From: Sanghuangporus weigelae
Taxonomy: Eukaryota; Basidiomycota; Agaricomycetes; Hymenochaetales; Hymenochaetaceae
Length of the DNA stretch: 64,000 bases
NCBI GenBank assembly: GCA_033182465.1
Contig: CP137323.1
Location: 1,736,001 to 1,800,000 of the forward strand
Direction: 5' to 3'
In this document: one piece after another, positions 1 through 64,000 of the stretch
Numbering within the stretch: position 1 is the first letter of the stretch
Layout: every line of letters begins with the position of its first letter
Program-made: the position numbers and the translations under genes
The notes under the pieces: generated by a model
What the model saw: only the letters and a program-made list of their open reading frames with translations
What the model was told of the DNA's origin: nothing
Databases searched by the model: none

Positions 1-2877
1 TCATCATGTGCTTGTATGCTGATTCAAACTTCAGACACAGTCCACGACCCTGTGACTGACGAGGACTGTCGAAAGACTACCTTACGGTGTATAAGGGATC
101 TGGCTTCCATTCCGTTCAAGACTCCGGACTGTCTTCATCCTCGGAAACTTCTTTCTGTGCCTCGGAGTCGCATACTCCGGAAACGGGCTTCGACAAAAAT
201 GGTCCTGGCGGAGATCACGAAACCGATACTTTACTTCAGTAATCCTGGTCAACTTCAGAACGCGTTCAATGACTACTTGCTCGGTAAATCCATTCTCTAC
301 ATTTACATCATACTATGCTTATTCTCTTAATCTCGGTAGCGCTTTCCAAACTTCAGAATTACGGTCTTGCATGCCGTAGCATCGGCTGGGAGAATCTTTC
401 TATCTCTACCAATCGAATGCGCAACGTGCATGCAGAGGGCATTCTGACCAGCTTGGACGGTGTAGACGTTCGTCTTCAGAAAAAGAGGAAAGAAGGTCTA
501 CCCGTAAGCGTCTGCTTCGCATTGTGCCTACTGTTTCTTCTATCTCACCCTTCATGTGATTCCCCTCCCGAAGTCCGTTATTAATACACTGCCCGCGAAG
601 CTACCGGATCGAAAGCGCAACGAATATAGGTTCAAACCATTTGATGGTCCTCGACAGATTTTCCTCTGTCTCATCTGGATAATGACTTCGCGTCATGGAC
701 CATGCAATACAGAGCACAAAATATCTCATGAACATCCCATATGGATGTCCCCTGTCTGCGATTGGCATACTTGGGGCCAGGGTGACCAAACTTATCACGG
801 AGAGTCTACAGCTGAAACCCTCTACGCCTCGCGACGAACTCGGAAAGCAGGAATACTGAGGGACAAGGACAAATTCGAGAGTGTCGTGGAGCATGTCAAT
901 CCGTACTTCGATCAACTCAAGGAATATCTCAGGATCCTGCGCACGGCGATGTACGATTACCGACAGGTCATCCAAGAAGTAGTTCGATCACGCCTCTCAG
1001 AAATCTCCATATGCAGGAGCATTATGGCGGAGGCTGTGGAACATTCGTACGGAGAATGGTGGCCTGCTATCATGGTTAAAGCAGCACTCAGACGTTGGGA
1101 TGCACATAGGCAGAAAGCTGGATGGATGGATGATATTTACGATACGGACAAGGCGATAAGCTTTGAAGCGCATGAGAAAGGTAAATTGGCAACCTTCGTG
1201 TATGCGCGGGTGAAAGAAAAAGGAGAACTGGATTGGGCGTACTTCAACACCTGTCTAACCGAGTCATCTCCCATAGATTTCATTCGGGGCAGGAACACGA
1301 CGTTTCGGTTGCTAGATGACAAAGTCCCGCAGTACACTAGCGAAAACCCTCACGAAAAGCATGTCGCGAATGTCGCATGTGCCTCGAAGACGATATTTCT
1401 AGACTCTGTCGATTTTCCGGAGCACTTCTACCCTCAAAAGCTTCCTCGACGAACACGAAAACCGATTCGGGCGGTTTTGGCCGCGATCACCAAGCCCGCT
1501 ACCTACTTCAACAATCCTAGGCAGCTCTTTGACGCCGTTAAGGATTATATCTCCTGTAGGCTAAATCTCTCCTCCAATCCAACCTTCCTGTTGACGAGCG
1601 TGACTTTCTTCAGCGATCGTCGAACTTCAAGGCCTCGGGCTTATGCATCGTCTTATTGGATTGGAGAGTCTTTCCATTTCTGCAGATGTTACAGCGCTCA
1701 AGGATCGGTTTGATGAAGAACCAGTCGGAATTCTCACGAGCTTGGACGGTGTGGATATTCGACCGCAGAAGCCGACGGAAAGGCAATATTCACCTGTAAG
1801 GACGGATTTCCTCCACCGTATTGTACGACCATTACTAACGTAGGAACAATGAAGGTTGTTGTCAATACGCTGCCTGCCAGACTCGCTTCTCCAATCTTCG
1901 ACTCAGCGGCCTTCGATCATCGAGACGGTCCTCGTCAAATTCTTCTCTGCCTCATGTGGATAATCACGACGCGCCATGGACCGTATAACGACGAATGCAA
2001 ACTCTATTTGCATAGCGGAATTACCATGAAGAAGTCACCTGTGTACAAATGGCACCTTCTGGCAAACGAGAACTGGGATGGGAACGACAACGATATCAAA
2101 GTCATGAGACGGAAGAAATTCCAGATCATGAGCAAGAGGCAGGACTTTGAAAAAAATGTAGTCAACTTCGTCCAGCCGTATTTTGAAGGGTTTAGGGCGC
2201 ACCTGAGGATCCTACGCACAGCCCTGTACGACGGATTTGAGTCTTTTGCCGCAGCTGTCGTTCGATCGGTTATCCCGGATACATTTCCCAAGGACAGGGA
2301 CAATCTTATATGGTGGACGAAGGTCATGACCTCGCTTGCGCTGACGGCGTACCGCGAGCTGACGGCTATGCACCCAGAGACTGAGATACCGCTGGCGCCG
2401 AAATGGGAAGAGACGAATAAATGTGCGAGGTTTGAGCCGGTTGAGAGGGGGAGTTTACCCTTCAGTCTGAAGACGGAGGAAGGTCGGGGCGTAGACCCGT
2501 ACTGTTTTGATAAGTGTCGAAATGTGGTCTCGCCAATCGGGTTTGTCAGGGGGAGGAATACGGTCGCTAGGCTCGTGAATCCCGGTCCTTCCTCCAGGCA
2601 TTGTTCATGCGCTGCCTGCATCTCTGTTGCTACTCTCAGAAAACTTGCCAGCGGTAATGCTGCGCTGTGCGATCGGACTCGGGATTCCATTCAGGGATGC
2701 TTTGCAAATGCGATTTCAATGGAGATCGAACATTACTGTAGAGGGATGGAATCTGAGGAGAGCGGAGAGGAAACCCCGGTTGATCAGGCGAGTAAAAATT
2801 TGAACGAAAGTAGTACGGATCGGCGTTTGCAAGGTGTTCCTTTGCTGAAACCTGAAGAGGACGCATTAGCATGGTGA
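1..2877 (+). CDS. Chain of degenerate fungal kinase (FunK1-like) C-lobe units, 5' partial
   Basis: The reading is open at base 1, so the gene starts outside the window; it ends with a stop at 2875-2877. At least three related units follow one another with no stop between them: the tail of one (1 to about 210), a full one (about 215-1480) and a last one (about 1480-2877). Each unit holds an 'ITKPxxYFxNPxQLxxAxxDY' helix, then 'LSIS' and 'GILTSLDGVD', then 'NTLPA', 'DGPRQIxLCLxWI', and a tail with 'FxRGRNT'. This order resembles the C-lobe of fungal-type protein kinases (FunK1: HRDxS, DFDxA, GTxxFMA, HDLESxxxVLxWI). The HRD and DFD residues are replaced, so kinase activity is unlikely. Introns lie at about 284-355, 1555-1650, 490-570 and 1792-1846, the last with branch site CTAAC and acceptor TAG. 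The FunK1 link is inference from motif order. The units could instead be separate genes whose boundaries I cannot see. Confidence 0.5.
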
Positions 2878-5132
2878 TCAGTCGTGTTGAGAAGACTCGT
2901 TTTTGAACCTTGTATTGTAATGACTATCTTTTTTGTAGCCTTCAGAAAATCCACATGCACCTTGTAGTGTTGCGTAACTCTCGTGCCAGCCATACAATAA
3001 AGGAGCCTTCAAGTAAAGTCTGGAACGGAATATTAACATATCTCAGTTCCAATGGTAAGAGAAAATCCATCCCCAAGTTCCTCATGATTTGATACTTGGC
3101 GCATCCGAACAATAAGGAATGTCGTTGTTTGATCGCAGAGAACCACGAGGATAGCGCCAATACGGGAGAATGTGGCATTAAATCAGGTTCAACCAGGTTC
3201 AACCTCTTCATCTGAGTATCTTCCGATCCGAATCGACGTTACTGTCCGATCGAGACGCCAACGACCCTCAGACTCATAACGATCCAGCTATCAAGACCTT
3301 GAATGCAGAAGATACTCGAGCATACTATAAATGCCGTACATACTTGACTAATGCACCATGTAAACTTCAGCCGAGAAAGAATAACCCCACACCCAAACGA
3401 AGACAACCAATCACTCGCGAGTTCATCGCCATCTTTCCTACTATTTCAGTCTACGTATAGGAAGCGCAATCTCTACGAATCAAGTTGAGGCTTCCTGTGT
3501 CGAGCCTTGCTCATCCTTCGCACAATCCTTAGCATGTTGAGTCAAAAGACGCTCAGAGCAAGAACGTCAAGACGTACATCGCGGCCGAAGTCGATTTCAC
3601 TGACACTTCCCGGAGCGTAGTTTGTTCCACCGTTCGCACCCCTCTCTCCGGTTTCCTTTAGATTGGTCAAGAACTGACCTCCAAGGATGCAGAGAAGTGT
3701 TGAGTTCGGCGCTACACTCAAGACGTCCGCAGCAAGGAGACTGATTGCTATAATACTGTCCGTCGTAATCTAACGAACGGAGCAGAAGATGACATTTCGG
3801 GGGTCAAATCTCAAATTGCCTGATGAATTCGAAACTACGCACAAGCCATAGTATAGGACCTGATCCTGGAAAGAACACGAACTAAACTCAAGCCCTTAAA
3901 TCCGGAGGACAACTTCCAATATTCCGTTTCCTTGCAGAGCTAGGCACATCAGAATCAACCCCAATATCGTTAGGACCGGCCTGCAATGGATCAGTGTGCG
4001 TAATTGCGTAGAGCTATGCGCTTACCATGAAACAATCGCTAATGTTCGTGGCGGATTCCTGTATACCAAACAGATCGCCATTCCATCCGCAAGACTACCA
4101 GGAGTGACTACAGGATGTCCGAATTATTGTAAGTAGGCCGAATGAGCAAGGGACTTACAATCTTCAAACGAGATACTATAAATGAGAATACCGAGGTCTA
4201 ACTTCCAATCCAAGAAGGATTTTGAGAGTGATAGAGAGGTTGTCCATCACTCTCAAAATCCCTCTTGGATTGGAAGCTGATGATGGACAGTTTCTTATCT
4301 TCTTGATACTTGAACGAGGTAGTTTCTCATACATAAGAGAGAGTACTCACCTTGATAATAAAGTGTTAAGACCCGAATGAGTAGAATGTCTGTGTGTTAT
4401 AGAAGCAATCAACTGCATCAACTCTAGCTTGTCCGCGTGCAGTCAACTAGCACGACGGTGACCAAAGCTAGCGTTTGAATGAGTTCGGCACTCATACAGG
4501 AAGCAAACTACGTACTGGACAAGTCTCCGGCCCAGACTAAAATCCGACATTCGCAAAACTACTCGAGAGTTTGGGGGGCAAATCCTTGGAGGAGATATCT
4601 AAACAGATGGACATCCAGATTTCAGACGTTATGACACTCATTCTGAAGAGTATATACACACACCTGGCAAGGCTCTCGGTATGAAGATAGACTGAAAACG
4701 CGTAAGTTTAAAACTGAATGTTACGTAGGATTAATCATCGGTTTACCAATTATGTTAAAAACAGCTGCAAGTAGCCCGATGTAACGATTCTATGTGTAGA
4801 TCAGAAGCAGTCCGACTCATAGACAGAGTTGTCACTTGCGGCAAAGTAAATGATGCCGACAGAACTGTGCGGGTTTGACTTCCACTTTTCGTCAGATCAT
4901 GAAGGTCGGGGTCAAATGGTGCAAATCAGCCAGAAATGCTTTATCTAAGAGCCTCGTCAGGACCCGAGCTTGCTCATTGTCGATCAAGAGCCACAAATGG
5001 AAATGACAATCCTCCGCACGACATCGTTATACAGCATATTGTCCCATCACATGTGACAGGTGAAAACGATAAAAACTCGACTTCCAGAAAAGATACACAT
5101 GCAAGCAACGCTAATATTCTCACAACTAAGCC
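2878..5132. other. Gene-poor stretch with an inverted repeat
   Basis: No open reading longer than about 90 codons and no recognisable motif on either strand. It separates the kinase-like gene from the 3' end of the lectin gene. The only clear structure is the hairpin at 4202-4276. Confidence 0.5.
4202..4276. repeat. Near-perfect 31-bp inverted repeat (hairpin)
   Basis: The left arm 4202-4232 and right arm 4246-4276 are reverse complements over 31 bases with a single mismatch, separated by a 13-base loop. The arms begin with CTTCCAATCCAAGA. No coding potential is seen around it. It could be a small-RNA precursor, the remains of a miniature inverted-repeat element, or a transcribed regulatory hairpin. 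Confidence 0.85.
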
Positions 5133-6683
5133 CTAAAACCTCTTCGCACTTGAAAAGACATCGAATCCTCCTCCACGTCTTCTTGCATAATTACTCGTCC
5201 CAAAACCAACACCACCATTTCGTCTCGAGTACTCCTGGTAGCCGTAGAACGCGCCAAAGCAGACACCAGCGAATAGGAAGAGTTTGAGGAAGAAAGAGAG
5301 CCAGGAGCTAGAGGATGAGCTTGTAGTGGGTGCTTTGAATTTGTCTCGCGGGCGTGAGGGGTCCGCTAGGATAGCTGAGGATGTTGATACGGATATGATA
5401 CTGGACGATGTTGCATTAGGTAAGGTGGAGGAGCAGGCTGAAAGGACAGCAGGTACGTACTCGTGGGCGTCGAAGACATCGCCCGTTAGGGCCGAGAAGC
5501 CAAGGAAAGGAGCTAGAGGGATCGAGACGTCCTCAATTTTGACGCAGTCTGTCCAGGTATCACCTACGTTCCGGGTTCAGTTACCTATCTGAATAGAGTC
5601 GTGGTAGGAATGGCGCTTACGAGCTTTGAACTGCAGCTTTACATCCAAGAGCGAGTCTTTCACGTATGTGATCTTGACTTTTGTGGGGAACTCTTTCTTT
5701 AGGAAGTTCGCCTAGCAAAGTAGAGAGTTTAGCAGTGTTGGGATGACAGGAATAACAGAAAGTAAAAGCGTACGGAGCATGCACCGATTTTAGTCCTCTC
5801 TCCGTCCTGCTCAAGATCATAACTTGTGTTCCCATCTCCCATCGTAATGACGACTCGCGGAAAGGCGTATGCATGTCGGGAGTTTGCATAACTGGCAACA
5901 GCTTCAGCAAATAAATTCGATGATGAGAAGGGCTCATTCGTACGTGTCAAGGATAATTCCAAGGCCAGTGAATTTATCTGTCGCATAGTCAGCGATTGCA
6001 TGAATGAGGTGTAAACGAATGGACACGCACCAATGGAGCCGTATATCGGACCCGGCTGTGTACGTTCTTTCGTCAACCAGATAGCTAGACCATCACCGTG
6101 GAGGTGCTGTTTTTGGTCGCCAGATATCTGTTCGGTGAAGAGTCTGATGAGAAGTTGAACATTATTTAGTAACTAGCTTCCTAACTTTGAACTCTACTTC
6201 GACCACGTAGTTGGTAGCGGTGAGAGGTAGACGCGACCATAGCCATCCCTGTGATGATCAATATTCAGTTCCCATGCTTGCTCTTGCTCGAAATTAGCTA
6301 TATCTACCGTTTGAGATGGCTTGTTGCGTGTCAGTCGAATATGTCTATTGGTGTTCTGAAAGGGTGTATTCAGCAAGACAGTTCACTGCGCGAAATGACA
6401 CGACACGTACGACGATAGCATCTGCTCCGAAATCCCACCATCGATTTTGTAGATCCTGGTCAATATATGGCGCGTAAACAGAGTGTGTTCGTAGATTCAC
6501 GAGCTATGTCATAACGTCAGTGCTCTCCTCTAAACGAAGTTTTGAAGGATGCCAGCGCACTCTGTCTATCGTAACATTTTTGGCGTTTTTGCCATCTTTC
6601 TTCTTGTCCTTGGCGGCTAGGATACCAAGTGGAAGAAATATGAGTATCTGCAGTAAAAGTCGATAGATCAAGCTTGTGCGCAT
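5133..6683 (-). CDS. L-type (legume-like) lectin, VIP36/ERGIC-53 family cargo receptor
   Basis: A type I membrane lectin of the early secretory pathway, expected to bind high-mannose N-glycans on cargo between ER and Golgi. The chosen start (6683) gives a hydrophobic signal peptide, MRTSLIYRLLLQILIFLPLG; an in-frame ATG at 6734 would add 17 residues before it. Across several short introns the exons carry the family core: 'LRTHSVYAPYIDQDLQNRWW' with 'DFGADAIV', then 'HIRLTRNKPSQ', 'HLHGDGLAIWLTKERTQPG' with 'PIYGS', and 'PRVVITMGDGNTSYD'. After a luminal stalk comes a transmembrane segment (SWLSFFLKLFLFAGVCFGAF) and a short basic Gly/Arg-rich tail ending near FSSAKRF. Its stop codon is at 5133-5135. 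Intron 1 probably has a GTGCGC donor. No classic KKXX signal is visible at the C-terminus, which fits VIP36 better than ERGIC-53. Family assignment is confident; exact exon edges are less so. Confidence 0.85.
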
Positions 6684-6998
6684 TGTTGTAGTGGGAAGCC
6701 AGGAATATTCTGTCAGTGACTCGTCTGTCTTCAAGGCGCGTCGATCGCTCGTCGATCATCCCCAAGTCGGATTTCCTCACTGGAGCCACCAGCTTTTCTT
6801 ATCCAAATCTGCCAAAGAGCTTTGCCTGAGTTTGATGCTATCGTAACTATGGTAGCTAAAAGCTGATCTTGAACCGCGTCACCGTCATGTATAGACTGAT
6901 ATACTTCTCTTCGGGCTCAATCTCAGTTTCTTTTGTGAGGGAGGGGAAATATCTGCAAAAACATTTCTATCTTATTACAAGAGCAGGTCTATCTTTCC

Positions 6999-8036
6999 CT
7001 AAGCCCTTGCAAGAATGTCCATGAGTTGAGGGAAAAAATGATTAAGAAATATTGTGAATAAATGTTGATGAAGGTCGTGGATGACATCAGGAGGGAGTTG
7101 CATAACGAAAGGCGGTGTGGGAAGTGCAAATGCACCGTTAGAGACCAAATCCTGAGCGGCTGCTGGTCCGGAACACTGAAAATAAGGAGTCGTATTCGGA
7201 AGTCCGGTGGGACTTTCTGCTCTGGATTCATCGGTGCGATTCCACGTCCCGGATGGAGGCACCAGTTCGTTATCCCGAGTCGCAAAAGAGTATGGAGGAT
7301 TTCGAGCACCTGCTTGTCCGAATACGTCATCGACGGACCAATTGTCAATTTGTCTGGTATACGAGGTGCTTGGAGGAGAAAGAGCAAAAATGTCCTGGTG
7401 GAAGGATCCAGCGGAAATTGCTCGTCTGGAATAGTAGTCGGGAACCAAGGTTTCCGATTGGGAAAATGCAGGGATCTGTCCTGTATCCTCAGTACTATCA
7501 GAGGTTCCAAACCGCTCAGCTCCAAAGTGCTCCGAACCGATCTGCTGGATGGTACCAAAATCGAAGCACTCGCGATGAGACCGGGCGTCACTTGCTTCTT
7601 GGTACGGAGCACTGGAATCAAAAGATTGGTTCCCCACGTGTCTCACTGAATGATGGAAATCGAAGGGACAGAGATCGTCAGTGGAAAACATGGCGTCATT
7701 TGCTCCGGGAGTCTCCTCAGGCTGAAGTGTTGGTGTACTATGTGGAGCGTCATCATAACAGGTAGACCCGTCGGAAGGGATAGCCGCATCAACAGTGGTG
7801 GAAGAACTCGTTATTACCGGAGATTCGAGTCCGGAGGACATGTTTGCTACTTTGAACGATGGTTCGAGAGTTCGGTTTGTGTCTAGAGACTTGTCGGTGG
7901 AGGAGACTGAAAAGCTAATGTTGTTAGTGTCACACGTTATATACCTTTTATTTATCTCAGGCCAGAATCTCCCGATGGCGACAGAGCAGCTTTCCAGCCA
8001 GCCATTGGCCTGAACGTACAATAATGGCTGCGCCAT
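6999..8036 (-). CDS. Unrecognised protein, Ser/Thr- and Asp-rich
   Basis: A single open frame of 345 codons starting ATGGCGCAGCC on the minus strand and divergent from the FSH1 gene at 8712. I do not recognise it. Most of the chain is low in hydrophobic residues and rich in Ser, Thr, Asp, Glu and Pro, so probably disordered. Only the last 35 residues (LPPDVIHDLHQHLFTIFLNH and the FFPQLMDIL that follows) look folded. They faintly resemble the start of the fungal Zn2Cys6 transcription-factor middle homology region, but no Cys6 cluster is present, so this is not enough to call a regulator. A possible 38-base intron with a CTAAC branch site lies near 7920-7957 and could be removed in frame or could mark a later start. 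The gene may be truncated at its 3' end. Confidence 0.45.
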   Translation of the reverse strand: MAQPLLYVQANGWLESCSVAIGRFWPEINKRYITCDTNNISFSVSSTDKSLDTNRTLEPSFKVANMSSGLESPVITSSSTTVDAAIPSDGSTCYDDAPHSTPTLQPEETPGANDAMFSTDDLCPFDFHHSVRHVGNQSFDSSAPYQEASDARSHRECFDFGTIQQIGSEHFGAERFGTSDSTEDTGQIPAFSQSETLVPDYYSRRAISAGSFHQDIFALSPPSTSYTRQIDNWSVDDVFGQAGARNPPYSFATRDNELVPPSGTWNRTDESRAESPTGLPNTTPYFQCSGPAAAQDLVSNGAFALPTPPFVMQLPPDVIHDLHQHLFTIFLNHFFPQLMDILARA

Positions 8037-8711
8037 CTAACTATACGACAAGGGAGACAACGTGCTGAGAACGCTGCCACAAATGCTGGCCGCGTTATCG
8101 CAGAAGCCAGGATTGGAAGCATCAGGCCTACGGTAGTAAGTCCCGATGCGAATGCTTATGGTTATTGTAGTATGCAAAATATGCGGCAGAAGCTGCGGAA
8201 GCGGATAGTGTTGGTTGTTGGACTCGGCACGGTTTAGCGAATGACCGCGATATGGTCCCAGCCACGTAAGAGTGGAATTTGACCTGCAACTGATAGATCA
8301 GCACAGCTCACTCTCTTCCGTTGCGTAAGTTTCAGTCTCTTCGGTGGAACGAGATTGTAAGGACTACGTGAATCCACTCTACAGTTTCTTATCAGTTTGA
8401 AGGACTGAACGTAGCACGCGAAGTGGACGCACCTATTTACCGTTTTATAATCTGATTGTCCTTCGCATAGTTCAACACATCACTTATCGAGCTGGTAAGT
8501 TGCCTTCAGCCCATAGTCTGTACAGCTATAGCAGAGTCACGGTAAAGGAAAGAGAAGTGATCAGCCGTTCCGAGCCGGTCTAAGCGTCGATCAAAGCGTC
8601 GATCAAGTCCGACGCGTCTCCGCCTGCCTTACTTAGCCTACTACCACTAGTACCTGGTTTCATAACTGTAGAATATTCTACTTCTCATCTTTTATATACT
8701 TGCATCATAGA
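8037..8711. promoter_or_regulatory. Divergent intergenic region
   Basis: About 675 bases between the minus-strand gene starting at 8036 and the FSH1 gene starting at 8712. It must contain both promoters. No convincing TATA box or repeated site was seen. A short duplication (AAGCGTCGATCAAAGCGTCGATCAA) lies at about 8582-8607. Confidence 0.4.
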
Positions 8712-9867
8712 ATGGCTGTCAAGAAGGTATTAGCGCTTCACGGGTGGGTGCTCGTGAACAATCATACAGCTTTCATCGAAGGCTGATGATACCTACTTGG
8801 TTAGATACTCACAGAGTGCTACGATATTCTACAAGAAGGTCAGTCCTTATCAATTTGGCCGGAACACGGATTGCTGACATATTTATAAGTTAGGAGCACT
8901 ACGAAAGTACTGCGGAAAGGGAATTGAATTTGGTGAGTGGAACTTCGGTGTTCGAGGTAATTAGGTTGACTAAGTTCGAAATGACTGTATATTCCTAGTG
9001 TTCGTCGATGCGCCTCATATCCTACACCCTGTCGATTTAGAAGGTATCAATCCCACCGCATTAGGTTCGGCTGAGGCAGCCGTGGACTCAGAGCCTAATC
9101 CGGAGGAGCTGCCGAGAGGGTGGTGGAGGACGAATCCTGAACGGACCAAATACGATGGTGTAGCAGAGTCTGTCGCTGTGTTGCGCGATGTCTTAGCGAA
9201 GAACCGATTCGATGTGCGTTTGGCCAATGCTGGACTGATCTAGCGCACTGAACTGCGAGCTTGACAGGGTGTTTTCGGTTTCAGTCAAGGAGCCGCAATG
9301 GCAGCGTTAATTACAGCAATTGTGCGTATGCCTTCTATCTGTGCTTTCCTCCTCCTTCCAATCTTCTTCGTTCAGTTAGAGAAACCTCATCTCTATCCTC
9401 CCTTCCTCATAGACGGCGAGGCCCCGCATCCACCTATGTGCGTTCGCAAATGCTTCGGACGCAGGTTACATACTGACTAAGCGCTTTTGTCCAGGACATT
9501 CTGTATTGTAATATCGGGTTTCAAGCCTATAGACCCGAACTGGAACCACTTCTTCGATCCGGACTATTCAACGCCGACATTACATGTGTTCGGCCTGAAC
9601 GACGTGGTCATGACGCCTGAGCGCACACGATCGCTTATTGAAGTCTCTGCGAACAGACGAGTGGCGTCACATACCGGAGGACACTTCGTTCCAGCCAATG
9701 CTCCATGGAAGCTTTTCCTGCGAGAGTATATTAAGGATCCTTTTGGTAATGTACCTCAGCCAGCTACTTCCGATGAGGCATTAGCACTAGCATCGTCCCT
9801 CAATGGAACTCCGACGACAAGCACACCAGTGTCTGGCCGAGTGTCACCGATGTTAGCAAATCCATAG
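8712..9867 (+). CDS. FSH1-type serine hydrolase (first of tandem pair)
   Basis: Family of serine hydrolases 1 (alpha/beta-hydrolase fold, eukaryotic FSH/OVCA2 group), about 265 residues, probably a cytosolic esterase. ATG at 8712 opens exon 1 (MAVKKVLALHG). Short introns follow, and the exons join in frame at 'LHGYSQSATIFYKK', 'LGALRKYCGKGIEFVFVDAP', 'GWWRTNPERTKYDG', 'GVFGFSQGAAMAALITAI', 'LEKPHLYPPFLIDGEAPHPP' and 'FCIVISGF'. The catalytic triad is visible: Ser in GFSQGA, Asp in LNDVVMTPE, His in GGHFVP. Intron acceptors were chosen to keep these blocks in frame. A Ser/Thr-rich tail ends at the stop 9865-9867. Its neighbour at 10220 is a close paralogue in the same orientation, so the pair arose by tandem duplication. 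Known FSH members include dihydrofolate-reductase-region esterases and secondary-metabolite hydrolases; the substrate here cannot be told. Confidence 0.88.
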
Positions 9868-10219
9868 ATATTACAAACCAAATGTAGGGGATGGTTTCTT
9901 CCCCGCACGGAGAACAGATTACGTATGCAATGCAACGGACGGTGTAAGAACAGACCTTTATGAGTAGTATTGATAGGTGTGCTTTATTACCCGTTTCTCT
10001 TTCTATTCGGACTCATCATCTTTACCTGCACAGAAATGTAATATTTTGTAGACTAAATCTAATAAATTTGGATCCACTCCGAAACTCAGAAAAGCCGAGA
10101 AATTGATTACGTGAGAATTGCATTGTGTAAAGAACTTTTCTTCCGGTTCGTCGGTCGGACGATAAGACAAACCTTCTTTCTTTCCTAACCTACCTCTCTC
10201 ACGACCGACGAAGAGCAGG

Positions 10220-11342
10220 ATGGCACCTACGAAGATCCTTATGTTGCATGGGTAAACATGCTTCGTCCCTTTGAAGAACTCGTTTGGATCTGACCTACCT
10301 CAGGTATGCACAAAATGCATTGATCTTCTCCAAACGGGTAAGCTCGTGTTTAGTCAGGAACGACACTTAGTAAAGCAAGCAATTAATGAAATTCCATGCC
10401 GTTTGCCAAGATGGCAGCAATCCGCAAGGCGTGCGGAAAAGACGTAGAGTTTGGTACGTATATTACTTAATGTGGCCTATTTCTCTCATACTTATATAAA
10501 TCTCCGCTATCTTCGCTATAATGGTCGGGATAATTAGTGTTCATGGACGCACCAAAAGTGCTTGGAGCCGACGATCTTGAAGGATTTGGCGATTTAGCAT
10601 CGTTGGCGACAGAAGCTGGTCCAGACGGTGCACTTCGCGGATGGTGGAGTTCGGATGTCGCAAGGACTCGATTTAAAGATGAGGATCTAGACCTTTCTCT
10701 CTCTGCGTTTCGGGATATCCTCGCCAAGGATCACTTCGATGTTCGTAATAATATCTCGGAACTACTTCAGGCATGATGTCTAATTGTCGTTCATGAAGGG
10801 TGTTTTTGGATTCAGTCAAGGAGCTGTCATGGCCGCAATGCTTGCGGGATTAGTGCGTCAGAGACAGGATCAATTCTACTTGTCTGAACGTTGGACTTAT
10901 GATTGTATGTACAGTTGGAGAGACCTGAGTTACATCCGCAGTTCCTTATCGAGGGAAATGCACCTCATCCTCCCTTGTGAGTGATTCTGTATATTGATCC
11001 TGTATGGAAATTTAGCGATCGAACAGCAAATTCTGCGTCGTAACGGCTGGCTTCCTTCCACCAAACGAGCGATGGGCACGTTTCCTGACTCCATCATATA
11101 CTACGCCGACGTTACACGTTATGGGACTAACGGATCCGATCGTTTCGCAAGAGCAAGCGCATACGCTTGTGGCTGTTAACAAGTCAGAACACTCGAAAGT
11201 TGCACCGCATGAAGGAGGACATTTCATTCCGTCCAAAGCACCATGGAGAAATTTCTTCAAGGCATACTTCAAGGATCCTTATGGGGATGCGCAGCCGCCT
11301 CCACCTGTTGTCGAAACGAAGGATGAAGAAGCAATTACTTGA
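10220..11342 (+). CDS. FSH1-type serine hydrolase (second of tandem pair)
   Basis: Paralogue of the preceding gene with the same exon layout. ATG at 10220 gives MAPTKILMLHG, and an intron splits the codon for Gly exactly as in the first copy. Later blocks are 'YAQNALIFSKR', 'CGKDVEFVFMDAPKVLGADD', 'LRGWWSSDVARTRF', 'GVFGFSQGAVMAAMLAGL', 'LERPELHPQFLIEGNAPHPP' and 'KFCVVTAGFLPPNERW'. The triad residues are all present: Ser in GFSQGA, Asp in GLTDPIV, His in GGHFIP. The stop is at 11340-11342. The intron before KFCVVTAG needs the acceptor GAACAG rather than the nearer TTTAG, because the nearer one would put a stop in frame. The two paralogues differ most in the loop after VFVDAP and in the C-terminal tail. 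Both look intact, so both may be active. Confidence 0.86.
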
Positions 11343-11913
11343 ATCGAGTCTGTTTCATGGCAAATGTGTGATTTGTAGACAAGTAGATTAGGTATGTGTT
11401 CTCTACTTTTGTCGGGAGCAGTTCTCTTATGGCACCATTGGACAAAGATTTTTTTGTGAAGTAGATGACAAAATGAGAAGAATTTCAAAACAAAAAATCT
11501 TCAGTATTAGTGTCCATAACGAATTTGGACACGGACACATGAGTGTCATTAATTGTATTCGATCACTACCCGACGTCGGGTCTTTGCCTTTTTTATAAGG
11601 CGCTTTAAGGTATTTCCATTCAAAAATTGAGATTATTACTAGTACTTGGAATGGGTGACGTCCAATATGACTTGTTTTAGTAAGGGATGTCCCGCATTTG
11701 GTATTGGTCATATAAAGGCATCTATTGGTGCCTGGAGCCTCAGGGAATTTCGCTCAGCCACATCAGCATAATCCAATCCTAGGCGCTCTTGGTCCTGCAC
11801 GTGCCCTAGGGGCTAAGACACGCCAGGTCAGGAATGCCCCAGTTAACCCATCTTGACAATTGATCACTAGGTATAACTATGGGAAGGATAGCTGTCGAGG
11901 GCCCTTCTTCCCC
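11343..11913. other. Intergenic, AT-rich, no gene seen
   Basis: Contains short open frames only, and imperfect palindromic sequence near 11565-11585 (CCCGACGTCGGG). It holds the 3' flank of the second FSH1 gene and the promoter of the DUF6533 gene. Confidence 0.4.
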
Positions 11914-13492
11914 ATGAGTAACGAAGAGACTGCCACCTCCATTGCTAACGATCTTTTCATCGTCCGAGTAAGCTCTGTCTTTTCCCCATCCACAAACGGC
12001 TTTTCACGTGAACTAATGCTTCCGATAGTGTACATCAGGTTGGACCTTTCATTCCTGCCTGAATTTGTGAGATGCGACATGCTTAACTTGTTTGTTTCTT
12101 AGTTGCAACATTATGTGTATTTGTACGTGTTCCTCTGCAGAATATCAATGTGCCATCTCATGTTAGTATGATGTTACAACAGATCTATGATTACCTCTGC
12201 ACGTTGGATGATGAAGTATTCGGCTTATGTAGCTCAGACCCCATGAATGCTTTCAAACTTTTCTGATAGGTTCGGCTCGTGTGGAAATCCCGGATCTCTC
12301 TAGTAAAATGCGTCTTCATCGCCAATCGCATTCTCGCTCTTGGGGCTGCCGTAATGGGCGTATATCGTGCGTGCATACATGTTATTGGTATCCAGATACC
12401 AGAAACTAATCCTGGAATTCCTGCCCGGATTCTAGTTTTCCTTCTTAATTCCCGCAAAGAGGTGCGGCATTCCGAGCATTCCGGAAACAATGAGCACTGG
12501 ACTAATCGATTCATAGCACTGCTACAGTGTCGTAGTCGCTACTTCATGTAATCGTCTGCGTCACATCATTTGTCTTGGCTCGAAATTCTGACGCTGTTCC
12601 TTTAGTGATAGACGTTCTCATCTTCATCACCGGTGAAAGTAGGCCGCGATGTTCCTTCTCTCCTGCTTATGTTGATGCCTTTGATTATTGAAGTCATTCT
12701 CTTCACTCGAGTCTACGCGATATGGGGCGGTAGACGAATCATGGCCATTATACTCACCATTTTTTATCTGGTGGGTATCGTTCGGAATTACTTCAAATTT
12801 AGCACCTACCTTTCTCTTAGGCTGGTGCTTGTGGAGCACTCTACGCTTCAATCAAGACAACTCTGACCGTTACCGTCGGTCCGAATCACTCTTCATCCTT
12901 AATTTGGTACTGTTTGTTGATACAATTTGTTTCAGAATTCATACCTGAGCTTTTTGGTCCCGGGTGCCTCGTTGCGTTTGAATCAAAAGGATTCTGGATT
13001 TGCTATTTCGTCCTTCTAATTCATGAGACTGGTTAGTTGCACACCTGTGCTTCGTGGGCAGCGATAACACTCACAAACTGCGACAGTGATGCTATTCTTG
13101 ATGGTTATTAGGTCGATATACCTAAGTGGGCATTCAGTGTGTACCCTGATTTTGTGCAGGTTGACAGAAGCTCTGCTAGATCGTCAAGTTACTTCACGTA
13201 CCGTAAACTTGCTTATAAAAGACGGTGAGGAACCGCGGATTTCCAGTGTTGAAAAATATCAATGGCTGATACGAGTACATATAGGTGTACTATACTTCAT
13301 CGCTGTGTTGTGTGAGCCTATTTCGCACATTGAAGTTTGACCGACGCTTATTCCGTTATCGCCAGTAATGACTCTCGGTAACATGCTCTTATTATTTCTC
13401 GGTCCGGTAAGTAACCATTCGCTCTAACTGCCGTTTATTAATGAAACAAGTTCCTTCCACAGGCCCAACTTCGCGGCTTCCTCATTATGTAA
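11914..13492 (+). CDS. DUF6533 multi-pass membrane protein
   Basis: Basidiomycete integral membrane protein of unknown function. ATG at 11914 gives MSNEETATSIANDLFIVR before the first intron. The defining DUF6533 block is clear: 'YDYLCTLDDEV' joined across an intron (donor GTATTC, acceptor TGATAG) to 'RLVWKSRISLVK', then 'FIANRILALGAAVMGVYR'. Further hydrophobic helices follow: 'LLLMLMPLIIEVILFTRVYA' before IWGGRR, 'IMAIILTIFYLVGIV', and a late one near 13270-13310 (HIGVLYFIAVLCEPIS). Between these lies an 'RxxNLLIKDG' loop typical of the family. The last exon ends either at TAA 13490-13492 or, with a non-canonical donor, runs in another frame to about 13671. The first two introns are poorly defined, so a damaged 5' end is possible. 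Members of this family are abundant and often tandemly copied in mushroom genomes. Confidence 0.65.
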
Positions 13493-14656
13493 TACTCCCT
13501 GATCAGGTCCGCACCAACGCTCGTGCTAACTCACTTGAAACTTCCGCAGATTACAAGGCATCCTACATAGCATCCTCTGCGCCCGCCTCCTACTCCGACT
13601 GCGGGGTGTCTATCGCTCACTTGCCGCCGAAGGCATGCGTACCGTCTCTCTACCACCAGAATGTGTCCTGACTTCAAGCCAAAATGAGAACGACACCAGT
13701 ATCGTACTCACCTCTTTCTCCAAGTCCTCGTCTGTATCTCCCTAGCCTTCGGTGCTTGCTCGAAAATTGAACCCTTTCCTCTACGCGCCGTTTATCTAGG
13801 GAACACAGAGGACTGATCTATTTCTACCTTTCTGGGTTTCCGTAACTGTACCATGTATCTATAATGATGCCCAAGCTGATACGCAATAATCAACAAGGGA
13901 GATTCACTCACGGACAGGACGGCGGGAAAGTGCGCTCGCATTGCTGACCTATACAAAATCGAGCCTTCTGTATACTAGTCCTGTTGACTGTCAGAGATCT
14001 TTCCGACACGCGTGCGTCAACTCCACGAAACGAGTGTGCCCAGCGTAAGTATCGTAATTGTCTAACACCACCGCCAGTTGTGGAACCTCTAGACGTGACA
14101 ATTCTCCTCGCACGCGTGATTGTCGGTCAACACGACGTTCAACCATCTGGAACTTATTCTTCCTGCATCAAGGAGGGAATATGCCTTTATAGATAGAGAA
14201 GTAGTCCAGAAGAGAAAACACGGAACATATCATTTTGATAACAACTGCAGAGGGTGTGTATGTATAGTAGAAAGATCAGCGAAGACACTTCCGGGGGTCA
14301 CAAGCAAAGAACGGTAAAAGAGAGATTGGACTTGGGAAACAAAGAAAGAGAGAGCGGGGGACTAGATCGTGCAGTGAAGAAACAGCGGTCATGTACAGGA
14401 GGAGCTTAAATAACGCAGCATCAGCGCCGAGTCGCACACCTAGCCCAAGGAGGGTGGTCGGAGGAGACAAAAAGAAAATAACATTGCAACATCGGGAAGA
14501 GAAACAGTTGGGTTCGGAACCCTCGGAGAGCGACAGACGCAAATCTACAACAGCACAAACTGAAAAGAAATAAAATGCAGTGGGATGGACAACAAAGAGG
14601 AGGAACAAAACAAAATTAGACAAGAAATGATACAACGCAAGATATAGAAGGTAAGT
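13493..14656. other. Intergenic, no confident gene
   Basis: Convergent 3' flanks of the DUF6533 gene and the transportin gene. The part from 14270 to 14650 is purine-rich on the plus strand (AGAAAGAGAGAG runs) and probably includes the transportin 3' UTR. Short open frames here have no recognisable content. Confidence 0.45.
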
Positions 14657-17600
14657 TCAAACGCCATAACGTTCGTTCAGCCGCGCTTGAATCACCTGAG
14701 GGAACGTCGAGACTTGGTTGTTCCATGAATTCGGGTCCCATTCTTTCAGGCCACGGAGAATTTGTGAGAATGCGTGGTTCAGTTCTTGAGACGGCGTTTG
14801 CCATCGCACGATTGCGTTGCAGAACCATAATAAGCTCTGAAGGCAATGTATCAGAAGAAGGGGTTAAGGATGAACTTTAAAGTCAGTCTTACCTTCCAGA
14901 TTCCGGCCGGATTTACTTGCACCAGCTGGCATAGGCCACGGAACGCCGAGTCTTTTTCTTCGTTGTCTCGAATATCATGTAGCGCCTGACACCATGCTTG
15001 TGCAAACTCGTTCAAGTGAGGTGCAACCATAGCAGGATGCATGAGGCCGATTCTCCCGATAGACACGGCAGCGTTCTCATGCAGGCTACGGGGCGCCTTC
15101 GGGTGTAGTAAAATCGGAATGAGACGCGAGATGAGCGGTTGAACCCATTGGGCAAATTCCGCGTCATCTGATACGGGAGAAGTGTTAGTCCGTCCGATTT
15201 ATTGCTTTAAGAAAGTATCGATGTGAAGACATACCTGTCCCGTATCGGAGAGCAACTTCACCGACACTCCAAGCGGCATTATTGCATGCACTCACAAACT
15301 CTACTTTCGGCTCTGGATCTAACTGAAGCACAAGTTCCTGCATGATTTGCGGCATCTTTGGTCGCAACAATGGGAAACAATGCATCGCCAGATCGCCGAC
15401 GAGTGCGTACGCGGATTGTCTGACAGGCGCTTGAGGATGCTTGAGACAAACAGTAAGGAGGTCGAGTAAGTTAGGGTTCGAAGCGTTTATATAGGGCTCG
15501 AGAGCTATGCCCAAGCCCTGTGTAAGGCCCGACAACAGATCAAGTGCCACAACTAGAAAAGATCTGTCTGGCTCATCGAGATCTGGATTTTGTTGGTATG
15601 CTTGATAGTTCAGGAGCGATGAGTGTACAAGAGACATGCACCGCTCAAAAATAGGCGTGACATATGGTAAGAATGCCGGCCCTATGGCGATGGTTACTGA
15701 CGAAAGGCACTAAAATCCGGGGTGAGTACGATGCGGTTCGACAAAGTTCGTACACGTACCTCTAGCAAAGGAACAAGATCTTCGTCAGAATTCTTAAGTT
15801 TTTCCCATCTCTTCAAGAGCGGCGGCATTAAAATGTCGACGTAAGTGGGAGCTTGCAAGGCCGAGCCAACGGCGTCGGCCAAAGTCCCAACGGCATCGTA
15901 AAGAATGAGCATATTCTTATGCTGATACTTATCGAAGGCAAAGACTAGATTTTTCAGGACCGGCTCGAGGTACGGGATGAGCTCTGGACCGGCATCTTCT
16001 TCTAAGGTCGCGAAAGCGCTGCATCCCGCTTCTTGCACACGCTTATTGTTGTCCAAGACCATTCGGAGCAACTGAAGGGTCGTTGTTAGAACGGGAGTTT
16101 CCGCCACTATTCATTTTACTCACGCCTTCCAGAGTTGGAACAAAGAACTGCATTTTATGCTCGGGAGATATTGGTTGAGTACACCAACTTGCGTATCTAC
16201 CAAGTGTCCAGCACGTTATTGATCTCACGAGAGGCTAGAAGAGCAATTTCAGAATTGATAGAGATTGAAACAGCCAAAACAGCCCACCTTGGCATCATTC
16301 AACATATTAATGAGATATGGAATTAATGTAGGTAGATGAGGCTCAATAGCGTCTATACAACCTGAAGAGGATCATGGAAGATCTCAACAAGCATTCATAT
16401 AAGAGGCTCATGGAAACGCATACCTTCAGCCATAGCGCCCAGCGCAAGAATCCCACTTTCCCGTTGCAACCAGTCCGAGCTCCACAGCTTGTCTTTCAGA
16501 GGAACGAGCAGAACGTTCAGAAGATCAGCACCGAATCGCACAGCCAGGACATCAAGCGCTGCCGCAGCACATTTCCTAAGGTTCCATTCGGTCGACATTT
16601 CATCATCAAAATCATCGCCATCGTAGTCATCATCTTCATCGTCATCGTCCACCAATTCATCCCCGTAAGCCCCTATGCGCCGGTCGTCGGCTTGATCATT
16701 TTCGCGGTCAAATGCATGAGATTTTTGACCATAATGCCTCGGCTTTATGTCACTCTCCTTATCCGGAACGTTCGCATCGTCGGCATCGGCATCGAGCCAC
16801 AGTAGATCGTCCTCGCCGTAAACCATGCATTCAAGCAAGACTGGAGCGACTTTACCGAGCAATGGCTGCAAGTAGCTCACTAGCTCCGGGTCTTCCGCGA
16901 AGGTAAGCCAGAACTCGCACGCCTCGAGCGCGACAGATTCGTTCTTGTCGCGGGTCGAATAAAGCATATATTCGGCAACGTTGTTCATTTCCGGCATAAG
17001 CTTTTCGGGACGCGACGCAAGAAGTAGGACGAGAGACTGGCAGACGTGGCGACGCACCGAGGGATCTTCATCCGATGCCCTCTTGAATAAAGCTGCAATG
17101 AAAGAGTCGATGTGCGCGAAGAGCGATTGGCTGCTTATCGGGACGAAGTTCGAGAGACACGCAATAGCATGCGCACGCATCTTCGCGTTATGATGCTCGG
17201 TAAGTTGCAGGAATTTCGGGACCATAAAGTCCATAGGGCGTGTTCCGTTGATCTCCACGTCCATCTTTCGTGGATAATCCTCGCATGCCCTCTCCAACAC
17301 GTTAAACGCGGCCTGAGGCAAAGGTTAGAGCGCGACGCGTGACTTTGACGAGCAGAACCATACCTCTTGTTGGTCTTCACTAGGTGAATCAAGACTTTCA
17401 AATAGATGCTGAAGACATTCTGGCCAGTTTGCAGGCTCGAGAATTCCAAGGAAGGCCACGACGTCCTGGCCTGCTGTGTTACGGATCATTACTGATGTCT
17501 CGTTGAAGGCCTGCAGGATGGCCGCCTTCACGAAAGCCGACACCTCTGGAGCACTGCGAAGTATGAGTCTCGCATTGTTCTTGAGAAGATAACCCGCGAT

Positions 17601-17852
17601 CGTTCTGATCCTGTCTTCTTCGTTCGGCATGTAGGCAAGAATGTACGAGAGGTAGGCTATGTAATCCGGTACCCTCGTGAAGTTGTTCAATTTCTGCGCG
17701 TAGACTCGGTCAAAGCACAATCTGCATTACACGTCAAAGTGGCTTACGACCGTGATATTTCGTTGTACTTCTGTATTGTTCGTGTCTGTTGAGTCGTGAA
17801 TGGTCTGCAAAATTTCTTGCAGACCCGCTTGTTGGGGTGCCCATGTGGCCAT
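14657..17852 (-). CDS. KAP104: Transportin / karyopherin beta-2 (Kap104) nuclear import receptor
   Basis: Importin-beta family HEAT-repeat receptor of about 900 residues that carries PY-NLS cargo (mRNA-binding proteins) through the nuclear pore and releases it on RanGTP. ATG at 17850-17852 starts [20 protein letters not shown]; the stop is at 14657-14659 after LNERYGV. Conserved blocks appear in order: '[14 protein letters not shown]', '[10 protein letters not shown]', '[15 protein letters not shown]', '[20 protein letters not shown]', '[20 protein letters not shown]', '[19 protein letters not shown]', the acidic H8 loop ([20 protein letters not shown]), '[20 protein letters not shown]', '[14 protein letters not shown]', '[14 protein letters not shown]', '[19 protein letters not shown]', '[20 protein letters not shown]', '[14 protein letters not shown]' and '[20 protein letters not shown]' before VNPAG. 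The acidic loop after the HEAT-8 region distinguishes transportin from importin-beta1. About six short introns. It looks intact. Confidence 0.95.
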
Positions 17853-19003
17853 TGTGAGCGAGAAATTGGACGCTTTACGCGACTAAACACAAGCACGGCC
17901 GTCGAAAGGTGGAATGACGAGGAACGAAGGCGCGTTGTTGGGTGATGTTGGGAGGAACGGGCCAGGAAGGAGACAAGGGATCAGGCTAGGCTAGGGTGGT
18001 CGTTTACAAGCTCGCCCTTGGTTGGTTGGCTGTGAGCGTAGCGTGGGCGACTATTCCCATATTAAGAAGTAAAGCTTTGTTAACGGGCCACGTTTGGATT
18101 TTGGATCACTGCGGCGGTAAATATTTAATTGTTCTTAATTCATTCAGACAGGCTAATCTGCTTCGAATGGATTCACGGTGTAGGATGCGTTGAAGGTGCT
18201 CGACAGGTTTCGGCTTGCTTGCATTGACCAGGCAGCCAAGGTATGACAGCATACGCTACTTAGGGGTGCATTCATGGATCTACAGATCGATGCCAGTAAT
18301 GTAATTTCACTGCAGCAAGTCAAACACACGGTCAATTCGCGGTTAACATTATCCCGGCCTGGAGTATTAAACTACTCGAAGAACGAGGTGCTCAGAAAGG
18401 ATACATGAGTCTATTCAAGTCTCAGTCTTATATGCTTACTTGACTAGAAGCAATCGTTAGAAGTGAACGAAGACGTCTCAAGAATCACCGCAGAAAGAGC
18501 GAGACAACGCCAACCGGGGCGTGGGGTAGATAGGTCAATCCACCCAGTTCGCACAAAACCCGGGGTCAAATACTTCGAAGTTCCTGAAAGATCGGATATG
18601 AGTTGATCATCGAGGACTCTTGGTAGGCAAGGAGACAACGTGGCGACGGTCTGATTACCGAGCGCGAACGAAATCGGTGTTACTGCGATAGTTCGCGATT
18701 ACGAAGAGGTAGGATTTGAGTAGAATCAATACTAGTACTATGTTTCTTGTGAAGTGAACAAGGCGAAGGATGGCAAATATGGACTGCCATACCCACGACG
18801 ATAATGACGCTACACGTGATGCACACAGAAAGAAAGTCAGAATTTACTTCCTCATTTTTTTATCATAGCAGTTAGCTTTTCTGTGCCTCCTCGAAGTTTC
18901 GTTCCACTGGTGCTGCTTGCATTTGCGTTGATAAACTTCTAGAATAAGCAGCCTTCTTTCTCTGTTCCTTCTTGACTGTGTCTGCGGTCCGGCATTAGTC
19001 AAC
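17853..19003. other. Intergenic, promoter side of transportin; no gene seen
   Basis: Upstream region of the transportin gene. Open frames are short and carry no motif. The region near 17995-18060 is GC-rich and 18700-18960 is pyrimidine-rich on the plus strand. Confidence 0.4.
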
Positions 19004-20031
19004 ATGGATCAAAACGCAGATGATTTAACATCCAGGCAGACTCTTTGGAGGGTTGCAATCGCACAGACATTCAGTACTAGTATTGATCTTGTTCCAGAAG
19101 TCAACGAATCAATCCAGTCTTGTCCAAGGCGAGGCTGTATCAGTACCACGTCCCTTCTGCTAAGCAAGACAGCAAGAATTACCTGCGTACAGCGTGCTCG
19201 AAAAGCTGAGGATAGTGAAGATCCCATCCTGAGTTCCCTCTCCGTACGACTTCTACTCATATAGCTCATCTTGGAGCTGCCTCTCCTGCCGTTACCACTG
19301 TCGATCCTATGGGTAGTCTCCAAAATCACGGTCCCAATTCGCAAGGGACAAGTACAAGACATCCAACGTCCGCGACTAGAAGAACACGTCCCGTTCTCGA
19401 CGACGTCCTCAAGTATAGCAACTTCGACGGGACCCATCTCCCCAAGCCTTTGCATTAGAATATGGTCAATGAATGACCTATTTCAACGGCAATCCACGAC
19501 CGACCGTGTTCAACGATGACGGTCGCCCGATCCTGATTACATCCTCTCTAGGATACATTTGGGCTAACCACTGAACACAGGTTTGCCTCGTGCTCGCCAT
19601 GCCAGGCCTAAGTCAGGGCAGTCCAACGCATCTGACAGTGCCCCCAGCAAGAAAGGCTTGTGAACAATTATCGAAACGTCCTGAAATCGATATACCGTAC
19701 GATCCCGCCCACCTCATGCACTGCGCGAGTTCATCGGCCTTCCGAGCAACTGATGTCCCGCGCCCCGAGAAAAGAGCCCGTTGCTGATGAAGATCTGAAG
19801 TCTTGCCAAGAAACTCGGGCGGAACGGGACAATAATATATCTCATGGAACAAGAGGTGCCATGAAACCCCCGCTATATTGTTTCTTCAACTACGCCATTG
19901 CAGCCACCAAAAGTGTTTATAGCAGGATCGGCATCTCAGTCGTGCTTCCCTGGCCTTGGCCCTCCGCCTACTCGGATATCGTGTGTAAGTGGATTACACG
20001 CCTTCAGCGTGCCTGCCTAATCCCCCTCTGA
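19004..20031 (+). pseudogene. Possible decayed protein-coding gene, unrecognised
   Basis: Several stretches look coding in composition but lie in different frames with stops between them. One starts MDQNADD at 19004. Another is at about 19265-19455 (GAASPAVTTVDPMGSLQNHG, then TRRTRPVLDDVLKYSNFDG). A third is at about 19485-19570 (GNPRPTVFNDDGRPILITSS). The last is at 19590-20031. Some frame changes could be introns (an acceptor-like CAG precedes GLPRARHARPK at 19580), others cannot be explained that way. I do not recognise the family. It is best read as a relic or as an unusual multi-exon gene. Confidence 0.25.
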
Positions 20032-23000
20032 GCCGAGCGAAGGCAACATAACCGGTGGGATGCACACTGTTGATTGAAATGCGTAAGTCACACCGTGTGA
20101 GGGTGCTCGAATACTGCTCACCACTGATCTATCTTAGTTGGCCCACAGTCTCATTCCCACGGTTCGCAGATTAATCCCTTGAAAAGTGCGTCCACGCTCT
20201 ACCACATCGCTTACCGAGCTTGACATTTCCAATCATGACACAAAATCCAGTTGGCGTTTGCCTGTAAGACAAACCCACACGTCCTGGCTTTTGTCGGAAG
20301 TATCATGTACCGCCAACGATTCATCTTCATTAGATACTCCAATCAAGTCCTACCTCCTTGCGCATGCGGGCATATTCACGCGGATCGGCTTCAAAGCCTC
20401 TTTCTTTAGTACTCGCCACTAGTACATACGATACTAATACGAATTTGGGATTCTTCATTTCTAACATCCGGGTCGTTCTTATCTCTTCTTTTTTCTCACA
20501 TCTTCTATTTTGAGGCCATCACCGTGGTTTCCTCATGCTTAACGTAGGTATTGCGAATGGCTCGTGCTCACATCAAGAAGACCACAGCTGTCAGTCAGAC
20601 TGTCCGACAACTCCGCGCGCGTCCAATCCGTTGGTATGTACAGATCTTCCGGTCCAACCAAAAGTCGCTAGAGTGGCTTCCTTGCCTCGGCCTTACTTCC
20701 AACTCAGGATTTCTTTCGGATGCTCTTCCCCTGGGTACATCGTATTTGAGGTAAGTATTCAGTTCCTCGGATTACATTCGCACCCCTTGGCGCTTTACGC
20801 TTCAATTATCTTCCTGTCGTCTTCTGCATCAGCATTCTTCCTGCGATAGGTTCTCGTCGAGTCATTTTCTAGGACACCTCGCTTCATACCATACCATCGA
20901 GCTTTGTCCTCGTTCGGGTCTAGCTCATTTACGAGCGGGAATGAAAGGCCAGAGATTAACATTCGTGCGATCCTCGATCATTTCGCTACCATTACTACGT
21001 CAAATGTCGGTCTCTTCGGTTGTCGTTGGTTTCGCGGGCAACAATTTGTCAGACAACCACTTGGGACAGCTCTCGCTACTCGCTGTGTGATTACTGGACT
21101 CACGCGCGGATTCTTGCCTGGAAGGCTTTGCTTTCTCGATATCACCTCGAAAAATGCTCGCCACTCCCATGCGGGGAACTGCTCGTTTAGTCAGTCTTTT
21201 ACTTTTTCTCTTCGTGCTGCGGAAGGGCTGACTTTACTTTACTCAGCGAGTATGCTTGCTGCTCACTCCCACCGGGTACTTCTTTTTTCACCCCCAATCA
21301 AACGCAGACTCAGACCAACACCAATCTCTCCGAATCGGATTTTGCTTACTTGGACTTGTACCGCTTCCAAACCTGACGACCCGTAAGCGGAACCCTCAAA
21401 GCACGGGAGAAGCATTATTATTACGATCACAGAGGATGGATCGGGGGGGCTCCAATGATCGCTTCAAAGTGTGCCCTGTCTACATACACCATTAGGGCCT
21501 GATCCGTCCCCGTGTGTATTTTCCACTCCGGTGTTAATGTGGCTAATGTGACCTGGACCTTGCAGAACAGAACTAGACAACGACGTAGTATGGCGTGCTA
21601 TAGTACAGTACAATGCAGAGCGAGCTAATCGTGCTGCGTCTTCCTGAAGCGTGTAACGTGGATCGAAAGACTCCGCGTTTGCCTTCCATAAATAACGCAG
21701 AACGCTTTCTTCTTCATCCAGAGAGAGTAAAGAACAGAACAATTGCCTCCGGGGTGTTGTTGTGTTTTCGTCCTTTCTTTCTTCGTTCGTGTATTATGTT
21801 CAAAGCGCGAAGCGTTTCGTCTCGATCACGAAGACCGTCTCCCCCTCCCCCCCTCGAGTTGTAAAGTGCGTCCGTTACAACGCTATGTAACTGTATATCT
21901 GTATATTCAATCATCCATTCAACAATCGATCTCTTCAGCTCGTAATCTCGTCATTCGTAGATCCTTTGATTGGAGAAACAAAAGGATCCGAGTCCATTCA
22001 GGCTCTCTCTCTCCCCGTGTCGACTGACGCTTTCGAATTCCTCTCGATCCACACGGATTGGATATCGAATCTCCACTCTCTCTCCACCCTCCCTATTTCT
22101 CTCAACTCCCATCCTTCCATTACTTGCCTGATAAGTACCACCTTGTTGTCAGCACCTACCACACGGAAGAGTTCATCCATTTCTTCTTTCTTTATGGATA
22201 ATAACCACAGTGATTATGTATGTTCGTACATATTGATCCCGAGCCCTGTGCTGGTTTCGAGTATGAATATGAATTTCAGTCGACGGGGTGGAAAGTCGAG
22301 ATATCCGGGATACAGTCCATCCCATCCGAAACTATATTCTCTCTCTTGACGACGTGAAGACCCTTAACCTTACCTTCGAACTTATGTCGTTTTCTCGCTG
22401 AAAGACCGTGCATCCCTATCGATATCCAATTCTAATTCCAATTCTGTATTCTTTCATTCTTAGATCCAGACGGGCAGGTATTCGACAAATACACAAGACC
22501 ACAGAGACCAAGGCACACCGCAGGGGCGAGGGGGTGAGGGGGAGGGGACGGAGAGAGACAGGGACACGGACACACAAAATAGTACTAATATACTAAACAA
22601 AAAACCTTTTCTCCATCATCATCCATTTTCTTCTCCTTTCTTTCTACTCTTCTCTCTCTGTCTTTCCATTTTCCATTTTCCGTCTCTTCGTCTCTTTGTT
22701 CGTCACTCCTTCACTGCGATAAAGCAGAAGAAGAGAGATGACGGTGATAGCGGTACTACTGATGGCGGTGGATAATCGAAAGAGTCTTGGGGTCGGTTGC
22801 TCGGTCGATGGATGGGTCGGGTCGACGCGTCGGTGGGAGAGGGATTAAGAATTAAAAACAAGAAAGAAGCAAAGAAAAAGTAAAACAAAACACCATGTGC
22901 AAAAACTAAAGGAAAGACGGTGTGTGAGACGAGAGTAAGAAAAAGAAGTAAAAACCAAGCGCAGCACGGTCGAGACGAACGGGCAAACTGGAGTGATGTG

Positions 23001-23261
23001 ATAGGCCAGTGGGTAGTTCGGGTAGCAGAAGAGTAGTGCGAGGTATGGAGGTAGTTGCTACTGTATAAAGTGAGATGAAGAAGAACCCAACGGAACCGAT
23101 CCTATCAAATCGATCGAGATATATATATAAATTGGTGAAGTACTGAGGTGAACGAGGGAGGAAGAGTGAAGACAGAATGGTTAAGAAAAAGGAAAAAGTA
23201 GATGAGGAGGAACAATATAGAGGACAGGAAGAAAAGGGGGAAAAAAGGAAACGAGTGTTCA
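20032..23261. other. Long gene-poor region with pyrimidine-rich tracts
   Basis: No confident gene in about 3.2 kb. The part 20557-20760 has an open frame beginning MARAHIKKTTA that weakly recalls histone H3 (see rejected items). The part 21740-22200 is C/T-rich; 22500-22600 is a G-rich run of GAGGGG units. The last several hundred bases must include the 3' UTR of the OPT transporter gene. Confidence 0.4.
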
Positions 23262-26200
23262 TCACGACAACCCCTCGGGAGGCGTCGTTCGGAAAGGTGT
23301 CCGTCTAAAGTCGGCAGCTGGAGAGTTAAGGGAAAGCGAGGGAAGTAAAGGGAAAAGAAAAAACGCGTAAAGTACAGGCAAAAGGTAAGAAATGAGAAAG
23401 AAAAATATCAATCAGCAACATAATCCACTACAAACCAGCCAAAAGAATCCACTCACTATTCATAAACACACTATTCCCCCACCAATTCAAACTAATCCCA
23501 CCGCCCTTGGGGAACTGCAGCGTGAAGAAAATCGTAATCAAGCTCAGCACAGTCCCACTATCCATCGCCGCGCTCGTCACATAGTTGAACTTGCTCCACC
23601 ACCCAAAGTTTCGCCTTCGGATGAGGTATTGGAAAATGAACCCGAAGAAGAACCAGGAGCTGTAGTTGATGCCCGTCGCGGGCGGGATGAAGGAGACGCC
23701 GTTGAGGATGATGGGCGTGCTGACGTAGCGGATCCATGAGTTTGGACGGCGCCGCTGCCAGAGCCAGAAGGGGAGGGGGAGGAAGGCGCCGATGATGATT
23801 GCGTATAGCTGCGGGTGGTAGATCGAGTTTGCGCCGAATTGGCGTTTGGGCCCGATGAGACCCCTGTAGGAAGCGGTGTATGAGCAAAGCGAATGTAGTT
23901 TTTTGGAAGAGAAGACTCACCAAACAGCCGAAGCGGTGAAGAACACTTGGTTATGCGGACACGTAAGGTTGCTCTTCTGCGTATCGGTGCAAATATCCTT
24001 AACGTTGCTGAACATCCACTCTTTCACTCCTACTTGCACGAACGCAGCCAGTATCGTCGCAGTCGATTGAACTAAGTCACAATCGGTCATTCGTAAGTAA
24101 TTGCGATCCCCGAAAGCTGGAAAAGCGAACAGGGCGCACTCACCCAAGAAAGTCGCACGCGGAGGAACCTTGATGTAATGGCCCAGCTTGAGATCCTGCA
24201 CGAACATCGTCGCCTCCGTAAGCGTCTGCACGGAATACGCCTTGAACACCATATTCGCCATCGGGTTCCCGGGCAACAAGACTCCAGGAATGATTTGAGC
24301 GAGTAAGTTGAGGGTAATCTGTCCACGCCAAAAGTAACAATAGCAACAAAATCAATAATCCGCAGTCAGTCGGCGTGCGAAAGGAAAAGAGTGGATCACG
24401 CACCCCCTGCCCGGTCATCGCAAAAATAAACCCACTCGGAAGCACATACACCACCGGTAACAGCACGCTTATCAATAGCGCCCACACAGGTACACCCGTA
24501 TGCCACACCTCCGCCGCAACAATCGCCATCCCAAAGAAGAACACAAACACCAGCAGGTACCACCAATCCGGCACCTCGGGGTAATTCCTCATCAACTTCG
24601 CATGGATATCGTCCTTCTCGATTTTAATGTTCTTGAGCCCGTTGAGCAGGGAGCGGCCGTGGTATAGCAGAGTGTGCACGATGACGCAGGTGCTGAGCGT
24701 GAACGCGAGGAGGTACGTGACGGCGTAGGTCGCGGGGAGGTAGAGCGGGCTGTACTCGTCGTACGCGGTGACGTTGAATTGGTTGTCTGCTGTCATGATG
24801 CGCGAGATGTTGTACGAGTTGCCGAACCTGTCGTACGGCTCGTTCGCGGAGATGGGGAAGTTGCCCAGGTCCCAGACGTTTGTGTAGTAGAGAACAGGCG
24901 TGAGGATCCAGAAGAATAACACGAAGCCTACATAACGAATCCCATCATTAAGAGCTTTTCTAAGGGATCGAAGAAAACGCACCTGCAAAAACATGACACT
25001 CCGCCCACCAGGGGACCATCAACGGACTCCCAATCCAACTAATCTGCGTCCAGTCAAAAGTCAACACGCTCATCCCTAAGCCGCTATACACCCCAAACAG
25101 CTGGTTCACAGGAACGTTATTCGGCACGATCCACGCAATCCAGCTGAACACGCTGAGGGCCATGAAGATGAAGCCGGGGAAGAAGAAGAAAAAGAAGGAC
25201 GCGATGGACGCCATGACGTAGTACCGATACCGCGAGAGGCCGTTGCTTTCCGAGTCGTCCTCTGCGTGTAGCGTGTTGAGCAGCGTGCACGCGACGAGAT
25301 TCTGCGGCCACACCATGCTTGCTGGCCAGACGAGGAAGCGTCGACATAAGCCCGCGAGGCCGAAACCGGTGAGCTGCGTTGCGAGGACTGTGACGAGGTT
25401 GAACCAGAAACCGTGCCTGATATTGTAGAACACCTCGGCGACGACGATGGCATTGAGCGCGTACGGGTTCCCGACGGCGACGTTCGCCATGATGTACACG
25501 AGTACGTGCTCCTTGATGTTCCACGGACCGGGGTTCAACGAGAAGCTAACCTCGATGCCCTTCCATCCGCGCCCGCCAAATCGTACCGGCCAGGGGATCG
25601 GCAAGCGCGATCGGAACGTCCTTATCGGGAGCGAATACGCCGCGAGTTTTCCGATGGGGTACGAGACGAGGACAAGGACGAGCGGGATGACCTGCGGTGC
25701 GGGCTGACGGAAGTTGAAGAACACGTTCATGCCCGAACCAATCATACACAGAATCAGCCCGATCACCCACATCCTGAACGTCAGCGCCGGCATCTCCGGG
25801 TCGTCCACGTTCGAGACGGACGCGCGGACCTCGGGATAGGGCGAGTCTTCCTCCTCGACCGCATCAAAGTCGAAACCCATCTTGATAGACTCGTGACTCT
25901 CGACGTCGGAGAACTCCATCAAGCTAGGCGAGACGCTAGCGGCGCTCGCAGCTAGCTCGGTGCTATCCACGCTCGTAGGCCGCATTTTCTTGGACATTTC
26001 CGCGTCTATTTCGTCTAGCTCAAAGTCTTTTTCGTTCTCCGCTATCGAGGCAGGGGACTGCTGCAGCATGCCGGGGGAGGGGAGCTCGACGCGGAGGCCG
26101 CGCTCGCTGCCGGTGGGTACGGACAGGCGCGAGGCGGCGCCTCCGCTAGCCTGGGAGGTAGGTGGATCCGTGTTTGTCTGGGCTGTATCTAAACGGCGCA

Positions 26201-26741
26201 TGCGATAAGGGTCATTTGGATCGTTCTGTGAATCGGTGGATGGCGGAGTGTCGACGCGAAGATTAGAAAAAGGGGTGATTGGAGGTAAGGTTGAGGGATA
26301 AGAGTCTGAGTGAGTGTGGTGGAAGGAAGGTGCGGTGGGAGAGATGGCTGCTCCTGGGATGATGCCCGGAGAGTTAAAGTTTGAAGGAGAGAAGGAAGAC
26401 GCTGCTGTGACTGGCCGCGCTCCGTGTTGCGTCTTTGGTCGTTCGGGATAGGCATCCGCAGCAAGATCATGCGCAAAGGGCGTTTGGTGTTGTTGTTGAA
26501 GTTGCTGTTGCTGTTGCTGGATGTCGGCGGTGGTCGGAGGTAAGTACGCAAATACATCTTCATCTTCGCTTTCGTCGTCGTCGTCGTCTTCTTCTAATGT
26601 ATCCCCTTGTGACGAGTACGTGTACTGTGGTTGATGATGAGCAAGGTGGTGCTCATCGTAGAAGAAATCCGGTGAGGAGGGTGGACGAGCTGTTGTTGGA
26701 CGGTCGTCCTTGTCGGCTGGGTTGAAATGGACGGGAGGCAT
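23262..26741 (-). CDS. Oligopeptide transporter (OPT family)
   Basis: Proton-coupled transporter of the OPT family (TC 2.A.67), about 1000 residues, plasma or vacuolar membrane; substrates in fungi are small peptides such as glutathione or tetra/pentapeptides. ATG at 26739-26741 (MPPVHFNPADKDD). The first 320 residues are disordered and rich in Ser, Pro, Gln and acidic residues, much longer than usual. Then follow about 14 membrane helices with family signatures: 'MWVIGLILCMIGSGMNVFFN', 'FSLNPGPWNIKEHVLVYIMA', 'NPYALNAIVVAEVFY', 'SWIGSPLMVPWWAECHVFAG' and 'LGHYIKVPPRATFLG', the last matching the K-x-PPR motif. A terminal exon at 23262-23317 (acceptor CTCCAG, 139-base intron from 23318 to 23456) restores the typical C-terminus NTADxxxTPFRTTPPEG after WWGNSVFM. 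Without it the frame stops early at about 23429. About six introns in all. Looks intact. Confidence 0.92.
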
Positions 26742-27224
26742 ACTGTGGGAAAGTAGCCGACTGGGACTGGCAGGGTCAGTCTACTCGTTCGCCGTGGTTG
26801 TTGACGTTGAGGTGTACGACGTTGAGAGGGCGGGGAGCAAGGGGAGATGGAGGTGGAGAGAGAGCAGAGATAGAGTGGGAGAGAGAGCGGCGGCTGACAT
26901 GTACCGTACCTGTGCCTGGTATCATCATTTTATTCGTTATTCGTCTATCGACAAATGGATCGCGACTCCGTTGATCATACATCCACGAGAAAAATACATC
27001 CGTGCCTCCCTCTCCTCTCCTCCTCCTCTTTTCTCTCTGGAGTGCCTTATCGATTCGTTCTCGCCCGGCGCTCATACTACATAGGCGAATCCCTATTGGG
27101 TTCGAAAAGTACCGTCAGGCACAAAAGACACCAGCCGATATCAGCGGCTCCCCATCTAGACTTTTCAACCCAGGCCAGGATCTTTGGTCGGTGTACGTAA
27201 ATTGTCATTATTACATTTTGCTCG
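26742..27224. promoter_or_regulatory. Upstream region of the OPT transporter gene
   Basis: Rich in CT/AG tracts (for example 26860-26890 and 27005-27045), as is common in basidiomycete promoters. No TATA box was identified with confidence. Confidence 0.4.
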
Positions 27225-27960
27225 TCAATCTCCCACTCGCTCTATCTCTTTCATTGCCTTTCCATCTAGCTTGACCCTAAAAAAAGAATAAAGAAAAGGA
27301 CAAATGCTAATCAAATCTGCTGATGCTACGCAATACCTATGTAAGTACAAGCAGCATCACATCTCATAAGTAGCCGTTGATATTGATCGTTCTCCCCTGA
27401 TAGTGCAAGTGTTCTGATCTCGCGCATGCAAGACAGAACAGGCCCTTCAGCCGAGTCCCCGCCATGTGCATCCCGGGAGATTTTTCGTCAGTCCTGTCCG
27501 CAGCACAGACTCGGACTCAACCTCAGCCTCAGAGCGCGAGGCTGAATCCCGCTGAATCTTTGGTACAGTACGTCAACCATTCGTCGATTACTCACTCACT
27601 GACTTACACTCTCCCTCTTTCGCTTTCTGTCTAGGTTAGCCATCTATTTTGCGCACCATTTGAAAAAATAAAATGAAATAAAAGGTATCAAATCTGCTGA
27701 TGCTGCACTTCCACGTGGGTTACAGTAGCATCACATCTCACAGCCATTGATATTGGTCCTTCTCCTTAATAGTATTCCGATCTCGCGCGCAGGACAGATC
27801 TAGAAACAAGCCCTCCAACCGAATTTATCATATGCATCTCAGGCGACTTCCCGTCAGCGCTGTCCACAGCACAGAAACAGAAACAGACGCAGACGCAACG
27901 CGTGAAACGCAGACGTGAAGCGCGAGTACAGGGAGGTCCGGAGGGACTTGCCACTCGGAA
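27225..27960. repeat. Diverged tandem duplication, period about 377 bp
   Basis: Two direct copies. The most similar part begins TCAAATCTGCTGATGCT at 27311 and again at 27688. Matching then continues through 'GCATCACATCTCA', 'TTGATATTG', 'GATCTCGCGC', 'ATGCATC' and 'CAGCACAGA'. The preceding CT-rich and A-rich segments also correspond (about 27225-27310 and 27600-27687). Divergence is moderate with small indels, so the duplication is not recent. No convincing ORF is conserved between copies. Confidence 0.7.
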
Positions 27961-29110
27961 CCTCTCTCATCATCACCATCATCAGCTTGATCACCGTCAC
28001 TACTCGTATCGGACTCGTGCAAGCACAAACACAGATACAAATGTGGAGTTCTGGATGCTGGACAATCGAGATCGTATGGCACTCTTGCCTCGCGTCCCGA
28101 ATCGGATCGAACATTCGTGGCTGTGGCCCGAGTGAAACGAAGAGGAGGAACTTTTCAAGAAACCAAGGACCGTACTGCAATATTTCGTATTAATATCTCA
28201 AGAGTTGTTGTGCGCACTGATGACTATGAGTCAGGAGTTGAGCTATGTATTCACTGCTTCAAAGGCTGATGGAAACCGAATCGGCTCGGTTCGGTGGGTG
28301 TACATGCAACACGTATTCGGGAAGAGAACAAACATCTAGCGTCCTGCGGGAAAAAACTTTCATCTCTGGACACTCCACGTTTCTGCGCTACTGACCGACA
28401 GACTATTAGTACTACGAAGAAACAGCCTGTACGCGTAACGTTCCTTTTGCCGTACCCGCTCCTCCTCGTCCAGAAACGCGGTTATGAGTTTCATCAAAGT
28501 CCAATGCAGAGTTGAAACTCAGTATACGCACCCCGCAGATCGATGTTCTCCATCTGGCGCTTCGCATACCAGCATGATGGTCTTCCTGGACTACACCAAG
28601 GTCTCGAAGCACAGCTCTTCAAGGGATTCTGGGACCGGGGTCGACTATGATGGTCAAGCAATGCTTCGTCCGTTTGTTCATCCGTTCGTTCAAACGGTCA
28701 TGCCTTGCCTCGGAGATGACGATGAGACATTCATTCTCAGTTGAATTTGTCGGATTGAACAGGCCCTCAACGCATTGTGAGTACTATGTCCGATGCAAGA
28801 CGCCAAGGATGGGGTTGTGATAGACCGTATTGTACTAGTTATAGTTACATGGACAAAAAGCTAAGCGCTAGACATACATGTGGAATTGATACAAATGTGT
28901 TTGTTCCTATAATCCAATGATACGCATTACATAGAGAATAAAAAGAATCTTTGCTGTAGAAAGATAATGACACTGTCCTCGTTATGTGAAATAGAAATTG
29001 TTCCAGTTCTCTATCGTCCGAAGTATCCATTAGGTTTCTTTCGAACGTCAAAAACACCTTCACGTACCAAATTCAAAAGAGAAGGTGCAGGCAAGTTGAG
29101 TATTGTGATT
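27961..29110. other. Intergenic, no confident gene
   Basis: Open frames up to about 90 codons on both strands (for example 28484-28744 plus), none recognisable. The region near 29000-29110 is probably the 3' UTR of the J-like gene. Confidence 0.35.
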
Positions 29111-30495
29111 TCAGCACGCATCTCCATCCTGCGGTTTCGCCTGACCGCGACCTGACAGCAGGTGCTTCTCGACAAGTTCCTCTTCCATCTCATCAATACG
29201 CGTCTGTTCGGTCGACCTGTGCGGATTTAGACGTTGATCTACGGAGGAAGGGAAGGAGGATGAGTTACCTCTTGTCCATTGTGGGAAGATCGAGACGGAT
29301 ACAGCGACGAACTACAATGCTCACAAATCAGTAAACATTTATTTCTATTTGACGCTGACCTTCTTCACCCCGATGCTTCACACGCACCTCAATCTCCACC
29401 AGATCAGGATGTATTTTCACCTCTTCTGGAAAGAGCATCGGCACCAGGCATATGAGAGCCGCAGTTAGCGAGGCGAATAAGGCACGTAGGAGAAGAATGT
29501 TCTGATAGGGTAGATGCCCTGGGAATAGAGACGCTAATGGCATTGGAAGTCTAGGATCAAGGAGAAGCCACAGTTCGCATGCAAATGTACAAAGTAGCAA
29601 CCCGTAATCCCACTGAACCAAGCAATGAGCAAGCAAATCAGTGGTTAACAATTATTCTACTCACCAGGGCGGGTTTTGATCTTTTCACAAGCGACCTGAG
29701 GAGAAGAATGGCAAGTATGAGGATGTAAAATTTGAACGAGTTCTGCATCCCTATCCTCAAGTAGTCCACCATAACATGACAATCACGCCATCCAAACACA
29801 TCTGGACCGAATCTACTCGCACTTTGTCAGTTCTCAAGCAAAAAAAGAAATTTCTATTTGCTGACAGCTGATAGGAAAAACGCTTGTTCGAGTCCTTCAA
29901 GAGTTCCTTCAAACATTCGTAGGCTCGCTGAATGGCAACTTGCTTTGGAACAGTCTCAGGTCGTGTATTTTCCAGACGATATCGCTCCGTCAATGCGCGA
30001 TAGGCACTCTCTAATTTCGCCTCATCCAAATCGGGTACCCCGAGAACTTGAAAGAAATGCGACGGAATATTCTGCGCCAAGACGATAAAATTGAAGGATA
30101 GAAAAATGAGGGCGAGTATTGCATAGACCGGCGCATGATACGCTTTCCACTGTGGAGATGCCTGCTGTGGCGAAGATCCACGCCTAGGATACAGGGAGAC
30201 ATGGCAGAAACAGAGTAGCTTCTTCGCTAAAAAGTCTGCGAGCCAAAGCAAAGCTAGCGATCTCAAGAGGAATGCCTCCTCCCAACTCAGAACCTGTAAA
30301 GGGCCTCGTCAGCAAGCCAATCCACATATAGCGCAGCACATATTTGATAAAATGGTTCAGGCCAGCGTAGTCTGTTCTCCTATCTAGCTTTAGTAGACTT
30401 GATTTTCGACGAGAAAAGGACCACTGCAAGAGACCCCTCATACATAACCCAGTAAGCTGCATCCAACCAGCGCCCAGCGAAAATAGGTATGGCAT
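29111..30495 (-). CDS. Multi-pass membrane protein with a degenerate J-like domain
   Basis: Start taken at ATG 30495 (MPYLFSLGAGWMQLTGLCMR). An intron ending CCCTTTACAG joins NHFIKY to VLSWEEAFLLRSLALLW. Then come a hydrophobic helix (VYAILALIFLSFNFIVLAQN) and a J-domain-like stretch: 'HFFQVLGVPDLDEAKLESAY', 'RALTERYRLENTRP', 'AIQRAYECLKELL'. The HPD tripeptide needed to stimulate Hsp70 is absent (ERYRLENTRPE lies where YHPDK would be). More helices follow (FYILILAILLLRSL, WDYGLLLCTFACELWLLLDP, YQNILLLRALFASLTAALIC, then LVPMLF), and the last exon has EQTRIDEMEEELVEKHLL; the stop is at 29111-29113. It is probably an ER or other endomembrane protein. An upstream exon from 30772 (MPPIHYHLVSTMSS with a GTAAGT donor) is possible. 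Confidence 0.6.
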
Positions 30496-30866
30496 GGTAC
30501 TGTCCTAGCCATGTAGGACTTAGACTGGGCCATCTATCCTAGGAGCTTCAAGATAAGTCGGCCGTTACATGCCTGGCTAAAGCTTTACATAGATGCTCGG
30601 TGGCATTCAGGAAATGTTTAAGAACAAGATCTGTGGACCGAGATTCCAAAGACGCAAGAATGATACCATACCAGAGACAATGTTTTACTAAAGCACCATA
30701 GCCATAGAGAGGAAACGAAATACTACTTACACTTGACATAGTTGAGACGAGATGATAGTGAATGGGTGGCATGGACCACGTGACATGAAGATGTTCTTAA
30801 AAAAAAACTTAAATGTATGAAGATGCTCTCACGGTCCCGTGCTGTCACCTCCACAGCTCGTTAACA

Positions 30867-30900
30867 ATGGGGACTGGCAATCCCGAAGGTTGCCGCGTAC
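30867..30900 (+). repeat. Left terminal inverted repeat of the transposon
   Basis: Reads ATGGGGACTGGCAATCCC onward to CGCGTAC. The reverse complement matches 37120-37153 at 31 of 34 bases. TAACA lies directly outside at 30862-30866. Confidence 0.85.
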
Positions 30901-32437
30901 ACCTTTTTTTTCTGTCGGAGTTTAAATATATGCTTGTTGTAGTAATTAGCGTCGATCACAATGTCTCACTTTTACTTCTCACATGCTTACACGTTGTCTC
31001 TCTGCAATCTATCTGTGAGATCTTGCTTGGTCGGTCTCGGATACTTGTGGAGTACCTCGCAACAAACGTAAATCTTATGTTTGACCTTCTAAGACGATCA
31101 TCCAACCTTGAACAGGAAAGTTTATTGCATCAAAAAATTACCGAGGCCCATCAAATGATACAACAGCCCACTGCAATGGCCCCTCTCTGAAAACGAACGC
31201 AGACAAACTACTACAAAGATTCGAAGGTGAATGACATCAAGGCTGTGGCATGTAGATGCCTCGGACGCTACTCTCCCAAAGTACGTACGCCACTTAATTT
31301 GAACTGCGGACGAGAATAAATTCACATTGACTCTATATGCATACACGCAAGCCCAAAAGACAACAGCTCCAAATCTGTCTGAATATGCAACACGACACGA
31401 AGCAGCCCAGTTCGTCACGCATATATCCTCATTCAATTACGTCCTCTTTGTCTGCCACGGATGCAAGCTTCACTGGTTTCATGCCGCTGCGGATCGAGGT
31501 GAGTGCACAGTCTCATGGCTTCAGGTTCGGCCTCTGTATAGAGATATGGACATGTTTGATGTCTACTGGAACGAGACAATCAAGGTCATCATTCGCCAGC
31601 AAATTTGTACAGAGTACAAAAACATACAATGAATTGTTATTCCTCTTGATGTTCCGCATTGTACCTGGCGACTAAAGCAAGCAAAATTGCTTGCTTGTCA
31701 GCTTTCTTCGACATTGTCTTCTCGGCAGGTACGTCAGCTGGATAAATTTTTTTGAATTTCGCAAGCTGAATTTTCATCATAGGAACGGTCATTTGCTCTA
31801 CGGTGGAATTGTCCTGCTCTAGAGGGATCGATTCGAGATGTTCGTCTCGTTCCTTCTTCTTCTGCATAAGTAGGTCGATTTTTATTTTTTTTGTGGCATG
31901 TTCCTGATCCTTCTCTGCAGTAACTTCACGCCGCCGTTTCCTCTCCAGACCACTTGAATCCTCAGCGCGCGCCTGCACGCGCAAAAACTTCTGGTCTTCT
32001 TCACTGGTGAGTACCGTTTCAATAAATTCCTCTGTGTTGTTGCGTCGATATCTGAATACTGAATTGAATAGTCGCAGGGATCCGCTTGGATTATTGTGGG
32101 CAAAAAGCCTGAGGGAGCCAAGTGCTCCCTCATTTGCGTCGTTTGTTGCAGGCATCCATGCCTGCTCCTTCTCTGCTTCGGTAAGTGCTGCAATTGCTCC
32201 ATCATCATTAAATTCTGACGAAAAGCACTCCCAGGTAGATAGTGCACCAGTCAAGAAGGCCCTGAAAAGGGCCTCTAGCTCTGGCAGCCTCTTTTCAGTA
32301 ATAAGGTTTTGAATGGCTTCGATTGCATCGGGGCGATTCCAATTCTTATTTCCATCCAGGGTGGCCTCATGAGGCTTCGCCTGTGATGAAAGGATGAGCT
32401 GTGGTGAGCAGATCAATTTCCGCAAGTGTTGCTTGAC

Positions 32438-32500
32438 CTGTGTAAACATGCGAGACTCGAGTAAGTATCTTTGATAGATCCTAGCTGAGTATAGTCTCAC
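32438..32500 (-). other. Introner-like intron A in the transposon gene
   Basis: 63-base GT-AG intron beginning GTGAGACTATACTCAGCTAG and ending with an ACTCGAGTCTCGCATG block before TTTACACAG. It shares its 5' 25 bases and 3' block with introns B and C. It splits the coding sequence in frame between GPRLEQ and VKQHLRKL. Confidence 0.8.
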
Positions 32501-32680
32501 CTGCTCTAACCGTGGCCCGATTTCTAGGGCATTAACTTCTTCGAGAGATTTGCCACGAATAGATGCAATAAAATCCACCGAGACGGCCTCACGGTACAGT
32601 GTGAGACAGGCGAGTTCAGTGAGAGTTGGTGAGTCCTGAAGTCCATAATAAATGTTTTCTTCAAGATGATTGAATGCCGG

Positions 32681-34264
32681 TGTAGCGCACTGGCTCCTCC
32701 TGTGCCAGTACACTTATACTATGGCTCCCTCTTACTGCAGATACCATATCCCAGCACTGCCGACACCTGAGAGTGTGAGGGCACACTCCTATTGCACTCG
32801 GGACATCATTTGAGCATGTATCCATTGATTCCAGCACACGTACTGTACTGCGGCGCCCTCCTATGACCCAAATCGATCCGCCGATGGCTCCCCGACACTC
32901 AGACAGGTCCGCCGACAGCTCCTACCCAGCACCAGGCACTATAGGACACATCCCTCAGTGACTACGTGCCGCCGATCTTATGATTTACCATATGTACAGC
33001 CGTGCGGCGACTCTGGATGCCTCCGAGTCGGCCCCCCTTGGCGCCGATCAATGCGGCGGACACTCAGACATCCTCAGGTACCCTCGCCGACGCCTCCTAC
33101 AGCTTACCAAGCAGTCCCCCATTGTCTAGGGAGCTATATATTGTCATATGTGCTTACATGCCTCATTACGATGTATCTGCCACCAGTCCAGCAGTCCCCC
33201 ACAGCACTGCCGCTCCGGCCACTCATATTAGTCACTAGGGATCGCCCACACTCTGTATTGAGTGCCGCCGATGCATCAGACACCTCAGGGACATCGGCTG
33301 ATGTGCCCTTTGTCTCATATACGCGATATCAGCCTCCAATCATCGGTTCCGATGTTTCCTGACTTACCCCTGATGCGGCGGCCCCCATTAGACCATGTAT
33401 GGAAGGTAGGCATGTGGTACATCGGCATGCCAAGCCACCGACTCGCGCCGCCAAGCCCAACTCCACCGGCGCCCGTGTTATTGCAGATACTCAATATTTC
33501 ATGTGATTGGATGCCCCCCTCACGTTGCCGCTCTCAGATTTCACCTGGGTGCTCCGGCAGCGGCCCTTGGCGACCCAGATGACTCAGGAGATGTTGTCAG
33601 ACAGTAGGATGTGTCGGCGACAGCAGTAGAGTATATATAGAGCTTATACTAGCTTGTAGACAAAAGAGGATTCCAAGCCTAGCGAGGGTTCCAAGAGCAT
33701 GTACCAGACCGAGCGCCAGAGTTTGAGATATCCCTCACTCTGAGTCTCCCCTCATGTACTGAGCCTCCCCCTTGACTATATACTATCCTTGACATCTCCT
33801 CTTGTTTGACTCCACATTCTACTTGCCTTCGCCGCCTCCGGTACGCCTCTGCCGCTCTGACGTTCAGTGATCCGGCGCCCCTCTATTCGACGTCGGCGGC
33901 CATCCGACGACCCAGGCATCCTATCAGACGACCCAGCAGCGCCTTCTCCAGCCACTCACTCCATTTTATCCTTTATATTCATCTTATACACTTCATACCT
34001 TCCTGTGGCCGAGTTTATACCACGTCGGCAGCCTCTTGTGATCCCCCCTTTTGGGCGGCGGCCCTGTTATCCTATTCCCTTTATCCAGCGGCATCCTTAG
34101 ACCCATCCATTACATCTCCGACGGTTCCTGGCACCTGCCGGGTAGTAGGTCTTTGAGAGTCTGATAGCGTTGGCATCCCATTTTTGGAGGTTCCTTCATA
34201 CATTCAGCACCCTTAGTAGGACGGACATCTGTAGCACCTTCAGATACGACACCGCCGACCGACA
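32681..34264 (+). mobile_element. Solo LTR, 1.58 kb, inserted in the transposon
   Basis: Begins TGTAGCGC and ends GACCGACA (TG...CA ends), with CCGG directly flanking both sides (32677-32680 and 34265-34268) as a 4-bp target duplication. A TATA-like GTATATATAG lies at 33631-33640, placing the promoter in the 3' half on the plus strand. The 5' part is rich in repeated CCGCCGA-type motifs. No internal retrotransposon domain is present, so it is best read as a solo LTR left by LTR-LTR recombination; family unknown. It is not the LTR of the gypsy element at 46784. Confidence 0.7.
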
Positions 34265-34441
34265 CCGGCCTGACTTTAGAATAGCGAATTGATTCTATAA
34301 ACTCAAGATATGCGTCGAGGTGTGCAAGAATCTCTGCAGCCGCATCGAGATACGACGAATACCGGGTATTCGACGTGTCTGGAAAAGTGAACACTATTTC
34401 CAGGTGCTTCTCGGCCCAATCGCGAAATATATGGTGCCATC

Positions 34442-34509
34442 CTGCATGTGTAAACATGTGAGACTCGAGTGAGTTCTCATAAAAAGATCCTAGCTGAGTA
34501 TAGTCTCAC
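34442..34509 (-). other. Introner-like intron B in the transposon gene
   Basis: 68-base GT-AG intron beginning GTGAGACTATACTCAGCTAG and ending with ACTCGAGTCTCACATG before TTTACACATGCAG. It splits a Gly codon between DKDDKK and WHHIFRDW. Nearly the same sequence as intron A. Confidence 0.8.
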
Positions 34510-35172
34510 CCTTTTTATCGTCCTTATCATTCAACAGCATTCCCATCAATGAGCCGAGCTTCACACCCCCGGCCTTTGAAACCTCCACGGCACGCTTCTC
34601 AGCCGCCGTTTCATCACGTTTCTTGACCGTCAGTTCCTCGCGTTCTTCACCACCACCACTCTTTTCGGCCAGCTCCAAGACGGCTGCATTATCCTTGTTG
34701 GCAAGAATTCACGGTGAGATGTTGTGCTTTTTCCATTCCTCTCTCATTGCTGAATCGCCTCCTTTCACAGAGTTGAGTTCCTTATGCATCCCACAGCCAG
34801 CCCACACGAAAAGGCGCACCATGCGCCTTTCATGCTCTGGAAGAGCTCGTATGGCCTCACCAGCAAGTTCCTCGGCCAACCTGTTCATAAGAGATAAGTC
34901 TTTCTTGCGTCGTTCTTCAGCAGTCAATGAATTCCAAGCTGATTTGCCTCCCAGCTCTTCAATCATCTTTCTCCTTCCTTCAAGAACGAATCCGTTTCTC
35001 TCTTCCTCTGTCAGCGAAAAAAAACGGCGTGTCCCAAGTGCCAGGTGAGTCATTTGTTCCTTCCATGATGCCAGTAACTGATGTTTTGCTTTCTGATCTT
35101 CAGCATGATCCCCATGCGAGCCATGATACTTTAAAGCAAGATTCTGAACATTTAGAGACTCGCTTTCTTGTC

Positions 35173-35227
35173 CTGAAGAGACTCGAGTTAGCACCTATAT
35201 AAAGATCCTAGCTGAGTATAGTCTTAC
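35173..35227 (-). other. Introner-like intron C in the transposon gene
   Basis: 55-base GT-AG intron beginning GTAAGACTATACTCAGCTAG and ending AACTCGAGTCTCTTCAG. It joins PLALRNG to QESESLNVQ in frame. Same consensus as introns A and B with a shorter 3' end. Confidence 0.78.
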
Positions 35228-37119
35228 CATTTCTCAAAGCAAGTGGACTCTGATTGAACAGTGTAACGATCTCTTCCAGAGCCTTCACATCTCCCTTCAT
35301 CTGAGTCTCAGCTCGATGATTTCCTTCCAACCGTGCCTCCACAAAACGGACTTTGCGAACAGTCGAAGGTGAGTCATCTTTTGGTGTCTGAACATTGATG
35401 TGAAGAGAATCAAAATTTTGACTCTTGTTTGTAGTTCCATCTCTGCCTGTCGTAAATCCTTAGTGGATTGTGAACCTATTGATTCTTTGGGAAAGCCTTC
35501 AATATTATGGACAAACCTTTCGTGTGTTTCAAGTCCCATCCTAGTTGCAGCCTCGAGGCAATGCCAGCCTCACCAATGATTCTGGAAATGGTGCGTGCAC
35601 TCGGTATTTGTATCTTTGCTATAGACGAGCTGATCCCCAGTGATTCACAGTGGTATTTCATGAACTCTGAGATGACGGGTCCACATTTGCTCAGGGACAC
35701 GCCCTGAGCACAAATCCGGTGTACAAGGGCACGAAGTCGAGTGCTGTAATAGCCTTTGTGAGTGTTTCGAACTGTTCGCAATGTGTTTCGGCTGAAAGCT
35801 TTGAGCTGACGTATTTTGGTTTTAGCTCGGAAAAGCTGGACTCGAATGGCTTCATGTCTTTTTTGCTTCCTCAGCAGTCGTTCCCGTAAGCCCTCAGTCT
35901 TCTCCCTATAGTACTGATCTCGTTGCTGACTCTTCTTGCATAGTGTGTCGAGGCCATTCTGCAATATCTCTTGTCGATCGTTGGTAACAACACGCTCGAA
36001 TTCATGAGTAGCGAGCTCGCAAGATGTGCGCATGAACTGTTCTGAGCAAGAACTAATCTGGTTGGATAAGATGCAATTTTTCGCTTCTGCTTCAGTGAGT
36101 TCTGGTTGCTTCCTTGCAAGCTGCAATCGTAATTCTGAGATTCTCTTATCCAGAGTTGATTTTGAGTCGCGCAAACGTTTGATTATGGTCCGGTGATAAC
36201 GAAGGTCGTCGAGGGAGGTCGAGGTACGATTTCGGGCATTATGCAATTGATTTGTGATCAAGGTAAGTGCCTTCCTAGTCTCCACAAGTTCTTCTTTCAA
36301 TGCTGAATTCGTGTTCGTCAGTACCGAATTCTCTTCCTTCGCATCCCTGATCTGTGCTTGCAAGCTGTCAATTTGCTTTGCTTGCTCAATACTCTTTAGA
36401 AGAGCCTCAGTAAGTTCCACAGTCCTCGTCTGCACTTCACCAGTTAAGTTACTGATTTGTGCAGCTGCTGATCGTGTTCTTCTTTCAGGCTCTTCATTTT
36501 CCTTCTCAGCCTGCAGGCTCGAAAGCCTCGCAACTCGAGCATGCTGAGCCAAAAGCTGCCTTTTCCCCTTTTCCTTTGTATTTCTCATCTGTATAAAGAA
36601 TATGAAAGCCGAGTATGCACATTAAGTAATGAATTACATACGTGATGTGATCAGAATTTGTCCCGAAAAGCTTGCTTCTTGTTGATGGGAACAAGTTCTC
36701 GAGAAGTTCAACATTCCTTCTCCTGGTCACGTGTTCGTTTATTTCCTGATCCTGTAGGTTAGCATACACGCAACTCCCATTGAAATACAGGCTTCCACAT
36801 CTTTTTTCTTGCCATTCTAAATACACAGAATGCACTTTTTCATGCTTTTATACAATTCCATTAAAAAAAAATTTTATTGGTCTTTCCTGGTTCTGGAGAT
36901 ATATGCAAAAAAGTGTCATATCTTGCCACTTTTTTAATCGGATTTTTTTTAAAGCCCATATTCGATTTCCTTGAGTACAAATTCATATATTACAAGTTTT
37001 CCAGATACAATCTATGCGTTGTGGACGACGTTGTGTTCGTTCGAAGGCTGGATTCAAAAGTGTGACAACTTTCTCAAGGGATCGACGTACCGGCACGTCG
37101 CGGCATAGGTCGTGGGAAC

Positions 37120-37153
37120 GTACGCGTCAACCTTTGGGATTGCCGGTCCCCAT
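37120..37153 (-). repeat. Right terminal inverted repeat of the transposon
   Basis: Ends GGTCCCCAT, the complement of the left terminus. TAACA lies directly outside at 37154-37158, matching the left target duplication exactly. Confidence 0.85.
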
Positions 37154-37158
37154 TAACA

Positions 37159-38199
37159 ATACATACATGGACAGTACTTACTCTTTCAAAGTTACGCTAG
37201 GTATTTGGCATCATATCACCTGGAAGATGATAACATACTAATATCAAGATTAGGAGGACGATTACAAGGCTTACAGACGGTCATTGCATTCACTCTGAAT
37301 AGCCTGAATATCTTATCTGATGGCGGAAAAGTCATTGTTCTTGCTTCACGATGGTGGTGCTACCAGCCATGGCCCCCGAGTCGATGAACCATAGTACTCT
37401 CAAGCTGGCACCGAGACTGATAATAGCCCGATATTTTATTTGCTCTGCCAATTGTATTGGTCAGAGTCGAACAAATTATAAGTGAGTTTTGACCTGGTAT
37501 TCAAAGGGTGGTGTATGCTGGGTGGTGTATGCTGGCATTTCTAAAGAGGCTCGCGGTTGTGCAATTCGTTGCCGGTAGTGTCCAGGACGCACGAGCTGTA
37601 CTCGAGTTTTTCCTTGCAGCATAGATACTAACGTTACTACAGTATGTATATCTCCTGATTCCTTTCGTGCTCAGAACCATTGGAAGGATCATTTATTCGA
37701 ATCTCAACCGACTGTTTCCTTTCACAGCGTCTGCTAACCCACATATGCCGATGACCATGTCCTATATTCGCGCGTCATAATGAACGTAATCTTGCCTATG
37801 CCATCGCTTGCCATCGACCGGAGGAAAACCGAGGAAAGCACCGATTGGATGCCACTTGCAACACACAGATCTATCTGACCTATAAGTAAGCTCATCGATC
37901 ACCGCAGCAAAGCGTAAAGCCTTGGAGGAGCTCACTACTCTTTCCATCAGCTCCCCAGGCCCTCATCTGGCTTCCTGATTCGACATGACGCGGAACTGTC
38001 TTCAATCAACAGGGCACAATTAGAGCACCTGTGAATACTCGCAAAGCGAACGCAAGAATGCTCAGGTTCTCTCGAGTGGCACCGGAAAGTTGACGTTCAG
38101 GTTCCAGCTGAAGTCGACGGACTTGGTGATGCCTTTGCTCGCTTGTATCCGATTGGATGCCACTCCACTACTGGTTGACTTGTGCCACCCACGAAGCGG
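37159..38199. other. Intergenic, no gene seen
   Basis: Flank between the transposon and the promoter at 38200. A perfect 14-base tandem duplication (GGGTGGTGTATGCT twice) lies at about 37505-37533. Open frames are short. Confidence 0.4.
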
Positions 38200-38206
38200 T
38201 ATAAAA
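38200..38206 (+). promoter_or_regulatory. TATA box
   Basis: GTATAAAATCCC is followed by a C-rich stretch and then, about 125 bases later, the ATG at 38329. Spacing and context fit a core promoter for the membrane-protein gene. Confidence 0.6.
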
Positions 38207-38328
38207 TCCCCCCAGATTCTTCCCCTCACCCCATCGCGACTTGAACTTGAACCTTTATCTCGACACCTCGATTTAGCGACTCTCCTCTGCATCGCACTCA
38301 GTTATTGCTTGAATACTTTTCTGCAACG

Positions 38329-39860
38329 ATGATCTGGGCCCTCGTGGCATCCTCCGTTGCTATAAAGCACCTCCTGCTGTCTTCGCTCTCGAGCGAAACT
38401 GCCTTCGTCGTCGGCTTCTGTATAGAATACTATCATCTTATGCAATATCCGGTCATCCATATGCCCGCCAACCCCATTCTATCTGGCTCTCTCTTGGCAC
38501 AGATACTCGGCGCTGAGGGACCCGTGCCTAAGTACCACGTCGACTCGGACACGATCTGGTACCACTCCTACACTCAGCGTAGACTTCTCGATTTGCTTCC
38601 GCCTCTGCCTTACCATGAACCCGAGCCCCATTTTGACGATCCCACATCCTCGTCCTCGTCCACGTCCACGTCCACGTCCACGTCCACGTCCACGTCCACG
38701 TCCACGGTCCAGGATATACCTGCCAACGATCCCTTGTCGCTGATGCCATCTGGCATCAACTTGGTCCTCATGGCTGGTCTCATCCTAGTTTTCTTCGGCA
38801 TCGTCTTCCGTTTCCTCATCTCCAGGGCACCGCGCTCAGTGGCAGTTCAGTCAAAGTCCATTCTCAAAGATGGTGCTGATGAGCCCCATTGGTCCGCGAT
38901 AAAATGGCTGGTTCTGTTGTGCATTCCGGCCACCTTTGCCCTTGGTCGTGTATCGGTCTCATCTGGACTGTTTGAAGAGATGCGTGATACGATCGTCTTC
39001 ATTGTGGCACTCGCAGTAGTCGTGTTCTCATCGGTTAAGGTCAGTTTCTCCCGATGTTGACGAATCTGGTCTCATGCCACTCGTTCACAGTTGATGTATG
39101 CTTCATCCAACGCCGCCCAGCAACATGTACCATTCCATATACACATTGGCTCATCATCTGCTGACGTGCTTTCCGAGTCACCTGCTATTGTATGTTACTG
39201 AACAGCATCTGGAAAGCGTAACTTACCAATTTTATTCATAAGGATATGGAATCTGCCATTGGCAAAACCAAAGCGAACAGAGGGTGCAAGGATCCAGCAA
39301 TATCTCGTGCCGACTCCATAAACTCTCAGCTTGCTACCGGAAATGAACTGGCCACAATCGATATGAAGGTAGAAGTTTCTTAATCATGACCTCGTATTGT
39401 CCAACGCTAATTATTTCAATGCTCGTTCGTTCTAGACGTTTGCTGTTGCAGCGGCCAGTACTGCGACGAGACACGCAGGAATGTTCGACGAGTTTCCCTC
39501 TGCTTCAATCCCACTCCGCAATGAAAATGACAAACTCGTGCCCCTGGTTACAACACCGCTTAAGGATGACGATACATGCGGCACTATGGTGAGTCCATTA
39601 AATCAACAATCATTTGGCTGAAGCTTACATTCCGTCCGTCCGTACATCAGACGCCCGAAGTGGATAGTGGGACAGAGTCAAGCGAGCCTTCCCTGTTGGA
39701 TGGAGATGAAGATGCTGGCACGATCTCGTCTTCGAGTCCATGTCCTTCCGAAGTTGTCGAGGATCCTGTCTCAGGTTCTCTCTCTACGGGGAATAGTACA
39801 ACAAGGAGGTCGAAGAAAAAGGGAAAGAAGTCTAATTCTCGTCGTAAGACTTCCGGTGAG
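38329..39860 (+). CDS. Unrecognised membrane protein, first copy of the exon-cassette locus
   Basis: ATG at 38329 (MIWALVASSVAIKHLLLSSL) begins a hydrophobic N-terminus. Next is an ectodomain-like stretch with a Ser-Thr dipeptide run encoded by a hexanucleotide repeat, then two or three membrane helices (NLVLMAGLILVFFGIVFRFL, WLVLLCIPATFALGRVSV, TIVFIVALAVVVFSSVK). Splicing at GTCAGT (39043) leads to further exons: LMYASSNAAQQHV, DMESAIGKTKANRG, TFAVAAASTATRHAGMFDEF, and TPEVDSGTESSEPSLLDGDE, ending in a very basic block RRSKKKGKKSNSRRKTS. I do not know the family. The last exons are repeated downstream (see the cassette array), so the true 3' end is unclear: the gene may end near here or continue through several cassettes to about 44250. 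Confidence 0.5.
38648..38706 (+). repeat. Hexanucleotide microsatellite (TCCACG)n
   Basis: About nine units of TCCACG or TCCTCG inside the first exon, encoding a Ser-Thr run. The length is likely to vary between strains. The downstream copy of this gene segment at 41035 lacks it. Confidence 0.9.
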
Positions 39861-42800
39861 TTCTTTGAATTATCATACGTATTGCAGTGGTGTCTGACTT
39901 GGTACTCAAGGGAGACGCTAGACGCCTTGCTCTCCCCGACTGCACATAGGCCCGTTCCGGTGTCGCTTCTTTACTCGCAAAAAAGAAAAAAAAAGGAACA
40001 AACAAACAAACAAACACAAGATCGATATCTATTCTATCACAAATACCTTCTACCTCTCTCTTACCACTCCACATTGTAGACGGCGCGATGAAGGGGTGTT
40101 AAGGGCAGATCGTTGTGATCGCATTCAGACTATTTATTTTTTCTGCTTTGTTTCTATTCTTTCAACAGCTCAACATAACGCCTCGGTCTTCCGGAATACA
40201 GAACCTAGCCTGGATGGCCCATCGCCGCTCGCCCAATGAAGCAGTTACTACTGATATGAAGGTAGAGACTTCCTAATAACGAATTCGTGTTATTCAATGC
40301 TAATTGTTTCAATGCTCGTTTGTTCTAGATGTTTGCCAATGCAGCTACCCGTACCACGGATAGAGAAGCAGAAATGTCTACCGAGCTTATTCCTGTGTTT
40401 TTCTGGCTCCGCATAAACGAAGAAAACTCGCATCTTTTGGGACAACACCGCCCGAGGATGAGGACACGTGCGAAACTATGGTGAGTCCATTAAATAAAAG
40501 ATCATTTGGCCGACACTTACCTGTTTCACCCCTTCCCTTACGTCAGACGCTCGAGTCAGACGGCGGGACAGAGCCAATCAAGCTTTTTCATTTTGATGGA
40601 GATGCCGATGCTGGGACGATCTCGTCTCCGAGTCAGTCTCCTTTCGCAGTCGTCAAGGATCCCTTCTTGTGTTCTCTTCCTACGGGGCATGGTACAACAG
40701 AGAGGACGAAGAAGAAGAAGAAGAAGAAGGGAAAGAAGCCTGGCTCCCATCATACAGCTTCCGGTTAGTTCTCTGAGTTTTGTATATAGCAATGGGTCTG
40801 ATTTGGTACTAAGGGAAAACTCCGAAAGTCTTGCTCTCCTCGACCGTATGTCGGCCCGTGTCATCGGCCGCCTGAACGAGTATCCGGCGATACTGGATCT
40901 GGCCTGGGCGGAGCATTGCTGTCTCGACCAACAAAGCGCTGCCATCGGTATGAAGGTAGAGACTTTCTCAATCATGAGCTCGTTTTGTTCAATGCTAATT
41001 GGTTCCGTACTCATTTGTCTTCCAAAGGTCCCTTGTCACTGATGCCATCTGGCGTCGACCTGGTCCTCATGGCTGGTCTCATCCTAGTTTTCTTCGGCAT
41101 CGTCTTCCGCTTCTTCATCTCCAGGGCACCGCGCTCAGTGGCAGCTCAGTCAGAGTCCATTCTCAAGGATGGTGCTGATGAGCCCTGTCGGTCTGCAATA
41201 AAATGGCCGGTTCTGTTGTGCATTCCGCCCACCTTCATCCTTGGTCGTGTATCGGTCTCATCTGGGCTCTTTGAAGAGATGGCTGACACAATCATCTTCA
41301 TCGTGGCACTCGCAGCAGTTGCGTTCTCATCGGTTAAGGTCAGTTTCTCCCGATGTTACAAATCTAATCTCATGCCACTTGTCCACAGTTGATATATGCT
41401 TCATCCAACGCCGCCCAGCATCAGGGACCATTCCACACTCGAACCGGCTCGTCATCTGTTGACATGCTTTCCGAGTCTCCTGTTATTGTACGTTACTGAG
41501 CAACACCTTCTTGGACGCGTAACTTACCAATTTTGTTCATAAGGATCTGAAATTCGCCGTCAAAGAAGTCAAAGCAAACGGAGAATGCAAGGATTCAGCA
41601 GTATCTCGTTCCGACTCCGCAAAGTCTCGCGGTGCTAGTCCATTCGCGTTTGCTATCGGAAATGAACTAGCTACTATCGATATGAAGGTAAAGACTTCTT
41701 AATCCTGAGCTCGTATTGACCAAGGCTGATTATTTCAATGCTCTAGACACATGCGAATGCAGCGGCTAGTACTATGGAGAGAGACAAAGGAATGTTCGCC
41801 GAGTTTCCTTCTGCTTCAATCCCACTCCGTAATGAAAACGACAAACTCGCATCCCTGGTCACAACACGGCTTAAGGATGACAATATATGCGGCACTATGG
41901 TGAGTCCATCAAATCATCAGTCATTTGGACGAAACTTACTTTTCCGTCGGTCTGTATATCAGACGCCCGAAATGGATAGTGGGATGGGGTCAAGCGAGGC
42001 TCCCCCCTTGGCTGGACATGAAGACGCTGGCACGATCCCGCCTCCGAGTCTGCCTCCTTTTGACGTCGTAGAGGATCCCGCCTCAGGTTCTCTCCCTAAT
42101 ACAGCAAGAAGTCGAAGAAGGGAAAGAAGTCTGACTCTCGTCGTAAGACTTCCGGTAAGTTCTTTGAATTATCATACACATTGCAATGGCGTCTGACTTG
42201 GTACTCAAGGGAGACGCTAAACATCTCGCTCTCCCCGACAGCGTTCCGGTCTCTTCTTACTTCGCAAAAAAAAAAAACACACAAAAGATCGATATCTATT
42301 CTGTCACAAATACCTTCTATCCCTCTATCTCTCTCTTACCACTCCTCATTATAGTCACTACGACGAAGGGATGTTAAGGGTAAACTTTGTGATCGCATTG
42401 ACTATTTCTTTTTTTCTGCTTCCTTTCTATTCTTTCAACAGCTCAACATAACACCTCGGTCTTCTACTATTGTCATTCCCGCCCCCGGAATGAGTTTCAG
42501 GAATACAGAACCTAGCTGGATGGCCCATCGCCGCTCGCCCGATGAAGCAGCTACTATCGATACGAAGGTAGAGATGTCCCAATAATGAGTTCGTGTTATT
42601 CAATGCTAATTGTTTTGATGCTCGTTTGCTCTAGATGGTTGCCAATGCAACTGCCTGTACCACAGATAGAAAAGCAGGGATGTCCGCCGAACTTATTCCT
42701 GCATCTATCCCACTCCGCAGAAACGAAGACGAACTCGCATCTTCGGGAACAACACCACCCGAGGGTGAGGACACGTGAGAAACTATGGCGAGTCCATTGA

Positions 42801-43260
42801 ATAAAATATCATTTGGCCGATACTAACCTCTTCCATCCTTTCCCTTGCCTCAGACATCCGAGACTGACAGGGGGACAGGGACAATCAAATCTCATCATTT
42901 TGATGGAGATACCGATGCTGTCTCCTTTCGAAGTCGCCGAGGATCCCTTCTTGAGTTCTCCTCCTACGGGAAATACTACAATAGGGAGGACGAGGAGAAA
43001 GGAAGGAAGCTTGACACCCATCATACGGCTTCCGGTTAGTTCTTTGAGCTCTGTATATAGCAATGGGTCTGATTTGGTACTTAAGGGAGACGCTGTAAGT
43101 CTTGCTCTCCGTGACCATACGTCGCCCCGTGTATCCGGCATTTCAGGACCTGGCCTGGGCGGAATATTGTCGTCTCAGCCAACAAAGCGCTACCATCGAC
43201 ATGAAGGTAGATATTTCTCAATCATGAGCTCGTTCTAGTTCAAGGCTAATCGTTTCAGTT
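38735..43260 (+). repeat. Tandem segmental duplication, period about 2.3 kb
   Basis: Two direct copies, about 38735-41030 and 41035-43260. Matching landmarks include CTGATGCCATCTGGC (38739/41040), GTTGATRTATGCTTCATCCAACG (39090/41391), CAGCTCAACATAAC (40168/42440) and the GCCCATCGCCGCTCGCC block (40218/42521). The membrane-helix segment of the first gene is repeated as an open frame at 40916-41392 with LVLMAGLILVFFGIVFRF conserved. Differences are mostly substitutions with a few indels. Confidence 0.85.
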
Positions 43261-44260
43261 CAGTACTCATTTGTCCTTGACGCTTGCCAATTCAGCGGCC
43301 AGTATTACGAAGGAAGAAGCAGGGATGCCTCTAGGCTTGTCCTCGTGGGCGGTTGGTGTTGTGAGTCCATTAAATCAATTATCATTTGACTGACACTTAC
43401 CTCTCCCGTCCCTTCCTTTACGCCAGATGCCCAAGGCAGACAGAGGGACAAACTCAAGAGAGCCTGTCCCCTCGAGTGGAGATGAAAACGCTGGCACGGT
43501 CTGGTCTCCGAGCCTGCTTCCTTCCGAAGTCGTTGAGGATCCCGTCTCGCATCCTCTTCCTATGAGGAATAGTACATCGGGGAGGTCGGAGAAGGGAAAG
43601 AAGGCTGCCCCCGTCGCAAGGCTTCCGGTTAGTTCTCTGACTTTTGTATATTGTAATGGTAACTGACTTCGTACTCAAGGGGGGTTGTTTCCCCGACTCA
43701 CACATCGATCTGTGTCGCGGCCCACTCGGATGAGTGTTCGGTGTTGCAGAATTTTGCCTGGGCGGAACATCGCCTTCTCGGCCAACAAAGCGCTTCTATC
43801 GATATGAAGGTATATACTTTCAATCATGAACTCGTCCTGCTCAAGGCTGATTGTTTCAGTGCTCGTCCTAGACACTTGTCAATGCAGTGGTTAGTATTAC
43901 AAAGAGAGAAGCAGGAACACCTGATAAGCTTGTTCCGCGTCTCCCACTCCGCGAAGAGAAAAGCAAATTCGCATCCTTGGGCACAACATCGTCCGAAGAC
44001 GAGGGCAGAGGCGGAACTATAGTGAGTCCATCATATAAAAGATCATTTGGCCAACGCTTAACTCTTCCATTCCTTCTCTTGCCTCAGACGCCTGAGGCAG
44101 ACAGCAGGACAGAGTTAATCAAGCCTTTCATTTTGATGGAGATGCTGGCGCTGGGACAGACTCGTCTCGCATTCTCTTTCTACGCGGAATAGTACATCGG
44201 GAATCTCGTAGAGGACAAAGAAGTCTGGTTCTCATTGGAAGACTTTCGGTAAGTTCTTTG
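39366..44260 (+). repeat. Array of about six exon-intron-exon cassettes
   Basis: Each cassette has an intron starting after ATGAAG (GTAGA.ACTT ... GAGCTCGT ... GCTAATTGTTTCA ... CTAG), seen at 39369, 40261, 40955, 41689, 42568, 43207 and 43808. An exon of about 50 codons follows, then an intron starting GTGAGTCCATTAAAT with ATCATTTGGC inside (39588, 40480, 41898, 42789, 43362, 44022). The next exon starts (T)PE.D.GT and ends in a basic tract. Encoded segments share acidic DGDEDAGTIS-type and VVEDP motifs. Some copies stay open, others carry stops, so the array is a mix of usable and decayed exons. Confidence 0.75.
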
Positions 44261-44484
44261 AACTTATCATATATATGACAATGTTGTCTGACTTGGTACT
44301 CAAGGGAGACTCTAAACTTACTGCTCTCCCCGACCGCACATCTCACCATGTTGCGGTCTCCCAGGACGAATACCCGGCATTACAGGACCTGGCCTGGTCG
44401 GCATATCGCCGTCTCGCCCCGACTGCACATCTTCCTATGTCCGCTAGGGTGAGTACCCGGAATACAGGGCCTAACTTGGGCGGC

Positions 44485-45080
44485 ACATCACCGTCGATCG
44501 ACGAACAGCACTGTTCATTTCATCTCCTTCCCTTCTCCTTTTCTTTATTCAAGGTTCTGTTTCTGTTCTTCGTATCTCTCCATCTGCTCACATCTCCCAC
44601 CACGATTTTACACCTACATCAGTTTGTTTCTGCTCCCCTCTGTAACTATGATATTCATAGTTGCGTCCGATCCGTATCGTCCGTTCTCAGCATCATCTTC
44701 TAATTCCTTGCAAATATAACACCTGCAGTATCTACATATTCATATAACACTTTACATAATGAGCCTATCCATCACCGTCAGTCGACGAACAGCACTGTTC
44801 ATTTCATCTCCTTTCTTTCCTCTTTTCCCTTTTTCCCTTTCCACCTCAAGCATTCCATTTCTGTTCTTCGTTCAACTGCTTCTGGTCACATTTCCTCTCG
44901 CCGATTTCCTGCCTGCATCGATTTTTCCTCTTTCCTCTGTTACTATAGTGTTCGATAGTTGCGCTCGATCCATTCCGCCTATAATAAGCCCTTTACCTTA
45001 ATTTTTTGCGCCCTTCTTCTGTTCTCTGTAGTATTGTCTTCACCGCCCAATTTACTCCCCACTTTGCTATCTACATATAT
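44485..45080 (+). repeat. Direct repeat, period about 285 bp, pyrimidine-rich
   Basis: GACGAACAGCACTGTTCATT at 44499 recurs at about 44784, followed in both copies by CATCTCCTT-rich sequence and TTTCTGTTCTTCG. A weaker third copy may start near 45030. It lies downstream of the cassette array and may be part of its duplicated 3' region. Confidence 0.6.
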
Positions 45081-46254
45081 CAGTTAGTCTCTACTCTCAT
45101 CTATTGTTATAACATTTATCTATTACATCTCGTCCGTTGTTTTAGCATCGTCTTCTAGGTCCTTGCAAATGCATACCCATGCAACATTTTATACAATGAA
45201 CTTAGTTGACTGTTGTATGGTCAGGTTTGCAGACCGACCGGCTAGGGAGAAAATGGTCCGGTTGCAGTAAAGACTTGCAATTGAGGAGGAAAGGTCATTT
45301 CCTAAGTCCTAACGAATGCATGCATATGTGCTAGCTGGTGTTACTTTGAAATTGCGCGAGCACTCGCTTCATCTACATTGGACGCGAATAATGGCATCGG
45401 GAATCGCTAGCACCATGGAATGAAGTAGCACATATGAACACCAGGTGCTTTCTCAGTGGGATGTCATCTGGAAATACTCTTTGTTTGTCATTAAATTAGT
45501 TTTGTTTCCAGAACAAGGTAGGTGTGAACATTCGCGCAACACAAGCTTATTTGTCGCTTCTCAAGGTTCGTATCCTATAGGTCTCGCGACAATCCCCTTC
45601 TCGTTTATTGTACCACTTCGAGCTAGAAAGAAGTTCCTAAAAGCAAGCAGTGTCGATGTATTTTCATATCTTCCAGTATACCTAGAATCCAAAAAATACT
45701 CTACGCACCGAACTCCAGATCGTAGATTCCGGAATGCTCCCAGAGGCATGGAAATAGCTGAGATTTTTTTCAGTTCGGAACTCGAAATTAACAGAAGAGC
45801 ACGGATTCATATGGAGTCCTCCTGCTCTAAAAAGCGTTGGGTACCTGTTCTGCTCATCGTACGCGTGCAATTTAATTGACGCATGTATAGCACACGGTGG
45901 CTTCCGATGCGCTTCCTGCCTGAAACACGGAGCTAGGGACAAGTAACAGTGCGCTGTTCTAACGATATCGGAAGCAATTCGGTGCTTCAGAAAGTCACAG
46001 GCTGCACGTACTATTTTCAGAGGGATGGCTTGCAGGATATGATCTCGCAGCGCCGAGACCACCTTGAGACACAATACGGATAAAACAATGCATGAGCCGC
46101 GTAGCATCTGGGACTCGATTTTTGTTGTACAGCAAGATAATAAATAATTCATGTTGCGCCGAACTTTGAGCCTGAGACTTCAGCGAGTACACCAAAGGCT
46201 ACACATCCATTACCGAGTTCTGTCAGCGTACCATCACGTATAGATATTTTTAAG
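45081..46254. other. Flank of the retrotransposon cluster, no confident gene
   Basis: Open frames of 144 codons (45445-45879, plus) and 156 codons (45682-46152, minus) overlap each other; neither shows a motif I recognise. It could be host flank or unrecognised element sequence. Confidence 0.3.
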
Positions 46255-46783
46255 ATGTTGAGCTCACGGTGCCTTCAGTATGAGGGCATACGTACGGTAA
46301 CGAGAGAACGTTCGTTCTTATTATACACTGACCTTCCAGAGGTCTTATATACTACTGATACAGCACGTGCTAATGTTACATAATACGATTATATTCTAAT
46401 ACTCCCCTTCAATCTAATAATTTCTGAATGATTAGATTGTTTAATTGTCGATGAGTCCGATTAACGAATTTAAATGATTGAATTGTTTAGTGTTGAGCGC
46501 TTTTGTTAACGTGTCTGCACGTTGATTTGTAGTTGGTACATAATTAACTCTTATTGAGTGATTTTCGATATAACAATGTACGAAGGCTCTTCGCCTATCT
46601 AAGTGTTTTGTTCTAATATTGTGTGAAAATTCATCAATTTGAACATCTCTTATAGCCGCTTCGTTATCTGAATAAATTGTGATTAATCTATCACTTTCTT
46701 TTATATTTAATTCTTCGATGAAGTGTTTAATCCAAATAGCTTCTTTGGTAGCATGTTGTAATGCTTGAATTTCTGCTTCATAT
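46255..46783 (-). mobile_element. Ty1/copia 3' piece: RNase H end, polypurine tract and LTR
   Basis: On the minus strand, 46441-46783 encodes the end of a copia RNase H (EAEIQALQHATKEAIWIKHF, and later NIRTKHLDRR). A polypurine tract (GAAGGGGAG, 46402-46410) is followed by a probable short LTR of about 150 bases (about 46255-46401) with a TATATAAG promoter-like site. The piece ends abruptly at 46783 against the gypsy LTR, with CATAT at the junction. A fossil fragment; its upstream part is the oppositely oriented piece at 59071-63146. Confidence 0.75.
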
Positions 46784-47133
46784 TGAAAGGATCCGCTCAA
46801 AAACTCGCATCAGGATCGACACGATCAACAGATCTACACGATCAGCTTTCCAAACGCGACCGGTAACCAAGCCAGCTATCAAAGGCCCAAGCAATCGAGC
46901 GGCCTAGGCAACAGTAACCCGTTACCACCCGAGCGCTAGAAGCACCGAAGCGGATACGTAATCCCGCTAACAGCTAACACCGCCGACCGCCTATTACCGC
47001 GGACTACCACTCTAACGCCGCCGACCAAGCAACCAGAGCGACCTCGATCAAAAGAAGCGATCAAACTTCTTAGAAGTCCAGAAGCACAACTACTAAAGCC
47101 TAAACGCTAAAAGGCTAAAGGCTAATAAGGTTT

Positions 47134-47775
47134 ATGGAGACCTCACTGGCATTTCAGCACTGTCAAGTCTGTGCACGAGTTTACATGGTCCTTTATGAAG
47201 TATACTACTTAGTATGCACGGCAACGGTTGGTACGCGTGACTGTCACATCGAAACCGAGCGACACCTTCAGGATACAATGCATTCCAATCCACCAAGCCC
47301 AATAGTACCCAAGAAACGAGAGGAACTCACGATCACAACTCGGACCCCTCGAACTGCGAACCCGATAACTTGGAGAATGATTGGATGGTATAGACCGGAG
47401 TTGCACACACCATGTCCAGCATCTACGATACAGGCAAACCTTTATTTACCGAGAGATGCGAACCTGGAAACCAAGCAATTACAACTCCTTATACAACGAA
47501 GGATATGGCGCTACATTCGAGATATACGATATGAAGGCAAAGCATGGCTAGTCACCAGAACCCAGCAGAACCCACCAGCAGAGCTTATGCAGTTCATGAT
47601 ATGCCTTGGACCATACTCTACACCGACCCGACACCTTAACACTGACGTGCGGGTTATGCTTACCCTCGCTGGACCTCGAGATGAATTCCGAAGAATCACA
47701 TACCGAGCAGCCTACATCGCTCCAAGAGCAAAGATGCCACTCAATGACGGCAATGACATCGTTATGGAGTACTGA
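47134..47775 (+). CDS. ORF inside the gypsy 5' LTR (213 codons), unknown
   Basis: Starts METSLAFQHCQVCARVYMVL and ends NDGNDIVMEY, entirely within the U3 part of the LTR, before the TATA-like site at 47991. It does not resemble gag, pol or env that I know. A Pro-rich N-terminal third is followed by a mixed alpha/beta-like segment with NLYLPRDANLETKQLQ. The same ORF is present in the 3' LTR (57909-58550), and its C-terminal part is also open in the inverted LTR at the right edge. ORFs in LTRs are rare (mouse mammary tumour virus sag is the textbook case, unrelated). Whether it is translated is unknown. Confidence 0.5.
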   Translation: METSLAFQHCQVCARVYMVLYEVYYLVCTATVGTRDCHIETERHLQDTMHSNPPSPIVPKKREELTITTRTPRTANPITWRMIGWYRPELHTPCPASTIQANLYLPRDANLETKQLQLLIQRRIWRYIRDIRYEGKAWLVTRTQQNPPAELMQFMICLGPYSTPTRHLNTDVRVMLTLAGPRDEFRRITYRAAYIAPRAKMPLNDGNDIVMEY

Positions 47776-48024
47776 CAGTGGAGCATTCCATATCGGAGCA
47801 CCACCTCTATTGTCTCAGTCAGCAACTCCAAAGAATTCTGTCATAGTGGAGACGACCTTACAAAGATTGGAGCAAAGTGGAGCGAAGCGCAGCAGGATGA
47901 CAAAGGAACAGATGTAATGGTGGAGGAAAGTGGAGTAAAGTGGAGACAGGATGAGTAAGAAATAGGACGGAAAATGGAATATCTGGGAGCATAAATAGTT
48001 GTAGGATTAGGCCCTCATTTCCCC

Positions 48025-48036
48025 ATCTTTCGATCC
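48025..48036 (+). promoter_or_regulatory. Predicted transcript 5' end / self-primer
   Basis: ATCTTTCGATCC lies about 30 bases downstream of the TATA-like site and is exactly complementary to GGATCGAAAGAT at 48298-48309. In Tf1/sushi-type elements the mRNA 5' end folds back onto the primer site in this way. Confidence 0.65.
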
Positions 48037-48297
48037 TCTTAACACACTGGTGTAAAGCTTGCCCTACAGCGAGCTATTACTGTGTGCTTTGTACTATCAC
48101 GCCTCTTGGAAATCCCAATCTGCTTTACTATTACCTCGTATCTGAAAGCATCCATAACTCGGACCGCGACTAGGAAGGCTAGTAAGGGACCGCGTGGTAC
48201 AGCCAGACGTGGGTAGATAAGATCACCTCTGCACAACACACCGCTGCTTAGGCAAAAGGATCAAACCGGTGTAACCCCGGGCCTACTCCCTAACATT

Positions 48298-48309
48298 GGA
48301 TCGAAAGAT
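48298..48309 (+). promoter_or_regulatory. Primer-binding site (self-priming type)
   Basis: GGATCGAAAGAT starts two bases after the 5' LTR and pairs perfectly over 12 bases with 48025-48036 in the same transcript. No tRNA 3'-end match is needed to explain it. Confidence 0.65.
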
Positions 48310-48356
48310 CACTCGCTAGTTTTACCACCACCTCTCACGGGCAAGGTTCTTGGCTA

Positions 48357-48698
48357 GTGTTTTATCGAGGCGAGGACCGTCGACCTCAAGTCCCTATCGA
48401 CGTCACTAGTTTCGAGACTAGTACCCATATCGAATCCTCAGGACAAGTGCACATCCTGGAGAACGACAAACCCGATTCACTTAAATCACATATCTACTAT
48501 CATAACCCCTACAACGACGAAGTGTACCTAATAGCAAAGGCATCTGGTAGCCCTGCAGTTGGGAGCACGCAAACAACAACCACGAAAGTAGCAGCAGTCC
48601 CTTCCACTATTGCTACATTCGACGAGAAAGGAACTACTTGGTTAACAGCACCAAGGAACAATAACCCTGAAGCATCAGGCGAGAAACGAAGTTCATGA
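48357..48698 (+). CDS. Gypsy leader ORF, unknown
   Basis: 113 codons (MFYRGEDRRPQVPIDVTSFE), directly after the primer-binding site. No motif recognised. Its stop overlaps the start of the next ORF as ATGA at 48695-48698, an arrangement compatible with termination-reinitiation. It could alternatively be an unspliced leader. Confidence 0.4.
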   Translation: MFYRGEDRRPQVPIDVTSFETSTHIESSGQVHILENDKPDSLKSHIYYHNPYNDEVYLIAKASGSPAVGSTQTTTTKVAAVPSTIATFDEKGTTWLTAPRNNNPEASGEKRSS

Positions 48699-49726
48699 AC
48701 CGATCAGGAAACGCCAACAACAGAAGTAACGGTCATCGAACGAACGAACGGGCGAACGATAATCAAACGAGGTTCACACCTAGATCCCTCGACGAACGAG
48801 TTCAACATATCACCAACAGGCTACGTAGTCTGGAAAGCGATCACGACATACTATACGCGACAACGAACCACAGCATATTGTATCCACCAGTGATCAGAAG
48901 GCTACAAGAAAGGGTTGAAAGACTGGAAGAACGAACTGCAAACACGGGGCAGTCAAACAGTCTACCAACCGGAGCATACGCGACAGCAGTAGGAGATCGA
49001 TTCGAAGCACTCGAAGCAACTACTCAAAGAATTGGAGCACAAGTAGCAGCTCTAGAGAGATATACTCTGGAATTGGATCGAGCAGCAGGAGCACTCAATC
49101 ATCGGGTCATAGACGGAAACGGAGTACTTGACCGAGAGCTCAACGCTATCCGAAACAGGATTACTGCTCAGGAACAACAACTACAGACGATCGAGACGAG
49201 AGTCGGAGAGCTTAACAGGACAGCTCTAGATCAACCAAGGATTGTTCAAGACATCCATAACCTGCGAGAAGCCCTACTCCAACTAGGACAAACAATCGAG
49301 TCGAGTCAACGCACCTACGCAGCTATACTCACATCGGTACAGACAACCGAAACTACCTCAAGGAACATACTCGAACACGCTCAACGAATTCGAGAAGTAG
49401 CTCAGGCAGCACAACGCTGGGAATACTTTCTACCAAGAGAGAGAGCCCAACAGGAACAGAGTTCTGACGAATCAGTGTCCTCAGACGAAGAAGCATCACG
49501 AAGGCCATTCTTACTCAGAACCCCACCTCGAACGGTTATCATCCAAGTACCAACAGTACCTGCAGTACCAGCAAGTGGTTCAGTAGCAACCCAAGCGCCA
49601 GAGAATCCACCGCCATCCTATTCACCACCAGCAGTGCCCATAAGCACTTACGATCATGTCGACAACCGACCAGAAGGTGCAAGCACTGGAGCAGCAACTA
49701 CAGACTCTTCAGACACAACTCTCTAA
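48695..49726 (+). CDS. Gypsy coiled-coil ORF upstream of gag
   Basis: 343 codons starting MNRSGNANNRSNGHRTNERA. It is very rich in Glu, Gln, Arg and Leu heptads through residues 30-250 (for example NRLRSLESDHDILYATTN, later RELNAIRNRITAQEQQLQTI), with a Pro/Ser tail. Length and coiled-coil content suggest a structural Gag-like or assembly role, but this is inference. It overlaps the gag ORF by 71 bases in another frame. Confidence 0.5.
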   Translation: MNRSGNANNRSNGHRTNERANDNQTRFTPRSLDERVQHITNRLRSLESDHDILYATTNHSILYPPVIRRLQERVERLEERTANTGQSNSLPTGAYATAVGDRFEALEATTQRIGAQVAALERYTLELDRAAGALNHRVIDGNGVLDRELNAIRNRITAQEQQLQTIETRVGELNRTALDQPRIVQDIHNLREALLQLGQTIESSQRTYAAILTSVQTTETTSRNILEHAQRIREVAQAAQRWEYFLPRERAQQEQSSDESVSSDEEASRRPFLLRTPPRTVIIQVPTVPAVPASGSVATQAPENPPPSYSPPAVPISTYDHVDNRPEGASTGAATTDSSDTTL

Positions 49727-50744
49727 ACACAGCATCAAGCTTCCGAAGTACTATGGCAAGCGAAGCGAAGATATTGATCTGTGGATTAGTCGATGTATCT
49801 CGAAGCTGGCACAGCATGGAGTCAAGGATGAGGAGGAGATCGCAAAGAGCCTATTTGCGGCACTAGAAGGCGACAGCTACGATTGGTTTGCAGAGAAGAA
49901 TACCCTAACATCATTCGATGCCAATGGGAAACTGAAACCAGTACCTGCGATTATCGCTGCAACAAATGGAATGTTCGCATCACTCAAGGACATGCTGAAC
50001 TGGATGAGGATCCGAGCAGGACATCCGATCATTGGAGAACAGGAAGCCCTATTCCAACTACTATGCATCCAGCAGAAAGGAGCAAGCATTAGGGCGTACA
50101 ACGACGAATTCCGACGACTCAAAGCACGAGCACCAGACACGATGGATAAGCAGATGCTCAAGTACATCTATGTCAAAGGACTAGACATGTGGGTCAAACG
50201 ACGAGTCGAATCTGTACAACCCGACGCTTTCGAGAAGAACGACCTCGATGCATGGATGGAATGGACAAGCAACCTAGCAAACTCTGATGCCAGGCAAAGG
50301 CTCATGGGTAGTCAAACATATACCCCAAGATTCAAATCGAATGGACAGTCATCTTTCCGACCACCAGTACAAACAACGAAACGAGATCCAGACGCCATGG
50401 ATGTAGATGCACTCCGAGGCTTGCCGAAGAAGGGAGGCAAATGCTACAACTGTGAAAAGTCAGGACATTACGCAAAGGAGTGCAAGGCACCAAGGAAGCA
50501 AAAGGGTTCTTCCTCTAAGCGGCCGAAGAAGACTAATGGTGTAAAACGGAGGACGATGACAACACGAACAATCGATTTCAAGGAAACATGTCCCGATCCA
50601 CACTGCCGAAGGCCAGTCCACTACGACCATGTAGCATGGGCTAAAGGCGACGAATCAGCAGGATGGACTTGCAAGCATGACGAAGAATACCGAAACAACA
50701 TTCGCAAATCCCTAGCAAGTAAAGAGCAACAGGGAAAAGATTAA
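49656..50744 (+). CDS. gag: Gypsy gag (capsid domain and zinc knuckle)
   Basis: 362 codons. A short N-terminal coiled coil is followed by a Ty3-type capsid-like region (IDLWISRCISKLAQHGVKDE, WMRIRAGHPIIGEQEALFQL, RAYNDEFRRLKARAPDTMDK) and a CCHC knuckle (CYNCEKSGHYAKEC, about residues 266-279). After it come a basic stretch and a Cys/His-containing tail. Separated from pol by about 100 bases. Confidence 0.85.
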   Translation: MSTTDQKVQALEQQLQTLQTQLSKHSIKLPKYYGKRSEDIDLWISRCISKLAQHGVKDEEEIAKSLFAALEGDSYDWFAEKNTLTSFDANGKLKPVPAIIAATNGMFASLKDMLNWMRIRAGHPIIGEQEALFQLLCIQQKGASIRAYNDEFRRLKARAPDTMDKQMLKYIYVKGLDMWVKRRVESVQPDAFEKNDLDAWMEWTSNLANSDARQRLMGSQTYTPRFKSNGQSSFRPPVQTTKRDPDAMDVDALRGLPKKGGKCYNCEKSGHYAKECKAPRKQKGSSSKRPKKTNGVKRRTMTTRTIDFKETCPDPHCRRPVHYDHVAWAKGDESAGWTCKHDEEYRNNIRKSLASKEQQGKD

Positions 50745-50848
50745 GACCTCCATCGAACGAGACTGCGCGATGTGAGTGTGACAAGGGTGACGAGAAAGGT
50801 TTCAACAACCAGTGTTTCAAACCTCCTGGGTTCAACCCCAGTGAAGCG

Positions 50849-53800
50849 ATGTACAATAAGCGATTGCCAATACAAGCATTGCATCCCCGATTACCTATTC
50901 GAGTGAAGGTTGGAACAAAGACCCTAGCAGTCAAAGCGTTAATCGATTCCGGAGCTACATGCAGCACGATACACCCCAACTTGGTACGACACTACAGCCT
51001 ATTCAAAAAGAGGCTTGATCACCCTCGACCTTTGAATAATGCGGATGGAAGTCCCAACCAAGGAGGAGCAATCACGCACGAGGTCTACACATTAATTTTT
51101 GATGGACCTAAACCGCAGCCACAAACGTTGGCAGTAGCAACCACAGGACAGGATCAAGTGATCCTAGGAATTGACTATTTGGCCAAAGTCAATCCCGAAA
51201 TTGATTGGAAGAATCAAGTATGGAATCGGAATGGTAATTCGATACCATTCGAGCTCAACGTCATACGAGCTACCAAGAAGCGAAGGCACAGGAAGCGCAA
51301 ACGGAAACGGCAAACCAAAGGCAAACCTGACAAGACAAGACCTAGGCATAACACGAAGCAACAGGCTCAGGACAGAGACAACTATCGACACTCTGGAGCA
51401 CCAGGAATAATATTTGCGCCAAGGAGAGACAACAACGGACACTCTCACGAAACGAAGCCACAAGCGAAGCCGGAAACCAGACCAGCAACACCAAGACTGG
51501 AACAGGCAAAACAGACGCCAGAAGTGAAGAGTCCGAGCACGGAAAATATACCAGACTCTGCAACGAAACAGCCACAACAGGAAACGGCAAACAAGCATCA
51601 TCGAGATGAGGAGGAAATAAACTACACTCCCAAGCGATGGAAGAAACAGGCACCACAAGGAACGAGTATAGTGCAACGACGACCAAGGCACATACCGAGA
51701 CGGATGATCCCAGCACGGCAACTGTACCAGACATCCGAAGGTGAAACACAAGATGTAACAGGCAAGCATAGCCTAGACGAACAGGAGGAAATAAACGACT
51801 CTCCGAAACGTTGGAAGAAACAACCACCACAGAAGATACACCCACTGAGACAAAACATGCCGGAAGATGAAGAACTCTGGCCATCACCAGAAGAAAACCC
51901 GGGCATGAAGTATAGGATACGACCACGAAAGACACGGTATCCAGAGAAGCCAGTGGCAGGCATTATACGACCGAGAACGGCATCGTTAATGCGAGGAGCT
52001 AGTCCCACACCGAAGCGTACAAGATGGGCAGACAACGAAAGCGATATCGAGATGCAAGACGAGCAGGAGACAACAGAAGACACTCCTATGCACGATATAG
52101 AGCCAGAAGACATTGAAAGTCTTAGGACGACCAACCAACCAGCTACCCTCACCAGAAAGGAAGAGCTCGCTGCAAAGCTAGAGCTAGACATCAATCGAAA
52201 TTGGTCACCAAGGCAGCAGAACCAAGTCTCACAGCCTCTGAACAAAGCGAGTTCAGTATCCCAGCAGTATTCTCAACAAAAGGCAGCTGCAGAAGGACTA
52301 CTAGGAACACAGAAACGAGATTGGCGAAAACTCCTACCAAAGGAAATAGAAGACTACGCAGATGTCTTTGATCCTGACAAGTCAAGAAGGTTACCCAAGC
52401 ATACGAAATGGGATATGGCAATTAACCTCAAAGAAGGAGTACCATTACCGAAACCGAGGCCTATTATCAAGCTCACACGAGAAGAGCAGGCAGCACTCGA
52501 TGCTTATGTCAAAGAGTTACTTGACAAAGGATGGATTGAAAAGGTTCAACCACATGAACCATGTCCGGTAGCAGCACCAGTCTTCTTTGTAGGAAAGAAA
52601 GACGGAGGAGCACGAGCAGTAACCGATTACCGAGACATCAACGACACGACAGTATCAGATCCATACCCGATACCGATCATGAGTGTTCTCCCAGAGAAAC
52701 TGGAGAAAGGAAAATTCTTCTTTACACTCGACATGCGATCAGGTTACAACAACCTGCGAATCCGAGAAGGAGACGAGTGGAAGGCAGCATTCCGAGTTGG
52801 CAATGCAGTCTACAAGCCAAAGGTCATGATGTTTGGAATGAAGAACTCACCTGCAGTATTCCAACGATTCATGAATGACAACTTCGAATATTGGCTCAGG
52901 ACAGAAGAAGCACTCAACTATTTGGACGACCTTATTGGTCAAGCACAAACTGAAGAGGAACATTGGAAACTCCTCAGGGCAATTCTACAGAAATGCCGAG
53001 AGCTCGACATTTACCTCAAAATCGAGAAATGTCACTTCCTCCAAACCCAGCTCGACTACTTGGGATTTGTAGTAGGAACGAAAGGCATCCAGATGGATCC
53101 TTATAAGCTCAAAGCTATTCACGAATGGCCAGTGCCAAAGACGAAACGACAAGTTCGAAAGTTCCAAGGATTTTGTAACTTCTACCGAAGATTCATCAGG
53201 AACTATGCCGATACATTCGCACCTATTGGCGACCTTATCAAAAAGGATCGCAAGTTCATATGGGCAGAGGCACAAGACAAGGCATTCGAAAGTATCAAGA
53301 AGGCATTCGAAACGGAAGTCGCATTGGCAATGCCAAAGCCAGACAAATCATACACATTGGAAACCGACGCATCCGATGTAGCGATTGGTGCAGTCTTACA
53401 ACAAGAAGACAACCAAGGAGAACTGAGACCTTTAGGTTTCATGTCGAAAACTCTAACAAACACCCAACGAAACTATCCGACGCATGACAAAGAGATGCTA
53501 GCAATCATGGAAGCACTCAAGCATTGGAGACACCTATTGGAGGGAACCAAAGAACCAGTAACAATCCGAAGCGATCATGCAAATCTCCGATACTTCATGA
53601 CAGCTCAGAATCTATCGAGACGTCAAGCGAGATGGGCACTAGAGTTATCACGATATAACTTCAAGATTCTCCATTGGCCAGGCAAGAAGAACCAAGCTGA
53701 CGAGCTATCACGACGATCCGACTATATGCCAGAGGACAAGGACAACTTAGGAGTTACCTTGTTACCTCCTGATACGATCAAGCAACAAACATTGCGACGC

Positions 53801-55327
53801 ACAGAGATCAACGGTCTATACAAGCTAGAAACTGAAATGGTCACTATCTCTGATCCTATTATCCGAACGATCAAGAGGAACTACAATACCGAGGAGGCTA
53901 AGAAGGAAATTCAGGCGATCAAGCAGAGCAACGGCTACAGTTACAGGAACGGCTTGCACTACGTAACCAATGCATTATATATCCCGCCGTCCGCCAACCT
54001 ACGAGCGTTGCTAATCCGAAGGCGCCATGATCACAAACTTGCAGGCCACCCAGGAGCAGAAAAGACCATAGAGCTTGTAAAGCGATCATACTATTGGCCG
54101 AAGATGGAAGAAATGATCCGAGCATATACCGCAACCTGCGACATATGTCAGCGTGCAAAACCGATTCGACAGTTTCGAAATCCGCCGCTCCAACCGTTGG
54201 AGGCACCACATCAACCATGGGAAACCATAACCTGTGACCTGATTACCGACTTACCAGTCAGCAATGAAGGCTACAGCGCGATACTCGTTATAGTGGACAA
54301 ACTCACTAAAATGGGGAAGTTCATTCCTTGCCAAGGAATACCCAATGCTAAGCAGTTGGCACGTTTGTTCCGCCAACATGTCTTCAAATACTACGGGGCC
54401 CCTAAACGAGTAATCTCCGACCGAGGTAGCAACTTCACCGCGCAATTCCTCAAGGAGTTCTGCAGACTCATCGATGTCGATTGGAAAACTAGTACAGCGT
54501 ATCATCCACAAACCGATGGTCAAACCGAGCGACTAAATCAAGAGCTTGAACAGTACTTACGCTGCTATGTGTCCTACCGACAAACAGATTGGGCAGAGTA
54601 CATCGATATAGCAGAATTCGCCTACAACAACAGGAAGCACAGTACAACACATCAGTCACCATTCTATACACTGTATGGATGGCATCCTCACCTGGACGTT
54701 GCGGAGACCGGTGATTCAAACGTCCCAGAAGCAATAAATCACCTAGAGGAGCTTCGACAAGTACAGCAAGAAGCCTATAATTCGATTAGGCAAGCGAATG
54801 AGGCAATGAAGCTTTATGCAGACCTGCATCGAGGCAAACTACCAGAGTACAAGCCAGGAGACGAAGTGTTACTAGACATGAGGAATCTCAGTCGATTGGA
54901 ACCAACGAAGAAACTTGCAATGAAATGGGCAGGGCCTTATAAAGTCGAGAAGGCAGTCGGACAAGTGTCATTCAGATTACGCTTACCCGAAACCCTTCCG
55001 ATCCACCCAGTGTTTCATGCGAGTCTTCTCAGGCCTTACAAACGAAAGGAATACCCTGGAAGACCCACTTTGGATGAACCACCACCTATTGAAGTGGAGG
55101 GAGAAGCAGAGTACGAAGTGGAGACGATTCATAACACAAGACGTCATCGGAGCAAGGTCCAATACCTTATCCAATGGAAAGGATACCAGGAGCGAACATG
55201 GGAGCCACTTGACAACCTCAAGAACTCCTATCAAATGATCGAAGCATTCCATAAAAAGTATCCTCAGGCAATCCAGCCACCGAACCTTAACCAATGGATC
55301 GCCGCACGAAAACGAATGAGGCAATAG
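50849..55327 (+). CDS. pol: Gypsy pol polyprotein with C-terminal chromodomain
   Basis: 1492 codons in one frame. Order: aspartic protease (DSGA, residues 33-36), a long basic/disordered linker (about 140-480), reverse transcriptase (about 500-760, with active site YLDD), RNase H (ETDASDVAIGAVLQQ), integrase with HHCC finger (HDHKLAGHPGAEKT ... CDICQRAK) and DDE core (VISDRGSNFTAQFLKEF, YHPQTDGQTERLNQELEQYL), GPY/F-like module (WAGPYKVEKAVGQVSFRLRL) and a chromodomain (YEVETIHNTRRHRSKVQYLI, then QWKGY ... TWEP). The linker between protease and RT, about 300 residues, is longer than usual. The frame is open throughout. Confidence 0.95.
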   Translation: MYNKRLPIQALHPRLPIRVKVGTKTLAVKALIDSGATCSTIHPNLVRHYSLFKKRLDHPRPLNNADGSPNQGGAITHEVYTLIFDGPKPQPQTLAVATTGQDQVILGIDYLAKVNPEIDWKNQVWNRNGNSIPFELNVIRATKKRRHRKRKRKRQTKGKPDKTRPRHNTKQQAQDRDNYRHSGAPGIIFAPRRDNNGHSHETKPQAKPETRPATPRLEQAKQTPEVKSPSTENIPDSATKQPQQETANKHHRDEEEINYTPKRWKKQAPQGTSIVQRRPRHIPRRMIPARQLYQTSEGETQDVTGKHSLDEQEEINDSPKRWKKQPPQKIHPLRQNMPEDEELWPSPEENPGMKYRIRPRKTRYPEKPVAGIIRPRTASLMRGASPTPKRTRWADNESDIEMQDEQETTEDTPMHDIEPEDIESLRTTNQPATLTRKEELAAKLELDINRNWSPRQQNQVSQPLNKASSVSQQYSQQKAAAEGLLGTQKRDWRKLLPKEIEDYADVFDPDKSRRLPKHTKWDMAINLKEGVPLPKPRPIIKLTREEQAALDAYVKELLDKGWIEKVQPHEPCPVAAPVFFVGKKDGGARAVTDYRDINDTTVSDPYPIPIMSVLPEKLEKGKFFFTLDMRSGYNNLRIREGDEWKAAFRVGNAVYKPKVMMFGMKNSPAVFQRFMNDNFEYWLRTEEALNYLDDLIGQAQTEEEHWKLLRAILQKCRELDIYLKIEKCHFLQTQLDYLGFVVGTKGIQMDPYKLKAIHEWPVPKTKRQVRKFQGFCNFYRRFIRNYADTFAPIGDLIKKDRKFIWAEAQDKAFESIKKAFETEVALAMPKPDKSYTLETDASDVAIGAVLQQEDNQGELRPLGFMSKTLTNTQRNYPTHDKEMLAIMEALKHWRHLLEGTKEPVTIRSDHANLRYFMTAQNLSRRQARWALELSRYNFKILHWPGKKNQADELSRRSDYMPEDKDNLGVTLLPPDTIKQQTLRRTEINGLYKLETEMVTISDPIIRTIKRNYNTEEAKKEIQAIKQSNGYSYRNGLHYVTNALYIPPSANLRALLIRRRHDHKLAGHPGAEKTIELVKRSYYWPKMEEMIRAYTATCDICQRAKPIRQFRNPPLQPLEAPHQPWETITCDLITDLPVSNEGYSAILVIVDKLTKMGKFIPCQGIPNAKQLARLFRQHVFKYYGAPKRVISDRGSNFTAQFLKEFCRLIDVDWKTSTAYHPQTDGQTERLNQELEQYLRCYVSYRQTDWAEYIDIAEFAYNNRKHSTTHQSPFYTLYGWHPHLDVAETGDSNVPEAINHLEELRQVQQEAYNSIRQANEAMKLYADLHRGKLPEYKPGDEVLLDMRNLSRLEPTKKLAMKWAGPYKVEKAVGQVSFRLRLPETLPIHPVFHASLLRPYKRKEYPGRPTLDEPPPIEVEGEAEYEVETIHNTRRHRSKVQYLIQWKGYQERTWEPLDNLKNSYQMIEAFHKKYPQAIQPPNLNQWIAARKRMRQ

Positions 55328-55502
55328 TTGCATCACATGCACTCCACCCGATGGAGCCGCTTATGGATCCACAATAGAGATGATGAGTAAGGTCCCCAAT
55401 GACCTTACCAAGCGATGACATCAATGTGGCACACCAAAGCGAGAGCAGAGATAGAAGAATTAGGCAAGACATCGCCGACATACCAACAAGATGGTATAAA
55501 AC

Positions 55503-56579
55503 ATGGAGAACTTCGAGCTAAGGAACAACAACTCGAATCTCAACAGCTCTACTTCACTGCAGACGAACCACTACTCAGCTATGCCTATCTTCGACGAGCT
55601 ACATGCATTCTGTCAACCAGAAGATGCACCAGAATGGACATTTACACTCAGACCACCGACCGAACGTTATCAATGGCCACAGCTGTGCAACCGATTCAAC
55701 GAAGAGAACTACGAAGATGAGATTGTACCCCTATGCCCAGGAAAGTACTTCGATGATCTATTTGACAAGTGGAACGCAGTCCACCACAACCGAGACGAAA
55801 TACCCCACCTTATGATGGCGAATCACTCAGACGAGTGGTTATTCAAACTCAGTAACCCTCGAGACGCAGCATTACGCCGACTCAATGATGATGCATTTCT
55901 AACCTACGCGATCGAACTCGAAACACAAGCATTACATCGAGGCAAGATCGACTTTAGGCACGAAACGACATACAAGAACATCATGGGCATCTATCATTCG
56001 GCAATTCAAATTTGCGCCTACCGACGAGACATGACTACTGCAATTCTTAACCGAATGATGCGATGGAGTCACTATCATCCGATGAGCATCGATGCGATGA
56101 AGTACATTATATACATAGCCGACCAGACGGGCTTCTATGCATCCCACACCATGCAGTTCATGACGGTACTCAACATGACGAAGTATTACGAAGGAACGAG
56201 ATACCGAACGGTTATTGAAGCGAGGAACTCTACTACGGACGAGGTACCACTCGACAACATCGAGCACCACGTAGTCGAAGGCAAAGAGGTTAACTACGAC
56301 CCTCATTACCTTATGGAACTCAACAACCGAGAGGAAGAAGCCAGAGAAAAACTACAGGCTACACGACACCCCTTGCTGGAAGATCTGATGATCTCAGTCT
56401 ACCAGTACCCGAACGAACTCTACCAGCCGGACGAGATGCTTACTATGTCGGAACAGGAGGACATGTACATACACTCCGACGATACAGAGTCAAGTGAAGA
56501 AGGTGAAAGCAGGGAACTATATACCCCAGCGAACTCGGCCCAGACTACACCTGAGGCTGAAGAATCCGAAGACTTGTAA
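55503..56579 (+). CDS. Gypsy ORF downstream of pol, unknown
   Basis: 358 codons (MENFELRNNNSNLNSSTSLQ), in the position where env would sit, but with no signal peptide or membrane helix, so not an envelope. A folded-looking middle (WTFTLRPPTERYQWPQLCNR, later NIMGIYHSAIQICAYRRDMT) is followed by an acidic Ser-rich tail (DDTESSEEGESREL). I do not recognise it. Base composition matches the rest of the element. Confidence 0.55.
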   Translation: MENFELRNNNSNLNSSTSLQTNHYSAMPIFDELHAFCQPEDAPEWTFTLRPPTERYQWPQLCNRFNEENYEDEIVPLCPGKYFDDLFDKWNAVHHNRDEIPHLMMANHSDEWLFKLSNPRDAALRRLNDDAFLTYAIELETQALHRGKIDFRHETTYKNIMGIYHSAIQICAYRRDMTTAILNRMMRWSHYHPMSIDAMKYIIYIADQTGFYASHTMQFMTVLNMTKYYEGTRYRTVIEARNSTTDEVPLDNIEHHVVEGKEVNYDPHYLMELNNREEEAREKLQATRHPLLEDLMISVYQYPNELYQPDEMLTMSEQEDMYIHSDDTESSEEGESRELYTPANSAQTTPEAEESEDL

Positions 56580-57118
56580 ACAACTCTTCTTTTATGCAAC
56601 CCCTTTCCCATATCGTGACCCGACATGGTCAATTATGCATTCCATTCTTACCTTATGATATTTATGGTCACATCCGACCAAATTATGCTTTATGCACCTC
56701 TTTATTTCACGCTTATTCGGCCAACCAGCACAAATGAAGCACTATGCAGAAGTGTCAAAGAACCTACAAGGGCCTAGACATTTTGTATATTGTTTTATTG
56801 TGCCGGCTCCGAATTAGCAGATTATGCCTACCTTTTATTATCCTCTATGCAACGGAGAAGCCAAAAGTTTACGTGAAGTCACTCCCTTGCATCATGCTAG
56901 GATGTGCCTTCACGCTGAAAGGCACTCCAATTACACTCTTTCTTCGAAAAACTCCATTTGGGGGTTGAAGAGCCGTAGGTAAACACCTGGAACTTCACTC
57001 CCAAATTGGTATAAAACTTATTCATTAACGACTTTATGATTTCTTTCTTATCACTTTCAATTGCGTCATATTCTTTACATGATGCACATTTCATATTCAT
57101 ATCCCTTCCCACCACCCT

Positions 57119-57434
57119 TTACAAGTCAATGTCTTCCCAGACACCCTTTTCACGACGTTCCTGCGAAGCAATACCTGCATTTTCGACGACTGGATCGATA
57201 TCCTCAACGTCATAACCGAGCGCGAGGTGAACTCGAAGCGCGACAGTAGTAACATCGCGCTGGAACGATTGCATTTCAAAGTCAGCCTCCTAGAGGATGA
57301 TTAACAACTCGAAACGGCACAGAGCATGCATCACTTACCTGAGCACGCCTCTTACGCTCCAAAATCCAATGATTTATGCCGAAAATCGCGACAATAACGA
57401 CAAAAACAGTAACAGCAGCGGCGACTTTCGACAT
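57119..57434 (-). CDS. Possible antisense small membrane ORF in the gypsy 3' region
   Basis: On the minus strand a start at 57434 opens MSKVAAAVTVFVVIVAIFGI, a single hydrophobic helix, followed by a basic patch (ERKRRAQ). A canonical donor (GTAAGT) and an acceptor (CTCTAG) about 50 bases later bound a likely intron, after which an acidic coding-like stretch continues to a stop at 57119-57121. This could be a host-derived passenger or an element accessory gene. Evidence is composition and splice signals only. Confidence 0.4.
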
Positions 57435-57558
57435 TTTGGAGCAGAGATGATGATGGTTTGATAGCAAAAATCAACCATCACTAGGCGACCCTTTATCCGA
57501 GCTTTCTCACGGATTAGGATGAACATTTCTCCGAAAGTTCATCTTAGGGGGGGTGTAG

Positions 57559-59070
57559 TGAAAGGATCCGCTCAAAAACTCGCATCAGGATCGACACGAT
57601 CAACAGATCTACACGATCAGCTTTCCAAACGCGACCGGTAACCAAGCCAGCTATCAAAGGCCCAAGCAATCGAGCGGCCTAGGCAACAGTAACCCGTTAC
57701 CACCCGAGCGCTAGAAGCACCGAAGCGGATACGTAATCCCGCTAACAGCTAACACCGCCGACCGCCTATTACCGCGGACTACCACTCTAACGCCGCCGAC
57801 CAAGCAACCAGAGCGACCTCGATCAAAAGAAGCGATCAAACTTCTTAGAAGTCCAGAAGCACAACTACTAAAGCCTAAACGCTAAAAGGCTAAAGGCTAA
57901 TAAGGTTTATGGAGACCTCACTGGCATTTCAGCACTGTCAAGTCTGTGCACGAGTTTACATGGTCCTTTATGAAGTATACTACTTAGTATGCACGGCAAC
58001 GGTTGGTACGCGTGACTGTCACATCGAAACCGAGCGACACCTTCAGGATACAATGCATTCCAATCCACCAAGCCCAATAGTACCCAAGAAACGAGAGGAA
58101 CTCACGATCACAACTCGGACCCCTCGAACTGCGAACCCGATAACTTGGAGAATGATTGGATGGTATAGACCGGAGTTGCACACACCATGTCCAGCATCTA
58201 CGATACAGGCAAACCTTTATTTACCGAGAGATGCGAACCTGGAAACCAAGCAATTACAACTCCTTATACAACGAAGGATATGGCGCTACATTCGAGATAT
58301 ACGATATGAAGGCAAAGCATGGCTAGTCACCAGAACCCAGCAGAACCCACCAGCAGAGCTTATGCAGTTCATGATATGCCTTGGACCATACTCTACACCG
58401 ACCCGACACCTTAACACTGACGTGCGGGTTATGCTTACCCTCGCTGGACCTCGAGATGAATTCCGAAGAATCACATACCGAGCAGCCTACATCGCTCCAA
58501 GAGCAAAGATGCCACTCAATGACGGCAATGACATCGTTATGGAGTACTGACAGTGGAGCATTCCATATCGGAGCACCACCTCTATTGTCTCAGTCAGCAA
58601 CTCCAAAGAATTCTGTCATAGTGGAGACGACCTTACAAAGATTGGAGCAAAGTGGAGCGAAGCGCAGCAGGATGACAAAGGAACAGATGTAATGGTGGAG
58701 GAAAGTGGAGTAAAGTGGAGACAGGATGAGTAAGAAATAGGACGGAAAATGGAATATCTGGGAGCATAAATAGTTGTAGGATTAGGCCCTCATTTCCCCA
58801 TCTTTCGATCCTCTTAACACACTGGTGTAAAGCTTGCCCTACAGCGAGCTATTACTGTGTGCTTTGTACTATCACGCCTCTTGGAAATCCCAATCTGCTT
58901 TACTATTACCTCGTATCTGAAAGCATCCATAACTCGGACCGCGACTAGGAAGGCTAGTAAGGGACCGCGTGGTACAGCCAGACGTGGGTAGATAAGATCA
59001 CCTCTGCACAACACACCGCTGCTTAGGCAAAAGGATCAAACCGGTGTAACCCCGGGCCTACTCCCTAACA
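57559..59070 (+). repeat. 3' LTR of the gypsy element
   Basis: 1512 bp, same ends as the 5' LTR and no difference noticed. A run of seven G at 57547-57553 just before it is the likely polypurine tract. Confidence 0.92.
57909..58550 (+). CDS. ORF inside the gypsy 3' LTR (213 codons), unknown
   Basis: Second copy of the ORF at 47134-47775, with the same deduced protein. In this position it lies downstream of pol and could be read from the genomic transcript only in part, because transcripts should end within the LTR. No recognised domain. Confidence 0.5.
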   Translation: METSLAFQHCQVCARVYMVLYEVYYLVCTATVGTRDCHIETERHLQDTMHSNPPSPIVPKKREELTITTRTPRTANPITWRMIGWYRPELHTPCPASTIQANLYLPRDANLETKQLQLLIQRRIWRYIRDIRYEGKAWLVTRTQQNPPAELMQFMICLGPYSTPTRHLNTDVRVMLTLAGPRDEFRRITYRAAYIAPRAKMPLNDGNDIVMEY

Positions 59071-62000
59071 CACGGTTACTTCTGCAGTCGAAGTATCGAA
59101 ACTTTTCAATATACGCGGACACGTTTCCGAATTCGATAAAACCTTAGATAAGTTACAAAATATCTATGGTTTACTCACACAACACAATAAGAAGCCGACA
59201 GACGATACGTACTTATCTGCGATACAAACTTCTACGCCACCGCAGTACGGCTACGTGTTCCAACAATTACAAGCGAGGATCGATTTTTATAACTCAACCC
59301 TTACCGCCAATCAACCACGCAGAACCGTAACCCCTGACGGCTTAATCGCCGAACTGCGTGCGGCTTTTGCAAATTACCAGGCGCAGAAGCAACCGTCAGC
59401 CACCCCAAGTACCTTTCGGGGGAGAGCAACATCATCACGAGGACGAATCTTTTCTTATCGATCACATTTTAACCGAGGAATGAATAGAAACACGAGTTAC
59501 CCGCAGCATGCGAACCCAAATTATCCCGGATCTACTACGCAATTCTGGAAAGGTCCTTGGGATAACCGAAACTATTTTCGAGGACGTGGTAGAGGCCGAT
59601 CAAACTTTACCTATAAACATTTTACGCCTCACACGCATGCCGTCACCGGAGCACCGCAATGCTTCAATTGCAAAAAGTTCGGACACATGTCGAAAGACTG
59701 CCGTGCTCCGCCGACACCCCAAACGTTAAAGATACGTCAATCTCGTCCTAATTCTACTGCGACTGCTTCTTTGATTACGCAAGCGTCGACGAATTATACA
59801 AATCCGAATGCGGCCGCTCAGGCAATAATCCCTTCTTACGCGCTACCACCATCTAACACTACTCGTATCGAAGAAGTCAACATGGCCAGTATGCGCTCAA
59901 AGACACCCGTTCTCCCGTCAGAATCCAACTTCACAGTCAATACACCGTCACCGACGACTCTCGATCTTTCGGATGACGAGAACCCGAAATTAAAACGAAC
60001 CCGAGAATGGACGAACACAACGAACCCTTTCGAACGACCCGTGAAACGTCAACAGACGATCGCTACCCAACTTGCCGCCGAATCATCATCCGGCACAAAT
60101 TTTGTCGATGATTTTTGGGAACAAATGACAATGCAACAGGACCCCAACGACGATGGCGTCCTTCTCGAAGGAAAATCCCTTTTCGACCTTATTGATCACG
60201 ACGCACCAATCTCGCCTTTCGCGAATGAACTTGCGAATCAAGATTTTATTGAAGAACACGGTTATCATCCAATGCACCTTAATTCCCCAACGAAGGAACA
60301 AATGGATGAATACGCAGCAATAATGTCCAAACGCGAAGGAAAGAGACGCGAAAAAGAAATCAATATTATCGAAAAAGCAATACCTGATGACGTGCCTATG
60401 GAATACGTCCAATCAGTAAGTCATACAATGGCATTATTAGATTCAGGAGCTAGCATTCATGTTACTCCTTATCAAAAAATTTTAACGAACCTTACTAATT
60501 GCGAACCAATTATAGTGCGAACCGCCGACGACACCGCCATCACCGTTTCTCAAAAAGGCGACATGAAAATTTTATTATTTAAAGTGAATAACAATTTTGT
60601 AACACCCGAAAATTGCACTATAATAAAACTATCAAATATTTATTATTCGCCAAAATTTAAATGCACGCTAATATCATTAGCTGAAATGTGTGATCAAGGA
60701 TTCAAATTTATTACCGAACAAGACATTTGCGTCGTAATGAAAAATAATAGACATCTCGGAACTATACAACGATCATATAAAAAATTATACGAAGTACACA
60801 CGTATAATGATCCAGAAATGAAACCAAACATTATAGCGACATTAACAATCGATGAATTACATAAAAAATTAGGCCATATCAGCTATGGTTACATACGAAA
60901 AATGATTAAAGACCACCCTGAAATAATAACTGAGAAAATTATAGACGACAACACAAATAAAAACTGTATCGATTGCACAAGAGCAAATATATCACGAACA
61001 ATAATACCACATCAAAGAAAATCACCGCTAGCAAATAACTTTGGTGATTTGATACATATGGATATTTGGGGACCAGCACCAACACTAGCGTTAAATTCGA
61101 TATCATATTTACTTACATTAGTTGATGATTCAACTAGGTGGTCAGAAATGCTACCGTTAAAACACAAAAGTGATGCATACACGGAATATATTAAATATAC
61201 AACTCAATTAAAATTACAAAATGGCGTAATAATTAAAATTCTTCAATCGGATAACGATGCTGTATTTTTATCTAAAGACTTTACTGATTACCTTGATTCA
61301 CAAGGAACTATCAGAAAATTAACTGTTCATGACACGCCACAGCAAAACGGAGTTGCCGAGAGAATGCATCAAACTATCTTTAATCATGTTAGATCTATGT
61401 TAACAGCAAAAAATTTACCACAACGATTATGGTATTATGCTGCACAGCATGCGTTATTCATTACTAATAGATCACCAAAAAGTGCTATAAACTTTGAAAC
61501 ACCATTCAAAGTACGCTTTAATGCAAATTATATATTAAATGGTCTCCACGAATTTGGACACGACGTTATATACAGAAAAGAAAATACAAACAAATTACAA
61601 AATAAAGGTGCACTAGGAAAATTTGTCGGATATGACTCAAACACAAAAGATGGCATATATGTCTATCACGACTCTAAAGTATCAACAGAAAGAAATGTCG
61701 AGTTCATCATTTCTAACGAAACTCGAACTCAAGGGGAGATAATAACGCAACCTGATAATAATAACGACAATCAAACATCATTAAAAGAAAGACTACAAAG
61801 ACATCGTGAACCATCTCGTAAGAAAAGAGAAGCAGGTCTAGCGATCGAAAAACAAGAAGATATTTCTATATTCTTAACAGAATTTAATAATGAAATAAAT
61901 AAAAGTATGAAAATACCAATAACATACTTAGACGCATTAAGAAGACCTGATCATGACAAATGGCGACAAGCCATGAAAAATGAAATAGACTCATTAGTAG

Positions 62001-63146
62001 AACATAACACATGGATATATGAATACCCACCGCCGAATACAAACATAGTGGGATGCAGATTTGTCTATAACATAAAATACAAAGCAGATTCCACAATCGA
62101 AAAATACAAAGCACGATTAGTAGCCCAAGGTTTTAGTCAAATTGATGGAATAGATTATTACTCGCAAGACACTTTTGCACCCGTCGCGAAGTTATCAACA
62201 GCTAGGTTATTATTACATTGGGCAGCGGCAAACGATTATGAAATACATCAAATTGATGTAAAATCCGCTTATTTATACGGAGAATTAAATCAAGATGAAG
62301 TCATCTACATGCGTACACCGCCAGGAAATTTTTGTAAAGATATTAAACCTGGCCAAGCATTAAGATTAAAAAAGGCATTATACGGATTAAAACAATCAGG
62401 AAGAAGGTGGTATAAAAAAATAAATGATATACTTAATGCAGCAGGATTAACAAGATCTGCTGAAGATTATGCCGTATTCTATGATAAATCGATATTCAAA
62501 CCGAATTTAATAACATTCATGCATGTGGATGATATAACTATAATAAGTCAAAATATTAATATAAAGAATGACTTAGTCACGAAGATACGAAAATTCGTTA
62601 ATCTAACAGACAATGGTGAGATCCATTGGTTATTAGGAATAGAAATGAAGAGAAACCGTCACGATCGAACAATACTATTAAGACAAAAGAAATATATCGA
62701 AGACATAACACTTAGATTTAATATTGAAACTGAAAGATTACGCCAAACTCCAATGGCGCCAGGAAGCAGATTAAAATCAAGCGACAATACAAGTTCACAA
62801 GAAACTAAATCGTTATTTATGAGTTTAGTCGGATCACTCCGATATGCTGCGGATGCAACTAGGCCCGATGTAGCTTATGTTGCAGGACAATTAGCAAGAC
62901 ATTTACATAATCCTGATGAAACACATGTTAATGTCGCTAGATATGCTTTATCATATTTAAACACAACCAAAAACAAATGGTTAAAACTTGGAGGCAAATA
63001 TCCACTAATAATAGATGGTTATTGCGATTCAGACGGTGCGGTAACAGAAGGCTATAAAGCTATTAATGGATATATATTCACCATAAGAAATTCATCATTT
63101 TCGTGGTCATCAAAAAGACAAGATTTGGTACCTGCATCAGTATATG
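59071..63146 (+). mobile_element. Ty1/copia piece: gag to RNase H, cut at both ends
   Basis: One long frame (ATG at 59255, open upstream to the junction) with a copia layout. Gag with a CCHC knuckle (CFNCKKFGHMSKDC), protease (LLDSGASIHVTPY), GAG-pre-integrase finger (HKKLGHISYGYIRKM ... CIDCTRAN), integrase (HMDIWGPAP, HDTPQQNGVAERMHQ), reverse transcriptase (YKARLVAQGFSQIDG, MHVDDITII) and the first part of RNase H. It is bounded by gypsy LTR 3' ends on both sides. The missing RNase H end is the inverted piece at 46441-46783; the missing gag start should lie beyond the window. AT-rich compared with the gypsy. Fossil, split by insertion and inversion; the interior frame looks open. Confidence 0.9.
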
Positions 63147-64000
63147 TGTTAGGGAGTAGGCCCGGGGTTACACCGGTTTGATCCTTTTGCCTAAGCAGCG
63201 GTGTGTTGTGCAGAGGTGATCTTATCTACCCACGTCTGGCTGTACCACGCGGTCCCTTACTAGCCTTCCTAGTCGCGGTCCGAGTTATGGATGCTTTCAG
63301 ATACGAGGTAATAGTAAAGCAGATTGGGATTTCCAAGAGGCGTGATAGTACAAAGCACACAGTAATAGCTCGCTGTAGGGCAAGCTTTACACCAGTGTGT
63401 TAAGAGGATCGAAAGATGGGGAAATGAGGGCCTAATCCTACAACTATTTATGCTCCCAGATATTCCATTTTCCGTCCTATTTCTTACTCATCCTGTCTCC
63501 ACTTTACTCCACTTTCCTCCACCATTACATCTGTTCCTTTGTCATCCTGCTGCGCTTCGCTCCACTTTGCTCCAATCTTTGTAAGGTCGTCTCCACTATG
63601 ACAGAATTCTTTGGAGTTGCTGACTGAGACAATAGAGGTGGTGCTCCGATATGGAATGCTCCACTGTCAGTACTCCATAACGATGTCATTGCCGTCATTG
63701 AGTGGCATCTTTGCTCTTGGAGCGATGTAGGCTGCTCGGTATGTGATTCTTCGGAATTCATCTCGAGGTCCAGCGAGGGTAAGCATAACTCGCACGTCAG
63801 TGTTAAGGTGTCGGGTCGGTGTAGAGTATGGTCCAAGGCATATCATGAACTGCATAAGCTCTGCTGGTGGGTTCTGCTGGGTTCTGGTGACTAGCCATGC
63901 TTTGCCTTCGTATCGTATATCTCGAATGTAGCGCCATATCCTTCGTTGTATAAGGAGTTGTAATTGCTTGGTTTCCAGGTTCGCATCTCTCGGTAAATAA
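63147..64000 (-). repeat. Inverted gypsy LTR, cut by the window edge
   Basis: Reverse complement of the 3' 854 bases of the LTR at 46784/57559, beginning TGTTAGGGAG on the plus strand. Nearly identical to the other two copies, with at least one substitution. ATATG (63142-63146) lies directly outside it and matches CATAT at 46779-46783 on the other strand. It is the end of a second gypsy copy that continues to the right. Confidence 0.9.

Follow-up and report, generated by a model that had tools for sequence, protein, structure and literature searches.

Introns apparently derived from the U3 snoRNA in a lineage of DNA transposons of the fungus Sanghuangporus weigelae

Introduction

The origin of new introns is a long-standing question, and a locus of the basidiomycete Sanghuangporus weigelae raises it in a concrete form. 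Within a 64,000-nucleotide stretch of this genome, analyzed here as a whole and referred to as the window, a single transposon gene contains three closely similar introns that lie between unrelated exon sequences. The original prediction for this locus interpreted them as introner-like elements, which in fungi were reportedly treated by van der Burgt in 2012. From what sequence were these introns made, how did they reach their sites, and do they belong to a family of introns dispersed through the genome? Judged from sequence comparisons, they appear to be introns derived from the U3 snoRNA and belong to one transposon lineage rather than to a genome-wide introner family. U3 is an RNA that helps to build ribosomes, so that the donor in this case would be a named, essential RNA; in addition, the position of each empty site is resolved to the single base, and the successive gains can be ordered on a tree.

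Results

Three related introns in a DNA transposon

The features of the locus, in window coordinates, are as follows.

30868..37152, minus strand: DNA transposon with terminal inverted repeats (TIRs) that carries the introns, delimited by the inverted arms and a 7-bp target duplication
35517..36588, minus strand: first coding exon of the putative transposase (coiled-coil-like N-terminal part), boundary set by homology, by eye
35459..35516, minus strand: intron 0, unrelated to U3, used as a control; an intron is present at the same place in relatives (nine copies displayed, five compared)
35173..35227, minus strand: intron at site a, apparently U3-derived (repeat matches, U3 alignment, empty sites in relatives)
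34510..35172, minus strand: exon between sites a and b, with an in-frame stop at 34709-34711
34442..34509, minus strand: intron at site b, apparently U3-derived (same three lines of evidence)
32675..34268, no strand assigned: ~1.6-kb repeat between sites b and c, with similar copies in L027 and L028
32438..32500, minus strand: intron at site c, apparently U3-derived (same three lines of evidence)
31637..32437, minus strand: last coding exon, 3' of site c, placed by frame and homology

The near-identity of the three introns was borne out, and the minus strand carries all of them. In the window there are exactly three occurrences of the 20-mer GTRAGACTATACTCAGCTAG, each on that strand (32481-32500, 34490-34509, and 35208-35227), compared with a shuffle expectation of 0.01 when three mismatches are allowed. 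This expectation, together with a kept 17-nt block located outside the splice signals, rules out chance or splice signals alone as the source of the resemblance. Read 5' to 3' on the minus strand, intron c extends from 32500 to 32438 (63 nt, phase 0), intron b from 34509 to 34442 (68 nt, phase 1), and intron a from 35227 to 35173 (55 nt, phase 1). Examination of the reading frames, checked by hand, also upheld the claim that removal of each intron keeps the frame; the 63-nt intron is itself open in frame, so that the frame says little about splicing at that site.

The element that carries these introns has the organization of a TIR DNA transposon. Its terminal inverted repeats lie within 30866-30900 and 37120-37154 of the window, the arms being 35 nt long and 91% complementary, and a 7-bp target duplication, TTAACAA, was read from the sequence at 30861-30867 and 37153-37159. 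Duplications of the same length were read from the flanks of related copies (CAACAAA at L046 and CTCGGAG at L024), and the combination of inverted repeats with a target duplication is found at L031, L046, and L024. The window copy is broken, both by the stop at 34709-34711 and by the ~1.6-kb repeat at about 32675-34268. The transposon protein matched no Pfam family, though many Agaricomycetes have homologs; the closest proteins come from Sanghuangporus, and one S. weigelae protein is 100% identical over 66% of the query. The family possibly represents an undescribed superfamily. The inverted ends of its members (L021-L024, L028, L031, and L044-L050) read TGG.G..YYGGCAAT and are accompanied by 7-bp duplications. 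Elsewhere in the window, at about 38650-38707, short tandem TCCACG units were seen by eye, perhaps inside a neighboring coding exon.

The shared intron core matches the 5' domain of U3

The core shared by the introns matches nt ~3-50, and in some introns up to nt ~66, of two U3 snoRNA-like genes in the same genome, with BLAST E values of 1e-11 to 1e-19 for the introns against the U3 locus. The two source loci, both on C5, are 97% alike over 312 bp, and each is preceded by a TATA box ~30 nt upstream and followed by a T run. Both align end to end with the Rfam model Plant_U3 (model positions 1-221; E 4.2e-8 and 4.9e-8) at scores of 36.5 and 35.9 bits, which are below the curated (gathering) score of 80, and at that score the C5 loci had no Rfam match. 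A search of the genome with Plant_U3, in which 29 of 616 candidates were scored, reported only these two loci. The general U3 model RF00012 did not report them and gave a single weak match elsewhere in the genome, and the short pieces in the intron-bearing copy L022 gave no U3 match in Rfam. In fungal U3 (PMC5832005), boxes A' and A belong to a hairpin, M1; pairing with the 18S rRNA involves the 5' half of this hairpin, and pairing with the 5' ETS involves a hinge. In the C5 loci, box A' reads TACTC, which fits TACTY, and box A reads GGATCT, with the second base off GYATCW.

All intron pieces begin within 1-3 nt of the predicted 5' end of U3 (model position 1), and their sequence suggests that the introns were copied from the 5' domain of the U3 snoRNA of the host. 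The short inverted GAGACT motif that the original prediction described at the ends is no transposon end, the U3 genes reading CAGACT...AGTCTC and the motif being altered in several copies. An introner with inverted repeats of its own was rejected because the motif is U3 sequence and changes between copies. Internal Pol III boxes were considered by eye; TCGAGTC resembles the core of a B box, but no good A box was noticed.

Filled and empty sites

Sixteen such introns were found in six divergent copies of the transposon (L021-L024, L028, and L031). Sites b and c are filled in all six and site a in L031, L021, L022, and L023, whereas L024 has the introns at b and c and none at a. Sites b and c are empty in L044-L049 and site a in L044-L048; at the intron sites, these intronless relatives show uninterrupted exon junctions, and the target sequence at b is kept in intronless sister copies. 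Related copies with empty sites argue that the introns were gained by insertion. Three further copies of the last exon (C11:37055, C9:1676452, and C8:1136406), in which site c is uncovered or replaced by other repeats, and a partial last-exon match (C7:2175233) were left out of the comparison. Intron c of two copies also contains solo LTRs of about 1.5 kb with TG..CA ends and 5-bp duplications (L021:5069-6580 and L024:about 3742-5735).

In a 12-row tree, which omits L050 (73 residues), the intron-bearing copies constitute one side of a 100/100 branch. In a 36-row tree that includes homologs from other species (24 of 89 homologs used), these copies again group together on one side of a 100/100 branch, with the part that has site a at 99/98, and the two Sanghuangporus clades are sisters. 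The distribution places the introns at b and c before the split of the six copies. Site a was probably gained later, in a subclade: L024 lacks it and has both b and c, so that the gains were probably not simultaneous, a pattern that loss in L024 could also explain.

Splice signals

The borders and internal signals of these introns are those of spliceosomal introns (GT..CTNAY..AG), set between conserved exon borders. An AG is present at the homologous exon border in 16 of 16 introns, and 13 of the 16 start with GT, the others with GC, GG, and AT; the branch site CTNAC is found in 15, with CTTAT in intron c of L028. Position +3 is a purine in nine of the 16 introns, eight of which read GTRAG, whereas U3 has C there, and the free base of CTNAC varies among introns, both as expected for spliced introns. 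Exactly at site c, an annotated protein from S. baumii includes VRLYSARIYCIGTYSSLDCLQQ, which represents 22 codons of the unspliced U3 intron in translation, and a relative from S. sanghuang reads straight through this site (LKKVQAHIRKL). We infer from these features, and from the uninterrupted junctions of the intronless relatives, that the introns are removed by the spliceosome.

Distribution in the genome

When the 33.9-Mb genome was searched with the 20-nt block, 19 matches were obtained at ≤3 mismatches, compared with three for a reversed control pattern. Seventeen of the 19 fall in the six copies of the window transposon, the two C5 loci, and one C10 locus; the remaining two, on C1, have three mismatches. 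A BLAST search with the C5 U3 locus likewise gave 17 matches, namely, the two U3 genes, 14 transposon introns at the same three sites, and one piece on C10, with no ordinary host gene among them. The part of the original prediction that survives is that sequence-related introns occupy unrelated exon sites that are empty in relatives; the suggested genome-wide introner family does not. Instead of many introns of unrelated host genes, the BLAST search found transposon sites, the U3 genes, and one piece in another transposase gene, a result close to that named beforehand as contrary to introners. Similar introns do occur at several unrelated sites (three sites, 16 introns), the similarity near the 3' border fading at sites a and b. 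Introners as delimited in PMC9860276 comprise at least four introns in genes with dissimilar proteins, and no such set was found in these searches.

Insertion into an exon created an intron at the transposon sites and not at the C10 piece. At the C10 locus (L027), the U3 piece lies directly before an exon of a different transposase gene, which gave no match to any exon query of the window transposon family. Five relatives of this gene (L053-L057) have, by eye, an ordinary intron at the same place, and the U3 piece of L027 is located between GTAAGTCTTC and TTAATAG, that is, inside the old intron. A repeat abuts its 5' end, so that the gene is broken there. The family of this second transposase matches DUF4218 at E 0.076 only and may be CACTA-like; the DPMHN motif is typical of CACTA. 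Two copies of the ~1.6-kb repeat, in inverted orientation, flank this transposase gene with its U3 piece in L027.

Conservation beyond the surrounding exons

Conservation is higher in the introns than in the coding exons on either side. At fourfold-degenerate sites, the 15 pairs of intron-bearing copies have identities of 30-54%, and the control, intron 0 of the same genes, has a mean identity of 41% in 10 pairs. Summed over the 16 introns, identity to U3 amounts to 91/128 at nt 1-8, 261/272 at nt 9-25, 158/192 at nt 26-37, 70/80 at nt 38-42, 118/128 at nt 43-50, and 134/256 at nt 51-66. One old insertion per site followed by neutral drift is ruled out by the divergence of the fourfold sites and of intron 0 as against the kept U3 blocks. 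With the exons saturated, the U3 blocks must owe their maintenance either to selection on their sequence or to refreshing from U3.

The best-kept blocks, nt 9-25 and 43-50, coincide with the pre-rRNA-pairing parts of fungal U3 (PMC5832005). The M1 hairpin is mostly kept as well (81/96 pairs), and five of the six copies retain nt 51-66 at site c; thus, conservation is not confined to the parts that pair with pre-rRNA. In L028, intron c has decayed (28/50 to U3), and the loss of most of its U3 sequence indicates that this sequence is not needed everywhere. The duplex predicted between the U3 piece and the 5' end of the 18S rRNA has an energy of -20.8 kcal/mol, calculated with an approximate 18S sequence. 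Two approximate patterns for the 5' part of the 18S rRNA had no match in the whole assembly, from which the rDNA seems to be missing.

Discussion

Competing histories

Over U3 nt 3-50, introns at the same site have an identity of 0.867 (27 pairs) and introns at different sites in different copies 0.861 (53 pairs), counted over 14 introns, one of which has LTR-derived first bases. Near-equal values are what a common template would give if old introns were overwritten time and again with U3 RNA or cDNA as the source, or underwent conversion by the U3 genes, in which case the likeness would not come from selection on the transposon; furthermore, concerted evolution of fungal U3 paralogs is regarded as likely (PMC5832005). 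However, the 3' tails resemble one another more within a site than between sites (p 0.037, 5000 permutations), nt 26-37 have changed in all three introns of the window copy with the neighboring blocks intact, and there is no conversion tract in the flanking codons, with third positions identical at 128/287 within 5 codons versus 2246/5117 beyond 40. We regard such refreshing as unlikely, and conversion between copies reaching into the exons is not supported either, given that, by the same counts, near codons are no more alike than distant ones. The near-identity to U3 beside saturated exons would also be explained by recent, independent U3 insertions at the same three sites in each copy, a history that is scarcely credible in view of the clade pattern: the tested filled sites are all in one clade, and the tested sites of the other clade are all empty although the b target is kept. 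Moreover, the tails carry site-specific likeness, and site c is also filled in S. baumii. Taken together, the site-specific tails, the absence of flanking conversion, and the kept b target favor vertical descent with selection over repeated insertion or conversion.

Vertical descent could, in principle, have run in the opposite direction, if the family had the introns from the outset and the intronless copies lost them. Because the two Sanghuangporus clades are sisters, presence alone is not decisive, and the intronless clade has kept intron 0, on the 5' side, as 3'-biased loss through cDNA would leave it. Yet, as fragments of a cellular RNA, the introns must have been inserted at one time or another, and the presence of site a varies inside the intron-bearing clade; we consider ancestral presence quite improbable. 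The last history to be weighed is that of genuine introner-like elements, in which a small mobile element disperses introns among genes, the transposon being just one of its targets. The related introns, found at three unrelated sites, would fit such an element, as would the similar piece at a fourth place, in an unrelated gene. This account appears very unlikely to us, considering that 14 of the 17 BLAST matches are the same three transposon sites, two are the U3 genes, and one lies in an old intron, that none was traced to a host gene, and that the introns have no inverted repeats of their own.

Relation to known systems

Fungal introner-like elements, or Introners, are likewise related spliceosomal introns at unrelated sites, gained by insertion, and lack clear target duplications or inverted repeats, according to PMC4457414 and PMC9860276. 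In contrast to these, the introns described here occupy few sites, are confined to transposon genes as far as found, and have a named cellular RNA as their apparent source; in PMC9860276, Pezizomycotina are the only nonaquatic group with Introners, whereas the present host is a basidiomycete. The mammalian U3 retropseudogenes and LINE-1 chimeras, among them the truncated U3 pieces joined to LINE-1 that are described in PMC13174262 and PMC4476161, resemble our case in that the 5' part of U3 was copied into the genome and cut on its 3' side. What differs is that the U3 piece here turned into an intron within a coding gene and has remained conserved. Intron-containing U3 genes of fungi (PMC5832005) also link the U3 5' domain closely to spliceosomal introns, although in those genes an intron interrupts U3, whereas here the U3 sequence is the intron; the two C5 U3 loci have no intron in the model match. 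Similarly, the mobile snoRNA-associated introns of fungi (PMC3596301) are gained introns with snoRNA sequence inside, but they hold guide snoRNAs, whereas in the present case the intron itself comes from a 5' fragment of U3. Titles and abstracts of the openly licensed literature yielded no report of introns made from U3, which does not prove that none exists.

Proposed origin and maintenance

We consider it probable that copies of the U3 5' domain, comprising roughly the first 60 nt, were inserted in the putative transposase gene and are spliced out of its transcripts, b and c having been gained before the six copies diverged and a probably later, and that nt 9-50 have since been kept near U3. 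These nucleotides are most likely held there by selection on the RNA sequence, be it for U3-like pairing, for protein binding, or for an effect on splicing. The outcome is that, within selfish genes, introns outlast coding exons in conservation. If the cause of this conservation is a U3-like function, the transposon would be exploiting the assembly line of ribosomes; with refreshing from U3 as the cause, an RNA would be serving as the template from which introns are rewritten. A more specific and tentative version of the former, which we rate as somewhat improbable, is that the introns provide the transposon with a functional imitation of the U3 5' domain. Either the pre-mRNA or the intron, once excised, would then pair with pre-rRNA or bind small-subunit processome factors, so that splicing of the element, its export, or its copying would be coupled to ribosome synthesis, and a second, unrelated transposon would have taken the same U3 piece into an old intron.

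As for the route of insertion, U3 RNA was most likely reverse transcribed and its 5' domain inserted into the transposase gene; the reason for proposing reverse transcription is that all pieces share the predicted 5' end of the RNA as their starting point. In the predicted fold of U3, the 3' end pairs with nt 78-84, adjoining the 5' domain, and in this position it could prime a cDNA of nt 1-77. As would be characteristic of self-primed retropseudogenes, the pieces start within 1-3 nt of position 1 and end no further than nt ~67, the stem of the predicted fold beginning at nt 78. Self-primed transcripts were reportedly proposed for human U3 pseudogenes by Bernstein and colleagues (1983). Once inserted, the piece would have obtained the GT of its 5' splice site from the target and/or by later mutation, the U3 sequence GCTAAC would have served as the branch site CTNAC, and a downstream AG would have completed the intron, after which nt 9-50 would have been held near U3 as the remainder drifted. 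At site c, L031 and L021 (two of the six copies) have AGGT on both sides of the intron, a pattern explained equally well by a short target duplication and by the splice consensus.
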